This document shows positions 1-64,000 of a stretch of DNA of 64,000 bases, one piece after another (the first letter of the stretch is position 1; each line of letters starts with the position of its first letter). Made by a program: the position numbers and the translations under genes. This DNA comes from Pseudooctadecabacter jejudonensis (GTDB lineage Bacteria > Pseudomonadota > Alphaproteobacteria > Rhodobacterales > Rhodobacteraceae). A model generated the notes under the pieces. The model saw only the letters and a program-made list of their open reading frames with translations, was not told where the DNA came from and searched no databases. The stretch is taken from assembly GCF_900172275.1 (NCBI RefSeq), contig NZ_FWFT01000001.1, positions 620,001 through 684,000 on the forward strand. The letters run 5' to 3'.

Positions 1-21
1 TGCGCGGTTTCGGGATCGGCG

Positions 22-43
22 GCTAAAATTATATAATTTTAGC
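22..43. repeat. Perfect 22-bp AT-rich palindrome over the holC stop codon
   Basis: Both arms pair without mismatch (GCTAAAATTAT and its complement). The holC stop codon TAA (minus strand, 39-41) lies inside the palindrome. It may act as a bidirectional terminator or mRNA 3'-end hairpin. Related palindromes with AAAATT/AATTTT arms lie at 19383, 49315, 49342 and 55279. Confidence 0.6.
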
Positions 44-497
44 GTTCCGCCTTCATCTCCCAGCGTCCACTTTCCTGGCTCCAGTATTGGGCCTTGCAGC
101 CCGCATCGGTCAGCGCCTTCCACTGCACCCGCGCGCGCGCCACAGCATCCCCGTCGTGCCCGTCAAAAATCACACAGGCCCGTTCAGACGCCCGAACTTC
201 ATCCGGCGTCACATCGGCCCCATCCACAGACATCACACAGGTCGGCGCATTGGCCGCCCCCTGCCCCGTCGTCAATAAAATCGGCTGATCCGCGTCGTGA
301 TCACCGCCCGCCAGACCGTGGGGCAAAAACCCCTCCGGCGGGCCTGCCCACAACGCCTGATCCAACCGCGCCATTGCGGCCGGATCCGTCCCACGCACCT
401 CAATCACCCAGCCCGCCTGGCGCGATTTGTCCAGCAACATGGCCAAGGTCTGCGCGACGCTGGCTTGGGTCAGGTGATAAAAGTAAACCGCCCCCAT
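39..497 (-). CDS. holC: DNA polymerase III subunit chi
   Basis: A 152-residue protein of the HolC family. Chi is the clamp-loader accessory subunit that links the polymerase III holoenzyme to single-strand binding protein. The N-terminus has the family pattern of a short beta strand followed by a helix (FYHLTQASVAQTLAMLLDKS), and a central WAGPPEGFLPHGLAG segment matches the conserved stretch of the family. It follows pepA on the same strand after a 43-base gap, an arrangement common in alphaproteobacteria, so the two are probably co-transcribed. The stop codon lies in a perfect palindrome. Assignment by motif and context. Confidence 0.88.
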   Translation of the reverse strand: MGAVYFYHLTQASVAQTLAMLLDKSRQAGWVIEVRGTDPAAMARLDQALWAGPPEGFLPHGLAGGDHDADQPILLTTGQGAANAPTCVMSVDGADVTPDEVRASERACVIFDGHDGDAVARARVQWKALTDAGCKAQYWSQESGRWEMKAER

Positions 498-540
498 CTG
501 CTAGCCTTTCGCGCAGACGGCCGGCAAGACTGGATAAGCG

Positions 541-2019
541 TCACGTTTCATAATCATCCGCAATCAATCGGTTCAGCGCCATAACACCCCAGCCCGTGGC
601 CCCCGCAGGCGCCAGCGCTGTCTCCGCCTTGACGGACGCGACACCGGCAATATCCAGATGGATCCACGGCGTGCCCTCTTTGATGAACCGTTGCAGGAAC
701 TGCGCCGCCGTGATGGATCCCGCATCGCGCCCGCCCACGTTCTTCATATCCGCAATCCGCGACTTCAGCTTGGCATCATAAGCCGCGCCCATGGGCATGC
801 GCCACGCGCCTTCATGTTCGGACGCCGCCGCCTTCAGGAACCGGTTGCACAGCGCGTCATCATTGGAAAACACGCCTGCGTTCTCATGGCCCAAGCCAAT
901 GATGATGGCCCCCGTCAGGGTCGCCAGGTTGATCACGCCCGTGGGCTTGAACCGCTCTTGCGCGTACCACAGCACATCGGCCAGCACCAAACGTCCCTCG
1001 GCGTCGGTGTTGATCACCTCAATCGTGTCCCCTTTCATGGAGGTCACCACATCGCCGGGCCGCGTGGCGCGGTCGCTGGGCATGTTTTCCACCAACCCCA
1101 CAAGCCCCACGACGTTGGCGCGGGCCTTGCGCAACGCCAGCGTTTTCATCACGCCAGACACCACGCCCGCGCCACCCATATCCATGGTCATATCTTCCAT
1201 GCCGCCCGCAGGTTTCAGCGAAATGCCGCCCGTGTCAAAGACAACGCCCTTGCCGACCAAGGCAAACGGGGCCTCATCGCCGCCGCCATTCCACTGCATC
1301 ACCACCACCTTGGACGGGGACGCAGACCCAAGGCCCACACACAACAGCGACCCCATGCCAAGCTCTTCCAGCTTGTCTTCCTCCAGCACCTCAACCGTCA
1401 GGCCAATCGCCTCCATCTCCTTGAGACGATTGGCGAATTCCGTGGTGGTCAGGTGGTTGGCGGGCTCATTGGTCAGATCGCGGGTGAAGACCACGCCTTC
1501 CGCCACGGCCATCATCACATCGGCCGCCGCGCGCACCTCATCGGGCTGATTGGCCATCACGTCAATCGCCCCCACAGGGTCTGCATCTGCCGTCTTGTGC
1601 GCGGTAAACGTATAGCCGCGCAACGCACAGCCATAGGCCACGTCTGCCATCCGCCCGATGCTGCCGCCCAGGATCAACACATCATCGGTGCCGCGCGACT
1701 TGGCAATGGCGGCACCGGCTTTGCGGGCCACCTCAACCGATGGGCGGCGACCCATCTTGATCAGAATGACCTTGGAGGCCGCAATGCCCACCGGATAGGC
1801 CATGGTCAGGGCCTCACCCTCTTTGGCCTTCTCGAACGCCTCGCTTTCGACAACCCGCACAAGGGACTTTTTCGTCAGCGTGCTGACCTTGCGCGTCCCC
1901 TGATCCAGCTTGCCGTCCGGCGTGGCGAACACCACGATGGCACCGGTCCGGTCGGCCAGCACAGCAAGGTCGGTTTCGTGGATCGTGACAGTCGGCAAAG
2001 GGCTGGACAATTCGGTCAT
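541..2019 (-). CDS. pepA: Leucyl aminopeptidase (M17 family)
   Basis: A 492-residue cytosolic M17 aminopeptidase, which removes N-terminal residues from peptides using two metal ions. The metal and catalytic segments are plain: GKGVVFDTGGISLKP at about 256-270 and the family signature NTDAEGRLVLAD at 337-348. Length matches the family (about 480-500). It is transcribed away from lptF and upstream of holC. In some bacteria PepA also binds DNA; nothing here tests that. Confidence 0.95.
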   Translation of the reverse strand: MTELSSPLPTVTIHETDLAVLADRTGAIVVFATPDGKLDQGTRKVSTLTKKSLVRVVESEAFEKAKEGEALTMAYPVGIAASKVILIKMGRRPSVEVARKAGAAIAKSRGTDDVLILGGSIGRMADVAYGCALRGYTFTAHKTADADPVGAIDVMANQPDEVRAAADVMMAVAEGVVFTRDLTNEPANHLTTTEFANRLKEMEAIGLTVEVLEEDKLEELGMGSLLCVGLGSASPSKVVVMQWNGGGDEAPFALVGKGVVFDTGGISLKPAGGMEDMTMDMGGAGVVSGVMKTLALRKARANVVGLVGLVENMPSDRATRPGDVVTSMKGDTIEVINTDAEGRLVLADVLWYAQERFKPTGVINLATLTGAIIIGLGHENAGVFSNDDALCNRFLKAAASEHEGAWRMPMGAAYDAKLKSRIADMKNVGGRDAGSITAAQFLQRFIKEGTPWIHLDIAGVASVKAETALAPAGATGWGVMALNRLIADDYET

Positions 2020-2098
2020 AAGACACCTGTGTTTTCATGTGAATTTCATCTGCTTGAGCAATAGCTAGCCTGCCTCCCGCCCCTTGACCAGACAGCAC

Positions 2099-2138
2099 TT
2101 GGGTTGGGACGGCAAATGGGATAACATTGACGTCAATG
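2099..2138 (+). promoter_or_regulatory. Candidate promoter and overlapping 14-bp palindrome before lptF
   Basis: A -35-like TTGGGT (2099-2104), a 17-base spacer and a -10-like TAACAT (2122-2127) precede the lptF operon. The perfect palindrome CATTGACGTCAATG (2125-2138) overlaps the -10 box, where a repressor would block transcription. The promoter call is by eye and the regulator is unknown. Confidence 0.4.
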
Positions 2139-2179
2139 AGCGCCCGACTTTACGGGCCACAACGCGAGGGGTAGGATCA

Positions 2180-3310
2180 GTGGCACGTTTTGACCGCTAT
2201 ATGCTGTCGCAATTGCTGATCCTGTTTGGCTTTTTCTCTCTGATCCTTGTGCTGATCTATTGGATCAACCGCGCTGTGCGCTTGTTTGACCAACTGATCG
2301 CGGACGGCCAATCGGCATGGGTGTTTTTGGAACTGACGTCGCTGTCGCTGCCCTCCATCATCCGCATCGTTCTGCCGCTCTCGGCCTTTGTGGCGGCCGT
2401 TTACGTCACCAACCGCATGAGCCAGGAATCAGAGCTGACGGTCGTGCAGGCCACCGGCTATTCGCCCGCGCGCCTCGCCCGCCCGGTGATCTACTTCGGC
2501 GCCATCGTTGCCCTTTTGCTGTCCGCGCTGGTGCATGTCCTTGTGCCCCTGTCCACGACCCAACTCAGCGAACGACAAGAGGAGATCTCCCAAAACCTCA
2601 CGGCGCGATTGCTGACGCCGGGGCAGTTCCTGACGCCCTCAGACGGGGTGACCTTCTACATCCGCGACATCAGCTCGAACGGCGAGATGCTGGATATCTT
2701 CATCTCCGAGGCCACAGATCCCGCCCGCCGTGTCACCTACACCGCGTCGCGCGCTTATCTGATCCGCACCGACAACGGCCCACAGCTGGTGATGGTGGAC
2801 GGGTTGAGCCAAACCTATGACGTGGCCACCAACCGTCTCGCCACCACAGGGTTTGAGGATTTCGCCTATGACGTCAGCACCCTGATGTCCGAAGACAACG
2901 CCCGAGCCCGGTCAGCCAGCGGCCTGTGGACGTGGGAGCTGTTGAACCCCACCCCCGCCATTCTGGAAGAAACCGGCGCAGAGGCCGACGCCTTGCGTCT
3001 GCGCGGCCATGACCGTTTTGCGCAGACCGCCTTGGGGTTTGTCGCAGGCCTTGTGGGCTTTTCGGCCCTGGTCGCCGGTGGGTTCAGCCGCTTTGGCCTC
3101 TGGCGGTCGATCATGTTTGCCGTCGGCCTTGTGGTGGTGCTGAAAATCCTTGAAAGCACAGGCGCCAGCATTGCGCGGGGCAATCCGCAAACCTTGTGGC
3201 CGTTCGTGTATCTGGCCGGCGTCGGCGGCATCGCCATCTCGGGACTGTTGCTGCACATCGCCGCCCGCCCCTATTTCTTCAAACGCAAACCGCGCGGGAT
3301 CACCCCATGA
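2180..3310 (+). CDS. lptF: LPS export ABC transporter permease LptF
   Basis: Inner-membrane permease of the LptB2FGC complex, which extracts lipopolysaccharide for transport to the outer membrane. About 376 residues. The N-terminus VARFDRYMLSQLLILFGFF and the following helices are typical, then a periplasmic beta-jellyroll region (about 130-260) and three C-terminal membrane helices. I chose the GTG at 2180 because the conserved N-terminus begins there and an AGGGG/AGGA-like ribosome site precedes it. An in-frame ATG lies 96 bases upstream, but its residues look unlike the family. It overlaps lptG by ATGA. Confidence 0.92.
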   Translation: MARFDRYMLSQLLILFGFFSLILVLIYWINRAVRLFDQLIADGQSAWVFLELTSLSLPSIIRIVLPLSAFVAAVYVTNRMSQESELTVVQATGYSPARLARPVIYFGAIVALLLSALVHVLVPLSTTQLSERQEEISQNLTARLLTPGQFLTPSDGVTFYIRDISSNGEMLDIFISEATDPARRVTYTASRAYLIRTDNGPQLVMVDGLSQTYDVATNRLATTGFEDFAYDVSTLMSEDNARARSASGLWTWELLNPTPAILEETGAEADALRLRGHDRFAQTALGFVAGLVGFSALVAGGFSRFGLWRSIMFAVGLVVVLKILESTGASIARGNPQTLWPFVYLAGVGGIAISGLLLHIAARPYFFKRKPRGITP

Positions 3311-4401
3311 TCCTGCACCGTTACTTCGCCCGCCGGTTCGCCATCACCTTTGCCGCAACCTTCGGCGGGTTCTTTCTGCTGATGTTGCTGATTGATCTGG
3401 TCGAACAGCTGCGGCGCTTTGGCGGCGATGCCTCCTTCGCAGAGGTCTTGCAGCTCAGCCTGCTGAACCTGCCCGACGGGCTGTATGGCATTATGCCCCT
3501 GATCATGGTGCTGGCAACGATTGCCATGTTTCTGGGCCTCGCGCGGTCCTCTGAAATGGTCGTGACGCGGGCGGCGGGGCGCTCTGCGCTCAAGGCGCTG
3601 ATCGCGCCCATCATCGTGACCTTGTTGATCGGGGCTGTGGCCGTGGCCGTGTTCAACCCACTGGTCGCCGCCACATCCAAAGAATTCGAAGCGCGCGAAG
3701 CGGCGCTGAAATCCGGCGGCCCGTCGGTGCTGTCCATTTCGTCTGGCGGGCTGTGGCTGCGTCAGGGCAGCGACACCAGCCAAACGGTCATTCGCGCCGC
3801 GCGCACAAATCTGGACGGCACCGAACTGCAGGACGTCACCTTCCTGACATTCACCCCCACCGGCGGCCCCACCCGCCGGATCGAGGCCGCAACCGCCACC
3901 CTGACCCCCGGCGCATGGACACTGATCGACGCCAAAGTCTGGCCGCTGGACCGCGCCCGCGTGGCCGAACAATGGGCCACCACCCACGCCGAATTGCGCA
4001 TCCCCTCAACCCTGACAGCGGATGAGATCCGCGACAGCTTCGGCGCGCCCTCCTCTATCCCGATCTGGGAACTGCCCGCCTTTATCGATCGGCTGGAGGT
4101 CGCGGGGTTTTCCGCCACCCGCCACGCCGTCTGGATGCACATGGAACTGGCGCTGCCCCTGTTTTTGCTGGCGATGGTGCTGATCGGGTCGGCCTTTACC
4201 ATGCGCCACCAACGGGGCGGACGCACGGGCGTCATGGTCCTTACAGCCGTGCTCATTTGTTTTGCCCTGTTCTTTTTGCGCAACTTCGCGCAAATCTTAG
4301 GAGAGAACGGGCAAATCCCCCCCATTCTGGCGGCCTGGGCCCCGCCCATCGCCGCCATCGGGGCAGCCTTGGGCCTGCTGTTGCACACGGAGGACGGCTG
4401 A
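3307..4401 (+). CDS. lptG: LPS export ABC transporter permease LptG
   Basis: Second permease subunit of the Lpt exporter, 364 residues, with the same plan as LptF: membrane helices at the N-terminus (MILHRYFARRFAITFAATFG), a periplasmic jellyroll in the middle and helices at the C-terminus. The start ATG at 3307 overlaps the lptF stop (ATGA), and its own stop shares one base with the lptD start (TGATG), so translation of the three genes is probably coupled. The ATPase gene lptB is not in the window. Confidence 0.93.
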   Translation: MILHRYFARRFAITFAATFGGFFLLMLLIDLVEQLRRFGGDASFAEVLQLSLLNLPDGLYGIMPLIMVLATIAMFLGLARSSEMVVTRAAGRSALKALIAPIIVTLLIGAVAVAVFNPLVAATSKEFEAREAALKSGGPSVLSISSGGLWLRQGSDTSQTVIRAARTNLDGTELQDVTFLTFTPTGGPTRRIEAATATLTPGAWTLIDAKVWPLDRARVAEQWATTHAELRIPSTLTADEIRDSFGAPSSIPIWELPAFIDRLEVAGFSATRHAVWMHMELALPLFLLAMVLIGSAFTMRHQRGGRTGVMVLTAVLICFALFFLRNFAQILGENGQIPPILAAWAPPIAAIGAALGLLLHTEDG

Positions 4402-6530
4402 TGCATCTGCGTCTGCTGCTGGCACTTTTGCTGGGCCTTTTCGCCCTGAAGGCCCCCACCGGGGTGGCCGCCCAGTCCGCCGCTACGCTTGTGGCCGACA
4501 GTGTGTTCATTCCCGCAGGGGGCCAGACCCTCGTGGCCGATGGCAATGTTGAGGTGTTCTTTGACGGCACGCGGCTCAGCGCGCGGCGGATCACCTTTGA
4601 TCAAACCGCCGACCGGCTGACCATCGACGGGCCCATTTTTATCGTCACACCCGATGGAACGATCCTGAACGCCGATCAGGCGTCGCTTGATCCACGGCTG
4701 GAAAACGGCATCCTGCAAGGCGCGCGGCTGGTGCTGAACCAACAGCTGCAACTGGCGGCCAACCAGATCGACCGTGTGGGCGGGCGGTACACGCAACTTT
4801 ACCAAGTGGCCGCCACGTCGTGCCACATCTGCGCCACCGGTGAAACGCCGCTGTGGGAAATCCGCGCCCGCCGCGTCGTCCATGACCAAGAGGAACGTCA
4901 GCTTTATTTTGATGACGCCACCTTTCGTGTGGCAGGTGTGCCGATTTTCTACATTCCGCAAATGCGCCTGCCCGATCCCACGTTGACCCGCGCCACGGGC
5001 CTTTTGATCCCGCGCCTGCGCACCACGGATAACCTTGGGACGGGGATCAAACTGCCGTATTTCATCCGGCTGGGCGACCACCGTGACCTGACGCTGACGC
5101 CCTATCTGTCGACCTCGACCACCACGCTTGAAGCCGCCTACAGACAGGCGTTTTTGCGCGGTAATCTGGCGATCGAAGGGGCCGTCACACGCGATGACCT
5201 GACCGACAACACCCGCGCCTATCTGTTTGCGGACGGCATTTTTGATCTGGGCCGCGATGTGATCCTGCGGTTTGACGTCGAATATACCTCAGACGATGAT
5301 TACCTGCTGGAATACGACTATTCCGACAAGGACCGACTCGACAGTGAAATCTCTGTCGAACGGGTCCGCGACCGCGACATGTTCCGCGGCTCCCTCACCT
5401 ATTTTTCGTCCCTGCGCGACGGGGAACCCTCCGAGACGTTGCCGCCCCTGCTGGCCGACGCCCAATGGGAACGGCGCGTGACACCCCGTTGGGGCGGCAC
5501 CTTTACCTTCACCTCGGACTTTCAAGCGCACTACCGCGAAACAACGGCGCAGGCGACCGCCACCGATCTGGGCGGGCGTGATGTGGCGCGGCTGGGCTTT
5601 GGCACCGCCTACCGGCGCGATCTGGTCACAGACTTCGGCCTCGTCGCGGATGCGAGCCTCGGCTTCGACATCGATTTTTACAACGTGGCCGACGACACCG
5701 TGACCGGCGATACCCTGCGCAGCACCGGCTTTGCCCAAACCACGCTGCGCTATCCGTTGGTGCGGCGCACAAGCGGCGCGGTGCATGTTCTTGAACCGAC
5801 GGTGCAGCTGGCCTGGTCTGCCGTCAATGGCGATGCTGTTGTCAATGAAGACAGCACCGCCACCGAATTTGATCAGGCCAACCTGTTTGCGCTGTCGCGC
5901 TTTGCAGGGGAGGATGCGGTTGAAACAGGGCTGCGCGGGGCTGCGGGCCTGACATGGACACGCAGAGGCAACGGCGGATGGGACAGCACCATGACCATGG
6001 GCCGCGTGTTCCGCGACACCGGGGCGGCCAATTTCTCGCGCAGTTCCGGGCTGGCGCAAGCCACATCTGATTGGCTCGTGGCAGGCCAGTTGCGCGTTCC
6101 GATGGGGCTGGCCCTGGACGCGCGCCTGATCCTTGATGACGCATTCGAAGTCACCAAATCCGAAGTGCGCGGCAGCTGGTCAGGTGGCAAACTGGACCTT
6201 GAGGCCAGCTATATCTTCCTGCCCGCCGACACCTTCGAAAGCCGATCCGACAAAGTGTCCGAATGGACCATCGACGCCGATTACCGGTTCGATTCCACAT
6301 GGTCTGCGGGCCTCAACGCACGCTACGATGTCATCTCAAACAGCCCCAGCCGCACAGGGCTTGAGGTCGGCTGGCAAAACGAATGCGTGACGGTGGATTT
6401 TTCGGTGTCGCGCCGCTTTACAACTTCGACTACACTTTCGCCAAGCACGGACTTCGGTTTGTCCATCGGGCTGAACGGCTTTAGCGCCGGACGCAGCGCG
6501 GACGTACCGGCACACCAGTGCACGCAATAA
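4401..6530 (+). CDS. lptD: LPS-assembly protein LptD
   Basis: Outer-membrane LPS translocon, 709 residues. A signal peptide covers about residues 1-24 (ending GVAAQS), an N-terminal OstA/jellyroll domain about 30-150, and the rest is a beta-barrel rich in alternating aromatic residues. There are four cysteines, 141 and 144 (SCHIC) plus 662 and 707 near the C-terminus, so two disulfides joining the periplasmic domain to the barrel are possible, as in better-known LptD proteins. The start at 4401 overlaps the lptG stop by one base. Confidence 0.92.
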   Translation: MHLRLLLALLLGLFALKAPTGVAAQSAATLVADSVFIPAGGQTLVADGNVEVFFDGTRLSARRITFDQTADRLTIDGPIFIVTPDGTILNADQASLDPRLENGILQGARLVLNQQLQLAANQIDRVGGRYTQLYQVAATSCHICATGETPLWEIRARRVVHDQEERQLYFDDATFRVAGVPIFYIPQMRLPDPTLTRATGLLIPRLRTTDNLGTGIKLPYFIRLGDHRDLTLTPYLSTSTTTLEAAYRQAFLRGNLAIEGAVTRDDLTDNTRAYLFADGIFDLGRDVILRFDVEYTSDDDYLLEYDYSDKDRLDSEISVERVRDRDMFRGSLTYFSSLRDGEPSETLPPLLADAQWERRVTPRWGGTFTFTSDFQAHYRETTAQATATDLGGRDVARLGFGTAYRRDLVTDFGLVADASLGFDIDFYNVADDTVTGDTLRSTGFAQTTLRYPLVRRTSGAVHVLEPTVQLAWSAVNGDAVVNEDSTATEFDQANLFALSRFAGEDAVETGLRGAAGLTWTRRGNGGWDSTMTMGRVFRDTGAANFSRSSGLAQATSDWLVAGQLRVPMGLALDARLILDDAFEVTKSEVRGSWSGGKLDLEASYIFLPADTFESRSDKVSEWTIDADYRFDSTWSAGLNARYDVISNSPSRTGLEVGWQNECVTVDFSVSRRFTTSTTLSPSTDFGLSIGLNGFSAGRSADVPAHQCTQ

Positions 6531-6544
6531 GGAATACCTCTTCG

Positions 6545-7786
6545 ATGACCGCACATTTTCGCCCCCTCCTGCGCGCCCTGACAGTGGCAACAGCCGTGGC
6601 CACAGCCGCCCTCGCGCCCAGCCTTGCCCCGACGATGGCAACCGCCCAATTCGGCCCCGCGATCACCGTCAATGGTGACGTGATCAGCCAATACGAACTG
6701 TCCCAGCGCGAAGCCATGCTGCAGGTCTTCCGCACGCCGGGCAATCTGGCAGATGTGGCCCGCGAACAGCTGATCGAAGACCGCCTGAAACTGTCTGAAT
6801 TGCGCCGCGCAGGCCTCAGCATCACCGACGAAGGTCTGCGCACCGCCATGGCGGAATTTGCAGGCCGCGCCAATCTTGAGTTGGACCAATTTATCACGCT
6901 GCTCGGCCAGCAAGGCGTGTCCGAGGAAACCTTCCGCGACTTCGTGCTGATCAACGTCAGCTGGCGCGACTACATCCGCAGCCGCTACGGCGACCGGGCC
7001 CAAGTCTCCGAGGCCGAGATCGATCAGGCGTTGGGGCAAGCCGACGCCTCCTCGGGCATCGAAGTGCTGTTGTCGGAAATCATCATCCCAGCCCCCCCGC
7101 CGCAGGCCGCCCAGGCCCGCGCCACCGCAGACCGCATCAGCCGCCTGACCTCCACAGCCGCGTTTGAGGCCGAGGCCCGCCGCGTCTCGGCCCTGCCCTC
7201 GCGCACCCGCGGTGGGCGTCTTGACTGGCTGCCTATCACCAATTATCCGCCCGCATTGCGCGGCCTTTTGCTCGATCTTGCCCCCGGTGAGGTCACGGCC
7301 CCCATCCCGATCACCAACGGCGTGGCCCTGTTCCAGATGCGCGGCGTCCGCGAAGTGCCCCGCGCGGCACAAGAACCCGCCGCCATTGAATACGCCGCCT
7401 TCTACATTCCCGGCGGTCTCAGCGATCGCGGCCTGCGCGAAGCGGCCCGCGTCGACGCCAATGTGGACACGTGCGATGACCTGTATGGCATCGCCCGCAA
7501 TCTGCCCCCCGAACAGCTGGAACGGGATGTGTTGCCGCCCTCTGACATCCCGCAAGACGTGGCGATTGAACTGGCCAAGCTGGACCCGGGCGAGACCTCT
7601 TATGTGCTGACCCGCGCCAACGGTGAAACGCTGGTGTTTTTGATGATGTGTGGCCGCACGCCCGCCTTGGGCGAAGGACAAGACCGCGACGCGATCCGCA
7701 ATCAGCTGCGCTCGCAGCGGTTGGGCACCTTCGCGGATGCCCTGCTTGCCGATCTGCGCGCCGCGTCGACGATCACCTTCAACTGA
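6545..7786 (+). CDS. surA: SurA-like periplasmic peptidyl-prolyl isomerase
   Basis: A 413-residue periplasmic chaperone and foldase of the SurA/parvulin type, expected to help outer-membrane proteins such as LptD fold. A signal peptide (about 1-32, ending TMATAQ) is followed by the SurA N-domain (FGPAITVNGDVISQYELSQREAML is cut here to its start ITVNGDVISQYEL) and one clear parvulin region at about 165-265 (GGRLDWLP). E. coli SurA has two parvulin domains. The ATG at 6545 is preceded by AAGGA. The stop overlaps the pdxA start (TGATG). Confidence 0.85.
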   Translation: MTAHFRPLLRALTVATAVATAALAPSLAPTMATAQFGPAITVNGDVISQYELSQREAMLQVFRTPGNLADVAREQLIEDRLKLSELRRAGLSITDEGLRTAMAEFAGRANLELDQFITLLGQQGVSEETFRDFVLINVSWRDYIRSRYGDRAQVSEAEIDQALGQADASSGIEVLLSEIIIPAPPPQAAQARATADRISRLTSTAAFEAEARRVSALPSRTRGGRLDWLPITNYPPALRGLLLDLAPGEVTAPIPITNGVALFQMRGVREVPRAAQEPAAIEYAAFYIPGGLSDRGLREAARVDANVDTCDDLYGIARNLPPEQLERDVLPPSDIPQDVAIELAKLDPGETSYVLTRANGETLVFLMMCGRTPALGEGQDRDAIRNQLRSQRLGTFADALLADLRAASTITFN

Positions 7787-8793
7787 TGCAACCCATCGCA
7801 ATTTCCTGCGGGGAACCGGCGGGCATCGGGCCCGAAATCGCCGTGGCGGCCTGGACGGCCTGCCGGGGTGAGGTTCCGATGGTCTGGCTGGGCGATCCCA
7901 GCCACCTGCCCGCAGGGACCGAATGGCAGGCCGTAGCAACGCCCGCTGAAGCGGCCACCGCCACGGCCTTCCCCGTCCTTCCCCGCGATTTCGGGGCACC
8001 ACGGGTGCCGGGCCACCCCACCCCCGCCCACGCCCAAGGCGTCATCGATGCGATCGCAGACGGCGTGTCGCTGGTGCAGACGGGACAATGTTCCGCCCTG
8101 TGCACCGCCCCCATCCACAAAGAGGCCTTGATCGACGGCGCAGACTTCGCCTACCCCGGCCACACCGAATTTCTGGCAGCCCTCGCAGGGCGCGACAGCG
8201 TGGTGATGATGCTGGCCTGCGACATGCTGCGTGTGGTCCCTGCGACCATCCATATCCCATTGACTGAGGTGCCCAGCCAGCTTTCAGCGGCCAGTCTGAC
8301 CGATACCATCCTGATCACCCATGCGGCTCTGATCCGCGACTTCGGCATCCCCAAACCCCGTTTGGCGGTGGCCGGCCTGAACCCGCATGCAGGCGAGGGT
8401 GGCAAAATGGGGATGGAGGAGATTGACCTGATCGCCCCAACCCTCGACGCCCTGCGCGCCGAAGGTCTGGACATCACCGGCCCCCTGTCCGCCGATACGA
8501 TGTTCCACCCCGCCGCCCGCGCGACCTATGATGCGGCGATCTGCATGTATCACGATCAGGCCCTGATCCCGATCAAAACGCTGGATTTTTCGTCCGGCGT
8601 CAACGTGACCCTTGGCCTGCCCTTCGTTCGCACGTCGCCCGACCACGGCACCGCATTTGATATCGCGGGCACCGGCACTGCCGACGCGACCTCCATGATT
8701 GCTGCCCTGCGCATGGCCGCCCAGATGGCATCGGCGCGCCAGACGGAAAGCGGCCCTCCGGGGGGAGTTTTGTTGGGTCAGATGAAGACATGA
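7786..8793 (+). CDS. pdxA: 4-hydroxythreonine-4-phosphate dehydrogenase
   Basis: NAD-dependent enzyme of pyridoxal-phosphate synthesis that oxidises 4-phosphohydroxy-L-threonine. About 335 residues, the usual length. The start motif [12 protein letters not shown] and the metal-binding segments [22 protein letters not shown] and [15 protein letters not shown] are intact. The last 13 residues ([13 protein letters not shown]) are encoded by DNA that closely resembles an intergenic repeat found at 19351-19380. The stop overlaps rsmA by ATGA. Confidence 0.94.
8755..8789. repeat. Intergenic-repeat-like sequence forming the 3' end of pdxA
   Basis: The sequence from CCTCCG to GATGAAGAC matches the minus-strand copy near 19351-19380 (CCTCCGGCGGGAGTTTTTGG onward to GATGAAGG) except for a short insertion and a few changes. 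Here it is translated as the pdxA tail and supplies the GAAG stretch just before the rsmA start. Confidence 0.5.
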
Positions 8794-9632
8794 GCATCGA
8801 CACCCTCCCGCCCCTCAGACAGGTTATCGACACCCATGGGCTGGCCGCGAAGAAATCCCTTGGGCAGAACTTTCTGCTGGATCTGAACCTGACAGCCAAA
8901 ATCGCGCGGCTGTCGGGCGACAACACAGGCCATGATGTGCTGGAGATCGGCCCCGGCCCGGGCGGGCTGACACGCGGCCTGTTGGCCGAAGGCGCGCGGT
9001 GCGTGCTTGCCATTGAAAAAGACGAGCGCTGCCTGCCTGCCTTGGCTGAGATCGCCGCGGCCTATCCCGAAAGGCTTGAGGTGATGTGCGGGGACGCCCT
9101 TGACGTCAATCCCCTCGACCATTTGACACCGCCGATCCGTGTGGCGGCCAACCTGCCCTATAATGTGGGGACGGAACTTCTTGTACGTTGGCTTACCCCG
9201 CCTGCCTGGCCGCCCTTTTGGGAAACATTAACCTTAATGTTTCAACGGGAGGTCGCCCAAAGGATCACGGCCGAACCTGGGTCCAAAGCCTACGGACGTC
9301 TTGCCATCCTCGCCCAATGGCGGGCCGACGCGCGCATCGTACTAAACCTTCCGCCTGAGGCTTTCTCGCCGCCGCCCAAAGTCTCGAGTGCTGTCGTCCA
9401 CCTCACCGCCCTGCCCGCGCCGCGCTATCCTGCGGACGCAAAGATGTTGCAGCACGTCACCGCCACCGCCTTCAACCAACGTCGCAAAATGCTGCGCGCT
9501 TCTCTCAAAGGCCTCTCCCCCGCAATCGAAGACCATCTGGGGGCCGCCGATATCAAACCGACAGACCGCGCCGAACAGATCGATCTGGAACGTTTTTGCG
9601 CGCTGGCCCGCTCCCTCAAATCTGAAAATTAA
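8790..9632 (+). CDS. rsmA: 16S rRNA (adenine1518/1519-N6)-dimethyltransferase
   Basis: KsgA/RsmA dimethylates two adenines in the helix 45 loop of 16S rRNA during 30S maturation. A 280-residue protein with the SAM-binding start [11 protein letters not shown], motif [14 protein letters not shown] and the catalytic motif IV NLPYN. It is the last gene of the lptF-surA-pdxA operon. Its start overlaps the pdxA stop (ATGA). Confidence 0.95.
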
Positions 9633-9711
9633 GCACGCAGATCTCGGATCATTCTGCACCTGGCTGGCCACACTGGGACGGCTCTGAGACGGATGTGGGG
9701 CGGCTTTGCTT

Positions 9712-9740
9712 CTTTGGGTCAAAAATACCTCCGCCGGAGG
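9712..9740. repeat. Dispersed intergenic repeat, copy A
   Basis: Core CTTTGGGTCAAAAATACCT (9712-9730), shared exactly with copies at 44731-44749 and, inverted, 50052-50070. Here it runs into a small GC palindrome, CCTCCGCCGGAGG. It lies in the gap after rsmA. This kind of extragenic element is common in Rhodobacteraceae; its role is unknown. Confidence 0.6.
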
Positions 9741-9842
9741 CATCCAACAGCCCAACACACGCCCCCCCAAGACGGGACGCGTCGCCTCGTCACACCAAAA
9801 AATAATGACGCGCGGCAGCGCACATTTTGGTTGGTCCAACGA

Positions 9843-9871
9843 AAAAGCCCCCGACCTATGTGGGGGCTTTT
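9843..9871. terminator. Bidirectional intrinsic terminator between rsmA and DUF4167
   Basis: Stem AAAAGCCCCC (9843-9852) pairs with GGGGGCTTTT (9862-9871) around a 9-base loop. With A on one side and T on the other it can terminate transcripts from both convergent genes. Confidence 0.75.
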
Positions 9872-9885
9872 CGCAATCTGCTGAC

Positions 9886-10398
9886 TTACTCGGCGGCCTC
9901 TGGCGCATCGGGCGCCTCGCTGGCCTCCGCGTTGGCGTCAGCCGGTGGTTGCTCCGCCTTTGGTTTCGGCTTACGGCTGCGCCGCTTTTTGGGCTGCTCT
10001 TCGGGAGTTTCGACCAAGCCGGCCTCCCCCTCATTCTCACCGCCCGCAGACGCCTCTTCCTGCGCCTTGAGGCGTTCCGCACGTTCGCGGTCACGCTCCG
10101 CCTGACGTTCGCGGTTTTGCTTTTCCTGCTCTTCGCGCTTGGCGTCGATCTCTTTTTGCGCCTCGGCCAGCATCCGCAAATAGTGCTCTGCGTGCTGGGC
10201 GAAGTTTTCAGCATTCACACGGTCGCCAGCCAGGACCGCATCGCGGTGCAGCTGGTTGTATTTCTCGATGATCTGCTGCGGCGTGCCGCGCACCTTTCCT
10301 TCGGGGCCAGAGCTGTCAAACACACGGTTGACGATATTCCCACCAGAGGGGCGGTTGTTGCGGTTCTTGTTCCGCGAACGGGACCGAGAAGATTTCAT
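9886..10398 (-). CDS. DUF4167 protein, basic, probably RNA-associated
   Basis: A 170-residue alphaproteobacterial protein of unknown function. The N-terminus is Arg/Ser/Asn-rich and basic (MKSSRSRSRNKNRNN), followed by the conserved DUF4167 segment at about 20-65 (NRVFDSSGPEGKVRGTPQQI and the Asn-Phe-x-Gln-His-Ala-Glu-His-Tyr pattern). A long charged coiled-coil rich in Glu, Arg and Lys and an acidic Ala/Pro tail follow. I chose the ATG at 10398, where the conserved basic start begins. The composition suggests nucleic-acid binding, but that is inference. Confidence 0.8.
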   Translation of the reverse strand: MKSSRSRSRNKNRNNRPSGGNIVNRVFDSSGPEGKVRGTPQQIIEKYNQLHRDAVLAGDRVNAENFAQHAEHYLRMLAEAQKEIDAKREEQEKQNRERQAERDRERAERLKAQEEASAGGENEGEAGLVETPEEQPKKRRSRKPKPKAEQPPADANAEASEAPDAPEAAE

Positions 10399-10532
10399 AA
10401 GAGGGTTCCAGTTAACTTTTCTGTCGCGGCCCGGCCTCACCTCATGTGAAACCCAAATCCATGTGCCTGCGATGTTCTGGCTATGTCAGTCTGAGGCGAT
10501 GCCTGCCAACCGACATGGATGAATATGCCTCC

Positions 10533-10574
10533 AAAACCGTTAATCGCAAGCGGTTTTTACACTTTGGGTGTAAA
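10533..10574. terminator. Hairpins downstream of prmC
   Basis: Two small inverted repeats follow the prmC stop on the minus strand: AAAACCG (10533-10539) with CGGTTTT (10551-10557), and TTTACAC (10556-10562) with GTGTAAA (10568-10574). They share bases, so they are alternatives. Either could end the prfA-prmC transcript. Confidence 0.4.
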
Positions 10575-10583
10575 TTTCATCCC

Positions 10584-11360
10584 CTAAAGCGGCTTTTGGC
10601 CCATCACAACGCGGTGTCGCCCGTCCAGATCAGGGCGAATCTCCACGGACACCAGCCCTGCCGCCGACATCATCGCAGCCACGGCCTCCCCTTGGGTGGG
10701 GCCAATCTCAACCATCAGCCAGCCACCAGCGACCAGCCGCGACGGCGCGCCTGCGCAAATGATGCGGTAACACGACAGCCCGTCGTCCTCATCGGTCAGC
10801 GCCATGCGCGGCTCATGGGAGACCTCAGGCGCCAGATCCGGCATCTCATCCAACGCAATATAGGGCGGGTTGGACACGATCAGGTCATACTGCCCGCCCA
10901 CATCGTCATACCAATCGGACAGCGGCAAGATCAGCCGATCCACCACGCCAATCGCCGCCGCATTGGCACCGGCAACAAGGATCCCGCGTTCGGATATATC
11001 CGTGCCGACGCCGCGTGCCTCTGATCGCTCTGCCAACAAAGATATGATAATCGCGCCAGATCCCGTTCCCAAATCCAGCACTTTGCGAAAGGGAACTTCC
11101 AACGCGGCCTCAACCAGAGTTTCCGTTTCGGGGCGGGGGTCCAACACATCTGAGGTCACCGTGAACCGATGCTTCCAAAAATCGCGGTATCCCAGTACAT
11201 GCGACATCGGCACACGTGCCGCACGCCGGGTCACTGCGGCCTCAAACCTGTCATCCTCGCCCACATTGCGCCACAGCAGGCGCGCCTCCCGCACCGGGTC
11301 CGCGAGACCACCAGCTTGCAGCGTGTCCACAGCCCAGGCCAGACGTTGGGCCTCGCTCAC
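10584..11360 (-). CDS. prmC: Peptide chain release factor N5-glutamine methyltransferase
   Basis: PrmC (HemK) methylates the glutamine of the GGQ motif in release factors RF1 and RF2. A 258-residue protein with an N-terminal helical substrate domain, SAM motif [12 protein letters not shown] and the catalytic NPPY motif ([11 protein letters not shown]). Its start overlaps the stop of prfA, its own substrate gene, by 4 bases, a widely conserved arrangement. Confidence 0.95.
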
Positions 11361-12412
11361 CCCTCCATCTCCGCCAAGGCCGCCGCCTGGGCGTCTTGGA
11401 TCAGGGCATCCATCACCTCATCCAGATCTCCGGCAATAACTTGATCCAATTTGTATAAGGTCAGGTTAATGCGATGATCCGTCATCCGGCCTTGGGGGAA
11501 ATTATACGTCCGGATGCGTTCCGACCGGTCGCCCGATCCCACCTGCGACGCGCGATCGGCGGATCGTTCGTCATGCAGCTTTTGACGTTCCATATCGAAC
11601 AGACGCGTTTTCAACACCTGCATCGCGATCTCACGGTTGCGGTGCTGGGATTTCTCTGAACTTGTCACAACAATCCCCGACGGAATATGCGTGATCCGCA
11701 CCGCGGAATCGGTGGTGTTCACGTGCTGTCCACCTGACCCGGACGCCCGCATGGTATCGATGCGGATGTCATTGGCGTTGATCTGGATATCGACGTCTTC
11801 GGCCTCTGGCAGCACCGCGACCGTCGCCGCCGACGTGTGAATCCGCCCGCCGCTTTCGGTTTCGGGCACGCGCTGAACACGGTGCACGCCTGATTCGTAT
11901 TTCATCCGCGCAAACACATCCGTGCCAGCGACCCGCGCGGTGACCTCTTTGATCCCGCCCAGTTCTGATTCCGACATCTCAAGGATTTCAAATTTCCAAC
12001 CGCGCGCCTCAGAATAGCGTTGATACATCCGCAACAAATCGCCCGCGAATAGCGCGGCCTCATCGCCCCCTGTGCCGGGGCGGATTTCCACCAGGGCGGG
12101 CTTGCTGTCAGCGGCATCGCGCGGGATCAACGCCAGTTTGACCGCCTGTTCCGCCTCGGGCAGACGGGCGCGCAGATCGGGCAATTCCATCTCCGCCAGC
12201 TCTTTCATCTCGGGATCAGCCAGCATCGCCTCCGCGCCCTCAATCTCCGCTGTCAGCGCCTGATAGCTGCGCACAACCTCGACCACGGGGCGCAGTTCCG
12301 CATATTCGCGGCTGACGGCGACAAATTCTTCGCCACCCAGTCCCTCGCCCATCCGCGCTTCAAGAAACTCAAAGCGTTCGGTGATCTGCTGCATGCGTTC
12401 TGTTGGTATCAT
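11357..12412 (-). CDS. prfA: Peptide chain release factor 1
   Basis: RF1 reads UAA and UAG stop codons and triggers peptide release. 351 residues. The catalytic GGQ is intact ([16 protein letters not shown]). The stop-codon-recognition tripeptide, PAT in E. coli RF1 within the conserved RVPxTES context, reads PET here. I believe other residues occur at this position but could not check. Overlaps prmC downstream and the DUF1499 gene upstream by 4 bases each, so the three form one coupled unit. Confidence 0.95.
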
Positions 12413-12885
12413 GGCGTCGGTGTAGCGGCTCCACCCATGGCGTCAAGCTGCGCCATCCAGCCGTCAATCCGTTTGCGGTTCACCCCAAGATCCGATTGGC
12501 CGAACCGCAGACGTCCATAGACCTGCAACATGCAATCGTCGCTGTCGGGCACCGTCATCAGCCGCACGGTGGTGAAATCGGGAAATCCGCAGATCTTCGT
12601 GCGGGTCATGTAAGTAGTCTTATTGTCCTCAACCGTTCCTGCCACAACACTGGTGCGCGCCGTGGCGCAAATGATCTGGTCCAGCTGGGCCATCATCTGC
12701 ACCCCATCACCCTGCACCACACGTTGGATCAGATGCCCGCCCGCGCTGGGATAGGCCCCCGGCGCCATCAATGGCACCTCAACCTCATGCCAGTGTGATG
12801 GTTTGGTGGGGGCAACACGGACATAGATGAGGGCGACCAAAATGGCCCCCAACAGCCCAATCAACGCATAAGCAATATAGATCAA
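12409..12885 (-). CDS. DUF1499 family membrane-anchored protein
   Basis: A 158-residue protein with one N-terminal membrane helix (about 4-24) and a DUF1499-type extracytoplasmic domain; [13 protein letters not shown] and the [19 protein letters not shown] segment are the recognisable parts. Function unknown. First gene of the DUF1499-prfA-prmC unit; the prfA start overlaps its stop. No enzymatic motif is visible. Confidence 0.7.
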
Positions 12886-12979
12886 TGTCTTACCTCTAAT
12901 AAGGGATCAAACTGGCACCCCTGCCATACGCAAGCCATACGCGAACCATACGCAAACCATATCCAGTTTTTGCGAAAGT

Positions 12980-13927
12980 TCAGCGATAGGCAACACCGGG
13001 CAGAATACTCAACATCTCAAACATGATATTCGCCCCGACCAGCGCGGTGTTACCGGTCGTATCATAGGGGGGCGAAACCTCTACCAGATCGCAGCCGACC
13101 ACATTTAACCCTTTGAGATTGCGGATCAATTCCATCGCCTGCATCGTCGTCAGCCCCCCAATTTCCGGCGTGCCCGTCCCCGGCGCAAAGCTGGGATCAA
13201 GGCTGTCGATGTCATAGGTGATATAGCACGGCTGATCGCCGATGCTCTCAACAATCTCTTTTCCAAGCGAAATCAGTGATTTATGCCACAACTCAGGGGC
13301 CAACCGCTGATTAAATCCCCAGCCTGCGGCCTCTGTGAAATCTTCCGCCGTGTACCCAGTGCCCCGCAAGCCAATTTGCCATACTTTTGAGGGGGTTATA
13401 AGGCCTTCTTCATAGGCCCGCCGGAACACCGTGCCATGGGTTTCCCGCTCCCCGAACATCTCATCGTTTACATCGGCATGGGCGTCCACATGCACCAGTG
13501 CAACGGGCCCGTGTTTCTTTGCCATGGCCCGCAGGATCGGCAAGGTCAAGGAATGGTCCCCCCCTAGCCCCATGGGGATCACCGGATGGGTTAAGATATC
13601 CTCGTAAGTCTTTTGAATAATTGACAAACTATCCGCCAATGAAAACGTGTTAATCGCGATATCGCCCAGATCCGCACATTGCAAACTGTCAAACGGTGCC
13701 GCCCCTGTCTGGATATTATAGGGCCGGATCATCGCGCTTTCCTGCCGCAGCTGTTTGGGTCCAAACCGCGTGCCTGACCGCCAACTTGTGCCGATGTCCA
13801 TCGGGATGCCAATAAACCCAACATCAAGGCCCGCTGCGGTGTCCATGCTGGGCAGGCGCATAAACGTCTGCAGCCCGGAAAACCGCGCCAAATCATTGCC
13901 AGAGACAGGTTGATTGAAATCCATCAT
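12980..13927 (-). CDS. Arginase-superfamily hydrolase (agmatinase / guanidinobutyrase-like)
   Basis: A 315-residue ureohydrolase. The two-manganese site is complete: GGDHS, HVDAHADVND and DIDSLDPSFAPGTGTPE. The GTRFGPKQLRQES segment followed by IRPYN resembles guanidinobutyrase and guanidinopropionase members more than classical agmatinase, so the substrate may be a guanidino acid. It overlaps the upstream, only distantly similar paralogue by 4 bases, so the pair was not made by a recent duplication. Expected products are urea and an amine. Confidence 0.82.
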   Translation of the reverse strand: MMDFNQPVSGNDLARFSGLQTFMRLPSMDTAAGLDVGFIGIPMDIGTSWRSGTRFGPKQLRQESAMIRPYNIQTGAAPFDSLQCADLGDIAINTFSLADSLSIIQKTYEDILTHPVIPMGLGGDHSLTLPILRAMAKKHGPVALVHVDAHADVNDEMFGERETHGTVFRRAYEEGLITPSKVWQIGLRGTGYTAEDFTEAAGWGFNQRLAPELWHKSLISLGKEIVESIGDQPCYITYDIDSLDPSFAPGTGTPEIGGLTTMQAMELIRNLKGLNVVGCDLVEVSPPYDTTGNTALVGANIMFEMLSILPGVAYR

Positions 13928-14886
13928 TTTCTTTTATTCCAAAGGCTTAAACAACACAATTCATACGCCACATGGGCCCCTGCGATGGCTGTGGCGCCTG
14001 TGGTATCATAGGGCGGCGACACTTCGACAACATCGCCGCCGACCATATTGATGCCCGCCAAATCGCGCAGCATGGCCGCCGCTTGCCAGCTGGCCAGCCC
14101 TCCCCAGACGGGCGTGCCGGTGCCTGGGGCAAAGGCCGGGTCCAAGGCGTCGATGTCAAAGGTCACATAGGTGGGGCCGCTGCCCACAATCTCACGCGTG
14201 CGGGATACGACCCAATCGGCGCCTTTTTCGTGGCACGTTCGTGCGTCAAGATATTGAATTCCCAAATAATCCCCACACTCGGTGCGGATACCGATCTGGA
14301 CGGATCGTGCCGGATCCACCAACCCCAATTTCACCGCCTTATACATGAACGTGCCGTGATCGACGCGGTCCATATCATCGTCGGCCCACAGGTCAGAATG
14401 CGCATCAAACTGGATCACGCCAAGGGGGCCATACTTGGCGGCATAGGCACGCAAGATCGGCAGTGTGATAAAGTGATCACCCCCCAGTGTGACGGTGCCG
14501 GGGCCCTGTTCCAAAATACCCGCAATATGTCCCGTAATCGCCGCGGGCGTTGCCGGAACATTCGCATAATCAAACGCCAGATCGCCGTAATCCGCGATGG
14601 CGAACTCTTCCAGCGGATCAAAGCCCCAACCGTACGGCGGATCGTACGGTTGCAGGCTGCTTGCCTCACGGATGGCGCGGGGGCCGAAACGGGTGCCCGG
14701 CCGGTTCGTCACCGCCTGATCGAACGGCACGCCAGTGACCACCAGATCCACCCCGCGCAAATCCTTGGTGTATTTGCGCCGCAAAAACGACGTGGCCCCG
14801 CCGAACGTGTTTTCAAACGCGGCCCCCTTCAGATCGGCCCGCGTGAAGGCCAGATCAATCTGTCCTTTTGCATCCTCAAGTGCCAT
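13924..14886 (-). CDS. speB: Agmatinase-like ureohydrolase
   Basis: A 320-residue arginase-superfamily enzyme, expected to split agmatine (or a related guanidino compound) into putrescine and urea. Metal-binding motifs: LGGDHFIT, QFDAHSDLWAD and DIDALDPAFAPGTGTPVWGG. Starts directly after the M20 gene (TAATG, one shared base) and overlaps the next arginase-family gene by 4 bases, so the three enzymes form a tight operon that probably handles one pathway. The exact substrate cannot be settled from sequence. Confidence 0.8.
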   Translation of the reverse strand: MALEDAKGQIDLAFTRADLKGAAFENTFGGATSFLRRKYTKDLRGVDLVVTGVPFDQAVTNRPGTRFGPRAIREASSLQPYDPPYGWGFDPLEEFAIADYGDLAFDYANVPATPAAITGHIAGILEQGPGTVTLGGDHFITLPILRAYAAKYGPLGVIQFDAHSDLWADDDMDRVDHGTFMYKAVKLGLVDPARSVQIGIRTECGDYLGIQYLDARTCHEKGADWVVSRTREIVGSGPTYVTFDIDALDPAFAPGTGTPVWGGLASWQAAAMLRDLAGINMVGGDVVEVSPPYDTTGATAIAGAHVAYELCCLSLWNKRK

Positions 14887-16055
14887 TAACCATCCCCCAA
14901 CGGCAGCGCCCGTTCGGCCACGCGCGCAAAGAACGACGCCCCGTAAGGCGCTGTATTGTCATCGAAATCATAGTTCGGCTGATGCAGGCCCGCCGTATCG
15001 CCATTGCCGACGAACAAATAACATCCGGGCCGTTCATTCAGAAAATAGGCGAAATCCTCTGCCCCCATTTCGGGTGCGACGTCGGGGGTGACAGTGCCCT
15101 GTGCCGCCACCTCTCGGGCGACCTCGACGGCGAAAGACGTCTCTTGGGGGGTGTTGATGGTGGGCGGAAACCCCTCCTCATAGCGCAACGTGGCCTCCAC
15201 GTTGAACGCGCGCGCGTGGCCCTCGACAATCTCTGCCATGCGGCGTTTGACCATGGCTTGAACGTCTTTGTCGAAGGTCCGCACCGTGCCGCCCAGGTAG
15301 GCATCCTCGGGGATGATATTGTCCGCCGTGCCCGCATGAAACATCGTCACCGACACCACCAATTCGTCCAGCGCACGGTGGTTGCGGCTGACGATGGTGC
15401 CCATGGCCTGCGCGATGGACAGGGCCGGCGGGATCGGGTCGCGGGTCTCTTGCGGATAGGCTCCGTGGCCGCCCTCGCCTTTGATGTCGACGTGAAAGGT
15501 ATCAACGGCGGCCATGATCGGCCCGGGCGTGGTGTAAAACTCACCCACGGGCGTGCCCGGCGCGTTGTGTAAGGCATAGACGTCACGAATGCCGAACCGA
15601 TCCAATACGCCTTCCTCAACCATCAGTTCCGCCCCGCCGCCGGTTTCCTCTGCCGGTTGGAAAATCAGCACCACGCGACCTGCGAAATTGCGCGTCTCTG
15701 CCAGATACTTGGCCGCCCCCAGCAACATCGTCGTATGCCCGTCATGCCCGCAAGCGTGCATTTTTCCTGGGTTTTTCGAGGCCCAGTCGGCCCCCGTCGT
15801 CTCGGCAATGGGCAGCGCATCCATATCAGCGCGCAGACCGATGGTCGGCCCCTCGCCTTGCCCCTCAATCACGGCGATGACACCGGACACGGCCACGTTT
15901 TGATGGATCTCCGTGATCCCGAAGTCGCGCAGACGCTCCACCACATAGGCAGCTGTCTGGTGGCAGTCCTGCCCCAATTCAGGGTGCTGGTGCAAATGTC
16001 GCCGCCATTCGGTCATGTCATCGGCAAAACCCGCAATGCGGTTGATAATGGGCAT
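14886..16055 (-). CDS. M20 family amidohydrolase (hippurate hydrolase-like)
   Basis: A 389-residue M20D metallopeptidase. Metal ligands are visible in HLHQHPELGQD, ACGHDGHTTMLLGA, AEETGGGAELM and GAEDFAYFLNE. Such enzymes remove acyl or amino-acid groups from amides (hippurate, N-acyl amino acids, IAA conjugates). The ATG at 16055 fits the conserved start, MPIINRIAGF. Lying upstream of two ureohydrolases, it may release the guanidino substrate from an N-acylated or amide form; that is inference. Confidence 0.82.
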   Translation of the reverse strand: MPIINRIAGFADDMTEWRRHLHQHPELGQDCHQTAAYVVERLRDFGITEIHQNVAVSGVIAVIEGQGEGPTIGLRADMDALPIAETTGADWASKNPGKMHACGHDGHTTMLLGAAKYLAETRNFAGRVVLIFQPAEETGGGAELMVEEGVLDRFGIRDVYALHNAPGTPVGEFYTTPGPIMAAVDTFHVDIKGEGGHGAYPQETRDPIPPALSIAQAMGTIVSRNHRALDELVVSVTMFHAGTADNIIPEDAYLGGTVRTFDKDVQAMVKRRMAEIVEGHARAFNVEATLRYEEGFPPTINTPQETSFAVEVAREVAAQGTVTPDVAPEMGAEDFAYFLNERPGCYLFVGNGDTAGLHQPNYDFDDNTAPYGASFFARVAERALPLGDG

Positions 16056-16118
16056 GTCTGGACCTTCCTTCACTGCCGGATTACCGTCACTGTGACACCA
16101 ACAGGGGCCTGCCACAAT

Positions 16119-16946
16119 ATGTCCGAGACCCAAATCCACGCCACCGAAGACGCCGAGCAGATGGACCGCCTTTTGGCCATCATGTCAGCCCTGCGGGACC
16201 CCCAAACAGGCTGCCCGTGGGACGTGGAACAAACGTTCAAAACCATCGCCCCCTACACGATTGAGGAAGCCTATGAGGTCGCCGATGCCATCGACCGCGG
16301 CGACATGGACGACCTGAAGGGGGAGCTGGGCGATCTGCTGTTCCAATCCGTCTTTCATGCGCAAATGGCGCAAGAAGCCGGCGCCTTCACCTTCGCAGAC
16401 GTGGCGCGCACAATGTCCGACAAGATGGTCGCACGCCACCCCCATGTCTTTGGCGACGAAAGCAACGCCAAAACGCCCGATCAGCAATCTGCCGACTGGG
16501 AGGCGATCAAGGCCGAAGAGCGCGCAAGCCGCGATGAGGCCCGCACCCTCGACGGTGTCGCCATCGGCCTGCCCGCCTTGCTGCGCGCGTTGAAATTGCA
16601 AAAACGCGCCGCCCGCGTGGGCTTTGACTGGCCCGACGTGGGCCATGTGATCGACAAAATCGCCGAAGAAGCCGCCGAAGTGGTCGAGGCCCGTGATACC
16701 CTTTCCCACGACGCCGTCACTGACGAAATGGGCGATCTGCTGTTCGTCATGGCCAATCTCGCCCGACATCTCAATGTCGACCCAGAGGACGCCCTGCGCC
16801 GCGCAAACGCCAAATTCCAACGCCGGTTCGAAGGCGTCGAAGACGCGCTGGCCGCACGCGGAAAAACGCCCGCCGACAGTGATCTGGCAGAAATGGACGC
16901 CCTGTGGGATGCGGTCAAACGGGCGGAAAAATCATCCACCCGCTGA
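16119..16946 (+). CDS. mazG: Nucleoside triphosphate pyrophosphohydrolase MazG
   Basis: A 275-residue MazG that hydrolyses (d)NTPs to NMP and pyrophosphate, a housecleaning and stress-related role. Two MazG domains are visible: the first with EEAYEVADAID and GELGDLLFQSVFH (about 40-85), the second with EEAAEVVEARD and DEMGDLLFVMANL (about 185-220). The ATG at 16119 begins the conserved protein; the frame is open further upstream but reads as antisense of the M20 gene. Divergent from that gene, with a 63-base gap. Confidence 0.93.
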   Translation: MSETQIHATEDAEQMDRLLAIMSALRDPQTGCPWDVEQTFKTIAPYTIEEAYEVADAIDRGDMDDLKGELGDLLFQSVFHAQMAQEAGAFTFADVARTMSDKMVARHPHVFGDESNAKTPDQQSADWEAIKAEERASRDEARTLDGVAIGLPALLRALKLQKRAARVGFDWPDVGHVIDKIAEEAAEVVEARDTLSHDAVTDEMGDLLFVMANLARHLNVDPEDALRRANAKFQRRFEGVEDALAARGKTPADSDLAEMDALWDAVKRAEKSSTR

Positions 16947-16967
16947 CCGCGCTAAAGCGCGCGGCCG

Positions 16968-17363
16968 TCAGTCCAAAAAGCTGCACATATATCCATCGTG
17001 CGCCCAGCCGGAGACAGGCAAAGGTTTGAAATCCTGAACGGCCCCGTCCTTGGTGTGGGTGCGGTGCGCATCCACAACACGCACCCAATTGCCGCGCCGC
17101 TGTGTGGTGTCGACCTCAAGGATGGCAAGGCGGTTGAACGCCCGTTCTTGGGCAAAATCCGTGCCCGGCCCAGATCGCACTGTCAAAAACCCATCCGGCC
17201 CGTTCACGTTGCACACCATGACATAGGACAATCCGGCCGCGTTGTAAGGCCATGAGGTGTCACGCGACAAACCGGTCAGATCAACGCGCCCATAGGTGCG
17301 GGTTTCGGCCAAAACAGGAGCGGCCATTGTCATCGCCAAAAGGGCGAAAATCACAGATTTCAT
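16968..17363 (-). CDS. Secreted SH3-domain protein
   Basis: A 131-residue exported protein. A signal peptide covers residues 1-20 (ending APVLAE). A bacterial SH3b-like region follows: LTVRSGPGTDF, then LEVDTTQRRGNWVRVV and a final GWAHDGYMC. Such domains often bind cell-wall peptides, but no catalytic domain is attached here. The ATG at 17363 is preferred over an in-frame TTG at 17375. Two cysteines may form a disulfide. Confidence 0.65.
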   Translation of the reverse strand: MKSVIFALLAMTMAAPVLAETRTYGRVDLTGLSRDTSWPYNAAGLSYVMVCNVNGPDGFLTVRSGPGTDFAQERAFNRLAILEVDTTQRRGNWVRVVDAHRTHTKDGAVQDFKPLPVSGWAHDGYMCSFLD

Positions 17364-17487
17364 CAAAATATCCAATCAATTCAGCAGGTCTTCGGACACA
17401 ATCTGCCCTCATCCCAACCTATCCGGCCAAGAGATCACGCGTCCACCTCTGATCGGCAAAGGTCAGGAAAAGCTGACCTGTCGCGGC

Positions 17488-19293
17488 CTAGCCTGCCTTG
17501 TCTTCCAATGTCAGCCATTCTTCCTCGGCGGCGGCCAATTTGTCTTGCCGCTCCACCAAAGCCTCCGTGGCTTTCTGGAACTTAACCGGCTCACGCGTGA
17601 ACAGGTCCGGGTCCGCCATCAACATCTCAAGCTTGCCGATCTCCGCTTCAAGCCGCGCAATAATGTCGGGCAAGGCCTCAAGCCGGTGCTTTTCCGTAAA
17701 GCTCAAGCCCGATTTCTGCGCCTGAGATTTCGTCGCCTCCGTCTTGACCGTCTTAGGCTTTGCCTTTTCCTCGATCGGGGCATCCGCGGCGCGCTGGCTT
17801 TGATAATCCGACCAACCGCCCGCGTAGGTCACGGCACGGCCCTGCCCCTCCATCGCGATGGTCGTCGTGGCAACTCGGTCGATGAAATCACGGTCGTGGC
17901 TGACCAGCATGACGGTTCCGGGGTAGTCGCCCAACAGGTCCTGCAACAAGTCCAACGTCTCGATGTCCAGATCATTTGTTGGCTCATCCAGAATCAGCAC
18001 GTTCGATTCCCGCGCCATCAGCCGCGCCAACAAAAGCCGCGCCTTTTCGCCCCCTGACAGCGACCGCACCGGCGCGCGGGCCTGCCGTTCGTCGAACAGA
18101 AATTCCTTCAGATATCCGACAACGTGTTTGGGTTGCCCGCGCACCATGATCTGATCGGCTTTGCCGCTGACGGCCATGCTGGGGTCCGTCGTCAGGTTGT
18201 CCCACAGCGTTGCGTCGGGGTTCAGCTGCGCGCGCGCCTGATCGAAGACCGCAATCTCAAGGTTGGTGCCCAATTTGACCGATCCTGCATCGGGCTCAAC
18301 CTCCCCCAGCAACATCTTGATCAACGTGGTCTTGCCCACGCCATTTGGCCCGACAAAGGCCACACGGTCCCCGCGCTGCACCTCCAGATCAAAGCCGCGT
18401 ACGATGGTTTTATCGCCAAAGGCCTTTTTCAACCCCACCGCCTCAATCACCCGTTTGCCGGTGGATTTACCTGCCTCAAACGCCATCGCAGCGGTGCCCT
18501 GACGTTTGATCTGGCCCGCCCGCTCTGCCCGCAAATCCTGCAAGGCCCGCACGCGGCCCATATTGCGTTTGCGACGTGCCGAAATCCCTTCGACGGCCCA
18601 ACGAGCCTCCGCCTTGATTTTGCGGTTTAGCTTGTGGCGCTGCATGTCCTCGTCGGCCCAGGTCTTGTCGCGCCAGGCCTCAAAGGCGGCAAAACCCTCT
18701 TCCTGACGGCGCACCTCCCCGCGATCAATCCAAAAGGTCGCCCGTGTCAAAGCGTTCAAAAAGGCGCGGTCGTGGGAAATCAGGACAAAACCCGCTTTGG
18801 TCTGGCCCAATTCACGCTCCAGCCAGCGGATGGCTTCAATATCCAGATGGTTCGTCGGCTCATCCAGCAACATCAACCCCGGCGCTTCGGCCATCAGCTT
18901 GGCCAAAGCCGCCCTCCTGCGCTCCCCGCCTGAGGCCACGGTGACATCGCGCGCGGGATCGAATTTCAACCCTTCGGCCACGGCCTCAACCCGCCACGCC
19001 TCGGACACATCCAACCCGCTGGCGGCATAATCGCCCAATGTCGCACAGCCCTCCATGGTCGGGTCCTGCTCCATATAGCCAACGCTCAGGCCGGGGGCTG
19101 CCACGACAGCACCGTGGTCCGGCTCTACCAAACCTGCCATCACCTTAAGCAAGGTCGATTTGCCCGACCCGTTGCGCCCCACCAGCGCCACGCGGTCGCC
19201 GGGCTGAACCACAAGGGACAGATCATCAAAAACGGGCTCCCCGCCAAAGGTCAGGGAAATCTCGGTTGCTTGTAACAAAGGTGCGCGTGCCAT
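17488..19293 (-). CDS. uup: ABC-F family ATPase, Uup type
   Basis: A 601-residue protein with two fused ABC domains and no membrane segment. Domain 1 has Walker A GRNGSGKST and signature ASGGERRRAALAKL; domain 2 has GPNGVGKTT and LSGGEKARLLLARL, each with LLDEPTNHLD- or LDEPTNDLD-type Walker B motifs. A charged coiled-coil tail (about 515-600) is characteristic of Uup. ABC-F proteins of this type act on ribosomes or on DNA-repair intermediates rather than in transport. Confidence 0.9.
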   Translation of the reverse strand: MARAPLLQATEISLTFGGEPVFDDLSLVVQPGDRVALVGRNGSGKSTLLKVMAGLVEPDHGAVVAAPGLSVGYMEQDPTMEGCATLGDYAASGLDVSEAWRVEAVAEGLKFDPARDVTVASGGERRRAALAKLMAEAPGLMLLDEPTNHLDIEAIRWLERELGQTKAGFVLISHDRAFLNALTRATFWIDRGEVRRQEEGFAAFEAWRDKTWADEDMQRHKLNRKIKAEARWAVEGISARRKRNMGRVRALQDLRAERAGQIKRQGTAAMAFEAGKSTGKRVIEAVGLKKAFGDKTIVRGFDLEVQRGDRVAFVGPNGVGKTTLIKMLLGEVEPDAGSVKLGTNLEIAVFDQARAQLNPDATLWDNLTTDPSMAVSGKADQIMVRGQPKHVVGYLKEFLFDERQARAPVRSLSGGEKARLLLARLMARESNVLILDEPTNDLDIETLDLLQDLLGDYPGTVMLVSHDRDFIDRVATTTIAMEGQGRAVTYAGGWSDYQSQRAADAPIEEKAKPKTVKTEATKSQAQKSGLSFTEKHRLEALPDIIARLEAEIGKLEMLMADPDLFTREPVKFQKATEALVERQDKLAAAEEEWLTLEDKAG

Positions 19294-19350
19294 GGGCGTC
19301 AGCTAGCCCCGTGATCTGATCACTTCAACCGCAAAAGGCGCACCCTCTCC

Positions 19351-19380
19351 TTCATCTGACCCAAAAACTCCCGCCGGAGG
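19351..19380 (-). repeat. Dispersed intergenic repeat, copy D
   Basis: Read on the minus strand it is CCTCCGGCGGGAGTTTTTGG continuing to GTCAGATGAA. It shares the GC-palindrome half and the T-run of the other copies and resembles the 3' end of pdxA (8755-8789). It lies between the olsB stop and the uup start. Confidence 0.5.
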
Positions 19381-19382
19381 CC

Positions 19383-19406
19383 CAACAAAATTCCGGAATT
19401 TTGTTG
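19383..19406. repeat. Perfect 24-bp palindrome after olsB
   Basis: CAACAAAATTCC pairs with its exact complement. The inner AAAATTCCGGAATTTT core is identical to the cores at 49319-49332 and 55282-55297 (apart from outer bases). It lies 20 bases past the olsB stop and could be a terminator or transcript-stabilising hairpin. Confidence 0.6.
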
Positions 19407-19425
19407 CCCGCCCGCCGCAGGCGCA

Positions 19426-20235
19426 TCAGGCATCAGTGGCCACCGACCGCAGTGCCGCGGCCCGTGCAGGCGGAATATCCGCAATGGAAACACCGGTGAA
19501 AACATGCAAGGTCCGCATCGCACGGTCCACGACCGCATGATCACTGACCCAGCCCCCCATGCTCAGATAGGTCCGCAACAAAGGTGGCACCATCGACAAA
19601 GCCGCCCGTCTGTCCTGCACAGTATCCGGCAGTGGGCCCGCTGCTTCGGCAAAACGCACGACCTCTGCCGCGCCCACCCCAACGTCACACCGCACATGAC
19701 GGGCCGCCAGAAGGTTAAAACAGGGCCGATACGCCAGCGCATCCGTGCCCGCAAAAGACGAACAGCCAAACAAAAATGTCACCATATGGGCATCGACGAT
19801 CCGCGCCAGCATCCCCCACGCCAACCGCATGACATCCGGATCAAACACGTTGGGCGCGATGCAAAACCGGCCAAGCTCAAGAAACGGGCCAAGGACGCCT
19901 TCCAACCCGGTCAAATCATATGACGCGCCTGTGTATCCCGCCTGCGCCGCTGCGGCATCTGCATGAACCTGCACGCGGCATGCGGCCACCAATCGGCCTT
20001 GGGCGTCCTCCACCAAAACGTGGTCGCACAGCGGATCAAAGGCATCGCGGTCCAGCCCACCGTGCTCCACGGGCAACCCTGCGGCCTCAAAGAAACACAA
20101 ATGACGCAACCGCTGGGCCGCCTCGACATCCGCCACACCCGTGGCCAATCGCGCGACGTAGCCTCCGCGCGCCAAAGGTGCGACAGGCTGTGCCCCATTC
20201 AATTGCCCCGAAACTGCGGTCGCGCGCGCAGCCAA
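19426..20235 (-). CDS. olsB: L-ornithine N-alpha-acyltransferase (ornithine lipid synthesis)
   Basis: OlsB transfers a 3-hydroxy-fatty acyl group from ACP to ornithine, the first step toward phosphorus-free ornithine lipids. Family segments visible: LRHLCFFEAAG near the start, ELGRFCI in the middle, LLRTYLSMGGWVSDHAVVD and LHVFTG near the end. Up to 269 residues. The frame has no ATG or GTG before the conserved part: candidate starts are TTG codons at 20235, 20202 and 20175, so the exact start is open. The second-step enzyme OlsA is not nearby. Confidence 0.88.
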   Translation of the reverse strand: MAARATAVSGQLNGAQPVAPLARGGYVARLATGVADVEAAQRLRHLCFFEAAGLPVEHGGLDRDAFDPLCDHVLVEDAQGRLVAACRVQVHADAAAAQAGYTGASYDLTGLEGVLGPFLELGRFCIAPNVFDPDVMRLAWGMLARIVDAHMVTFLFGCSSFAGTDALAYRPCFNLLAARHVRCDVGVGAAEVVRFAEAAGPLPDTVQDRRAALSMVPPLLRTYLSMGGWVSDHAVVDRAMRTLHVFTGVSIADIPPARAAALRSVATDA

Positions 20236-20244
20236 AGTGCAAGC

Positions 20245-20778
20245 CTACCCGTCGCCGAGGAAATCAGCGGGGTTAAACCGCCCGATCGACCCAAACAGCT
20301 GCCGCAAGAACGTGGTGTCGCGCACATTGTCCTGCGTCACGCGGCGCGACAGCGGCACCACATTGCCGTTCTCCAGCCCGAACCGCTCCACATTGCTGAC
20401 AACACCGTCCGCGTCGAACCGGATCGCGACGACCTGACGGTCAATTTCCTTGGGCTCAAGCGGGCCATACAGACGGAACCGGCTTTCCACGTAGAAAAAA
20501 TCACCACCATCAGTCACACCGGACGCCGTAGGGGGGCCAACCACATCGGCCACCGTGTCGCGCGTGTCGACGCCCACCAGCACCTCGGCCAACTGATCAT
20601 CGCTGGGCGCGTAGCCGTGATTGCGGAACATCGTTGTGCAGCCCACGGCCATAAACAGCGCTGTGCCCACCAAGGTGGCGCGTGCGGCGCGCCCGATCCA
20701 TGACACACGGGTCGAACCCTTTGCTGATCCGGCCCCGAATGCGACCTGTGTCGTGCTGTTGTCGTGGCTCATGCTCAC
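20245..20778 (-). CDS. bamE: Outer membrane assembly lipoprotein BamE
   Basis: SmpA/OmlA-family lipoprotein of the Bam complex that inserts beta-barrel proteins. 177 residues from this start. The lipobox FMAVGC ends an unusually long N-region of about 45 residues before the cysteine, so translation may begin later. The BamE domain follows (DQLAEVLVGVDTRDTVADVVG, then a short sheet region YVESRFRLYG). Divergent from yceD; olsB follows closely and may be co-transcribed. Confidence 0.85.
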   Translation of the reverse strand: MSMSHDNSTTQVAFGAGSAKGSTRVSWIGRAARATLVGTALFMAVGCTTMFRNHGYAPSDDQLAEVLVGVDTRDTVADVVGPPTASGVTDGGDFFYVESRFRLYGPLEPKEIDRQVVAIRFDADGVVSNVERFGLENGNVVPLSRRVTQDNVRDTTFLRQLFGSIGRFNPADFLGDG

Positions 20779-20861
20779 TCACCCCTGTTGCGCCGCCTGT
20801 TGTGCCTGCATGCTGCACCGGACGTGGCGCTTTTGCATTGGCTTTTCGCGGCGTTTGACGC

Positions 20862-20890
20862 ATTTACAGCCATCAGGCGACGTTATTCAA
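20862..20890 (-). promoter_or_regulatory. Candidate bamE promoter
   Basis: On the minus strand TTGAAT (20890-20885), a 17-base spacer and GTAAAT (20867-20862) resemble a sigma-70 promoter in the bamE-yceD divergent gap. Called by eye. Confidence 0.35.
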
Positions 20891-20902
20891 GGGTGCCCGC
20901 AC

Positions 20903-21457
20903 ATGACCGCAATTCCAAGCCATATCCTCCGTCTGGCTGACCTGCCCAACCGCAAACGCAGTGCGTTCACTATCGAACCCGATGCCGCAGGGCGTGCGGC
21001 CTTGGCCGAGACCCTCGATGTGCTGACGATCCGCAAACTGCGGCTGACGGGTGCTATGATCCCCATGGGCAAATCTGACTGGCGGCTTGAGGCCAGCTTG
21101 GGTGCCACGGTGCAACAGGCCTGCGTCATTACACTTGAACCCGTGACCACGCGGATCGATGAAGACATCATGCGGACCTATACGGCACATTTTGACGTCC
21201 CCGACGCGGCTGAAGTCGAAATGCCCGAGGACGACACCACCGAACCGCTGCCCGAAACCCTTGATCTGGTGGCCGTAATGGCCGAAGCCCTCGCACTGTC
21301 CCTGCCCCCCTTCCCCCGCAAAGACGGCGCCGAAATCGGGCAGGCTGTGTTCACCGAACCGGGCAAAGCGGCCATGACGGACGAAGACGCGCGCCCCTTT
21401 GCAGGTCTTGCAGCCCTGCGGGCGGGCCTTGAAAACAAAGACGACGGCGACGCATAG
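20903..21457 (+). CDS. yceD: YceD family (DUF177) protein
   Basis: A 184-residue DUF177 protein of the type almost always found before rpmF. It carries the conserved central part RLTGAMIPMGKSDWRLEA, then ATVQQACVITLEPV with the single conserved cysteine, and an acidic C-terminal half (DLVAVMAEALALSLPPFPRK). Homologues have been linked to 23S rRNA accumulation and plastid ribosome assembly; the molecular role is not settled. The conserved ATG is at 20903. Confidence 0.88.
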   Translation: MTAIPSHILRLADLPNRKRSAFTIEPDAAGRAALAETLDVLTIRKLRLTGAMIPMGKSDWRLEASLGATVQQACVITLEPVTTRIDEDIMRTYTAHFDVPDAAEVEMPEDDTTEPLPETLDLVAVMAEALALSLPPFPRKDGAEIGQAVFTEPGKAAMTDEDARPFAGLAALRAGLENKDDGDA

Positions 21458-21521
21458 CGCCCGCCTTTTGCCCTCCCACAACGGGGCGCAAATCCCACTT
21501 GCCAAATAAAGGAATCGCAGT

Positions 21522-21575
21522 ATGTTCGCGGCTTCTTTCAGATCACGTCTCGACAGGCTGGCGGATATGTCCTAA
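21522..21575 (+). CDS. Possible 17-residue leader peptide before rpmF
   Basis: A tiny frame reads MFAASFRSRLDRLADMS and stop. An AAAGGA ribosome-binding site lies 8 bases before its ATG. It sits in the 223-base gap between yceD and rpmF, before the candidate rpmF promoter. It is too short to judge by codon use and may be chance. Confidence 0.25.
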   Translation: MFAASFRSRLDRLADMS

Positions 21576-21604
21576 AGCCCCCCGAACGGATCACGCCACG
21601 GCCT

Positions 21605-21633
21605 TTGGCCACTGGTTTGAAACACGATATTCA
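21605..21633 (+). promoter_or_regulatory. Candidate rpmF promoter
   Basis: TTGGCC (21605-21610), a 17-base spacer and TATTCA (21628-21633) lie about 50 bases before the rpmF start. This would allow rpmF-plsX-fabH transcription independent of yceD. Confidence 0.35.
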
Positions 21634-21680
21634 CACGGGCCCCCAACGAATATGGGCCGCCCCTAACCCGAGGTTGAGAC

Positions 21681-21887
21681 ATGGCTGTCCCACAGAATAA
21701 AATCTCCAAATCCCGTCGGAACAACCGCCGGTCCCACCACGCTCTGGACGGTGCAAACCCAAACGAATGCCCCTCCTGCGGTGAGCTGAAGCGCCCCCAC
21801 CACATCTGCCCGTCCTGCGGTCACTATGCAGACCGTGAAGTGATTGCTCAGGCCGACGAGATCGATCTGGACGACGACGCAGCCTAA
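21681..21887 (+). CDS. rpmF: Ribosomal protein L32
   Basis: A 68-residue large-subunit ribosomal protein. Starts with the family pattern [20 protein letters not shown], and the zinc-ribbon cysteines are intact at 30, 33, 43 and 46 (CPSC and CPSC), so this is the zinc-binding C+ form. The acidic tail is typical. Followed after 30 bases by plsX, the standard bacterial rpmF-plsX-fabH order linking translation and lipid synthesis. Confidence 0.97.
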
Positions 21888-21917
21888 GCTTTAGGGTCAG
21901 TCAGACAGGGGAACCCA

Positions 21918-23018
21918 ATGACTGATCATGCTGCCAGCACACTTGTATTATCGGTCGACGCCATGGGCGGCGACCAAGGGCCTGCACCTGTGGTTGCGGG
22001 CCTTGCGCTGTTTTTGGACCGCGCGGACAGCGATGTGCACATTTTGCTGCACGGTGACCAGGATCAGCTTACCCCCCTTTTGGCAAAACGGAAAATTGCA
22101 TCCCGCGTGACTGTCGTGCATGCGAGTGATGTAGTCTCCATGACCGACAAACCCAGTCATGTGATGCGCCACGGCAAAGCCACATCCATGTGGTCCGCGG
22201 TTGAAGCGGTGCGCAGCAAAGACGCCGCCGTTTGCGTGTCGTGCGGCAATACGGGTGCCCTGATGGCCGTGTCCATGATCCGCCTGCGCAAAGCGGAAGG
22301 TGTGAACCGGCCCGCAATCGCCTGCCTTTGGCCGTCTCGCAATAAAACAGGCTTCAATGTGATGCTTGATGCGGGGGCAGACATCCGCGCCGACGAAGAA
22401 GACCTGTTGACCTATGCCTTGATGGGCACGTCCTACGCCCGCAATGGGCTGGGGCTTGCACGCCCACGGGTCGGACTGTTGAACGTCGGCACGGAAGAAC
22501 ATAAAGGCCGCGCCGAACTCAAGGTCGCGGGCGAAATGATCGCCAAGGCCGCCCCGCACGGCGATTTCGACTATATCGGATTCGTGGAAGGCGGCGATCT
22601 CCCCTCCGACCGGGTTGATGTGGTGGTCACCGACGGGTTCACAGGCAATGTGGCGCTCAAAACCGGCGAAGGCACGGCGAATTTCATCTCCGACAGCCTG
22701 CGTGCCGCGTTCAAAGCCACGCCGTTCAGCATGATCGCAGCCTTGCTGGCCGCAACCTCCCTGCGGCGGTTGCGCCGCAAAATCGACCCGCGCCGTGTCA
22801 ACGGTGGCGTGTTTTTGGGCCTGAACGGAACGGTCATCAAATCACATGGCTCTGCCGATGCCACCGGCGTCGCGGCTGCCCTCGATCTGGCCGCCCAGCT
22901 TGGCCGGTCCTCCTTTGCCGATAAGCTGGCCGCACGGGTTGCATCCGCCGCCGTCCATGCGCAAGATGACGCAACGGAAGAGGCCGCCAAAACCAGCGGC
23001 GCGAGCAAGGACACCTAA
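21918..23018 (+). CDS. plsX: Phosphate acyltransferase PlsX
   Basis: Makes acyl-phosphate from acyl-ACP, feeding the PlsY route to lysophosphatidic acid. 366 residues. Conserved segments include SVDAMGGDQGP at the start, SCGNTGALMA and the RPAIACLWPS stretch, LNVGTEEHKG, and VVTDGFTGNVALKTGEG. It is a soluble, peripheral membrane enzyme. A 6-base gap separates it from fabH. Confidence 0.96.
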   Translation: MTDHAASTLVLSVDAMGGDQGPAPVVAGLALFLDRADSDVHILLHGDQDQLTPLLAKRKIASRVTVVHASDVVSMTDKPSHVMRHGKATSMWSAVEAVRSKDAAVCVSCGNTGALMAVSMIRLRKAEGVNRPAIACLWPSRNKTGFNVMLDAGADIRADEEDLLTYALMGTSYARNGLGLARPRVGLLNVGTEEHKGRAELKVAGEMIAKAAPHGDFDYIGFVEGGDLPSDRVDVVVTDGFTGNVALKTGEGTANFISDSLRAAFKATPFSMIAALLAATSLRRLRRKIDPRRVNGGVFLGLNGTVIKSHGSADATGVAAALDLAAQLGRSSFADKLAARVASAAVHAQDDATEEAAKTSGASKDT

Positions 23019-23024
23019 ACAGAC

Positions 23025-23996
23025 ATGACCATTCGCGCCACTGTCACCGGCGTCGGCCACCACCTGCCCGACCGCGTGGTCCCCAATTCCGAGTTTGAGT
23101 CCACGCTCGATACCTCAGACGAATGGATCCGCACACGGTCCGGTATCGAGCGCAGGCATTTTGCCGCCGATGATGAATACACCTCCGATCTCGGCACCAA
23201 AGCCGCGCAAAACGCGCTCTCCATGGCCGGGCTTGTGCCCGATGACATCGACGCGGTCATTGTCGCGACGTCGACCCCCGATCTGACATTTCCGTCCGCG
23301 GCTACGATGATCCAACAAAAACTAGGGATGACCCGCGGCTTTGCCTTTGATGTGCAGGCCGTTTGCGCCGGATTCGTTTTTGCGCTGGCCAATGCCAATG
23401 GCATGATCCTGTCAGGCCAAGCCCGCCGTGTTCTGGTGATCGGCGCCGAAACCTTCAGCCGCATCCTCGACATGACCGACCGCGCCACCTGCGTTTTGTT
23501 CGGCGACGGCGCAGGCGCGCTGGTGCTTGAGGCGTCGGAAGGCACAGGCACCGCCGCCGATCGCGGCATCCTTGGAACCGACCTCAATTCTGATGGGCGA
23601 CACCGCGACATGCTCTATGTCGACGGCGGCATGGTCAGCCAACAAACCGGTTTCATCAAAATGCAAGGCAACGCACTTTTCCGCCAAGCCGTTGAAAAGC
23701 TTGCCTCAACTGCCAATACTGCCCTTGAAAAGGCGGGGCTGGGCCATGACGATGTTGATTGGATCGTGCCCCATCAGGCCAACATCCGCATCATTCAGGG
23801 CACGGCCAAAAAGCTGGGCGTGCCCATGGATAAGGTCGTCGTGACTGTGGCGGATCATGGCAACACCTCCGCCGCGTCGATCCCGTTGGCCCTGTCTGTC
23901 GGGGTGGCCCGCGGGCAGATCAAACAGGGCGACCTGCTGGTGACCGAGGCCATCGGTGGGGGCCTTGCATGGGGTTCTGTGGTTTTGCGGTGGTAG
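23025..23996 (+). CDS. fabH: 3-oxoacyl-ACP synthase III
   Basis: KAS III starts fatty-acid synthesis by condensing acetyl-CoA (or another acyl-CoA) with malonyl-ACP. 323 residues. The catalytic triad is present: Cys114 in QAVCAGF, His250 in VPHQANIRI and Asn280 in DHGNTSAASIP. The DTSDEWIRTRSGI start segment is typical. Part of the rpmF-plsX-fabH operon. Confidence 0.96.
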   Translation: MTIRATVTGVGHHLPDRVVPNSEFESTLDTSDEWIRTRSGIERRHFAADDEYTSDLGTKAAQNALSMAGLVPDDIDAVIVATSTPDLTFPSAATMIQQKLGMTRGFAFDVQAVCAGFVFALANANGMILSGQARRVLVIGAETFSRILDMTDRATCVLFGDGAGALVLEASEGTGTAADRGILGTDLNSDGRHRDMLYVDGGMVSQQTGFIKMQGNALFRQAVEKLASTANTALEKAGLGHDDVDWIVPHQANIRIIQGTAKKLGVPMDKVVVTVADHGNTSAASIPLALSVGVARGQIKQGDLLVTEAIGGGLAWGSVVLRW

Positions 23997-24026
23997 GTGT
24001 CAACAAAGGCTGACAAGTCGTTGTTA

Positions 24027-24056
24027 TTGACTCTCTTTTTCGGGTCTGCCTAAGGT
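24027..24056 (+). promoter_or_regulatory. Candidate ihfA promoter
   Basis: TTGACT (24027-24032), an 18-base spacer and TAAGGT (24051-24056) precede the ihfA start by about 25 bases. The -35 box is near consensus. Confidence 0.45.
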
Positions 24057-24080
24057 TGTTCAATTCACTAGGGGGCCAAA

Positions 24081-24383
24081 ATGACCGACAAGACATTGAC
24101 TCGCATGGACCTTGCCGACGCCGTTCATCAAGAAGTCGGGCTGTCGCGCAACGAAAGCGCGGACCTCGTTGAAAGCGTTTTGACCCATATGTCCGATGCT
24201 TTGACCAACGGCGAAAGCGTGAAGATCTCCTCTTTCGGGACATTTTCCATCCGCGACAAGGCCGCCCGCGTCGGCCGTAACCCCAAGACCGGCGAAGAAG
24301 TGCCCATCACGCCGCGCCGTGTCCTCAGCTTTCGGCCCAGTCATCTGATGAAAGACCGCGTGGCCGACGGCAACAAACGTTAA
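24081..24383 (+). CDS. ihfA: Integration host factor subunit alpha
   Basis: A 100-residue DNA-bending protein that pairs with IHF beta. [19 protein letters not shown] begins the dimerisation helices, and [12 protein letters not shown] carries the arm with the intercalating proline. Length and the RNPKTG motif distinguish it as IHF/HU family; the context before a MerR gene is the usual one for alphaproteobacterial ihfA. Confidence 0.94.
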
Positions 24384-24414
24384 CGCCTGCACGACTACGC
24401 TTGGGGGCCAGAGC

Positions 24415-25263
24415 ATGTCCAAATCCCGCGACGCCTTTCGAACCATCTCAGAAGTCAGCGACGCGCTGGATACCCCCGCCCATGTGCTGCGCTTTTGGGA
24501 AAGCAAATTCAGTCAGGTCAAGCCTGTGAAACGCGCAGGCGGACGCCGCTATTACCGTCCCGCTGACGTGGATTTGTTGTCCGGAATCAAGAGGTTGCTG
24601 CACGAAGACGGCATGACCATCAAAGGCGCACAAAAGTTGTTGCGCGAACAGGGGGTCAAACACATAGCCTCCATGGGTGCCGACGCCTTGGCAGCCCCTG
24701 ATCCCGCGCCCTCAGCCCCTGCTGCAATCCCCGTGGCAGACGTCGGGATCACAAATGTGGTCGCCATGCCGCATCCCGCAAAAGGCCCGGCGTTGTCCCT
24801 AAACCTGTCGGCCTCCAATGCCGAGGCGTCCCCCACCGCGCCCGAAAATCAAGATGTTGCTGAAGACACAAAACCGGATGAGCCCCCGATGAAAGACGCG
24901 TTGGATGATCGTACCCTCGATATGTTTGCTGACGATCCGACCGAAGACGCGGTGATTGAAGACGCGGCCGAAACGACACCCCCGACGGAAGCTGCGTCAG
25001 ACGTGGAGGACGCGGTAGAAACCTCAGCGGATGAGGATGCACCTGCGCCTGAAATTGCGGCGTCCACAGAAGCGGCTGAGCCAGCGCCTACGCCCACGTT
25101 TACCTTTCCGGACGATCCGTCGGACAACGACAGCAAAGCGCCCGCCCGTCTGTTCCATCTTCTGCAGAAAACCGATCCTGAAGCGCTTGGCGCACATGCG
25201 GCCCAGATCGCCCCCCTTTTGGCGCGCATCGAGGATGTGCGCAGCCGGATTCAAACCCGTTAG
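24415..25263 (+). CDS. MerR family transcriptional regulator
   Basis: A 282-residue protein with an N-terminal MerR winged-helix domain at about 9-80 ([20 protein letters not shown], then [19 protein letters not shown] and the [10 protein letters not shown] helix). No metal-binding cysteines of classical MerR sensors are present. The remaining 200 residues are an acidic, Ala/Pro/Glu/Asp-rich, probably disordered stretch, ending in a short helical segment ([19 protein letters not shown]). This regulator next to ihfA is conserved in the lineage; its targets are unknown to me. Confidence 0.85.
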
Positions 25264-25330
25264 GTTCTGACCAAAACATGCGTTTTACGCCTTGCCCCAG
25301 CGGATCAATCGGGTATGAAGCCCCAGAAGT

Positions 25331-25407
25331 CGGGCTATGGCGCAGCCTGGTAGCGCGTCCGTCTGGGGGACGGAAGGTCGCAGGTTCGAGTCCTGCTAGC
25401 CCGACCA
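25331..25407 (+). tRNA. tRNA-Pro (anticodon GGG)
   Basis: A 77-base tRNA folded by eye: acceptor arms CGGGCTA and TAGCCCG, anticodon stem TCCGT/ACGGA with 7-base loop CTGGGGG, so anticodon GGG, T-arm with GGTTCGAGTCC, and an encoded CCA end. C1 pairs with G72 as usual for bacterial tRNA-Pro. An intrinsic terminator follows. Confidence 0.95.
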
Positions 25408-25415
25408 TTCAAAAC

Positions 25416-25449
25416 CGCCCGTCCCGTTCCTGCGGTGACGGGCGTTTTT
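25416..25449 (+). terminator. Intrinsic terminator of tRNA-Pro
   Basis: CGCCCGTC (25416-25423) pairs with GACGGGCG (25437-25444), followed directly by TTTTT (25445-25449). It sits 8 bases past the tRNA end. Confidence 0.8.
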
Positions 25450-25483
25450 GCATGTGTAACTTGCCCACCATTTGGGGACTGCG

Positions 25484-26566
25484 ATGAAAAACGGCGTTCT
25501 GTCAGACACCCAAATCACCGAACTGGTCAATGCTGGCGGCATCACCGCCCCTGCACCTTTACAGGATGGCCAAGTGCAACCCGCCTCGCTGGATTTGCGT
25601 TTGGGTGACCGCGCGTTTCGGGTTCGTGCATCCTTTCTTGCGGGCAAAGACATGCGCGTGGCGGACCGGCTGGCCCAGTTCACCATGCATGAAATCGACC
25701 TGACCGGCGGGGCTGTTCTGGAAAAAGGGTGCGTTTACGTCGTGCCTTTGATGGAAGCTTTGTCCCTGCCGGCCGGGATGGCAGGGGCGGCCAGCGCCAA
25801 ATCCTCAACAGGTCGATTGGATCTGTTGACGCGGATCATCACGGACAATGGGACCGAATTTGACCGCGTGCCTGACGGCTATCGCGGACCGCTTTATGTT
25901 GAGATTTGTCCAAGATCCTTCTCGGTCCTGGTTCAGCCTGGTCTGATGTTGAATCAGATCATTTTTCGGCAAGGTCACACCTTACTGGACGATGCGGCGC
26001 TGCGCACATTGCATGGAACCAGCCCGATTGTGGATGGCGAGGCCGAAATTTCCGACGGGCTGGGCTTCTCCGTGGATCTGCGTCCAGCGTCGGGGGATTT
26101 GGTCGGCTACCGTGCCAAACCCCACACCGGTGTGATTGATCTGACCAAGATCGACCACTACGCGGTTGAAGAGTTCTGGGAAGAAATCCGGACCACTGAA
26201 GGGCGCATCATTTTGGACCCAGGCGCGTTCTACATTCTTGTCAGCCGCGAGGCGATCGCGATCCCGCCAGATTACGCGGCCGAAATGGCCCCCTATATCG
26301 CCATGGTCGGCGAATTTCGCGTCCACTACGCGGGCTTCTTCGACCCTGGGTTCGGATGGGACAGCGCAGGCGGCCAAGGATCGCGCGGCGTCTTGGAAGT
26401 TCGATGTCATGAAGCCCCCTTTGTGCTGGAACATGGCCAAAGCGTGGGGCGGCTTGTCTACGAATATATGTCGCAAACGCCGAAGGCGCTTTATGGCCGA
26501 GACATTAAATCCAACTACCAGGGACAGGGCCTTAAGCTGTCCAAGCATTTTAAAACAACCGGCTAG
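25484..26566 (+). CDS. dcd: Two-domain 2'-deoxycytidine 5'-triphosphate deaminase
   Basis: A roughly 360-residue protein, about twice the length of classical Dcd, made of two dUTPase/Dcd-like folds. The first half carries the family core: QPASLDLRLGD, SAKSSTGRLDLLTR and LYVEICPRSF with the expected catalytic glutamate. The second half has GRIILDPGAFYILVSREAIA and LEVRCHEAPFVLEHGQ, which looks like a diverged copy. It should convert dCTP to dUTP for thymidylate synthesis. The ATG at 25484 is preferred over a TTG 12 bases upstream. Its stop shares CTAG with the convergent gene. Confidence 0.85.
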   Translation: MKNGVLSDTQITELVNAGGITAPAPLQDGQVQPASLDLRLGDRAFRVRASFLAGKDMRVADRLAQFTMHEIDLTGGAVLEKGCVYVVPLMEALSLPAGMAGAASAKSSTGRLDLLTRIITDNGTEFDRVPDGYRGPLYVEICPRSFSVLVQPGLMLNQIIFRQGHTLLDDAALRTLHGTSPIVDGEAEISDGLGFSVDLRPASGDLVGYRAKPHTGVIDLTKIDHYAVEEFWEEIRTTEGRIILDPGAFYILVSREAIAIPPDYAAEMAPYIAMVGEFRVHYAGFFDPGFGWDSAGGQGSRGVLEVRCHEAPFVLEHGQSVGRLVYEYMSQTPKALYGRDIKSNYQGQGLKLSKHFKTTG

Positions 26567-28071
26567 GCCGCCCTTCGGCCTGCGACCTTTTTCGGCATCT
26601 CAATGTCGTCGTCAGAGGCCTCTACGCTGTCAGCGGCAGCATCGGCGTCAAACGCCGCGACCGTGTCACCTGCGAAGATGAACATATCCTCTTGTTCGAC
26701 TGACAAGACCGGTACGGTAGAAGCCTCATCCGCTTTTGCCGTATGAAGGTTGACGTCGGCCCGCACGATTGCATCGGTGGGCGCGTCATCCTTGTCGGTC
26801 ATTGCGCTGATCCCCAAAGGGACCTCCATCGTCGCGGGCATCATTGCAAAGCCCTCACACAATGGGTTCTCGGGGTTCGCGAGGGCCGCCCGCAAGCGTG
26901 TCGCAACAATTTCCAAATGACGAACATCACCAACGGGCAAAACCAGCAGAAACTCGTTGCTGCCCCAACGCCCGAAGGCGTCACTGTCCCGCAGATGGAT
27001 ATCCAGGGTCTGCGCAACACGCGCAAGCACCCCTTCCCCTTCGCCCGCACCAAAGGTGGCGTCCAACCTGCGGAAATAGTCCAAATCCATCATGATGACG
27101 CCGAACTGCGCAGCGGTGGTGCGAAAATCAAGCCAAGCGGCCTCAACCCGTTCAGTCACACCAAAACGGTTCAGGGCACCGGTAGCCGCGTCAATGCGGC
27201 TCATCATGGCAAGTTCAAGTTCGGCGCGGCGTTTGGCGGTCGTTGCATTTTCATGATACGCGATTGTGCACATCAAAACTGCCGCCATGATCAAAGTCAC
27301 ACTTGCAATGACCGTTGCCATGACAACGCCATCCGCAACGGACCCCGACACCAACAAAACGATGCCGGCCGCCCAGGGCACAAAAACAATTGTCGTCAAC
27401 ATGATCCGCGTTTGGGCCCCTGCCCCCCCCTTGGCGAAGGCGATCCGAACGAAGGGCCTGTTCAAGTAAACTGACACCATTGCCACGGATACCGCGGCCA
27501 GCCCCAAAAAGGTGAATGAACCAACATCACCGCCAAAAAACACCACACCATAGCTGAGCTGGAGGATTGTGCTATGGACAATCACCACCCCTAAAACCAT
27601 GAAAAGCGCCCCGAGGCGGGCGCTGGTCTGACGCAAAAGCATCGCCATGGCAAAGCCGCCGATCGCACCCGCCGCTTCGACACTGAAACGTCCCGAAAAC
27701 CCGTCCACCGCTCCCAGAATGCCGATTGAGGTTGTGCCCGTCGATCCAGTGAGGACCGCATCCATCAGCCGTGCGGCACAAATCGCCACAATCGTTCCCA
27801 ACACGGCAACCTGCCAAAACGGAGCAGCCCCATACCGCTGTGCCTTGAGAATGCACACCCCCAGTGCGATCAGACACACCGCGGTCAACGGATGGGTCGC
27901 CGCACCACCTTCTAGCGGCTGTAGGGCGATATTGATGCCAAGAAAACTCGCCCAGAGGCCAACCCCAGCACATCCAATCATCGCCGCAGCAGCGATGAAG
28001 CGCGCGCGAATTGCCAAACGGATATAGTTTAGCGGCTGACGGGGCGCATTGTTCAGGATGGAAAACGTCAT
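26563..28071 (-). CDS. Membrane protein with degenerate GGDEF domain
   Basis: About 502 residues. The N-terminal half (about 20-255) holds seven or eight hydrophobic helices, as in membrane-sensor diguanylate cyclases. A short linker leads to a GGDEF-like domain starting at IDAATGALNRFG and including MMDLDYFRRLDATFG. The signature reads GSNEF at 370-374 instead of GGDEF: the third position, Asp or Glu in active cyclases, is Asn. It is therefore probably not an active cyclase, and may bind GTP or act through protein contacts. An acidic tail with a basic end follows. The ATG at 28071 is preferred. Confidence 0.75.
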   Translation of the reverse strand: MTFSILNNAPRQPLNYIRLAIRARFIAAAAMIGCAGVGLWASFLGINIALQPLEGGAATHPLTAVCLIALGVCILKAQRYGAAPFWQVAVLGTIVAICAARLMDAVLTGSTGTTSIGILGAVDGFSGRFSVEAAGAIGGFAMAMLLRQTSARLGALFMVLGVVIVHSTILQLSYGVVFFGGDVGSFTFLGLAAVSVAMVSVYLNRPFVRIAFAKGGAGAQTRIMLTTIVFVPWAAGIVLLVSGSVADGVVMATVIASVTLIMAAVLMCTIAYHENATTAKRRAELELAMMSRIDAATGALNRFGVTERVEAAWLDFRTTAAQFGVIMMDLDYFRRLDATFGAGEGEGVLARVAQTLDIHLRDSDAFGRWGSNEFLLVLPVGDVRHLEIVATRLRAALANPENPLCEGFAMMPATMEVPLGISAMTDKDDAPTDAIVRADVNLHTAKADEASTVPVLSVEQEDMFIFAGDTVAAFDADAAADSVEASDDDIEMPKKVAGRRAA

Positions 28072-28146
28072 GGGGCACAAACCTTTACGCAAGAGGATTG
28101 CGCGACTTATGCCCCGTGCCGTCCTAAAATTTCGCTAAGTCGAAAT

Positions 28147-28341
28147 TCAGAACCTGTTAATGCGTTTTATGACACGGGAGGCCTGGCGCAAATTCTTCGA
28201 ATTCTGGCGCCCTCTGCGTTCCAATTCGCGATCCTGCTCGGTGTCCTCACCGGTTTTTCCACGGCGCGCCATGGCCTTGATCCCGCTGTCGACACCCTTG
28301 TTCACAAGGCGCCGCATAATCATTCTCAAAATTCTGTCCAT
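28147..28341 (-). CDS. Small basic protein of unknown function
   Basis: A 64-residue, strongly basic protein (MDRILRMIMRRLVNKGVD, ending VIKRINRF) with many arginines and no cysteine. A predicted amphipathic N-terminal helix is followed by a charged middle. Small proteins like this are common near scp genes in Rhodobacteraceae, but I do not recognise a function. It stands alone between the GGDEF-like gene and scpB, on the same strand as both. Confidence 0.55.
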   Translation of the reverse strand: MDRILRMIMRRLVNKGVDSGIKAMARRGKTGEDTEQDRELERRGRQNSKNLRQASRVIKRINRF

Positions 28342-28431
28342 CTGACGTCTCCGCTCTGCGACAATCGTTATTTAAGCATTCGTTCCTGTTTCGCCACCCT
28401 AGTGGGAAACTTTGGCAAAACTAAGGGAGCT

Positions 28432-29106
28432 TCAGGCCTCGTCAAACATCTCGGCCTGGTCGTCGTCGTCGTCCTCATCGTCATCGGGTTCACCGGTGGC
28501 GGGCGCGGGCCTGCTTTCCAGCAAACCAGCGGAGCGCAATTCTTTCAACCCGGGCAGATCACGCGCGGATTCCAGACCGAAATGATCCAAAAACGTCTGC
28601 GTCACGACAAACGTGACAGGCCGCCCGGGGGTCATGCGGCGCCGGCCAAACCGAATCCATTCCAACTCAATCAACTGATCGATCGTGCCGCGGCTCACAC
28701 TCACGCCGCGGATCTCTTCGATTTCGGCGCGGGTGACAGGCTGGTGATACGATACGATCGCCAGAGTCTCGACCGCTGCACGGCTCAATTTTCGGGTCTC
28801 AACCGTCTCTTTTTGCATCAAAAATCCAAGATCCGGGGCCGTGCGAAAAGCATAAGCGTCGCCCACCTTCATCAAGGCCACGCCACGCCCTTCATAGCGT
28901 TTGCGCAGATGGACCAAAGCCTCAGCAGGGTCGCATCCGTGGGGCATCCGGCCCGACAATTCCTTGACGGTCACGGGCTCCGCCGTGGCGAACAAAATCG
29001 CCTCCACCATGCGTTCCTGTTCCCCCATCGGCGGGGCCTCGAACAGGCTTTCTTCCTGCTCGGGGCTTGGGTCGCGCGGGATGGGATCCGTCACATCATC
29101 CGTCAT
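28432..29106 (-). CDS. scpB: Segregation and condensation protein B
   Basis: Winged-helix dimer subunit of the SMC-ScpAB chromosome condensin. About 224 residues from the ATG at 29106, which overlaps the end of scpA by 11 bases. The typical core is present: MVEAILFATAEPV, KLSRAAVETLAIVSYHQPVT, EIEEIRGVSV and the GRRRMTPGRPVTFVVTQTFL stretch is recognisable by its GRPV.TF pattern. The C-terminus is a long acidic run (DDDEDDDDDQAEMF). Confidence 0.93.
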   Translation of the reverse strand: MTDDVTDPIPRDPSPEQEESLFEAPPMGEQERMVEAILFATAEPVTVKELSGRMPHGCDPAEALVHLRKRYEGRGVALMKVGDAYAFRTAPDLGFLMQKETVETRKLSRAAVETLAIVSYHQPVTRAEIEEIRGVSVSRGTIDQLIELEWIRFGRRRMTPGRPVTFVVTQTFLDHFGLESARDLPGLKELRSAGLLESRPAPATGEPDDDEDDDDDQAEMFDEA

Positions 29107-29884
29107 CGGATTTCCTTCTGATCTGAATGGGCGCGAACGTGTCGCTTTGGCGGATTTCGACACGGCCTTCCTTGGCCAATTCTAACGATGCAGCAAAGGT
29201 CGACGCCGTGGCAGACCGCCGCTTCGCGGGGTCCATTTCCCAGCCGTCGGGCAGATAAGACAGGATGTCGGTCCACTCGCCCGCAAAACCGATCAAACCG
29301 CGCATCCGGCCCAAGGCCTCTTCCATGGTAAAGACGCTCTCGCGGTCCATCACGAAGGGGCGGAATTCGTCTTTGGTGCGGATGCGGGCATAGCCCTGCA
29401 TCAGGTCCAGCAACGTGGCGGTATATGTCACCCGACGGGTCCGCGTCACGTCTTCGGTGATGCCTCGTGCGAAAAAATCACGCCCCAATTGATCACGTGC
29501 CATCAATTTCGCCGCCGCATCGCGCATGGCGGCCAACCGTTCCAATTGAAACGCCAGATGCGCGGCAAGTTCTTCCCCCGATGGCCCCTCTTCGGTGGGG
29601 TCAGGGGGCAGCAACAAACGGGATTTCAGAAAGGCGAGCCATGCGGCCATCACCAGATAATCCGCCGCCAGTTCCAGCCGCAAATCCCGCGCCTTTTCAA
29701 TAAAGCTGAGGTATTGTTCAGCCAGGGCCAGCACCGAAATCTGCCGCAAATCCACCTTTTGCGTCCGGCTGAGCGACAGCAGAAGATCCAAAGGCCCCTC
29801 AAACCCATCCACGTCCACAATCAGCGCCTCGGCGGCAAGCCGATCGCTGACGTCGATCACTGGATCGGTATTGGTGTCTGACAT
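29096..29884 (-). CDS. scpA: Segregation and condensation protein A
   Basis: Kleisin subunit of SMC-ScpAB, 262 residues. The N-terminal kleisin helix region carries VDGFEGPLDLLLSLSRTQKVD, followed by AADYLVMAAWLAFLKSRLLL. The C-terminal winged helix that binds the SMC head is less distinct. Follows nagZ on the minus strand by 37 bases, in the common argS-SPOR-nagZ-scpA-scpB order. Confidence 0.93.
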   Translation of the reverse strand: MSDTNTDPVIDVSDRLAAEALIVDVDGFEGPLDLLLSLSRTQKVDLRQISVLALAEQYLSFIEKARDLRLELAADYLVMAAWLAFLKSRLLLPPDPTEEGPSGEELAAHLAFQLERLAAMRDAAAKLMARDQLGRDFFARGITEDVTRTRRVTYTATLLDLMQGYARIRTKDEFRPFVMDRESVFTMEEALGRMRGLIGFAGEWTDILSYLPDGWEMDPAKRRSATASTFAASLELAKEGRVEIRQSDTFAPIQIRRKSDDG

Positions 29885-29921
29885 CCCTGCCCTCTCAAGC
29901 GCGCGCACGCGCCCCGCCGCC

Positions 29922-30911
29922 CTAATTCATCAGGTCGTCAAGTTCCTCTGCGAGGGCCGCAATGTCAACGCTGGTGGGCGTTTTGCGCGCACAGAGTGCC
30001 GCCTGACCACGGGCCTGCGCCGCTGGTGTCATCGGGCCTGCGGCCTCGGCCACGGCGCGCAATTCGTCCGCTTTGCCGTTGCAATGCAGCACCACATCAC
30101 AGCCCGCCGCAATCGACGCCCGCGCGCGGGCCGCCACGTCGCCTGTCAGCGCCTCCATAGAGATATCGTCAGTCATCAAGAGCCCGCCAAACCCGATATC
30201 GTTGCGGATCAGGTCCATCATGGCACGGGACGTGGTGGAGGGCGATTGGTCGTCGATGTCCTCAAACACGATATGCGCAGTCATGCCCAGCGGCATATCC
30301 GCCAGCGCACGGAACGGGGCAAAATCCTGATCCTCAAGATAGGCGCGGCTGGCGGTGACACGGGGCAAATCCTTGTGACTGTCGACCGACGCCAGCCCGT
30401 GACCGGGAATGTGTTTGACCACTGGCAAAACCCCGCCGTGCAGATGTGCATCCGCCACCGCGCGGGCGGCATCCATGACCGTCGCCACATCATCGCCATA
30501 ACAGCGGTTGCGCAAAAACGGATGGGTCACGCGGCCGGCGATATCGGCGCAGGGCGCGCAGTTGCCGTCGATCCCCACGGCCCGCAGCTCCTCCGCGATC
30601 AGCCGGTACCGCACCCACATGGACCGCACAGGGTCCGCCGCACGCGCCATCTGATCCATGGGCGGCAACCATTCGCGCCAATGGGGACTGCGCAGCCGCT
30701 GCACGCGCCCGCCCTCTTGATCGACAAAAATCGGCGCATCATGGCCTGCAGCGGCCCGCAGATCGGCGCACAGGCGCCTCACCTGATCGGGCGCGTCCAC
30801 ATTGCGGGCAAACAGAATGAAGCCAAAGGGCCGAACATCACGAAAAAATGCGGCCTCCCAGTCGGTTATCTCCAATCCTGCGGGCGCAAGGATCGTCGCG
30901 TTCAGCGTCAT
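29922..30911 (-). CDS. nagZ: Beta-N-acetylhexosaminidase NagZ
   Basis: Family GH3 enzyme of cytosolic peptidoglycan recycling that removes GlcNAc from anhydro-muropeptides. 329 residues from the ATG at 30911. Motifs: FVDQEGGRVQRL, VKHIPGHGLASVDSHKDLP with the catalytic Asp-His pair on the loop, and LLMTDDISMEAL with the nucleophile Asp. The start shares a base with the stop of the SPOR gene (TGATG). Confidence 0.93.
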   Translation of the reverse strand: MTLNATILAPAGLEITDWEAAFFRDVRPFGFILFARNVDAPDQVRRLCADLRAAAGHDAPIFVDQEGGRVQRLRSPHWREWLPPMDQMARAADPVRSMWVRYRLIAEELRAVGIDGNCAPCADIAGRVTHPFLRNRCYGDDVATVMDAARAVADAHLHGGVLPVVKHIPGHGLASVDSHKDLPRVTASRAYLEDQDFAPFRALADMPLGMTAHIVFEDIDDQSPSTTSRAMMDLIRNDIGFGGLLMTDDISMEALTGDVAARARASIAAGCDVVLHCNGKADELRAVAEAAGPMTPAAQARGQAALCARKTPTSVDIAALAEELDDLMN

Positions 30912-31927
30912 CAGCGGACGACAACGGGAATGCAGGGCGCCCCTTCGGCGGACATCGCCGCACAGAACCGGCGCGCATCGCTGAGGTCTGCAAAATTCAT
31001 CGCGCGCAGCCGGAAGAACGTGCGCCCGCCGGATGTGGCCTGCTGAATGACTTGATCTTTGCCGTTGAAGAAATCCGGATAGGTGCCTGTCAGACGCAGC
31101 CATTCCGACGCTGCAATTTCAGGGCTGTCGAAGGCACCCAGCTGCACCAGTTTGGTCCCTACGGGCAGCGCCTCTGACGTGACCGAGGCATCGATTGGGG
31201 TGCTGGCGGCGGTGGTTGTCTGCGCGGGGGCTGCAGAGGCCGCGACCGGCACAACGGCACTGGCAGGGCGCACTGTGGGGCGCAACGAGCGCCGCACGCC
31301 GGGCACGGCATCAGGGATCACGTTGGGATCGACGGTGACGCCGTTGACAGCCACTTCAATCGGCGCAGTCTCGCCGTCTTGCAAATCTGTCAGTCGATCC
31401 GCGCCTGCAGCGATCTGATCGGCCAAGGCCAGAACATCCTCCGCCGTCAGCGGCCCATCTGTAGCAACAGGTGTGGTTGCCGCCATAGGCTCAGGCGCGG
31501 CCTCGACCTCATCCGTCAGAGTGGCCTGCACGGCGGCGGCAATCTCGGGCGCGGGGGTCACGACAGGCTCGGCGGCCTCAGCCGTGGGGGTCACCTCAAG
31601 GTCTTCGGCCTCAAGCCCGACCCCACTTGGGGCCAGCACCAACCGGTCCTGAGGTTCTGCCGCCCCCCCATCAGCGGGCACGGAATTGACCGACAGCCCG
31701 ATGTTGGATGCAATCTCACCGCCCGGATTCTCCGGTGCCACCCGCATGTCACCTTCCATGGCGCGCACCACGGGGATGCCCGTCACATCGCGCATCAACA
31801 GCTTATAGCCCCAAACGCCGACCCCGCCGATCAGCGCCACGGACACCGCCGCTGCTGCAATATTCACGTATTTGCCTGCCGGAATCGCGGAGCCTGACCC
31901 CTGCGGGCCTGCGGTAAAATCTGCCAT
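30911..31927 (-). CDS. SPOR domain membrane protein
   Basis: A 338-residue protein with a short cytoplasmic start, one membrane helix (about 20-45), a long low-complexity periplasmic linker rich in Ala, Pro, Val and Glu, and a C-terminal SPOR domain (about 260-338, KLVQLGAFDSPEIAASEW to FRLRAMNFADLSDARRFC). SPOR domains bind denuded glycan strands at the division septum, so it probably acts in division or wall remodelling, consistent with the coupled nagZ gene. Confidence 0.88.
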   Translation of the reverse strand: MADFTAGPQGSGSAIPAGKYVNIAAAAVSVALIGGVGVWGYKLLMRDVTGIPVVRAMEGDMRVAPENPGGEIASNIGLSVNSVPADGGAAEPQDRLVLAPSGVGLEAEDLEVTPTAEAAEPVVTPAPEIAAAVQATLTDEVEAAPEPMAATTPVATDGPLTAEDVLALADQIAAGADRLTDLQDGETAPIEVAVNGVTVDPNVIPDAVPGVRRSLRPTVRPASAVVPVAASAAPAQTTTAASTPIDASVTSEALPVGTKLVQLGAFDSPEIAASEWLRLTGTYPDFFNGKDQVIQQATSGGRTFFRLRAMNFADLSDARRFCAAMSAEGAPCIPVVVR

Positions 31928-31997
31928 AACTGCCTCATATCGGGGAACGTGTGCGCCCCCCTGCTGCCTTGCCTACGTCAAACCGGCGGCGTGCGCT

Positions 31998-33731
31998 TTA
32001 GCGCATCTCTTCAGCCGGTGTGACGCCAAGAATACCCAATCCGTGTGCAATTACAACGGAAACGGCACGGATCAGGGCGATTTTCGCCTGTGACGCGGCC
32101 ACGTCATCCTGAATAAACCGCAAGGACAGATCGTCATTGCCGCGGTTCCACAGCCCGTGAAGCTCAGAGGCGAGGTCATAAAGGTAGAGGGCCACGCGGT
32201 GCGGCTCATTCGTGCGCGCGGCAATTTCCACCACGCGGGGCCACTCGGCGGCTTTGGCGGCCAGCGCCAATTCGGCCTCATGGGCGGCCAGCGTCAGGTC
32301 GGCGGCGGCCAGATCAGACGTGTTGATGCCCGCATCGGCAGCCTTGCGCAGCACGGAGTGCACGCGCGCATGGGCGTATTGCACGTAGAACACAGGGTTG
32401 TCCTTGGACTGTTCCACCGCCTTGTCGAAATCAAAATCAAACGGCGTGTCGTTCTTGCGCGTCAGCATGATGAACCGCGCGACATCCTTGCCCACCTCGT
32501 CCACCAGATCGCTGACGGTGATGAAGGTGCCCGCCCGTTTGGACATCTTGAACTCTTGGCCGTTTTTGAACAGCCGCACGATCTGCGCCAGCTTGATATC
32601 CAGCGGCACCGCATCATCCGACAACGCCGCCACAGCCGCCTTCATCCGTTTGACGTAGCCCGTGTGATCGGCGCCAAACACATCAACAAGGGCGTCGAAG
32701 CCCCTGGAAACCTTATCATAATGATACGCAATGTCGGGGGCGAAATAGGTCCAGGCCCCATCGCCTTTCTGCACGGCGCGGTCTTCGTCGTCGCCAAAAT
32801 CGGTGGATTTGAACAACCACTGCTCTCGGGCTTCCCAGTTGTCGGGCATCTTGCCCTTAGGCGGCTTCAGCGCCCCCCAATAGATCAGATCCTTCGCCTT
32901 GAGGCTCTCGATCGCCTCTTCGATCCGGCCGGTGCCGTACAAAGATTTCTCCGAGAAAAACACATCCATTTCGATGCCCAAAGACGCCAGATCCGCCCGA
33001 ATGAGATCCATCATCGCCTCAGTCGCAAACTCCCGCACGGGGGCGAGCCATACGTCTTCGCTGTTTCCCAAATATGCATCACCGACCTTCGCCTTCAGCG
33101 CTTCGCCCGCGTCAATCAGGTAATCGCCCGGATAGGTGCCATCCTCAAACGTCACCTCTTGGCCGTGAGCCTCCAAGTAGCGCAGGTAAACTGACCGCGC
33201 GAGGACATCGACCTGCCCGCCGCCGTCATTAATATAGTATTCCCGCGTGACGTCGAAACCCGCGTAATCCAGCAAGGACGCCAGCGCGTCGCCAAAAATG
33301 GCGCCCCGCGTGTGGCCCACATGCAACGGCCCCGTGGGGTTGGCCGAGACATATTCGACGTTGATCCGCTTGCCTTGCCCCATGGTAGAGCGGCCAAAAT
33401 CAGCGTTCGTCAGCACCGCCCGCACCACGTCTGCCCAGACGCTCGGCGCCAGCCGCAGGTTCAAAAACCCCGGTCCCGCCACATCGGCGCTGACAATCCG
33501 GTCGTCGCCCGCCAGTTTGGCAGCAAGCGCTTCGGCAATATCGCGCGGTTTGGATTTCGCGGGTTTGGCCAACACCATCGCCGCATTCGTCGCCATGTCG
33601 CCGTGCGCTGCATCGCGCGGCGGCTCAACCGTGACGTTGTCGAACGACAGCCCCTCCGGCAACGCGCCCTCGCGCACCATCGCCTCAAGACACTCAACAA
33701 CATGGGCGCGGATATCGGCAAACAGGTTCAT
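31998..33731 (-). CDS. argS: Arginyl-tRNA synthetase
   Basis: Class I aminoacyl-tRNA synthetase, 577 residues. The HIGH-type motif reads HVGHTRGAIFGDAL and the KMSKS-type motif KMSKRAG. N-terminal Add-1 and C-terminal DALR anticodon domains are in order (the latter with VQYAHARVHSVLRKA). First gene of the argS-SPOR-nagZ-scpAB run. Confidence 0.97.
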   Translation of the reverse strand: MNLFADIRAHVVECLEAMVREGALPEGLSFDNVTVEPPRDAAHGDMATNAAMVLAKPAKSKPRDIAEALAAKLAGDDRIVSADVAGPGFLNLRLAPSVWADVVRAVLTNADFGRSTMGQGKRINVEYVSANPTGPLHVGHTRGAIFGDALASLLDYAGFDVTREYYINDGGGQVDVLARSVYLRYLEAHGQEVTFEDGTYPGDYLIDAGEALKAKVGDAYLGNSEDVWLAPVREFATEAMMDLIRADLASLGIEMDVFFSEKSLYGTGRIEEAIESLKAKDLIYWGALKPPKGKMPDNWEAREQWLFKSTDFGDDEDRAVQKGDGAWTYFAPDIAYHYDKVSRGFDALVDVFGADHTGYVKRMKAAVAALSDDAVPLDIKLAQIVRLFKNGQEFKMSKRAGTFITVSDLVDEVGKDVARFIMLTRKNDTPFDFDFDKAVEQSKDNPVFYVQYAHARVHSVLRKAADAGINTSDLAAADLTLAAHEAELALAAKAAEWPRVVEIAARTNEPHRVALYLYDLASELHGLWNRGNDDLSLRFIQDDVAASQAKIALIRAVSVVIAHGLGILGVTPAEEMR

Positions 33732-33795
33732 GGCACTTCCTTTCGATCAAAGGTCCGTTTAGCACTGTCACACCAGACGTCAACGAGCCTCTCTT

Positions 33796-34899
33796 ATGAC
33801 CCGCACCCTGTTCTTTCTGACGGCCCTTTCGGCGATGCTTTTTGCACTGACCGCTGTCCTCATCCGGATTGAGCTTTTTGCACCCGGTGTCTCGCCCCTG
33901 TTTCAAGCCGCTGATGCGATACCGGACAGCGCGAAATTCAACCGTGTGACGCAGTTTCATGCGCTGATGGGCTATCTGACCACGCTTTTGCTTGGCACCA
34001 CTTTGGCTGCAGCGGGCCGCGAAAAGGGGGGGCTGTTTGCTGTGCCTGTGATGGGTCTTGGGATGATGTTGAGTGCGCTGGCCTTCGTCGCGACGGTTCT
34101 CATCACCTGGCCCGTGCCGGACGGAGGCGGCGGTCTGGCGGGATGGTCTCTCTATCCCTCAGATGCGCAACGCCCCACGTCACTTTTTGAGGCTGTCACA
34201 CTGATGGTCAACATTGATCCGTTCTTCACAGATGTGCCGATGGTGGCTTTGATCCAGACGCTGACCCTGCCAGCCTCGGGCCTTCTGACCCTGAGCTTCT
34301 ACGTCCTGCTGTCGACCCAACCCAAGCTGCGTTGGGTCGCCGTGCCCGGGGTGGTCCTGACCCTTGTGATGGTCTTTGTGTCTACCACTTGGGTCCTTTA
34401 TGCCGATCCGGTGAACACCAATGCCTTGCTTTTGTTGCCGCTGTTCCCGTTTCTGGCCGCCGCCTGCGTGCGTATGACAGACGACCCGCCCGCGTGGCTG
34501 GTGACGCTGACACTGGGCGTTTTGTGCGTGATCGTGCTTGGGGTGGGCTTGTTTGCCTGGGCGGACACATTGCCGGTTGAGGGCACACAGGTCGGCGTTG
34601 CGGCACTTTATCTTTATCCTCTCGGGCTGGGATGGTTTGCCCTGCCTGCGTTGATCCAGGTCCGCTGGGGCACGCGATTGCCTGCGCCTCTGATCTGGAC
34701 GCTGCCTGCGGCCATCTTGACCTTGCTGCTTTTGTGGACAGCGCCGCTGTTCCGCACGGGCCTGAACGGGCAGCCGCGGGGCTACATCGACTATCCGGAC
34801 GGGTTGGCAGCCGACAATATGGGCGCAACGCTGGCCACTGGTGTGTTCGTTGTGGGGTATCTGGCGATCATCACACTGGTCCGCCGATCGCGGACCTAG
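33796..34899 (+). CDS. Reduced cytochrome oxidase subunit I-like membrane protein
   Basis: A 367-residue polytopic membrane protein of about nine or ten helices. Several stretches align with heme-copper oxidase subunit I: LIRIELFAPG (22-31; oxidases have LIRxELxxPG), FNRVTQFHALMGYL (48-61; oxidases YNxxxTxHAxxMxF), AGWSLYPS (115-122; oxidases GWTxYPP) and QPRGYIDYPDG (326-336; oxidases MPRRYxDYPD). The HPEVY helix, the His-His pair and the other heme ligands are missing: the only histidine in the protein is His55, at the place of a heme a ligand. It cannot be a working oxidase. It lies on the opposite strand between argS and dgt, without other oxidase genes. Function unknown. Confidence 0.6.
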   Translation: MTRTLFFLTALSAMLFALTAVLIRIELFAPGVSPLFQAADAIPDSAKFNRVTQFHALMGYLTTLLLGTTLAAAGREKGGLFAVPVMGLGMMLSALAFVATVLITWPVPDGGGGLAGWSLYPSDAQRPTSLFEAVTLMVNIDPFFTDVPMVALIQTLTLPASGLLTLSFYVLLSTQPKLRWVAVPGVVLTLVMVFVSTTWVLYADPVNTNALLLLPLFPFLAAACVRMTDDPPAWLVTLTLGVLCVIVLGVGLFAWADTLPVEGTQVGVAALYLYPLGLGWFALPALIQVRWGTRLPAPLIWTLPAAILTLLLLWTAPLFRTGLNGQPRGYIDYPDGLAADNMGATLATGVFVVGYLAIITLVRRSRT

Positions 34900-34913
34900 C
34901 CTGAGATACGCCC

Positions 34914-36062
34914 CTACCCCATAAGTCGTGCATGCGTGTCCAACGCAAAACGGTCGGTCATCCCCGAAATGTAATCTGACACAATCCGCGCCAGCCCGAC
35001 CTCATCCGCGGCGGCCGCCACGTCGTCGCGCCAGGCCTGCGGCAAGTGTTCCGGTTGGGCCATGAACAACGGAAACAAATCCTCGACCACTTGGGTCACC
35101 TCTGCCCGCATCTTCACCACTGACGGCGCGCGGTACATCTGGGTGAACAAAAACCGCCGCACGACCTTTAGATCCGCCCATAAGGCGGGTGAAAACTGCA
35201 CCATCATGCGTCCGGCCCCGCGCACATCCGAACACGTCTGCGCGTCTATTTCGCGTAGGTTCGCCCGGCTCACCGCGATGACATCCTCAACCAACACTCC
35301 GAAAAAGCGCCGCAACGCCTCATGTCTGCGGCGGTCCTCATCCAAGTTGGGATAGGTCGCATCCACTTCGGCAAAACAAGGGCCAACAATCGGCAGGCCC
35401 ATCAGGTCCTGAGTTGTAAACAGGCCCGCCCGCAATCCATCGTGTATGTCATGATGGTTGTAGGCAATATCATCAGACAGCGCCGCCACTTGCGCCTCAG
35501 CCGAAGCATGGGTGTGCAATTCCAGATCGTGCCGCGCGTTATAATCCTCCAACGCATAAGGCACCGGTTCGCCACCGTCCGTCACCACAGGACCGTTGTG
35601 CTTGGCGATCCCCTCCAAGGTTTCCCACGTCAGGTTCAGCCCATCCCACTGGGCATAATGCCTTTCAAGAGAGGTCACGATGCGGATCGCCTGCGCATTG
35701 TGATCGAACCCGCCATAGGGTGCCATCAGCGCGGCCAGCGCGTCCTCTCCGGTATGGCCGAAGGGCGTGTGACCCAGATCATGGGCCAGCGCCACAGCCT
35801 CCGTCAGCTCACCATTCAATCCCAAAGCGCCCGCAATGGTTCGCGCCACCTGCGCCACCTCAATGGAATGGGTCAGCCGCGTGCGGAAATAGTCGCCTTC
35901 ATGTTCCACAAACACTTGGGTCTTGTGTTTCAGCCGCCGAAACGCGCTGGAATGAATGATCCTGTCCCGATCCCGCTGAAATGGGGACCGAAATTCGCTC
36001 TCGTCCTCCGAATACAGGCGCCCACGGGCCGCCATCGGGTTGCACGCATAAGGTGCCGCCAT
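34914..36062 (-). CDS. dgt: Deoxyguanosinetriphosphate triphosphohydrolase-like protein
   Basis: HD-superfamily dNTPase, 382 residues, expected to cleave dNTPs to deoxynucleoside and triphosphate. N-terminal FRSPFQRDRDRIIHSSAFRR and metal-binding HD motif RLTHSIEV then ALAHDLGHTPFGHTGE are intact. The start at 36062 fits the family (MAAPYACNP). In the lineage it usually stands next to argS; here the oxidase-like gene separates them on the other strand. Confidence 0.92.
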   Translation of the reverse strand: MAAPYACNPMAARGRLYSEDESEFRSPFQRDRDRIIHSSAFRRLKHKTQVFVEHEGDYFRTRLTHSIEVAQVARTIAGALGLNGELTEAVALAHDLGHTPFGHTGEDALAALMAPYGGFDHNAQAIRIVTSLERHYAQWDGLNLTWETLEGIAKHNGPVVTDGGEPVPYALEDYNARHDLELHTHASAEAQVAALSDDIAYNHHDIHDGLRAGLFTTQDLMGLPIVGPCFAEVDATYPNLDEDRRRHEALRRFFGVLVEDVIAVSRANLREIDAQTCSDVRGAGRMMVQFSPALWADLKVVRRFLFTQMYRAPSVVKMRAEVTQVVEDLFPLFMAQPEHLPQAWRDDVAAAADEVGLARIVSDYISGMTDRFALDTHARLMG

Positions 36063-36198
36063 CGCCTTTTGTCCCTTATTATCTGGCAACAAAACCGGCC
36101 ATCCCTGTCCTTATGGCCCCGTCTTGTCGCCTCTGCCTCAGCCTCCTATATTGTGTCATGGCCCCAGCGGCCAGTCTGACCATGAAAAGGTGGCCAAA

Positions 36199-36525
36199 AT
36201 GTTGACCCTGCCCCCCAAAGTGACCCCTCGCGCCTTCGAACGCCTGTCCGAGATCGGTGCCAATGCCTCGGGCAAGGCCCTTCGCATTGCTGTCGAAGGG
36301 GGCGGCTGTTCCGGCTTCCAGTACGAAATTGATCTGGATGAGGCCAAGGAGGATGATCTTGTCCTCGAAGGTTCCGGCGAACGGGTGGTCATCGACAGCA
36401 TCTCGCTGCCGTTTCTGGCCGACGCGACCATCGATTTCACGGAAGAGCTGATCGGCGCGCGCTTCGTGATCGAAAACCCCAACGCCTCCAGCTCCTGCGG
36501 ATGTGGCGTCAGCTTTTCGATGTAG
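36199..36525 (+). CDS. erpA: Iron-sulfur cluster insertion protein, ErpA/HesB type
   Basis: A-type Fe-S carrier, 108 residues from the ATG at 36199. The three cluster ligands are present at Cys37 (GGGCSGFQY), Cys100 and Cys102 (SCGCGVSF). It delivers clusters to target proteins. Divergent from dgt. The name erpA versus iscA cannot be decided firmly by eye; isolation from isc/suf genes favours erpA. Confidence 0.88.
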   Translation: MLTLPPKVTPRAFERLSEIGANASGKALRIAVEGGGCSGFQYEIDLDEAKEDDLVLEGSGERVVIDSISLPFLADATIDFTEELIGARFVIENPNASSSCGCGVSFSM

Positions 36526-36629
36526 TACATGTGCATTCGCTGAACACGCGCGGTCTGCACAGCATGTGTGCGGGTTGTGCCCCCCGCATTTGACGGGCAA
36601 AACAAGGCCGAACAGCCGAGGGCTCAGAC

Positions 36630-37430
36630 ATGAAAATTGCAACGTTCAACATCAACGGTATCAAGGCCCGCATCGGTGCGCTAACGGACTGGTTGGAGGC
36701 CTCAAAACCAGACGTTGCCATTTTGCAGGAAATCAAATCCGTCGACGAAGGGTTCCCCCGTCAACACTTTGAAGACATGGGATTTATTGTCGAAACCCAT
36801 GGACAAAAGGGGTTCAACGGCGTGGCCATTCTGTCCAAACTGCCGCTTGAAGATGTCACACGTGGCCTGCCGGGCGGGACTGGCACCGGCCGCGACGGTG
36901 AAGACGATATTGAGGCGCGCTATATCGAAGCTACAGTGATGGGTGAAAAACCTATTAAAATCTGTGGCTTATATCTGCCCAATGGCAACCCTGCCCCAGG
37001 GCCAAAGTACGATTACAAACTGCGCTGGATGGATCGGCTGCGCCAACGGGCGGAGGCCCTATTGACCACAGAAGAGCCGTTTTTGATGGCGGGCGATTAC
37101 AACATCATCCCCCAACCTGAGGACGCCAAACGCCCCGAGGCCTGGACCGACGATGCCCTGTTTCGTCCCGACAGTCGCGCGGCGTTTCGGCGGCTGCTGA
37201 ACCTTGGCCTGACAGAAGCCTTCCGTGCCCGCCATCAAGGCGCAGGCCACTATTCATTCTGGGACTATCAAGCCGGTGCATGGGACCGTAATGACGGCAT
37301 TCGGATTGACCATTTTTTGCTGTCTTCTCAATGCGCTGACCTCATGCGCGACTGCTGGATCGAGGCCGACGTCAGAGGCCGGGAAAAGCCATCCGACCAC
37401 GTCCCCGTCTGGGTCGATCTCGACGCATAG
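36630..37430 (+). CDS. xthA: Exodeoxyribonuclease III
   Basis: AP endonuclease and 3'-5' exonuclease of base-excision repair, 266 residues. Motifs of the exonuclease-endonuclease-phosphatase fold: FNINGIKAR, ILQEIKS with the metal-binding Glu, YLPNGNP, AGDYNIIPQPEDA, and DHFLLSS plus the final PSDHVPVW. No co-transcribed neighbour; the next gene converges on it. Confidence 0.95.
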   Translation: MKIATFNINGIKARIGALTDWLEASKPDVAILQEIKSVDEGFPRQHFEDMGFIVETHGQKGFNGVAILSKLPLEDVTRGLPGGTGTGRDGEDDIEARYIEATVMGEKPIKICGLYLPNGNPAPGPKYDYKLRWMDRLRQRAEALLTTEEPFLMAGDYNIIPQPEDAKRPEAWTDDALFRPDSRAAFRRLLNLGLTEAFRARHQGAGHYSFWDYQAGAWDRNDGIRIDHFLLSSQCADLMRDCWIEADVRGREKPSDHVPVWVDLDA

Positions 37431-37481
37431 CACCGGCCAATCTGGGACGGAGGGCGGGGCGCATTTGGGCGCATATGCGCC

Positions 37482-38663
37482 TCAAACAGCGTCGTTCTGC
37501 GTCACGTCATAGCCATAGAGCCAGTCCAGGCGGTTCAGAAACGCCTGGGGTGCAACAGCCCCCAACGTCTTCAACCCCAGATGCGCAACCCGCCGCTGGA
37601 TGCCAGACAAATGGTAATTGCGCGCATTGGCGTTGGCCGCCGCAATCGCCCGTGTCACGCGCGGTTTCCGCAAAGCCTCATAACGCGCCAAGCCCGCCTG
37701 CACATCCGTGCTGACATCACAACACCGCGCCATTACAAAAGCGTCCTCAATCGCCAGATTCGCCCCCTGCGCCAGAAACGGCAACGTTGGATGCGCCGCG
37801 TCGCCCAGGATGGCCACGCTTTTGGTGTGCCACACATCTGCCACAGGATGCCGGAACAGCCCCCAGATCAAGGGCGCCTCAACCTTTGACAACACGTCCT
37901 GCAAGCCAGACGCGCAATCGGCGAAGGCTGCTTGCAAATGGGCAGGATCATCAGCGTGGTGCCACCCCTCTGCCGCCCAAGTCTTTCGTTCCTGCACGGC
38001 CACGATGTTCAGCAGACCCTCCATCAGCGGATACATCACGACATGGCGCCTTGGTGCCATCCAAACCTGCGCGCCCACCATCGGCTTGCGCAGTGGCACA
38101 ACCGCGCGCCACGCCACCTGTCCTGTAAATGTGGGCTCGGCCGCACCATTCGTCAGCACGCGAGAAATGGAATGAATACCGTCCGCCCCCACGATCAGAT
38201 CCGCCTTGATCGGCCCCTCAGACGTCGACGCACCACCGTCCGGCCCGAAACTGACCGCGCGGACACCCAGATAGATCTTTGCCCCAGCATCCTGTGCCGC
38301 CCGCGCCAAAAGGCCAATCAGGCTGGCGCGGTGAAAAAACCGATAGGGCGGCATCTGATCTTGCAGGTTGAACAGCGTCACTTTGCGCCCCGTCAGCGCA
38401 TCCACCGGCATCACGTGGGCGGCCTTCAGGCTCGCCGCCTCCATTGCAGGGCCACAGCCCAGCGCGATCAGGGTCCGCGCGCCGTTGGGGGAAATTTGGA
38501 TGCCCGCGCCAACCTCTTTGATCTCGGCGGCCTGTTCAAACACCTCGACCACAGCACCCGCCCTGGCAAAGGCAAGGGCCGCCGTCAGCCCGCCGATCCC
38601 TGCCCCGATAACAGCCACACGTTTGCCGCGCATCTGCCTGCCCGTGAACTCAAACTCTGTCAT
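37482..38663 (-). CDS. FAD-dependent monooxygenase (salicylate / 3-hydroxybenzoate hydroxylase-like)
   Basis: Group A flavoprotein hydroxylase, about 393 residues. FAD motifs in order: VIGAGIGGLTAALAFARAG (GxGxxG), LIVGADGIHSISR (DG motif) and VAILGDAAHPTLPFLAQG (GD motif). NADPH is the likely reductant and an aromatic acid the likely substrate, but no catabolic neighbours help. The ATG at 38663 has an AGGA site; an internal ATG directly before the FAD motif is also possible. Confidence 0.78.
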   Translation of the reverse strand: MTEFEFTGRQMRGKRVAVIGAGIGGLTAALAFARAGAVVEVFEQAAEIKEVGAGIQISPNGARTLIALGCGPAMEAASLKAAHVMPVDALTGRKVTLFNLQDQMPPYRFFHRASLIGLLARAAQDAGAKIYLGVRAVSFGPDGGASTSEGPIKADLIVGADGIHSISRVLTNGAAEPTFTGQVAWRAVVPLRKPMVGAQVWMAPRRHVVMYPLMEGLLNIVAVQERKTWAAEGWHHADDPAHLQAAFADCASGLQDVLSKVEAPLIWGLFRHPVADVWHTKSVAILGDAAHPTLPFLAQGANLAIEDAFVMARCCDVSTDVQAGLARYEALRKPRVTRAIAAANANARNYHLSGIQRRVAHLGLKTLGAVAPQAFLNRLDWLYGYDVTQNDAV

Positions 38664-38687
38664 GTGGTGTTGCATCCTGCCCCTCAA

Positions 38688-38716
38688 ACAAAAACGGCGA
38701 CCCGCTTTGGATCGCC
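38688..38716 (-). terminator. Intrinsic terminator of dksA
   Basis: On the minus strand GGCGATCC pairs with GGGTCGCC around AAAGC (38716-38696), followed by a GTTTTTGTTT run. It lies 37 bases past the dksA stop. Confidence 0.65.
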
Positions 38717-38752
38717 GCCCGTTGTCTCTTGTCCGTCCTCACCCCTACAGGA

Positions 38753-39175
38753 TCAATCGTCGCGGTGGACTTTTTCACGGCGCTCATGGCGCTCCTGCGC
38801 CTCAAGGCTCATCGTGGCGATAGGGCGTGCATCCAGACGTTTGAGGGAAATCGGCTCCCCCGTGACATCACAATAGCCGTATTCACCCTCATCGATCCGG
38901 CGCAGGGCGGCGTCGATTTTGGCAACCAGTTTGCGTTCGCGGTCACGGGTGCGCAATTCCAACGCACGATCGGTTTCCTCTGACGCGCGATCTGCGATAT
39001 CGGGGATGTTGCGGGTCGCGCCCTTCATAGCCTCAATCGTGTCGCGGCTGTCTTCAAGGATGTCAGAGCGCCAGGCGAGCAATTTGCGCCGGAAATATTC
39101 CAGCTGATTGTCATTCATAAACGGTTCGTCTTCGGCCGGTCTGTAGTCATCCGGCAGGAATGTCTCGGCTTTCAT
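38753..39175 (-). CDS. dksA: DksA-type RNA polymerase-binding regulator without zinc cysteines
   Basis: A 140-residue protein with the DksA coiled coil (YFRRKLLAWRSDILEDSRDT to ERKLVAKIDAALRRIDEGEYG, read across two helices) and the globular end. DksA binds the polymerase secondary channel and, with ppGpp, retunes promoters. The four-cysteine zinc finger is reduced to one Cys: the region reads YCDVTGEPISLKRLDARP and then MSLEAQERHE. Rhodobacter DksA is, to my memory, of this type. Has its own terminator; divergent from the moxR gene. Confidence 0.9.
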   Translation of the reverse strand: MKAETFLPDDYRPAEDEPFMNDNQLEYFRRKLLAWRSDILEDSRDTIEAMKGATRNIPDIADRASEETDRALELRTRDRERKLVAKIDAALRRIDEGEYGYCDVTGEPISLKRLDARPIATMSLEAQERHERREKVHRDD

Positions 39176-39366
39176 GGTCGCTCCCTCGACAATGGGTGGC
39201 TGGGCGTGTCGGCTGTCGCGACGGCGCCTCCCCAGTTCGCTGCGTGTGCATTACTATCATCATCCGCCCGTGTCACCCCCCCATTGAGGTCAATTTTTCA
39301 TGGCTTGATGGTCATGTTTGAGGTGATACGGTCCGTCCGATACCGCAGACCAAAGGGGACGATCAC

Positions 39367-40206
39367 ATGCGCTTTACCGGAACAGACGATTATGTCGCAA
39401 CAGACGACCTGACCGTTGCAGTGAACGCCGCCGTAACCCTTGAACGTCCGCTGCTGGTCAAGGGGGAGCCCGGCACCGGCAAAACCGAATTGGCCCGACA
39501 GGTCAGCGCCGCGCTGGGTCTGCCGATGTATGAATGGAACATCAAATCGACCACCAAGGCCCAGCAGGGCCTCTATGAATATGACGCCGTCAGCCGTCTG
39601 CGCGACAGCCAGCTGGGCGACGAAAAGGTGCATGACGTCGGCAATTACATCAAGAAAGGCAAGCTGTGGCAGGCGTTTGAGGCCGAGGGCCGCGTGGTGC
39701 TGTTGATCGACGAGATTGACAAGGCGGACATCGAATTTCCCAACGATCTTTTGCAAGAACTCGACCGGATGGAATTTCACGTCTATGAGACCGGCGAGAC
39801 GATCAAGGCCCGCCAGCGCCCTATCGTGATCATCACGTCCAACAACGAAAAGGAACTGCCCGACGCCTTTCTACGGCGGTGCTTTTTCCACTACATCCGG
39901 TTTCCTGACATGGACACGATGCGCAAGATTGTTGAGGTTCACCACCCGCGAATCAAGGACAACCTTCTGGCCACCGCGCTGACCCAATTCTATGAGGTCC
40001 GTGAACAGCAAGGCCTGAAGAAAAAGCCATCCACCTCCGAGGTTCTGGATTGGCTAAAGCTGCTTTTGGCGGAAGATCTGGACGCAGAGGATCTCAAACG
40101 CGACGGCGCATCCGCCCTGCCAAAGTTGCATGGCGCATTGCTGAAGAACGAACAGGATGTGCATCTGTTTGAACGGCTGGCGTTCATGGCGCGCAGCGGT
40201 CGCTGA
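39367..40206 (+). CDS. MoxR family AAA+ ATPase
   Basis: A 279-residue AAA+ ATPase of the MoxR/CoxD group. Walker A is GEPGTGKT at 33-40, Walker B VLLIDEIDKAD, and the arginine-finger region LPDAFLRRCFFHYIRFPD. MoxR ATPases act as chaperones that mature other proteins together with a von Willebrand factor A (VWA) partner; the CoxE-like VWA gene lies at 42578 on the same strand. No carbon monoxide dehydrogenase genes are nearby. Confidence 0.9.
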   Translation: MRFTGTDDYVATDDLTVAVNAAVTLERPLLVKGEPGTGKTELARQVSAALGLPMYEWNIKSTTKAQQGLYEYDAVSRLRDSQLGDEKVHDVGNYIKKGKLWQAFEAEGRVVLLIDEIDKADIEFPNDLLQELDRMEFHVYETGETIKARQRPIVIITSNNEKELPDAFLRRCFFHYIRFPDMDTMRKIVEVHHPRIKDNLLATALTQFYEVREQQGLKKKPSTSEVLDWLKLLLAEDLDAEDLKRDGASALPKLHGALLKNEQDVHLFERLAFMARSGR

Positions 40207-40576
40207 TACAGATCCACGCCCAAGACATCCTGTGGCAACGGTCTGAGGGGGCGATCCTCTTGGCGATGGCTTTGGCCGCCCTCTTCACCTTTGGCACCCC
40301 CAGCCCATGGTGGGTGTTGGTCTTGCTGTTCTTTGCCCCTGATCTGAGCTTTATTGCCTATGGGATCGGCCTACGCGTAGGCGCATGGGCCTATAATATA
40401 TAGTGCACGTCTAGGGGTTCGGCGTAGCTATGGCGGCCTTGGGCATGGCCATGCAATCCGAACGTGCGGTGTCATGCGGCCTTTTGTGGTTTGGATACTC
40501 AGGTTTTAATTGGATGTTGGGCTATGGCTTAAAACGTCCCAAAGGGTTCGAATCCACCCATTTGGGCGACCTTTAA
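40203..40576 (+). pseudogene. Broken DUF4260 membrane protein gene
   Basis: Directly after moxR one frame reads ILWQRSEGAILLAMALAAL, then PWWVLVLLFFAPDLSFIAYG and ends at TAG (40401-40403) after WAYNI. Past that point the frame shifts, and another frame continues MAALGMAMQSERA, then GLLWFGYSGFNWMLGYGLKR and FESTHLGDL, ending with TAA at 40576. Together these match the whole DUF4260 plan (WQRxEG start, FLAPDLS middle, LGYGLKxPxGFxxTHLG end). A shift and stops lie in the middle, and no normal start codon is visible, so it looks inactivated. Confidence 0.7.
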
Positions 40577-40775
40577 GCCGCACCCAGGAGAACAATCGCA
40601 AATGTTGTGGTCCGCTGCCCTTGTTCCACAAGCCGGCTGAGTCTTTTGAATCACACCCCTTTTCCAAATGCGACGTTCCCTCAATTTGTGCGTGATTGCG
40701 CAGGGTTCGTATCGCTTAATCCTCCTTGTCCAAAGGAAGGGCCGCGGAATTGCCCAATTCTGCCCCCACTTGGGC

Positions 40776-40804
40776 CTCAGTCGACTGGCAGGTTTCCGAC
40801 TGAG
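40776..40804. promoter_or_regulatory. 8-bp inverted repeat before the small TTG-start gene
   Basis: CTCAGTCG (40776-40783) is the exact complement of CGACTGAG (40797-40804), with a 13-base loop. It ends 4 bases before the TAAGGAG ribosome site of the next gene, so it could be an operator or an RNA hairpin modulating translation. No T-run follows. Confidence 0.35.
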
Positions 40805-40821
40805 ACATAAGGAGAGCAGAG

Positions 40822-41013
40822 TTGACCAAGGCAAAAATGCCGGTCGCCATGCACCACAAGGCCCGTGCAACACCAGCGCGGGTGGGACAGGTGTGGACCG
40901 AAGAACTGACCTTTCACAAGGCCAGCGCGGACTGCGTTGACCCGTCTGGTATGGACCCCTACGCGCCCTCAGGTCGCCGTCCTGCGCATTCATGCGGAGG
41001 ACACGTCACATGA
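40822..41013 (+). CDS. Small protein, unknown function, coupled to the DUF2927 lipoprotein
   Basis: A 63-residue frame starting at TTG. An unusually good TAAGGAG site (40808-40814) lies 7 bases before the start, and its stop overlaps the next gene's ATG (ATGA), the coupling seen elsewhere in the window. The protein is basic at the start (TKAKMPVAMHHKARATPARV) and has two cysteines and several histidines later; I recognise no family. It could be the remains of a longer gene. Existence is inferred from the signals, not from homology. Confidence 0.4.
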   Translation: MTKAKMPVAMHHKARATPARVGQVWTEELTFHKASADCVDPSGMDPYAPSGRRPAHSCGGHVT

Positions 41014-42392
41014 GCCGTACGTTCCGCCGCCTTCTTGCCCTGTCGATCATGTTCATGACCGCCTGTACGCCTGTGCCGCAGGCGAATATGGCCCCGACAT
41101 TGCCCACACGGACGATGGGGTTGCAGGACGCCCTGCCCCCGATGAACCGCTTTGCGGGCAGCCATGTGGCAACGCCCACGCGGTCCAATCGCGAAATCGG
41201 CAAAGACTTTATGGATCTCGCGTTTCGGATGGAAAGCGGCCGCGTTGTCTCGCGTCTTACCCGGTTCGAGGCCCCCATTTCCGTCCGCGTCACAGGTGAT
41301 ATCCCCGCCAGCCTGACACCTGACCTGCGGGCCCTTTTGGCGCGTTTGCGCAGTGAGGCGGGCATCGACATTTTTATGACCGGTTCTGAAACCGCTTCGA
41401 TCACGGTTGAGGCGATCCCGCGCAGCGTGTTGAACGCCGCGGTGCCCCGTGCGGCGTGTTTTGTGGTGCCGCGCGTGTCGTCATGGGACGAATTCAAGAC
41501 CGCACGGCGCACGCCCACCGTCGACTGGACAACCCTGGAACGCCGCGACCGCGCCGCTGTCTTTGTGCCCTCTGACGTGGCCCCACAAGAAATCCGCGAT
41601 TGCCTGCATGAAGAACTGGCGCAGGCCCTTGGCCCCCTGAATGACCTGTACCGTTTGTCAGATTCTGTGTTCAACGATGACAACATCCATGCGGTGCTGA
41701 CCTCATTCGATATGCTGATTTTGCGGGCCTATTATGATCCAGCCTTGCAAAACGGCATGACCCGCGGCCAGGTCGCAGCCCGTCTTGGCCCGGTTCTGGC
41801 CCGCCACAACCCCGCAGGCGAAGGCCGCGCGGCCCGCCCGCAAAACGACACCACCCGTGACTGGATCGACAATATCGAAATCGCACTGACCGCCGGGTCT
41901 TCGGCAACACGGCGCCGCAATGCCGCCCTGCAAGCGGTCAGCATGGCCGGTGCGCTGAATTGGGCCGGACCGCGCGACGGCTTTGCCCACTATGCCTTTG
42001 GCCGTCTGAATGTTGGCCATGACAGCGACATCGCGCTGGCCTCGTTCAATCAGGCGCTCACCATTTACAATCGGTCCCCCGAAACACGTCTGCATGCGGC
42101 CCATGTGGCCGTGCAACTGGCGGCCTTTGCCCTGTCCTCGGGGGACGGCGCACGGGTGCTTGATCTGGTGAATGGCGCCATGCCCGTCGCCGCAGCCCAC
42201 GAAAACGCGGCCCTCTTGGCGACGCTGATGATGTTCAAGGCCGAGGCCTTGGAAATGACCGGACAAACGGCCGCAGCCACAGCCGTACGGATGGACTCTT
42301 TGGGATGGGCGCGCTACGGCTTCGGCGCAGACAGAAACGTACGGGCTCGCCTGCGGGAAATCGCATCGCTCAACCCACTCAAAGGGACCTGA
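41010..42392 (+). CDS. DUF2927 lipoprotein
   Basis: A 460-residue secreted protein. A lipoprotein signal ends at the lipobox MTAC (about residues 16-19). The DUF2927 region (about 50-270) contains the conserved segment CLHEELAQALGPLNDLYRL, followed by DSVFNDDN and a stretch that resembles secretin-like or inactive metalloprotease folds in outline only. The C-terminal half is helical with tetratricopeptide-like spacing (FNQALTIYNRSPETRLHAAH). It lies between MoxR and VWA genes, which suggests an envelope process. Confidence 0.75.
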   Translation: MSRTFRRLLALSIMFMTACTPVPQANMAPTLPTRTMGLQDALPPMNRFAGSHVATPTRSNREIGKDFMDLAFRMESGRVVSRLTRFEAPISVRVTGDIPASLTPDLRALLARLRSEAGIDIFMTGSETASITVEAIPRSVLNAAVPRAACFVVPRVSSWDEFKTARRTPTVDWTTLERRDRAAVFVPSDVAPQEIRDCLHEELAQALGPLNDLYRLSDSVFNDDNIHAVLTSFDMLILRAYYDPALQNGMTRGQVAARLGPVLARHNPAGEGRAARPQNDTTRDWIDNIEIALTAGSSATRRRNAALQAVSMAGALNWAGPRDGFAHYAFGRLNVGHDSDIALASFNQALTIYNRSPETRLHAAHVAVQLAAFALSSGDGARVLDLVNGAMPVAAAHENAALLATLMMFKAEALEMTGQTAAATAVRMDSLGWARYGFGADRNVRARLREIASLNPLKGT

Positions 42393-42395
42393 CCC

Positions 42396-42566
42396 ATGAT
42401 CTACCCCCTCGGCGGCCTTGTGATCGGAGCACTGCTGGGGGCGTTCCGCGCCAAGCAGCGCGGGGGCAAAGCGGCTGATATGGCCCAGTGGGCCGCGGTC
42501 TTTGCGATGATTTTTGGCGTGATCGGCATGTTCATCGCCGTCATCATCACCCGACAGTACGTCTAG
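42396..42566 (+). CDS. Small two-helix membrane protein
   Basis: A 56-residue frame directly after the DUF2927 gene (3-base gap). It reads MIYPLGGLVIGALLGAFRAK, a charged loop RGGKAADMAQW and a second helix VFAMIFGVIGMFIAVII. The layout of glycine-rich first helix, RxKxRGGK loop and second helix is one I recall from Rhodobacteraceae at this place. Topology: two transmembrane helices with a basic cytoplasmic loop. Function unknown. Confidence 0.6.
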   Translation: MIYPLGGLVIGALLGAFRAKQRGGKAADMAQWAAVFAMIFGVIGMFIAVIITRQYV

Positions 42567-42577
42567 GGCGCGGGGCG

Positions 42578-43762
42578 GTGTTTCTGCCCTTTTTCGACCA
42601 ACTGCGGCGCGGCGGTGTGCCGGTGTCATTGCGCGAGTACCTGTCATTTCTGGACGCAATGCAGGCCGGATTGGCCACCTATGACATAGATGCCTTCTAC
42701 TTTCTGGCCCGCACCTGCATGGTCAAAGATGAACGCAACCTTGATAAATTCGACCGCGCCTTTGCCGCCACATTTGAAGGGCTGGAGGCGATCAGCCCTG
42801 AGGATGTGCTCAACGCTGTCGACATTCCGCAAGACTGGCTTGAGAAAATGGCCGAAAAGCATCTGACGCCCGAAGAAAAGGCGGAAATCGACGCCTTGGG
42901 CGGCTTCGATGCGCTGATGAAGACACTGAAGGAGCGGCTGAAAGATCAAAAAGGCCGCCATCAGGGGGGCAACAAATGGATCGGCACCGCCGGCACCTCC
43001 CCCTTTGGCGCCTATGGATATAACCCTGAAGGCGTGCGCATCGGTCAAGACGAAAGCCGGCATCAGCGCGCTGTCAAAGTCTGGGACAAACGCGAATTTC
43101 GAAACCTGGATGACACGGTTGAGATCGGAACCCGCAACATCAAAGTGGCCCTGAAACGTTTGCGCCGCTGGGCCCGCGATGGGGCCACCGATGAACTGGA
43201 CCTAGACGGCACAATCCGCGCCACCGCTGAGAATGGCTATCTGGATGTGCAGACACGGCCCGAACGGCGCAACGCGGTCAAAGTTTTGTTGTTTCTCGAT
43301 GTGGGCGGCTCCATGGATCCGCACATCAAGCTGGTGGAGGAGCTGTTTTCAGCCGCCAAATCCGAATTCAAACACCTTGAGCATTACTACTTTCACAATT
43401 GCCTTTATGAAGGGGTCTGGCGCGACAACCGCCGCCGATGGAACGCCCAAGTCCCAACGTGGGAGGTGCTGCGCACCTATGGTCCGGACTACAAATGTAT
43501 TTTCGTGGGCGACGCCTCTATGTCGCCCTATGAGGTCGCATACCCGGGCGGCGCAAACGAACACTGGAACGCCGAAAGTGGGGACGTCTGGCTGCGCCGC
43601 GCCCGCGATCAATGGCCCTCACACCTTTGGATCAATCCTCTCGACGAAAGATACTGGCGCTACACGCAATCCGTGCAGATGATCCAATCCATCTTCGGAG
43701 AAGACCGCATGGTGCCCATGACCCTCAGCGGGATTGAGCGTGGGATGAAAGTGCTGACCTAA
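42578..43762 (+). CDS. VWA domain protein, CoxE-like
   Basis: About 394 residues from a GTG at 42578, where the conserved part begins (VFLPFFDQLRRGGVPVSLRE). The C-terminal half is a VWA fold whose metal site reads LLFLDVGGSMD (DxGxS in place of the classical DxSxS). Partners of MoxR ATPases have this shape. It starts 11 bases after the small membrane protein gene, so the DUF2927, small protein and VWA genes are one unit, probably continuing from moxR. Confidence 0.85.
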   Translation: MFLPFFDQLRRGGVPVSLREYLSFLDAMQAGLATYDIDAFYFLARTCMVKDERNLDKFDRAFAATFEGLEAISPEDVLNAVDIPQDWLEKMAEKHLTPEEKAEIDALGGFDALMKTLKERLKDQKGRHQGGNKWIGTAGTSPFGAYGYNPEGVRIGQDESRHQRAVKVWDKREFRNLDDTVEIGTRNIKVALKRLRRWARDGATDELDLDGTIRATAENGYLDVQTRPERRNAVKVLLFLDVGGSMDPHIKLVEELFSAAKSEFKHLEHYYFHNCLYEGVWRDNRRRWNAQVPTWEVLRTYGPDYKCIFVGDASMSPYEVAYPGGANEHWNAESGDVWLRRARDQWPSHLWINPLDERYWRYTQSVQMIQSIFGEDRMVPMTLSGIERGMKVLT

Positions 43763-43791
43763 TTCTACCGCCCGACGTTTCCGCCTCGCGA

Positions 43792-43923
43792 TCAAGCAGG
43801 CCTTCGTCGGCCCCGCTGAAGGCGCAGCAACGCACGTTCAAATCCTCGATTGTCTGGCAAATCCCGATACACCACCCGCCATGGTGCTTCAGCATCCAAG
43901 ATATCGCGTCTCCAAGCCAGCAT
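43792..43923 (-). CDS. Possible 43-residue protein
   Basis: In the 266-base gap between the VWA and M48 genes a minus-strand frame reads MLAWRRDILDAEAPWRVVYR and continues to a stop at 43792. A strong AAGGAAGG ribosome site lies directly before its ATG. Composition is basic, with a fairly balanced residue set. No family recognised; may be real or the remnant of a larger gene. Confidence 0.3.
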   Translation of the reverse strand: MLAWRRDILDAEAPWRVVYRDLPDNRGFERALLRLQRGRRRPA

Positions 43924-44028
43924 GTTCCTTCCTTTCGTGCTCTTTAACGGGTTTTATTGCAATAGAGTTAAGGAACCCTTATGCCGCACCCGCTTGCCTG
44001 ATTGGCCTCAAGCCCCCATATCTGACCC

Positions 44029-44715
44029 ATGTTAAAGTTCGCCCCCATCCTGCTTGCCATCGGATATGGCATCATCATGTACCGGCTGTCGGCCTGGCGT
44101 CTTGCCCGCGAACTTGACGAGAAATCCACCGAATTGGCCGATCCAAAACTCAAAGCCCTGACCGACGACATGGCCCGCGTCGTCGATATCCCGCGCATCA
44201 AGGTCCACATTTATGAAATTGAACCCGTCAACGGCCTCGCCGCACCAGATGGGCGCATCTTCATCACCCGCGGGTTCTTTCAAAAATACCGTCAAGGCGA
44301 GGTCACGGCCGAAGAAATGGCCAGCGTGATCGCTCATGAATTGGGTCACGTCGCCTTGGGCCACTCCCGCCGCCGGATGATCGATTTTTCGGGTCAGAAT
44401 GCGCTGCGCACGGCCCTTGCTATGGTGTTGTCGCGGTTCATTCCCGGTCTTGGACCCTTGATTGCCAATGCGGCCATGTCCTTGCTCATGGCCCGCCTGT
44501 CGCGCTCCGACGAATATGAGGCGGATGCCTACGCCTCCGCTTTGATGATTAAGGCTGGCTTGGGCACCGATCCACAAAAATCCCTGTTCAAAAAGCTCGA
44601 AACGCTCACGGGGGCACGGGGTGCAGCCCAACCCGCCTGGCTCCTCAGCCACCCCAAAACACCCGAACGGATTGCGGCCATCGAAAAGAACGAAGCGAAA
44701 TGGTCCGTGAACTAG
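44029..44715 (+). CDS. M48 family zinc metalloprotease
   Basis: A 228-residue peptidase with one N-terminal membrane helix (about 4-20) and the zinc motif HELGH at 103-107 (VIAHELGHVALGHS), with the third ligand in the SDEYEADAYA segment. Shorter than HtpX and without its four-helix plan; closer to the BepA/LoiP-like group without TPR repeats. Likely acts on envelope proteins. It stands alone. Confidence 0.85.
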   Translation: MLKFAPILLAIGYGIIMYRLSAWRLARELDEKSTELADPKLKALTDDMARVVDIPRIKVHIYEIEPVNGLAAPDGRIFITRGFFQKYRQGEVTAEEMASVIAHELGHVALGHSRRRMIDFSGQNALRTALAMVLSRFIPGLGPLIANAAMSLLMARLSRSDEYEADAYASALMIKAGLGTDPQKSLFKKLETLTGARGAAQPAWLLSHPKTPERIAAIEKNEAKWSVN

Positions 44716-44720
44716 GTGCG

Positions 44721-44750
44721 CGCCCTGTTTCTTTGGGTCAAAAATACCTA
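44721..44750. repeat. Dispersed intergenic repeat, copy B
   Basis: Thirty bases ending in CTTTGGGTCAAAAATACCTA, starting with CGCCCTGTTT. They are identical, in inverted orientation, to 50051-50080, and share the core with 9712-9730. It follows the M48 stop by 5 bases. Confidence 0.7.
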
Positions 44751-44843
44751 AATCCAACGCCTACCCACATATCTCCGCCCAAATGATGCCACCCGCGCGC
44801 CCATCGGGCGCGCGCGGATCGGATTTGCAACGCAAATTCGAAT

Positions 44844-45383
44844 TCAGCCAAACCTCTTACCAAGGCGAGGCAGCCGCGCTTTGCGCATCAACGCGCGCAT
44901 CGTCCATGCCTCGCCCGACAGACGCCGCGCTTCCGCCAGAACGGAATGCGCCACCCCCTCAATAGGTTCAGGCGCCCATGCCGCGACCCCGATCAGAAAC
45001 CCGTCAGGCTCCACACGGTCCAGTCCCTCTTCGGCCAATATATTCTTGGGAAAATCCTTGGTGTTCACGGTCATGATTGCGTCGCACGACGCCCCGATCG
45101 CCGCCGCCAACACGTGGATGTCGTTCTCATCCGGCAACCACAAGCGCGCCTCAGCCCCCAACGGCACCTCGACCAGAGCCTTTGGGAACCGTGCCGACAG
45201 GGCCGCAATCTCTCCGCGCGCAATGGTTTCACCTTCAGGGCCGATCTTACGGGCGGCGCGGGCCCATTCTTCCAAAACACGTGGGCTCCACCGTGGCTCA
45301 AAAAGGCCCTGCTCCGCCACGCCTAGAACAACCTCGCGCATCACGGTTGGGTATAGAACGCAGGCGTCAATCAGAACACGCAT
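44844..45383 (-). CDS. PIN domain protein
   Basis: A 179-residue PIN-fold protein, potentially an Mg-dependent RNase. Acidic active-site residues are visible in LIDACVLYP, the EEWARAARK helix and PDENDIHVLAAAI, followed by MTVNTKDFP. Chromosomal PIN proteins of this length in alphaproteobacteria often lack an antitoxin. No small antitoxin gene is adjacent here; instead it follows rlmI by 9 bases, hinting at an RNA-related role. Confidence 0.75.
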   Translation of the reverse strand: MRVLIDACVLYPTVMREVVLGVAEQGLFEPRWSPRVLEEWARAARKIGPEGETIARGEIAALSARFPKALVEVPLGAEARLWLPDENDIHVLAAAIGASCDAIMTVNTKDFPKNILAEEGLDRVEPDGFLIGVAAWAPEPIEGVAHSVLAEARRLSGEAWTMRALMRKARLPRLGKRFG

Positions 45384-45392
45384 ACCGCGCCC

Positions 45393-46589
45393 CTACACCC
45401 GAAACGCCAGCGCCTTGAGGTAGCCGCTTTCGGCCAGTTGCGGCATCAGCGGATGATCTGGCCCCGCAAACCCCGTGTAGACCAGCTGACCCCGCTTGCC
45501 GCCTTTGCCAATCCCGCGCGCACAGGCATCGCGGAACCGTTTCAAGTCAGCCGCGTGCGAACAGGAACACAGCACCAAATAGCCGCCCTCCTTGACCAGT
45601 GGCGTTGCCAGTCGCGCCACCCGCTCGTAGGCACGCATGCCCTTTTCAAGGGCCGCTTTTGAGGGCGCGAAGGCGGGCGGATCGCACACGACCACGTCAA
45701 ACCGCTCTTTCGCCTTGCCCAACGCCTCCAGCGCATCAAAGGCGTCTGATGTGCGGGTCTCAAATCGGTCGGCCACGCCCGTGGCCACAGCCCCCCGCTG
45801 GGCAAGGTCCAACGCGGCCGCAGACCCGTCCACAGCCAGCGCAGCCTCAGCGCCAGCAGCCAAAGCGGCCAAAGAAAACCCGCCCACGTGGCTGAACACA
45901 TCCAAAACGCGCCCGCCTTTCGACAGCTGGGCGGCAAACGCGTGGTTGGGGCGCTGATCAAAGAACAGCCCCGTTTTTTGCCCGCCCATGACATCGGCCA
46001 TATAGGTGGCGCCGTTCATGGGCACCGCAATGGGGCCGTCGGGGGCTTGGCCTTGGGCCACCGTCAACTCTTCTTCCAACCCTTCAAGGCTGCGCGCCCG
46101 ACCAGTGCCGTTCTTGATGATGGTTGTGCATCCCGTGACATCGGCCAAAGCCGCCGCCAAGGTGTCAAACTGACGTTCCGCCCAAGCCGCATTGGGTTGG
46201 ACCACAGCCACATCGCCAAACCGGTCAATCACCACACCGGGCAGCCCGTCAGCCTCTGCGTGGATCAACCGGTAGAACGGCGCATCATACAGCCGGGCGC
46301 GATGATCCAAGGCCCGCTGAAACCGGGTGGCAAACCACGCGGCATCAACCTGCGCCTCCGGGTCTTTGTCCAGCAGACGCACGGCAATTTTTGACGTGGG
46401 ATTGATGGTGCCAAGGCCCAGCGGTCTACGCTCTGCGTCTTCCAGCACGACCAGCCCACCGTGGCTCAGGCCTTTGGTGCGCCGGTCCATGACCAATTCA
46501 TTGGCAAAGACCCACGGAAACCCGTGACGGATGACTTGCGGTTTTGCGTTGGGACGCAGGCGGACAATTGGCAAAGGGAGCTGTTTCAT
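45393..46589 (-). CDS. rlmI: 23S rRNA (cytosine-C5)-methyltransferase, RlmI-like
   Basis: A 398-residue SAM-dependent RNA methyltransferase. A PUA domain comes first (about 1-75; HGFPWVFANELV), then the Rossmann methyltransferase with RVLDVFSHVGGFSLAALAAG (motif I), VVCDPPAFAPSK (motif IV) and the catalytic cysteine region LVLCSCSHA. RlmI modifies C1962 in E. coli 23S rRNA. Upstream of the PIN gene in one operon. Confidence 0.88.
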   Translation of the reverse strand: MKQLPLPIVRLRPNAKPQVIRHGFPWVFANELVMDRRTKGLSHGGLVVLEDAERRPLGLGTINPTSKIAVRLLDKDPEAQVDAAWFATRFQRALDHRARLYDAPFYRLIHAEADGLPGVVIDRFGDVAVVQPNAAWAERQFDTLAAALADVTGCTTIIKNGTGRARSLEGLEEELTVAQGQAPDGPIAVPMNGATYMADVMGGQKTGLFFDQRPNHAFAAQLSKGGRVLDVFSHVGGFSLAALAAGAEAALAVDGSAAALDLAQRGAVATGVADRFETRTSDAFDALEALGKAKERFDVVVCDPPAFAPSKAALEKGMRAYERVARLATPLVKEGGYLVLCSCSHAADLKRFRDACARGIGKGGKRGQLVYTGFAGPDHPLMPQLAESGYLKALAFRV

Positions 46590-46631
46590 AACAGCCCCCT
46601 TACCGTGTTCATCTCACTTAGGAAAGCGACC

Positions 46632-47261
46632 TTAGGACGCCGGACCACCCACAGGCGCGCCGTTTGTCATCCCCGTCAGTTCAGCCGCGAATAGGCTGGC
46701 CAGGTGGGCTGTGATGCGCACCTTTTGGGTCTGACCTGCATTGTCTGCGGCCAAGGCAGCGTAACCACCCAGCGCAGCGAAATCACCGTCAATACGGCGC
46801 GTGGGTTCGATCACGTTGCCTGTCAGCGCATCCCGCACCGTCAGGTCAAACTTGATGGAATGCACGCCGCCCACGGAATACCGTGTGCGTTCGGTCAGCG
46901 AATGAAAGCGGACCAGGTCCACATCGACCGTAACAGGGCGCGCGCCGGTCATGGACCCACCGGCTTGGCGGATGGCTGTCTGGAAGATCGCAGAGATCTG
47001 TTCAGCACGGTTGCCCAATGGGTCACCCCGCCACACGATGTCGGCAATCGGGTAATAGGAATTCGCCTCAGACACAGTCATGTCTTCAGGCACAGCAAAA
47101 CGGATCGAGTGCAACGCGTAATCGCGCAGCACCTGCGGGGCTTGTTCGGCGCCAAGACGCGGCGTTTCAAGCGGAGCATTCCGCGAAACAACATCAACGC
47201 CAGAACATGCGGACATAACAGCGCATACGGTACCAAGTGCAACAAGTTTCAGAATATTCAT
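46632..47261 (-). CDS. Conserved lipoprotein, DUF6778-like
   Basis: A 209-residue lipoprotein. The signal peptide ends at the lipobox VMSAC (residues 15-19), with GGGAAG-type ribosome site before the ATG at 47261. The mature part has a conserved beta-rich domain (YYPIADIVWRGDPLGNRAEQ, ARPVTVDVDLVRFHSLTERT). This protein type is widespread in Rhodobacteraceae; function is unknown. Divergent from edd. Confidence 0.7.
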   Translation of the reverse strand: MNILKLVALGTVCAVMSACSGVDVVSRNAPLETPRLGAEQAPQVLRDYALHSIRFAVPEDMTVSEANSYYPIADIVWRGDPLGNRAEQISAIFQTAIRQAGGSMTGARPVTVDVDLVRFHSLTERTRYSVGGVHSIKFDLTVRDALTGNVIEPTRRIDGDFAALGGYAALAADNAGQTQKVRITAHLASLFAAELTGMTNGAPVGGPAS

Positions 47262-47436
47262 GTCTTCCCTCCGGGGCTTTTGCCCAGTTTTCAGTCCACT
47301 CTCGGAACATTCTGAATAGAGCGGCACATCGGGGCAGAAATGTGGTAAACAAAAGGTTAATGCGGGACGATTTGGGGGTAATTGGGCGTCCCCTGCGGCA
47401 ATTTGAACGGCTGGAGACATTCCAGACATCGCCCAT

Positions 47437-47450
47437 TGTTAGCGCAAACA
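47437..47450. promoter_or_regulatory. LacI/GntR-like operator candidate before edd
   Basis: TGTTAGCGCAAACA is a near-palindrome (one mismatched pair of 7) with the central CG and TGTT/AACA arms seen in operators of LacI-family sugar regulators. It lies 57-70 bases before the edd start. No such regulator gene is in the window. Confidence 0.45.
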
Positions 47451-47506
47451 TGATCTGCTAGGAGGGCAGAGATCTGTGACCCACCATCAGTTAACAAGGT
47501 GCCCCC

Positions 47507-49309
47507 GTGACGTTAAATTCGACCGTTGACCGCGTAACAGACCGTATTCGCGCCCGTTCAGAAGAAGCCCGCAAGACCTATCTGGCCCGCATGGCCGCTG
47601 CGGCCGCCGAAGGCCCGCGCCGCGCCCACCTGACCTGTGGCAACCAAGCCCACGCCTATGCCGCGATGGGCGGTGACAAGGACACATTGGTGGCCGACCG
47701 TGCGCCCAACATTGGTATCATCACGGCCTACAACGATATGCTGTCGGCCCATCAACCCTTTGAAACCTACCCCGCCAAAATCCGCGAGGCCGCCCGCGCC
47801 GCAGGCGGCACGGCGCAAGTGGCCGGTGGGGTTCCGGCCATGTGCGACGGTGTCACCCAGGGCCAAACGGGGATGGAGCTGTCGCTGTTTTCACGCGATG
47901 TCATCGCATTGGCCGCAGGCGTCGGCCTGTCGCACAACGTCTTTGATGCCGCGTTGTATTTGGGCGTGTGCGACAAGATCGTGCCTGGCCTGATCATGGC
48001 CGCTGCGACCTTTGGCTATATCCCAGGGCTGTTTGTGCCCGCGGGGCCCATGACGTCTGGCCTGCCCAACGACGAAAAGGCCCGCGTTCGTCAGGAATTC
48101 GCCAAGGGCAACATCGACCGGTCCGAGCTGATGAAGGCCGAGATGGCGTCCTATCACGGGCCGGGGACCTGTACCTTTTACGGCACCGCCAACACCAATC
48201 AGATGTTGATGGAATTCATGGGGCTGCACCTGCCTGGCGCGTCCTTTGTGAACCCGCATACGGATCTGCGAGAGGCGCTGACCACGGCGGCCACCACTCG
48301 CGCGCTTGAGATCACGGCGCTGGGCAACGAGTATACGCCGGTGAGCGATATTCTCGACGAAAAGGCCTTTGTGAACGGTCTGGTCGGGCTGATGGCCACG
48401 GGCGGGTCCACCAATCTGGTGCTGCATTTGCCCGCCATGGCACGGGCGGCGGGTGTGATTTTGGACCTGGAGGATTTTTCCGATCTGTCGGATGCGACCC
48501 CGTTGATGGCCAAGGTCTATCCCAACGGTCTGGCGGATGTGAACCACTTCCACGCTGCGGGCGGGTTGCAGTTCATGATTGGCAACCTGCTGGAGGCGGG
48601 ATTGCTGCATGAGGACGTCAAAACCGTCGCCGGTGGCGGGTTGAGCGACTATGCCAAGGACCCGAAATTCACGGACGGACGCATCAGCTACAGCGATGGC
48701 CCGAAAGAGACGTTGAACGACAAAATTTTGCGCCCCGCCGCGGATCCCTTTGCGCCGCAGGGCGGGTTGGTTCAGCTGAGTGGGAACATCGGACGGGGGG
48801 TGATCAAGGTCAGCGCCGTCGCCCCGGAACGTCACATCATCGAAGCACCCGTGCGCATTTTCCACGAACAGCACGATTGCAAAGCCGCGTTTCAGGCTGG
48901 AGAGCTGACGGAAGACACGATTGTGGTTGTCCGGTTCCAAGGCCCCAAATCCAACGGGATGCCGGAACTGCATTCGCTGACACCCACATTGGCGGTCTTG
49001 CAGGACCGCGGGTTGAAGGTGGCACTGGTCACGGATGGCCGTATGTCCGGCGCGTCGGGCAAAGTGCCTGCCGCGATCCACATGGCACCCGAGGCTGCGG
49101 ATGGTGGGCCGATTGCGCTTTTGCGGGATGGCGATATCGTCCGGCTGGATGCAACAAAGGGCACGTTGGAATGCTTGACGGATCTGACAGGGCGCGAGCC
49201 TGCGGTGGCAGATTTGACAGGAAATGGCACCGGCGTGGGACGTGAGATTTTCGAGCAGTTCCGCCGCACGGTTGGCCCATCCACAGACGGGGCTGCGGTT
49301 ATTTTGTAA
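47507..49309 (+). CDS. edd: Phosphogluconate dehydratase
   Basis: First specific enzyme of the Entner-Doudoroff pathway; it turns 6-phosphogluconate into KDPG. 600 residues, IlvD/Edd family with a 4Fe-4S cluster. Segments: [38 protein letters not shown] (family signature and cluster cysteine), [16 protein letters not shown] and the [16 protein letters not shown] motif. Start is GTG at 47507 with AAGGTG before it. Followed by two palindromes and eda. Confidence 0.96.
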
Positions 49310-49314
49310 TCCGG

Positions 49315-49336
49315 TCTAAAATTCCGGAATTTTAGA
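49315..49336. repeat. Perfect 22-bp palindrome between edd and eda
   Basis: TCTAAAATTCC and its exact complement, 5 bases after the edd stop. Same AAAATTCCGGAATTTT core as the palindromes at 19383 and 55279. Could tune the edd/eda transcript ratio. Confidence 0.6.
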
Positions 49337-49341
49337 AGACG

Positions 49342-49362
49342 GCCAAAATTTGAAATTTTGGC
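49342..49362. repeat. Second inverted repeat between edd and eda
   Basis: GCCAAAATTT, one central G, then AAATTTTGGC: a perfect 10-base stem. It ends 17 bases before the eda start, just upstream of its AGGAAAG ribosome site. Confidence 0.6.
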
Positions 49363-49379
49363 TGCGCGAAAGGAAAGAT

Positions 49380-50021
49380 ATGACACCTGAAAACGCATCC
49401 GAACTGGCCGCAAAGGTCTGTGCCCTTGCCCCTGTGGTTCCTGTGTTGGTCGTCGATGACGCCGCCGATGCGGCCCCATTGGCCACGGCCCTGATCGCGG
49501 GCGGATTGCCCGCGCTGGAGGTCACGCTCCGCACGCCTGCCGCACTCGAGGTCATTGCCGAGATGGCAAAGGTTGAGGGCGGTGTCGTTGGGGCGGGCAC
49601 GCTGTTGACCCCTGAGGACGTTGAGGCCGCAAAGGCCGCTGGGGCCACGTTCGGCGTCTCACCGGGTGCGACAGACCGGTTGCTGGACGCCTGCGAGGCC
49701 AACGATTTGCCGCTCCTGCCGGGTGCTGCAACCGCGACAGAGGCCATGTGGCTTTTGGAGCGCGGCTACACAACGCAAAAGTTCTTTCCGGCCGAGGCCA
49801 ATGGGGGGGCGCCTGCCTTGAAAGGCATCGGCGCCCCGATCCCGCAGGTCAAATTTTGCCCCACAGGCGGTGTGTCTCTGTCCAACGCGCGGGAGTATCT
49901 GTCGCTGAGCAATACTCTGTGCGTCGGCGGATCGTGGGTGGCCCCCAAGGACAAAGTGTCGGCCGGTGACTGGACGGGCATCACCGCTTTGGCTGCTGAG
50001 GCGGCGGCGCTGCCTCGGTAA
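49380..50021 (+). CDS. eda: KDPG / KHG aldolase
   Basis: Second enzyme of the Entner-Doudoroff pathway: splits 2-keto-3-deoxy-6-phosphogluconate into pyruvate and glyceraldehyde 3-phosphate. 213 residues from the ATG at 49380 (AGGAAAG site). Class I aldolase: the conserved ALEVTLRTPAAL with glutamate, GAGTLLTPEDV, and the Schiff-base lysine in KFFPAEANGG. Ends before repeat copy C. Confidence 0.95.
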   Translation: MTPENASELAAKVCALAPVVPVLVVDDAADAAPLATALIAGGLPALEVTLRTPAALEVIAEMAKVEGGVVGAGTLLTPEDVEAAKAAGATFGVSPGATDRLLDACEANDLPLLPGAATATEAMWLLERGYTTQKFFPAEANGGAPALKGIGAPIPQVKFCPTGGVSLSNAREYLSLSNTLCVGGSWVAPKDKVSAGDWTGITALAAEAAALPR

Positions 50022-50050
50022 CGGGAAGTCATTTCGCCAGCGTCGGTTTT

Positions 50051-50080
50051 TAGGTATTTTTGACCCAAAGAAACAGGGCG
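50051..50080. repeat. Dispersed intergenic repeat, copy C
   Basis: Exact 30-base inverted match of 44721-44750. Read on the minus strand it contains CTTTGGGTCAAAAATACCTA. Lies between the convergent ends of eda and the 88-residue gene. Confidence 0.7.
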
Positions 50081-50123
50081 TGGCGCGTATCCGACAAATG
50101 CGCCCTTCCCATTTTTGGGCGGG

Positions 50124-50390
50124 CTATTGCAGGACGCGGGCCGCGCGACCGCCGCGACGTTTCGGGGCTTGTGGCGTATCGAGGCCCTGCTGCAATGTTT
50201 GGGTCATCGGGTGATCGCCCGGCTGTGATGCGTGGCGCGTCAATAGGGCTTCGATCGCGGGCTGAGGGGTATCCGCGTAGCTGAGCGCCCAATCCAGAAA
50301 GATGGATCGGCATTCCGCCGATGTGATCCCCTCAATGCGGTATGCATCCGCGATGAGACCTTTGGGATCGAGGGGGTCGCCCTTTTTCAT
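50124..50390 (-). CDS. Conserved small protein next to glnE
   Basis: An 88-residue soluble protein: a predicted helical first half (MKKGDPLDPKGLIADAYRIE, then CRSIFLDWALSY) and a flexible, basic end (RRGGRAARVLQ). It starts 3 bases after the glnE stop, so it is translated from the same message. I recall similar proteins after glnE in related bacteria. Function unknown. Confidence 0.6.
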   Translation of the reverse strand: MKKGDPLDPKGLIADAYRIEGITSAECRSIFLDWALSYADTPQPAIEALLTRHASQPGDHPMTQTLQQGLDTPQAPKRRGGRAARVLQ

Positions 50391-50393
50391 CTG

Positions 50394-53147
50394 TCATCCT
50401 TTCATAATGCGCTGTGTGACCGCCGCCGCAGCACGTGACACCGCAGCCAGTGCATCTGACAGCGCATCCAAAGACGGTTGGCCGGTTTCGCGCAAGATAA
50501 ATCTGCGCGCGCCTTCGCCAAGGGTGCTGACATCCAGCGTGCCCCCCTGGAGCAATTGGGCCGAGGCCTGCATGGACCAACACAGCGCCGCTGCGGCCTG
50601 AAGATCCGCTTTGTCCGTCTGTGCTATGGAACTTTGGCTGATTTGGTCTGCGGTTCTTCGCACAGCTGCCCCAGACACCAACGCCAAGGTCTGACCGGTC
50701 AATTCGATATCCTGCAAACGCCCCTGCCCGATCTTTGCGTCATAAGGGCCGCTGGGGGTTTTTGCGGCCGCAATGCGGGCGCGCATGTCTTGCACATCCG
50801 TGCGGATCGTCGAGCCGCCTGATTTGGCCGCGAGAACGCGAGCGCGGACCTGTTCCACGTCTTGCGCAAGCCCCGTTGGGCCCGCCACCACACGCGCGCG
50901 GGTCAGGGCCAGATGTTCCCACGTCCACGCCTCCTCCATCTGATAGGGTTCGAAACGTGCAAAGGACGTGGCCACTGGCCCCTGCCCGCCAGAGGGCCTG
51001 AGCCGCATATCGACTTCGTATAACCTGCCTTCGGCCATGGGGGCAGACAGGGCTGTCACAAGGGCTTGTGTAAGGCGCGCGTAGTAGGTGCGGGTGGCTA
51101 AGGGGCGCGGGCCGTCGGAGGCGTCCTGATCCTGCCCGTCATAAATCACGATAAGGTCCAGATCGGAAGCTGCATGCAAACGCCCTGCCCCCAAAGACCC
51201 CATGCCAAGAACGACGGCGCCTCGACCGGGGGCCCGCCCATGTTTGTGGGCAAAATGATCCCCGACCACGGGCAAGAGCGCGCCCAAAACCGCGCCAGCG
51301 AGATCGGCATATTGGCAACCGGCCTGTTCCGCTGTGACCAGCCCCCGCAGGTGATGCACGCCAATCCGGAAATGCCATTCCTTCATCCAGCGGCGCGCGG
51401 CATCAAGGCGGGCCTCATAGTCTGGGGCGGCGTGCAGGTTTGATGTTAGATCCTCACGCAAGGCGGCCTCCCCCGGCCAATCGGCAAAGAAATCTCCACC
51501 GATGACGGCATCAAACACGGCGGCGTTGCGGCCCAGATATTCGGCCAGCGCGGGCGCGGTTGAGGCGATATCGACAATCAGCTGCGTGAGTTGCGGGTTT
51601 GCCTCAAACAGGGAAAACACCTGCACACCCGCAGGCAGGCGCGAGAGAAATCCATCAAGCGCCAGCAAAGCTTCTTGCGGTTTGGCGGCCTGTTGAAGGG
51701 CGGCCATCAGCCCTGGTTTGACGCGGTTGAAAATCTCGACTGCGCGGTCACTGCGCAACGCCGGATAGGCGGGCCAGCGGTCCGTGACGTCAGCCCCGAA
51801 ATCAGGCGTCGCAGAAGCGCCTGACTGGGAGGGGGCAAAGAACCCTTCCGAGATCGCGTGGACCTCCTCCAAGGCGTCCCTCAACTCCGTTTTGAGGGCC
51901 TTGGACGAGGTGCCCATAAACGCGGCCAACCTGTCGAACCCCTCATCTGTGTTGGGCAGATCATGGGTTTGGGCGTCATTCAACATTTGCAAGCGATGTT
52001 CGACCTCTCGGTGGGTGCGGTAACGGGCGGTCAGCGCGTCCGAGACATCGGCCTCATCCCAGCCTGCTTTGGTCAGCGCAGCGAGGCCATCCAGCGTACC
52101 ACGGCACCGCAGGGACGGATCGCGGCCACCGGCAATCAACTGACGGGTCTGGGTGAAAAATTCGATCTCCCTGATGCCGCCGCGACCCAGCTTCATATTG
52201 TGGCCATGCAAAGAGATCGGCCCGCCGAGGCCTTTGTGGTCGCGGATCCGTAGCCGCATATCATGGGCGTCCTGAATGGCGACGAAATCAAGATGTTTGC
52301 GCCAGACAAACGGGATGAGGGTCTTCAAGAACCTTTCCCCCGCTGCGATGTCACCGGCTGCCGCGCGGGCTTTGATGTAAGCCGCGCGTTCCCATGTGCG
52401 GCCGACGCTTTCGTAATACCTCTCCGCCGCTTCCATGGACAAACAGACCGGTGTAACGGACGGATCGGGGCGCAGGCGCAGATCGGTCCGGAACACGTAG
52501 CCGTCGCCGGTCATATCGCTGAGGATGCTGGCCATCTTGCGGGTGACACGCACAAACGACGCGCGAGCATCGTGGTAGGCGTCGGGGTCAAAGCGGGTTT
52601 CATCGAACAGGCAAATCAGGTCAATGTCGCTGGAATAATTCAATTCCCCTGCGCCGCCTTTGCCCATGGACAGGCTGACCATGCCGCCAGCGGTCGCCGC
52701 GTCACCCAGCGTCAGACCTGGCAGTTTGCCGCGCGCTATCTCAGCCTCAACCAGACGTTTGAGGGTTGCGTCCACAGCCGCGTCGGCCAGATCGGACAGC
52801 GTTTGCGTCACCCCTTCGAGGGAGAGGACACCGGCCAGATCACACACGCCCAAAAGCAAAGCGACGCGCCGTTTGGCAATCCGCAGCCCAATGTTCAGAT
52901 CAGACAGCGGCAGATGGGCAATCTGGTCAATTTCCGCCTGCAGCGCCTGTTCGGGAATATCGATGGCATCCATGAGCCATGTGCCTTCCTTATGCATCAG
53001 CCCTGCCAGAAACGGGCTGCACCCCGCAGCACCTTTGATGGCGGCCTGCACCTCGGGCGCAAAATCCGCAAATGCGGCGGCTGCGTCTTGCCCCAGATCG
53101 GCATCATAGGCATCGGGGCTGCGGGTCATGCGGGCGGCAAAAGTCAT
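50394..53147 (-). CDS. glnE: Bifunctional glutamine synthetase adenylyltransferase / adenylyl-removing enzyme
   Basis: A 917-residue regulator of glutamine synthetase. The N-terminal nucleotidyltransferase domain (deadenylylase) carries GKGGAGELNYSSDIDLICLFD and GRGGIREIEFFTQ. The C-terminal domain (adenylylase) repeats the pattern with LGMGSLGAGRLHAASDLDLI and LQDIELTGQ. It responds to PII protein GlnB and glutamine. glnB and glnA are not in the window. Confidence 0.95.
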   Translation of the reverse strand: MTFAARMTRSPDAYDADLGQDAAAAFADFAPEVQAAIKGAAGCSPFLAGLMHKEGTWLMDAIDIPEQALQAEIDQIAHLPLSDLNIGLRIAKRRVALLLGVCDLAGVLSLEGVTQTLSDLADAAVDATLKRLVEAEIARGKLPGLTLGDAATAGGMVSLSMGKGGAGELNYSSDIDLICLFDETRFDPDAYHDARASFVRVTRKMASILSDMTGDGYVFRTDLRLRPDPSVTPVCLSMEAAERYYESVGRTWERAAYIKARAAAGDIAAGERFLKTLIPFVWRKHLDFVAIQDAHDMRLRIRDHKGLGGPISLHGHNMKLGRGGIREIEFFTQTRQLIAGGRDPSLRCRGTLDGLAALTKAGWDEADVSDALTARYRTHREVEHRLQMLNDAQTHDLPNTDEGFDRLAAFMGTSSKALKTELRDALEEVHAISEGFFAPSQSGASATPDFGADVTDRWPAYPALRSDRAVEIFNRVKPGLMAALQQAAKPQEALLALDGFLSRLPAGVQVFSLFEANPQLTQLIVDIASTAPALAEYLGRNAAVFDAVIGGDFFADWPGEAALREDLTSNLHAAPDYEARLDAARRWMKEWHFRIGVHHLRGLVTAEQAGCQYADLAGAVLGALLPVVGDHFAHKHGRAPGRGAVVLGMGSLGAGRLHAASDLDLIVIYDGQDQDASDGPRPLATRTYYARLTQALVTALSAPMAEGRLYEVDMRLRPSGGQGPVATSFARFEPYQMEEAWTWEHLALTRARVVAGPTGLAQDVEQVRARVLAAKSGGSTIRTDVQDMRARIAAAKTPSGPYDAKIGQGRLQDIELTGQTLALVSGAAVRRTADQISQSSIAQTDKADLQAAAALCWSMQASAQLLQGGTLDVSTLGEGARRFILRETGQPSLDALSDALAAVSRAAAAVTQRIMKG

Positions 53148-53319
53148 TCCGCTTTGTGCGCCTGCGACCCTGTGGGGTCAATGCATGGGGCCGCAAAACC
53201 GCCCCCATAGCCAAAATGTAACGACTTTTAACATATGACTTTCAACCACTTAAGGGCAATCATGTAAAAACCCTTCACATTGCACTTGCCGCGGGCCAAA
53301 AGACATCCCATCTTCAGTG

Positions 53320-53338
53320 ATGTGAAAGGCATTCACAT
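53320..53338. promoter_or_regulatory. Inverted repeat ATGTGAA-N5-TTCACAT before the DUF2852 gene
   Basis: A perfect 7-base inverted repeat with a 5-base centre, 31 bases upstream of the start. A further TTCACAT half-site lies at 53274-53280. It looks like a dimeric regulator site; the regulator is unknown. Confidence 0.4.
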
Positions 53339-53369
53339 ACAACACGAACCCAACCGAACGGAGCATCAC

Positions 53370-53831
53370 ATGACCACCTCGTCCACCAATATCGACTATC
53401 AGGCCCCCTACGCCCGAACAGTGCGCGAGGGCAATTGGCTGCAGCGCAGCGAACGCTGGCTTGACGACAAAGGCAAAGGCGCCTGGATCGCGGCCATGGT
53501 GCTGGGGTTCATCTTCGTGTGGCCCGTTGGCCTCGCCCTTCTTGCATATATGATCTGGAGCAAACGCATGTTTTCCTCAAATTGCGCATCCAAGCGCACC
53601 CGTCATTCATCCATGCGCGCCGCGATGCGCCCCTCTGGCAACAGCGCCTTCGACGCCTACAAGGCCGACACGCTGCGCCGCCTTGAGGACGAACAGCACA
53701 ACTTCGAAGAGTTCCTGAAGCGTCTGCGCGAGGCAAAAGACAAAGCCGAGTTCGACCAGTTCATGGACGACCGCGCCAATCGCACCGCAGAGGACGCGGA
53801 CGCCGGCGACGAAAAGCCCAGCCAAGCCTGA
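53370..53831 (+). CDS. DUF2852 membrane protein
   Basis: About 153 residues from the ATG at 53370 (GAACGGAG site before it). One clear membrane helix (about 40-66; AMVLGFIFVWPVGLALLAYM), then a serine/arginine-rich link and a DUF2852-type helical tail (DTLRRLEDEQHNFEEFLKRL). Alphaproteobacterial family of unknown function. A candidate operator lies upstream. Followed by an RDD gene. Confidence 0.8.
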   Translation: MTTSSTNIDYQAPYARTVREGNWLQRSERWLDDKGKGAWIAAMVLGFIFVWPVGLALLAYMIWSKRMFSSNCASKRTRHSSMRAAMRPSGNSAFDAYKADTLRRLEDEQHNFEEFLKRLREAKDKAEFDQFMDDRANRTAEDADAGDEKPSQA

Positions 53832-53899
53832 CACGAAGTGCCCCGCGGGTCGGAACCTGCGGGGCGCACATTTCGTTGAACACAAGAAGGGACATGAGA

Positions 53900-54358
53900 A
53901 TGACATATTACGACAGCACCCCCGACCCGCAGACCCAGCCGGATTTCTACACATCTGTGCAATCCAAACGGCTCATCGCGTGGTTTATTGATCTTGCTGC
54001 GACGGCGGCCCTTGCAGCGGTGCTGACGATCCCGTTCCTGATCTTTGGGCTGGTCCTGATCGTGCCGTTGTTGTTCATCCCGCTGATTTGGGCCTGCACC
54101 GGATTTGTCTATCGGTGGATGACGATCTCATCTGGGTCGGCCACCTGGGGGATGCGCATGATGGCGATTGAGCTGCGCGACCGTGAGGGTCGGACGCTCG
54201 ACAGTCAAACGGCCCTGCTTCATACCGCTGGCACCTATCTGAGCTTTGCGGTGGCTCCATTACAGCTGGTTTCCATCGCGTCGATGATTTTGACAGATCG
54301 CGGCCAGGGCCTGACCGATATGATACTGGGCACAACGATGTTGAACCGCGGTCTTTAG
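53900..54358 (+). CDS. RDD family membrane protein
   Basis: A 152-residue protein with three hydrophobic segments (about 25-45, 50-75, 115-135). The RDD features are KRLIAWFIDL in the first helix and the segment WGMRMMAIELRDREG. RDD proteins have been linked to ion or small-molecule transport, without certainty. ATG at 53900 has a GAAGGG site at good spacing; an ATG at 53894 is possible. Confidence 0.8.
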   Translation: MTYYDSTPDPQTQPDFYTSVQSKRLIAWFIDLAATAALAAVLTIPFLIFGLVLIVPLLFIPLIWACTGFVYRWMTISSGSATWGMRMMAIELRDREGRTLDSQTALLHTAGTYLSFAVAPLQLVSIASMILTDRGQGLTDMILGTTMLNRGL

Positions 54359-54449
54359 ACCGACTTGAAAAACGCAGCCTGAAAATCGCGGGTTGTGAGA
54401 CAGGGCAGGCTGTTGGTAGGGTTCGCCCAAGCCTAACAGAGGTTGACCA

Positions 54450-55283
54450 ATGCGTCACAGCCTGCCCATTGCACCGCAGTTTTATGTCACTGCACCGCAG
54501 CCCTGCCCTTACCTTGAGGGCCGGATGGAACGAAAGCTGTTCACGGCACTGCAGGGTGAAACCGCCGAGAAGCTGAACAATTCCTTGTCAAAACAGGGCT
54601 TTCGTCGGTCACAAAACGTTCTTTACCGCCCGTCCTGTGCGGAATGTTCTGCCTGTTTAAGCGCGCGGATCAGGGTGGCGGATTTTGCCCCCAGCAAAAG
54701 TCAAAAACGGGTGATGAAGCGCAACCGCACCCTACAAAGGGGCGCCTCTTCCCCATGGGCGACCGAGGCACAATATGCTCTCTTTCGGGATTATCTGGAC
54801 AGTCGGCACGCCGCGGGCGGCATGGCAGATATGGATTTGTTCGAATTTGCCGCGATGGTTGAGGAAACCCCAATCCGCACGCGTCTGATCGAATACCGAG
54901 AGGGCGATGAATACCCCAAGGGAGATCCTTACGAAGGTCTGCGGGCGGTCAGTTTGACGGATGTCCTCGATGATGGGGTGTCGATGGTCTACTCGTTCTT
55001 TACGCCCGAATTGATGCGCAATTCCTTGGGCACCTATTTGATCCTGGACCACATCGAAATCGCGCGGCATCTGGGCCTGCCTTACGTCTATCTGGGCTAT
55101 TGGGTGCCGGGGTCCGACAAAATGGGCTATAAGGCCAAGTTCAAAGGGGTCGAGATTTTCCGTCACGGCCATTGGGAAGACCTGACCCATCCTGATGACT
55201 ACTCTGCCGATATCAACCCTCTGTCCGTGGACCCCATCGCAGAGCAGGTGGCCCGCATTACCCTGCCCGACAGCGGCCCCTAA
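54450..55283 (+). CDS. bpt: Aspartate/glutamate leucyltransferase
   Basis: Bacterial protein transferase that adds leucine from Leu-tRNA to N-terminal Asp or Glu, marking proteins for ClpS/ClpAP. 277 residues, related to eukaryotic Ate1. Conserved parts: [34 protein letters not shown] (cysteine cluster), and [20 protein letters not shown]. The TAA stop lies in a perfect palindrome. Converges on the secretion operon. Confidence 0.92.
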
Positions 55284-55300
55284 AATTCCGGAATTTTAGG
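55279..55300. repeat. Perfect 22-bp palindrome over the bpt stop codon
   Basis: CCTAAAATTCC and its exact complement; the bpt stop TAA is at 55281-55283. It lies 11 bases from the end of the convergent hlyD-like gene, so it may serve as a bidirectional terminator. Confidence 0.6.
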
Positions 55301-55310
55301 ACAGATCGCC

Positions 55311-56480
55311 TTAGGGTTCCCGCAGCGCTTCCTGCGACCGGTAGAGCGGCTTGGTCAGATACTGCAGTACTGTTTTCGATCCGGTGTGCAACTCCACATC
55401 CGCCTGCATGCCCGGCCGAATTTCGATGCGCTGCTGACGTTCTCCCAAATTGGTTGTGTCCACACGTAATGTCACGCGGTAATGGGGCGGCGCGTTAGGG
55501 TCACGTTCGTCCTCGAACGTATCGGCAGAAATCAGATGAACCTCCCCACTGAGCGATCCGTAAATCGTGTAGTCATAGGCGCTTAGCTTGATCGTCGCGG
55601 TTTGTCCCGGCACCACATTGGCAATGTTGGACGGGGCGACCTCGGCTTCCACGAACAACTCATCATCAAGCGGAATGATCTGGAAAATCTCTTCGCCCGG
55701 TCGGATCACACCGCCGATGGTGGTCACACCCAGATTGTTGACGATCCCGCGCATGGGGCTGGTGATGACTGTCCGTTCCAGCCGGTCTTCGGCCACGCGC
55801 AAATCCTGTTTCAGGGTCGCCATCATCGACAACACTTCGGAATATTCGGAGGCGCGTTGCAACTCGGCCTGTGTCACGATTTCGTTGTAGGCATTGGTGG
55901 CGTCTGAATTGGCCTTACGGGCGCGGGTGACCTCAATCAAGGCCGCGATCTCTCGGTTGTACAAATCCTCCATCACCGCCAATTCGCGCGAGGTTTCGGT
56001 GATAATCGCCTGTGCGCCTTCGGTCCGGCTGACGTAATCAGATTGCCTTGCGCCCAACAGCGCACGTTCAGAGGCGACCATCTCGGGACTGAACTGTTCA
56101 ATCGCGTCCGGCACATCAAAATTGAACATCCCTTCGATTTCGGCCTCAAGTCGCAGGCGCCGGATTTCGGCGGCAATCACTTGTTCCCGCAAATCGGTCA
56201 CGGAGGTTTCAAACTGGGTGCCCCGCAGGCGGGCCAGCACATCGCCCGGTTCGACCTGATCCCCCTCAGACACCAGAAGTTCGGCCAAAATACCGCCCTC
56301 AAGGTTCTGAATGATCTGCGGGCGCGAGGACGAGACCACCGACCCTTTGGCGCGCACAATCTCATCGATCGCGGCGAACTTTGCCCAGATCAGGAAAATC
56401 ACAACGGTGGCGCCAATAAGCCAGATCAGCAGGCTGGGGCCTTTGACGCGGGCCTCGAATTCGTCTGCGATGGTGACCAT
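55311..56480 (-). CDS. Type I secretion periplasmic adaptor (HlyD family)
   Basis: Membrane fusion protein, 389 residues. One N-terminal helix (about 18-38) is followed by a biotinyl-lipoyl part (ILAELLVSEGDQVEPGDVLA), a long coiled-coil hairpin (about 90-250) and the beta-barrel end (SPMRGIVNNLGVTTIGGVIR, RPGMQADVELHTG). It bridges the ABC transporter and the outer-membrane channel. Start shares a base with the ABC stop (TAATG). Confidence 0.93.
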   Translation of the reverse strand: MVTIADEFEARVKGPSLLIWLIGATVVIFLIWAKFAAIDEIVRAKGSVVSSSRPQIIQNLEGGILAELLVSEGDQVEPGDVLARLRGTQFETSVTDLREQVIAAEIRRLRLEAEIEGMFNFDVPDAIEQFSPEMVASERALLGARQSDYVSRTEGAQAIITETSRELAVMEDLYNREIAALIEVTRARKANSDATNAYNEIVTQAELQRASEYSEVLSMMATLKQDLRVAEDRLERTVITSPMRGIVNNLGVTTIGGVIRPGEEIFQIIPLDDELFVEAEVAPSNIANVVPGQTATIKLSAYDYTIYGSLSGEVHLISADTFEDERDPNAPPHYRVTLRVDTTNLGERQQRIEIRPGMQADVELHTGSKTVLQYLTKPLYRSQEALREP

Positions 56481-58714
56481 TAGACTGCCTTTTTGTTCTT
56501 GTTTTGCAGGTGGGCCAGAACCTCTTGGCGGGGGCCATCGACCGCAAGTCGGCCGTTTTGCAAGATGATCGTGCGGGTTGTCAGCTCAAGAATGGGCACA
56601 CGGTGGGTGGCGATGATGGCGGTGCGCCCGTTCAGCCAAGTCTCAAGGCGACTGACGAGAGTGTTTTCCAACGTCTGGTCAAGGGCGGCTGTGGGTTCAT
56701 CGAGCAGGCAAACTTTGGGGTCCTGCAGCCACAGACGCGCCCAACCGATGGACTGACGTTGCCCGATGGAAAGGCCCTCGCCTCCGTCGGAGATTTCCAG
56801 ATCCAGCCCCTTGGGGTGGTTGCGCACAAAGGGGCCCAGCCCTGCAAAATCCAGCGCAGCAAGCAAGCGATCATCGTCGCGTTCCAGCAAGGTCAGGTTC
56901 AGGTTTTCGCGCAAGGTGCCCGAAAACAGACGCACTTCCTGGCTCAGATACCCGATGGAGCGGCGCAGATCGCGCGGCATCACCTGCCCCATGTCGACCC
57001 CGTCGATCAGCACGCGGCCCTTGGTGGGACGATAGATGCCCGACAGCATTTTTAGCAATGTCGACTTGCCCGATCCATTGGACCCCAGAACGGCCAATCG
57101 TTGGCCCGCCTCGATCTTGAGGCCGGGGATATCCACGGTCTGACCGCTGTCTTCGTTGTAGCAAAAGGCGATGTCGCGCAGCTCAAACTCCCCGCGCATA
57201 TCTTCGCGGCGCAAATAGGTGCGGTCACTTTGCTGGTCTTGTTCGGCGTTGGCGATTTCGTCCAAGGCCTCCAGCGCGGCCTTGACGTTGGACCAGCGCG
57301 CCAATGTTGCGGCCAGCTGCGTCAGCGGCCCCAAGGTACGCGACGTCAGGATGCCCACGGCGATGATTGTGCCGACAGTGAATTGCCCGGTGAAGACCAT
57401 GAACGTGCCCGCCACCACGGCTGCCACATAGGTCGCCTGCTGCACGCCTTGTGCCCAGAAGGTCAGCGTGCTGGCCAGTTTGCGCTGCTCAGACGTGGCG
57501 ATGGAGGACACCGCCGACAGCTCGGACCACAGACGTTTGAACCGGTCTTCGCCGCGCTGCGCCTTGATCGTGTCGGCCTCATAGATGACCTCATGCAAAA
57601 GACGATTGGACTTGGCCGATGCGCCTTGGGTCTGTTGTGTCAGCGCGATCATCTTCTTTTGCAAAAAGAAGCTCGGCAGAACCATAAGCAGACCGCCCAC
57701 AAACAACACCCACACCACGTTGCCGCCGATTGATGCCACCAGCGCAAGAAACAACACAATGAACGGCAGATCGGTCAGCGTGCCGATGGTCGAGGCGGTG
57801 AAGAATTCCCGCACAGATCCGAATTCACGCACGGCTGAGAACAGCCCCGATGGCGATTGTCCTTCCTTGCCGCGGCGCATACCCAGCAAGCGGTCCATCA
57901 ACAGCGCCTGAACCTTCAGTTCAATCTTGCGCCCTGCCCCGTCCATCAGCCGCGCGCGTGCAATGCGAAGGCCTGCCTCAAGCAACATGGCCAGACCTGC
58001 TCCGATCGCCAGCACCCACAAGGTGGCAGTGGATTGATGCGGGATCACGCGGTCATAGACCTGCAAGGAAAACAGCGCCACAGCCACGGCCAACAGGTTG
58101 GCGACAAACGAGCCCAACGCGACCTCAAGCATGTGACGGCGGAACTGCAGCATTTCGCCCCAGAACCAATGGGCAGATTTGCCTTTGCGGGCATGCTTTT
58201 TCGCCAGATCGGCCACGGCGATATCCGCGCGCAGCACAAGGCCGGAAAAGTAGGGCAGAAAATCGGACAGCGGCACCTCGGCGCGATTGTCGCGGCAGGT
58301 GGTATCAAAGACGATCACGCAGTCGTCTGTCTGATCGAGGATCAGCAGGATATGACCGCTCGTCATTTCAACGATTGCAGGCCATTGATCGGGCGTGGGT
58401 TTACGGATGGTCGTGACCTGGCTGACAAGCCCTGCGTCGTTCATAGCCTTGGCCATGGCCTGCGGGGTGATGTCATCACCTGCGTCGGCGGTCATCCCCT
58501 CCAACAGGTCAGAGCGCACGATGTCCACGCCCAACAGGCCCGCATAGGTCGCAGCCAGATCGGCGCGGGCCTTGGCCTTGTCGGAATAGCGGTCATCGGC
58601 GGCGGGTGTCAGAACCTCTGCTGCGTTGGCCGCAGGCGGCGTTTCGTTGGTCACGCGGGTGATTTTGCCACCGCGCGTGGCGTTCATATCAAATGCAAGG
58701 ACAGGTCCGGTCAA
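56480..58714 (-). CDS. Type I secretion ABC transporter with degenerate C39 domain (LapB-like)
   Basis: A 744-residue ABC exporter. Residues about 50-170 form a C39-peptidase-like domain without the catalytic cysteine motif, so it should bind rather than cut its cargo, as in RTX and LapA exporters. Six membrane helices (about 195-460) follow. The ATPase has Walker A GSNGSGKST, signature LSIGQ (family LSGGQ) and Walker B VCLLDEPTAALD. Overlaps the TolC-like gene by 4 bases. Confidence 0.92.
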   Translation of the reverse strand: MTGPVLAFDMNATRGGKITRVTNETPPAANAAEVLTPAADDRYSDKAKARADLAATYAGLLGVDIVRSDLLEGMTADAGDDITPQAMAKAMNDAGLVSQVTTIRKPTPDQWPAIVEMTSGHILLILDQTDDCVIVFDTTCRDNRAEVPLSDFLPYFSGLVLRADIAVADLAKKHARKGKSAHWFWGEMLQFRRHMLEVALGSFVANLLAVAVALFSLQVYDRVIPHQSTATLWVLAIGAGLAMLLEAGLRIARARLMDGAGRKIELKVQALLMDRLLGMRRGKEGQSPSGLFSAVREFGSVREFFTASTIGTLTDLPFIVLFLALVASIGGNVVWVLFVGGLLMVLPSFFLQKKMIALTQQTQGASAKSNRLLHEVIYEADTIKAQRGEDRFKRLWSELSAVSSIATSEQRKLASTLTFWAQGVQQATYVAAVVAGTFMVFTGQFTVGTIIAVGILTSRTLGPLTQLAATLARWSNVKAALEALDEIANAEQDQQSDRTYLRREDMRGEFELRDIAFCYNEDSGQTVDIPGLKIEAGQRLAVLGSNGSGKSTLLKMLSGIYRPTKGRVLIDGVDMGQVMPRDLRRSIGYLSQEVRLFSGTLRENLNLTLLERDDDRLLAALDFAGLGPFVRNHPKGLDLEISDGGEGLSIGQRQSIGWARLWLQDPKVCLLDEPTAALDQTLENTLVSRLETWLNGRTAIIATHRVPILELTTRTIILQNGRLAVDGPRQEVLAHLQNKNKKAV

Positions 58715-60078
58715 ATGTCTTCTCCGTCCACAAGGGTGCCGTAAAGGCGGGCCAACTTCAGCTCCATCCGTGCCAGATCATAGCGGATGCCGACGGCGTC
58801 GCGTTCGGCGTCCAGTTTGGTGCGGAACACGCCCACGACCTCGGGCACGGTGCGTTGACCGCCGCGCAGCTGCTGTTCGAACAAGGTGTAATTGTCGTTT
58901 GCCTGCGCAATGATCGTGTCGATGTTGGACTGCTGGCGCCGCAGCGATGCAATCTGCCCTTCAAGGGCTGCAACCTCACGGGCGCTGTCTTCGCGTTGTT
59001 CGGCCACAGCCAATTCGGCCGCCTGCCCCAGTGCCTCAATCGCCGCTATATCGGCACCCCGGCCAAAGCCAAACCCATTGGGGATCGCGATGCCAAGGCC
59101 AAAGCTGTCGGAATTCGTCACATCGCCAGAGGCGGTGACATTGGGGGTGTATCCGGCCTGCAGCGCGCGGGCTTCGGCCACGCCGCGTGTGCCTTGCGCC
59201 TCTACCTTCATCACGTCGAGGGGTTGGCCCACACCGGCAGGATTGGACAGGGTGGCGATACCCCGCACGCCGTCCAGCGAGGTGGATGACATCGCGGCCA
59301 ACTCAGCCCGGGCGGCGGCGGCCTCTTCGCGGTCCTCCAGCACGTCAGAGCGCATCTGCGTTAGCCGTTGCTGCACCAACTGCAGATCAGCGCGGTCGTT
59401 GATGCCAGCGCGCACCCGTTCGGACATGACGTATTCAAACCGTTCCATCCGCGCCATGCCGCCTTCGTGCACGGCGGCGCGGGCCTCGGCGGCTTGGGCC
59501 GTCAAATACAGATCAAGCGCCTGATAAACGCGGTCATTCGTATCTTGGGCCAGCGCCACGGCGGCGACCTCAACATCGGCGCGGGCAAATTCGCGTTCGG
59601 CGCGGTTTGCGCCACCGTCGAACAAGGTTTGTTCCACAATCAGGCCGCCCACCACAGCGCCCAAGGAATTCAGGGAGACCGAAGGGCCGAGGGACGGCAG
59701 CCAGTTCATCTCACGCGCTTCAGAGCGCAGCATCGCGGCGCGCAATTCCGCCTCTGCCGCGCGGGAGTTGGCGGCCAAAACGGACGAAGCCACCTGAGCG
59801 TAGGGCCCAGATGGCAAGACAGATCTGCGATTAAGAAGGGCGTCGATCAACTCTGAGCGTTCGCCGTTCGACAGCTCCCCGTTCAAGGCGGGCGGCGTTG
59901 CCGCGGCGCTGTCGGTGCTGGCCGCCGTTGGATCATGCGCGATGCGCGCGTCCCCGCCAAAGACGTTGCCCGCCCGTGTCACGATGTCTTCGCCCATGCA
60001 TCCGCCCAAAAGGGTGCAGCACATCATGGCTGTTATGGATGTCCGGAATTGTCCTGCCTGTCCCACTCTGTACCCCAT
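58711..60078 (-). CDS. TolC family outer membrane channel
   Basis: A 455-residue outer-membrane efflux protein with the two repeated coiled-coil regions of TolC (about 90-260 and 290-445). The N-terminus ends in LLGGC, which looks like a lipobox, so the protein may be acylated. Forms the exit duct of the secretion system. Separated from the adhesin gene by 116 bases with a GC hairpin; overlaps the ABC gene downstream. Confidence 0.88.
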   Translation of the reverse strand: MGYRVGQAGQFRTSITAMMCCTLLGGCMGEDIVTRAGNVFGGDARIAHDPTAASTDSAAATPPALNGELSNGERSELIDALLNRRSVLPSGPYAQVASSVLAANSRAAEAELRAAMLRSEAREMNWLPSLGPSVSLNSLGAVVGGLIVEQTLFDGGANRAEREFARADVEVAAVALAQDTNDRVYQALDLYLTAQAAEARAAVHEGGMARMERFEYVMSERVRAGINDRADLQLVQQRLTQMRSDVLEDREEAAAARAELAAMSSTSLDGVRGIATLSNPAGVGQPLDVMKVEAQGTRGVAEARALQAGYTPNVTASGDVTNSDSFGLGIAIPNGFGFGRGADIAAIEALGQAAELAVAEQREDSAREVAALEGQIASLRRQQSNIDTIIAQANDNYTLFEQQLRGGQRTVPEVVGVFRTKLDAERDAVGIRYDLARMELKLARLYGTLVDGEDI

Positions 60079-60114
60079 ATGCGCTTATTTTGGCGCTTAT
60101 ACTTTGCGTGGTGG

Positions 60115-60133
60115 GGGCCGGTTTGTCCGGCCC
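60115..60133. terminator. GC-rich hairpin between adhesin and transporter genes
   Basis: GGGCCGG (60115-60121) pairs with CCGGCCC (60127-60133) around TTTGT. No T-run follows on the minus strand, so it is more likely a partial terminator or an mRNA stabiliser that sets the ratio of adhesin to transporter mRNA. Confidence 0.4.
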
Positions 60134-60194
60134 TCCGCCGTTCTGTATCGCCCGGAGGGTGCGCTGTTGCGCAGCCCCACCGGTGCAGGGTGCC

Positions 60195-63100
60195 TTAGTG
60201 CAAGACGGTGATGTCTTCCTCGATGTAGATCTGGGCATCGTCGCCCATCGTGTAGACGTCGTATGTCTTGCCGTTGATCGTTTCGCTGGTGCCGCTGTTT
60301 TGGGCCCCTGCGATGTTGACGGTGTCGTCACGACCCCCATGAATGATGAGGTTGTTGTCGTTGTCAGACAGCCCTTCAAGCGCGCTGAGGTCCAGCGTCA
60401 GATCCGCATCGGTGGCGTAGCTGAGGTCGATCGCGCCGATCTCGAACCCGTCCAGCCCGTCAAGGGAAACGACATCCGTACGGCTTTCTTCCATCACCAC
60501 ATAGGTCGCGCTAGCGTTGCCGGCGTCGTCGGTCTCATTGACGACAAGGTGGGTGCCGTTGGGCAGCTCTGGCGTGAACTGGTAGAGGGACGAACCGCCC
60601 AGATCCAGCCCCGTGCCTTCGCCGTGCTGAAGGTTGGCGACACCATCATCAGAGATGGAATGCACTTCGATGTCCTCATCCCCGCCGGTCACTTCGATGC
60701 GGCGAATGCCGTCATCGGTGATGGTGACACTTTCGATGCCGGGGGCATCAGGCGCCACTGTGTCGACGCGGAAGGTGTCGGTGATGCTGTCGGTGTTGCC
60801 ATGGGCATCCGTCGCATTGATCGTGATGTTGGCGTCATATTCACCGCCCGGGATCTCGGCGCCTGTGTAGGTGACGGACCAATTGCCGCCCGCGTCCACT
60901 GTCGCCTCACGGGTGATCGTGCCTGCGGATGTCTGGAAGGACACCATTACAGTCGATCCGGCTTCGACCGTGCCTGTCAAGGTCACACCATCGGCGGCCT
61001 CTGCCCCGTTGACCACGTTGTTGCCCTCAACCGGATCGGAGGAGGTCAGACGGTTCACGTAGGTGTCAATCTCAACCGTGTCCGAGATGACCGAGACGTT
61101 GCCCGCAGCATCCGTTGCGGTGGCTGTCATCGTCGCGAAGGTCTCTGTTGAGGCGAAGGAGGCAGCGTTGAAATCCGCGCTCCAGGTGCCGTCAGCGCCA
61201 ACGGTCGCGGTGACGGTTTCGCCGCCAAATTCCACGACCACGGTGCTGCCTGCTTCGACCTGACCTGTCAGCGTCACCCCGTCCGAGGCCTCAGCGGCAT
61301 TGATCACGTCATCGCCCTCGACCGCATCCGCGGAGAAGTTGAACGGAACGACTTCGGTGTCGATCTGAACGGTGTCACTGACTTCTTTGTAGTTGCCAGC
61401 CGCATCGGTGATGGAGGCTGTGATGTCAGCCTCGTAGGTGCCTTCCGGGATCACGCCAGCAGGGAAGTTCACCGACCATGTGCCATCTGTGCCGGACTGC
61501 ACGTTCAACGTCGCATCCCCCAGACCAACAGTCACGATCAGCCCAGGCGTCGCGGTGCCGCTGATGATCACGCCATCGGAATGTTCAACCGCATTGACCA
61601 CATCGTCAATTTCGATGGGCTGGGTGGACAGCGCCAGATCACCGGCAACCGTATCGACAGTCACCGCCTCACTGATCGAGGACGTGTTGCCAGCGGCATC
61701 TGTGGCCGTCACGGTGATTGAGGTGTCGTATTCACCGCCAGGCAGCGTGCCGCCCGGATAGGTGACCGACCAGTTGCCAGCCGCGTCCACCGTGGCCGCC
61801 ATGACGACGCCGTGCAGATTGACCGAAACAGAAGAACCTGCCTCAACCGTGCCGGACATGGTGATTGCTTCACCGCTTTCGTCGAAGTTGACTACACCAT
61901 CAGACCCGCCGGCGGTGTTTGTTGTCATCTCAAGCTCATTGACGAAGGTGTCGACGGTCACACTGCCTGTCGCCGTGGCCGTATTGCCTGCAGCATCGGT
62001 GGCCACCACGGAGACAGGCACATCCTGCTCACCACTTGGCACGTCGCTTGCGCTGTAGCTTGCGGACCATGTGCCACCAGCGGTTGCCGTAACGGTTTGA
62101 ACAACGCCGCCGAATGTCACCTCAACAGAGGCGCCCGCCTGCGCTGTACCGGTCAGGGTCACGCCGCCGGATTGTTCAACCCCGTTGACCACGTTGTCGG
62201 ACCCGCCAACAGCCGTCGTATCAAGGGACACACTGGTGACCGTATCAACCACGATCGTCGCACTTGAGGAGGACGCGTTGCCAGCGGCGTCCGTGGTCGT
62301 GATGGTGACGGTTTCGCTGTATTCGCCGCCCGCCAAAACAGATGTGCTGACATCAAGGGACCACGTACCCCCATCCACAGTTGCTGCATACTCCACGCCG
62401 CCAATGGTGACGACAACGGCATCGCCGCCCGTCACCGTGCCGGTCAGCGTGACACCGCCATCGTATTCAGCCGCGTTGATGACGCCATCGGCACCACCCG
62501 TTGCATCCATTTCCGCGCCAATGACCGTATCCACGACCAATGTGCCCGTTGTGGTGCTGGTGCCCCCTTCGGTGGTGATTTCAACGACAACTTCTGTCGT
62601 GTACTCACCGGTATCTACATCTTCAGGGGCAAAGGTCACGGTCCATTCGCCGTCTTCGTTGACGGTGGTTGTCTCCGTGACATCGCCGACCGTGACCGTC
62701 ACATCACCGCCCGGCGTGCCGGTGCCCGTGATGTCAACGCCGTCGGCGTGATCTTCTTCGTTCACTACGTCGTCGCCGGTTTCCGCCGTGCCGCCCGTAA
62801 TATCAACGGAAGGGGCGTCATCACCGCCACCACCGCCACCAATAACAGCCGCACCCACACCGGCCGCCGCAGCGCCGCCCCAGCCAAACAACGGAGCAAT
62901 ACCGCCAAGCGCGCCAGCAAGCATGCCTACTTCATCGTCCGCCGCCGTAACATCCGCACGCAACACGTCGGAACTGCGCATGAAATACAGGTCGTCGTTC
63001 TCGGCGTATTTTCCGACACCGTCGTCGATGATGTAATTGGCGTAGTAATCAACACCCGCCCCTTGGGTCAGGTTTACTTCGGTCAAAAACCCGTCGGAGG

Positions 63101-63341
63101 AGATATAAAGCTCATTGTCGCCAGCGAAATACCCCTCGATGGTGATCACCTGACCATCGATCAACGTGATCTGCAGCGCGGACCCTTGCCGTGTGTAGGA
63201 TACAATTTGACCCTGCGACAGGTTGAGGGAGATTTCAGCCCCCGACCCCACAACAAGTGATGACGCACCAGCGTCACCGGCCACAGACCCTCTGGAAATG
63301 TTGCCCGCACCATCACGGACAACGAAATTAATCGCTGACAT
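60195..63341 (-). CDS. Type I-secreted adhesin with Ig-like repeats (BapA-like)
   Basis: A surface protein of about 1048 residues, start ATG at 63341 with a GGAG site (an in-frame GTG lies 9 bases earlier). The N-terminal 130 residues resemble the BapA prefix domain (ISLNLSQGQIVSYTRQGS, QVITIEGYFAGDN). A glycine-rich hinge (GGGGGGDDAPS) leads to seven Ig-like repeats of about 95-100 residues, each near the pattern DxVxNAAE, GVTLTGTVEAGS, TVDAxGxW, TDAAGN and VDT, then a partial eighth. The C-terminus (LIIHGGRDDTVNIAG) is a likely secretion signal region. Strongly acidic, no cysteines. Likely cell adhesion or biofilm. Confidence 0.87.
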   Translation of the reverse strand: MSAINFVVRDGAGNISRGSVAGDAGASSLVVGSGAEISLNLSQGQIVSYTRQGSALQITLIDGQVITIEGYFAGDNELYISSDGFLTEVNLTQGAGVDYYANYIIDDGVGKYAENDDLYFMRSSDVLRADVTAADDEVGMLAGALGGIAPLFGWGGAAAAGVGAAVIGGGGGGDDAPSVDITGGTAETGDDVVNEEDHADGVDITGTGTPGGDVTVTVGDVTETTTVNEDGEWTVTFAPEDVDTGEYTTEVVVEITTEGGTSTTTGTLVVDTVIGAEMDATGGADGVINAAEYDGGVTLTGTVTGGDAVVVTIGGVEYAATVDGGTWSLDVSTSVLAGGEYSETVTITTTDAAGNASSSSATIVVDTVTSVSLDTTAVGGSDNVVNGVEQSGGVTLTGTAQAGASVEVTFGGVVQTVTATAGGTWSASYSASDVPSGEQDVPVSVVATDAAGNTATATGSVTVDTFVNELEMTTNTAGGSDGVVNFDESGEAITMSGTVEAGSSVSVNLHGVVMAATVDAAGNWSVTYPGGTLPGGEYDTSITVTATDAAGNTSSISEAVTVDTVAGDLALSTQPIEIDDVVNAVEHSDGVIISGTATPGLIVTVGLGDATLNVQSGTDGTWSVNFPAGVIPEGTYEADITASITDAAGNYKEVSDTVQIDTEVVPFNFSADAVEGDDVINAAEASDGVTLTGQVEAGSTVVVEFGGETVTATVGADGTWSADFNAASFASTETFATMTATATDAAGNVSVISDTVEIDTYVNRLTSSDPVEGNNVVNGAEAADGVTLTGTVEAGSTVMVSFQTSAGTITREATVDAGGNWSVTYTGAEIPGGEYDANITINATDAHGNTDSITDTFRVDTVAPDAPGIESVTITDDGIRRIEVTGGDEDIEVHSISDDGVANLQHGEGTGLDLGGSSLYQFTPELPNGTHLVVNETDDAGNASATYVVMEESRTDVVSLDGLDGFEIGAIDLSYATDADLTLDLSALEGLSDNDNNLIIHGGRDDTVNIAGAQNSGTSETINGKTYDVYTMGDDAQIYIEEDITVLH

Positions 63342-63481
63342 GCTACTCACTCCGCCTCATGTTCACGGCTTCTTTGAGCCGCATTTTTAATTACGACTAC
63401 CATATGTAGGTTGATTTTCAATTTCTAGGGGGAAAATCGCGCAACACGAATCACTGTGGCGAAATTACATTTCAGTATGTT

Positions 63482-64000
63482 TCACAGTGGCTTACGCCGA
63501 TCCAGCGTCACGTTGAGGGCCGCCCCCACCATGATCAGGAAAGAACTGAGGTAAAACCAGAAGAGGAGAGCGACCACAGCCCCCAACGATCCATAGACCT
63601 CATTATAGTTGCCAAAATTGGACACATAGATCGAAAACAGAACAGACATTCCGATCCACAAGACAACGACAACAAAGGCACCAGGCGTCAGCCAGCTCAG
63701 CCGGTGACGTCGGCGGTTCGGGCCATATCGGTAAATGATGCCCAGCCCCGCCAACAAGACGAGAACAACAAGTCCCCAACGCGAAGCCTCAAGCAGAAGT
63801 TCGATATCGGTGTTAAACGGCACCAAAGCAATGACCACGGGCGCGATCACAACCATGATCAACGCAACAATCGCAACCCCGACCAAGGACGCCGACATCA
63901 GCAATGCAACAAGAACACCCCGTGCCAAACCGCGGTTGGGGGTTTCAAAAATCGCGTTAAGGCCCTGTATCAATGCGGCAACCCCTGCCCGTACGGACCA
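63482..64000 (-). CDS. YihY/BrkB family membrane protein, partial
   Basis: The last 172 residues of a polytopic protein; the gene begins beyond the right end. The visible part starts in the conserved WSVRAGVAALIQGLNAI segment, then membrane helices (about 30-60, 75-90, 105-125, 140-160) and LGAVVALLFWFYLSSFLIMV near the end, typical for BrkB-type proteins. Once annotated RNase BN, the family is now considered an inner-membrane protein of unclear role. Confidence 0.85.
   Translation of the reverse strand, partial: WSVRAGVAALIQGLNAIFETPNRGLARGVLVALLMSASLVGVAIVALIMVVIAPVVIALVPFNTDIELLLEASRWGLVVLVLLAGLGIIYRYGPNRRRHRLSWLTPGAFVVVVLWIGMSVLFSIYVSNFGNYNEVYGSLGAVVALLFWFYLSSFLIMVGAALNVTLDRRKPL

Follow-up and report, generated by a model that had tools for sequence, protein, structure and literature searches.

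A degenerate COX1 paralogue between argS and dgt in some Rhodobacteraceae that may keep, or have recently lost, the low-spin heme site

Between argS and dgt, some members of the Rhodobacteraceae carry a gene that we interpret as a degenerate paralogue of the aa3-type oxidase subunit I (CtaD/COX1), one that would be dead as an oxidase and would either keep the low-spin heme site or have lost it recently. Judged from sequence comparisons, this is our best explanation, with a probability of about one half. The family protein looks like a working protein that is an oxidase no longer. One such gene lies in the stretch of DNA of the marine bacterium Pseudooctadecabacter jejudonensis analysed here (64,000 nucleotides, the window), starting 64 bp from argS and ending 14 bp before dgt, with both neighbours named by reading:

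31998..33731, minus strand, argS, divergent upstream neighbour
33796..34899, plus strand, COX1-derived open reading frame, 367 aa, ATG to TAG, about 10 helices in the predicted model
34914..36092, minus strand, dgt, convergent downstream neighbour

The product contains one histidine, at residue 55, as an earlier note on this DNA had stated, and its length was rightly put there at about two-thirds of normal: the genome also has a normal ctaD (L195 3347-5059), and compared with its 571-aa frame the window protein is ~200 aa shorter and has about two helices fewer. The note also listed four landmarks, which are all present in the order that they have in COX1:

residues 22-31, LIRIELFAPG
residues 48-61, FNRVTQFHALMGYL
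residues 115-122, AGWSLYPS
residues 326-336, QPRGYIDYPDG

On these alignments the landmarks are more than a chance resemblance, because R24, G31, H55, G325 and D332 are found in 12 of 12 members and a profile of seven rows retrieves COX1 alone. In the survey of homologues that the note had proposed, His55 proved constant (12/12), while the weakest landmark, GW.LYPP, is lost in several members (L004 and L005 of the same genus and four of the five distant members).

Used by itself, the window protein matched none of the Pfam families or NCBIfam models, gave only two matches in PHROGs (E 0.077 and 0.28), and in a phmmer search of the PDB brought up no COX1, the seven sequences returned being carboxysome shell and lectin-like proteins (E 0.14-2.1); among 24 candidate stretches of genome contigs it found no relatives. 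It also fails the Pfam COX1 model, which one of 12 members passes (the G341 protein unaided, with 55.3 bits against a cut-off of 34.8), and this we count against our explanation. A profile of the seven orthologues matched only COX1 in the PDB (18 of 18 matches up to E = 10, best 1.2e-5), as did a profile of 12 members (33 of 33 at E ≤ 0.001, best 7.5e-23), and the G181 protein unaided reached P. denitrificans COX1 with E 1.4e-8. Aligned with hhalign to 46 ctaD proteins, the 12 member rows gave a probability of 99.4 over 365 columns; the seven genus rows aligned well at both ends alone, over 51 columns (97.0) and 120 columns (91.4). These profile and single-member matches settle the origin, for which the window protein alone would be insufficient, and show that the gene family descends from COX1. 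An unrelated membrane protein resembling COX1 by chance, a reading that would suit the lack of any COX1 model or PDB chain among the matches of the window sequence alone, is already refuted by them, and the fold matches also speak against it; we give it practically no weight. The relationship to COX1 claimed in the earlier note holds through profiles, single relatives, the predicted fold and the fixed gene neighbourhood, and could not be seen from the window protein taken alone, which fails the proposed profile check and has only weak matches in distant genomes (E 0.002-0.007). A match of two members to UPF0242 (best E 0.0011) was taken as chance.

The predicted fold of the window protein is that of oxidase subunit I, and among the realigned fold matches listed, 50 of 50 are oxidase or NO reductase entries. 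Both models have about 10 long helices rather than the 12 of the COX1 core, and the comparison of models suggested earlier thus upholds the fold and not the helix number. A crude hydropathy count gives 9 helices for the window protein, yet 10 for a true ctaD, and the count alone is not decisive. The helices lost relative to COX1, about two, are most likely TM4-5. This placement follows the hhalign gap and the first of two overlapping pieces of the seven-row PDB alignment (residues 154-358 on chain 273-499, score 24.2; the second pairs residues 100-194 with chain 138-236, score 6.7).

We found at least 12 full-length members and one partial member, in the Octadecabacter-like genus of the window and six other genera of its family, and every one of them adjoins argS and/or dgt. 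Searching 101 genomes (its own included) with the window protein gave six full-length relatives, all of the same genus, 38-42% identical, and each placed between argS and dgt; four more matches were weak (E 0.002-0.007) and lay in other families, one (L010) falling within a clear ctaD. Within the family (394 genomes, nearly all one per genus) the seven-row profile added G181, G341 and G175, the argS neighbourhoods of 80 further genomes added G314, and the enlarged profile added G123 and a partial gene in G216, at a contig edge beside dgt. At least eight of the 394 genomes are therefore holders (G000, G016, G181, G175, G341, G314, G123 and, in part, G216), a count from which the first-look filters of the genome searches may have dropped diverged members. 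No further member was recognised in a search of the class (385 genomes, E ≤ 1e-16), where 12 genomes besides that of the window matched; the open frame measures 532-646 aa in 11 of them, and in G762 it has 201 aa and starts at contig base 83. Several other short frames among the family matches listed, for example those in G126, G046, G290 and G450, were taken by size and place as ctaD cut by contig ends, and a 75-aa match in G002 likewise. The member loci read have no oxidase gene beside the COX1-derived gene, a difference from aa3-type CtaD/COX1 and a point against our explanation; in G175 another gene, antiporter-like by eye, stands between it and dgt.

Within the genus, 7 of 19 genomes have the gene intact, and three (G006, G014 and G017; L064, L065 and L066) have broken pieces of it in the same argS-dgt gap, from which it is clear that the gene can be lost. 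One genome (G007) has a doubtful trace (E 0.014) and the remaining eight show none, an absence that is provisional for the two on loci without dgt (L062 = G004, L069 = G011). The patchy presence and the remnants count against our explanation. A survey of the argS-dgt gap covered 95 loci (L058-L152), 75 with both genes detected, and in 30 of the 75 argS and dgt are at most 133 bp apart, which is probably the default state. Gap lengths across the 75 loci run from 58 to 3764 bp and the inserts differ (judged by eye, L058 and L072 have an antiporter-like one and L059 a glyoxalase-like one); the gap resembles a small insertion hotspot. A short sequence ahead of the ATG in the window (in 33732-33795) was seen by eye to recur upstream of argS in genomes that do not have the gene as well (L059-L061), and it may be the argS promoter.

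To describe what has been kept we used 215 aligned positions identical in at least 95% of 46 ctaD proteins. Five of them (R52, G59, H102, G478 and D485, in R. sphaeroides numbering) are kept in all 12 members and 75 in none, the COX1 alignment being unsure in its middle, so that some of the 75 are possibly misaligned; the partial G216 gene (L157) is excluded from every 12-row count. The positions of interest in the window are:

33865..33867, plus strand, Arg24, equivalent to COX1 R52; Arg in 12/12
33871..33873, plus strand, Glu26, equivalent to COX1 E54; Glu in 11/12, Asp in 1/12
33886..33888, plus strand, Gly31, equivalent to COX1 G59; Gly in 12/12
33958..33960, plus strand, His55, equivalent to COX1 H102, the low-spin heme a ligand; His in 12/12
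34609..34611, plus strand, Tyr272, at the apparent place of COX1 H421, the second heme a ligand; Tyr in 6/7 and Asn in 1/7 of the genus, His in 5/5 distant full-length members
34768..34800, plus strand, GQPRGYIDYPD, aligned to COX1 G478-M-P-R-R-Y-I-D-Y-P; Gly325 (G478) and Asp332 (D485) each in 12/12

We take H102 and H421 to be the axial ligands of the COX1 heme a, E54 and G59 to be residues of its Ca2+ site, and R481 and R482 to be propionate-side arginines. Neither of these arginines is held throughout (Arg in 5/12 and 6/12, respectively), and the R482 place is Gly in the window protein, which counts against our explanation, as does the absence of H421 from 7 of 7 genus members, the window protein included. 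Assigning Tyr272 to the H421 place is a judgement on a short stretch: the seven-row PDB alignment pairs H421 with Leu271, one residue earlier, and our choice of Tyr272 follows the ungapped anchors T413 and A418, the His of the distant members at this place and the agreement of hhalign. By eye, the partial G216 gene also has His at this place. In R. sphaeroides the heme a formyl is bonded by R52, according to an excerpt of PMC12901375. D485 is part of a cation site, and Ca2+ at this site causes a shift in the heme a spectrum in the case of the bovine enzyme, according to an excerpt of PMC3769247. The alignment shows that the retained positions mark the heme a corner of COX1 and the adjacent Ca2+ site.

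The ligands of the oxygen site, as the alignment also shows, are lost from the family. The earlier note had found no copper or heme a3 ligands in the window protein, and this extends to the relatives: the H419 column (heme a3) has His in 0/12, and the H333 and H334 columns hold a single His among all members (L007, at H334). For H284, in a TM6 stretch that the alignment leaves as a gap, the loss is read from the lack of a conserved His there. An adjacent His pair in G314 (184-185) does not align with H333/H334, and G175 may, by eye, keep one His near H333. Against the six metal-ligand histidines of COX1, the window protein has one and the distant members keep H102 and H421. Of the D- and K-channel residues, D132 is Asp in 0/12 and K362 is Lys in 0/12, with E286 in an alignment gap.

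Under our preferred explanation the protein would have shed about two helices, the heme a3/CuB centre and the D- and K-channel residues, and would have kept the Arg that binds the formyl group, the ligand His of TM2 and the Ca2+-site residues close to them, as seen in the alignment. In most lineages it would bind one low-spin heme through the H102/H421 pair; in the genus of the window, where Tyr has taken the place of H421, the heme would be held by His and Tyr, or would be gone with the scaffold alone in use. The protein would be an accessory without catalysis of its own, and its likeliest task would be heme A handling or quality control for the aa3 oxidase; a one-heme electron relay or a redox sensor seems less likely. 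We favour this task on two counts, a retained Arg that would fit a heme with a formyl group and the presence of a normal ctaD in the genome. Against it, nothing links the gene with oxidase genes by position, and heme b oxidases may have equivalents of R52 too, so that heme A is a tentative assignment. An assembly or sensing role, which the earlier note had offered, is possible. A bolder version, rather unlikely in our judgement, is a natural 'half oxidase', with COX1 reduced to its low-spin heme a and Ca2+ corner as a one-heme membrane protein and with a His/Tyr heme A site in one lineage. If heme is bound, nature would have separated the electron-entry heme site from oxygen chemistry, and the protein would offer a small system in which to study how heme a is inserted, together with the formyl-binding Arg and the Ca2+ site next to it.

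The protein could instead be a COX1 scaffold that has no heme and is retained for its contacts with other proteins, such as stabilising CtaA/CtaB or an intermediate of assembly. A role of this kind has been proposed for the Acetobacter 'deranged COX1-like protein', which excerpts of PMC10715153 describe as free of all metal-binding residues and as lying with ctaB. That precedent, the lone histidine of the window protein and the loss of H421 in all seven genus members make this a real but minor possibility. Against it, H102 and R52 are kept in 12/12 although 75 of 215 invariants are kept in none, five distant members retain both heme a ligands, and the neighbours here are argS and dgt rather than ctaB. 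The plain structural scaffold suggested in the earlier note is disfavoured: because the lone histidine is H102, kept with R52 and the Ca2+-site residues, a heme-site function or a relic of one is the likelier reading. The Acetobacter protein, as described in those excerpts, shares with the present family its derivation from COX1 and the lack of a working metal centre, and is set apart by that description, since one or both heme a ligands remain here; new relative to it are the argS/dgt address, the retained heme a/Ca2+ corner and the His-to-Tyr change. In the literature searched we found no description of the argS/dgt family, and to that extent the earlier claim that no such family is described stands, qualified by the Acetobacter protein. 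The resemblance to the heme A handling factors CtaA and Surf1 (from excerpts of PMC5249081) lies in the proposed role only, membrane heme A handling during aa3 assembly. To aa3-type subunit I of R. sphaeroides and P. denitrificans the family is alike in sequence, predicted fold and residues R52, E54, G59, H102, G478 and D485, and it differs in having neither the heme a3/CuB ligand set nor D132 and K362, H421 being gone as well in the genus of the window.

Returning to the degenerate paralogue, we estimated selection from a single pair, G015 and G013, in which the gene has dS 0.22 and dN 0.042 (dN/dS 0.19) and is thus under purifying selection; the other member pairs have dS 1.27-2.77. The neighbours in the same two genomes have dS 0.98 (argS) and 1.09 (dgt), and along the gene (L180/L181 3929-5129) windows of 150 bases are 85-95% identical at the DNA level, with a drop near both ends to 67-87% for the preceding 1.5 kb and 77-87% for the following 0.8 kb (51 to 93% elsewhere in 9 kb). 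The low dS of the gene compared with argS and dgt, together with the drop in identity outside it, points to an apparent recent exchange between these lineages of the gene only, without its neighbours. Whether or not heme is bound, the family represents reuse of COX1 at a constant place in the chromosome, where the gene by itself has apparently recombined at least once. A decoy or immunity-like protein that evolves fast and mimics COX1 towards phage or bacteriocin would fit this exchange and the other inserts taken up by the argS-dgt gap, but PADLOC models are matched by 0 of 12 members and the conserved positions form the heme corner, not a variable surface; we consider it very improbable. A former second ctaD losing function stepwise as a relic, neutrally or nearly so, would fit the fast evolution of the gene (about seven times that of dgt, with median end branches of 0.93 and 0.13, respectively), the patchy presence and the pieces left in the argS-dgt gap of G006, G014 and G017. 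We think it unlikely, with the frame open in 7 of 19 genus genomes, dN/dS at 0.19 in the one pair at dS 0.22, and five positions invariant though members are 17-30% identical to the G341 protein.

In G206 (L196) a normal ctaD (7160-8902, frame of 581 aa) is followed by a DUF2244-like gene, by eye, and is divergent from argS (from ~9260 on); its position and orientation are those of the degenerate gene elsewhere. From this arrangement we considered whether the gene arose on the spot, out of a ctaD next to argS, and did not adopt the idea; the arrangement may be a clue or a coincidence, perhaps a mere rearrangement.
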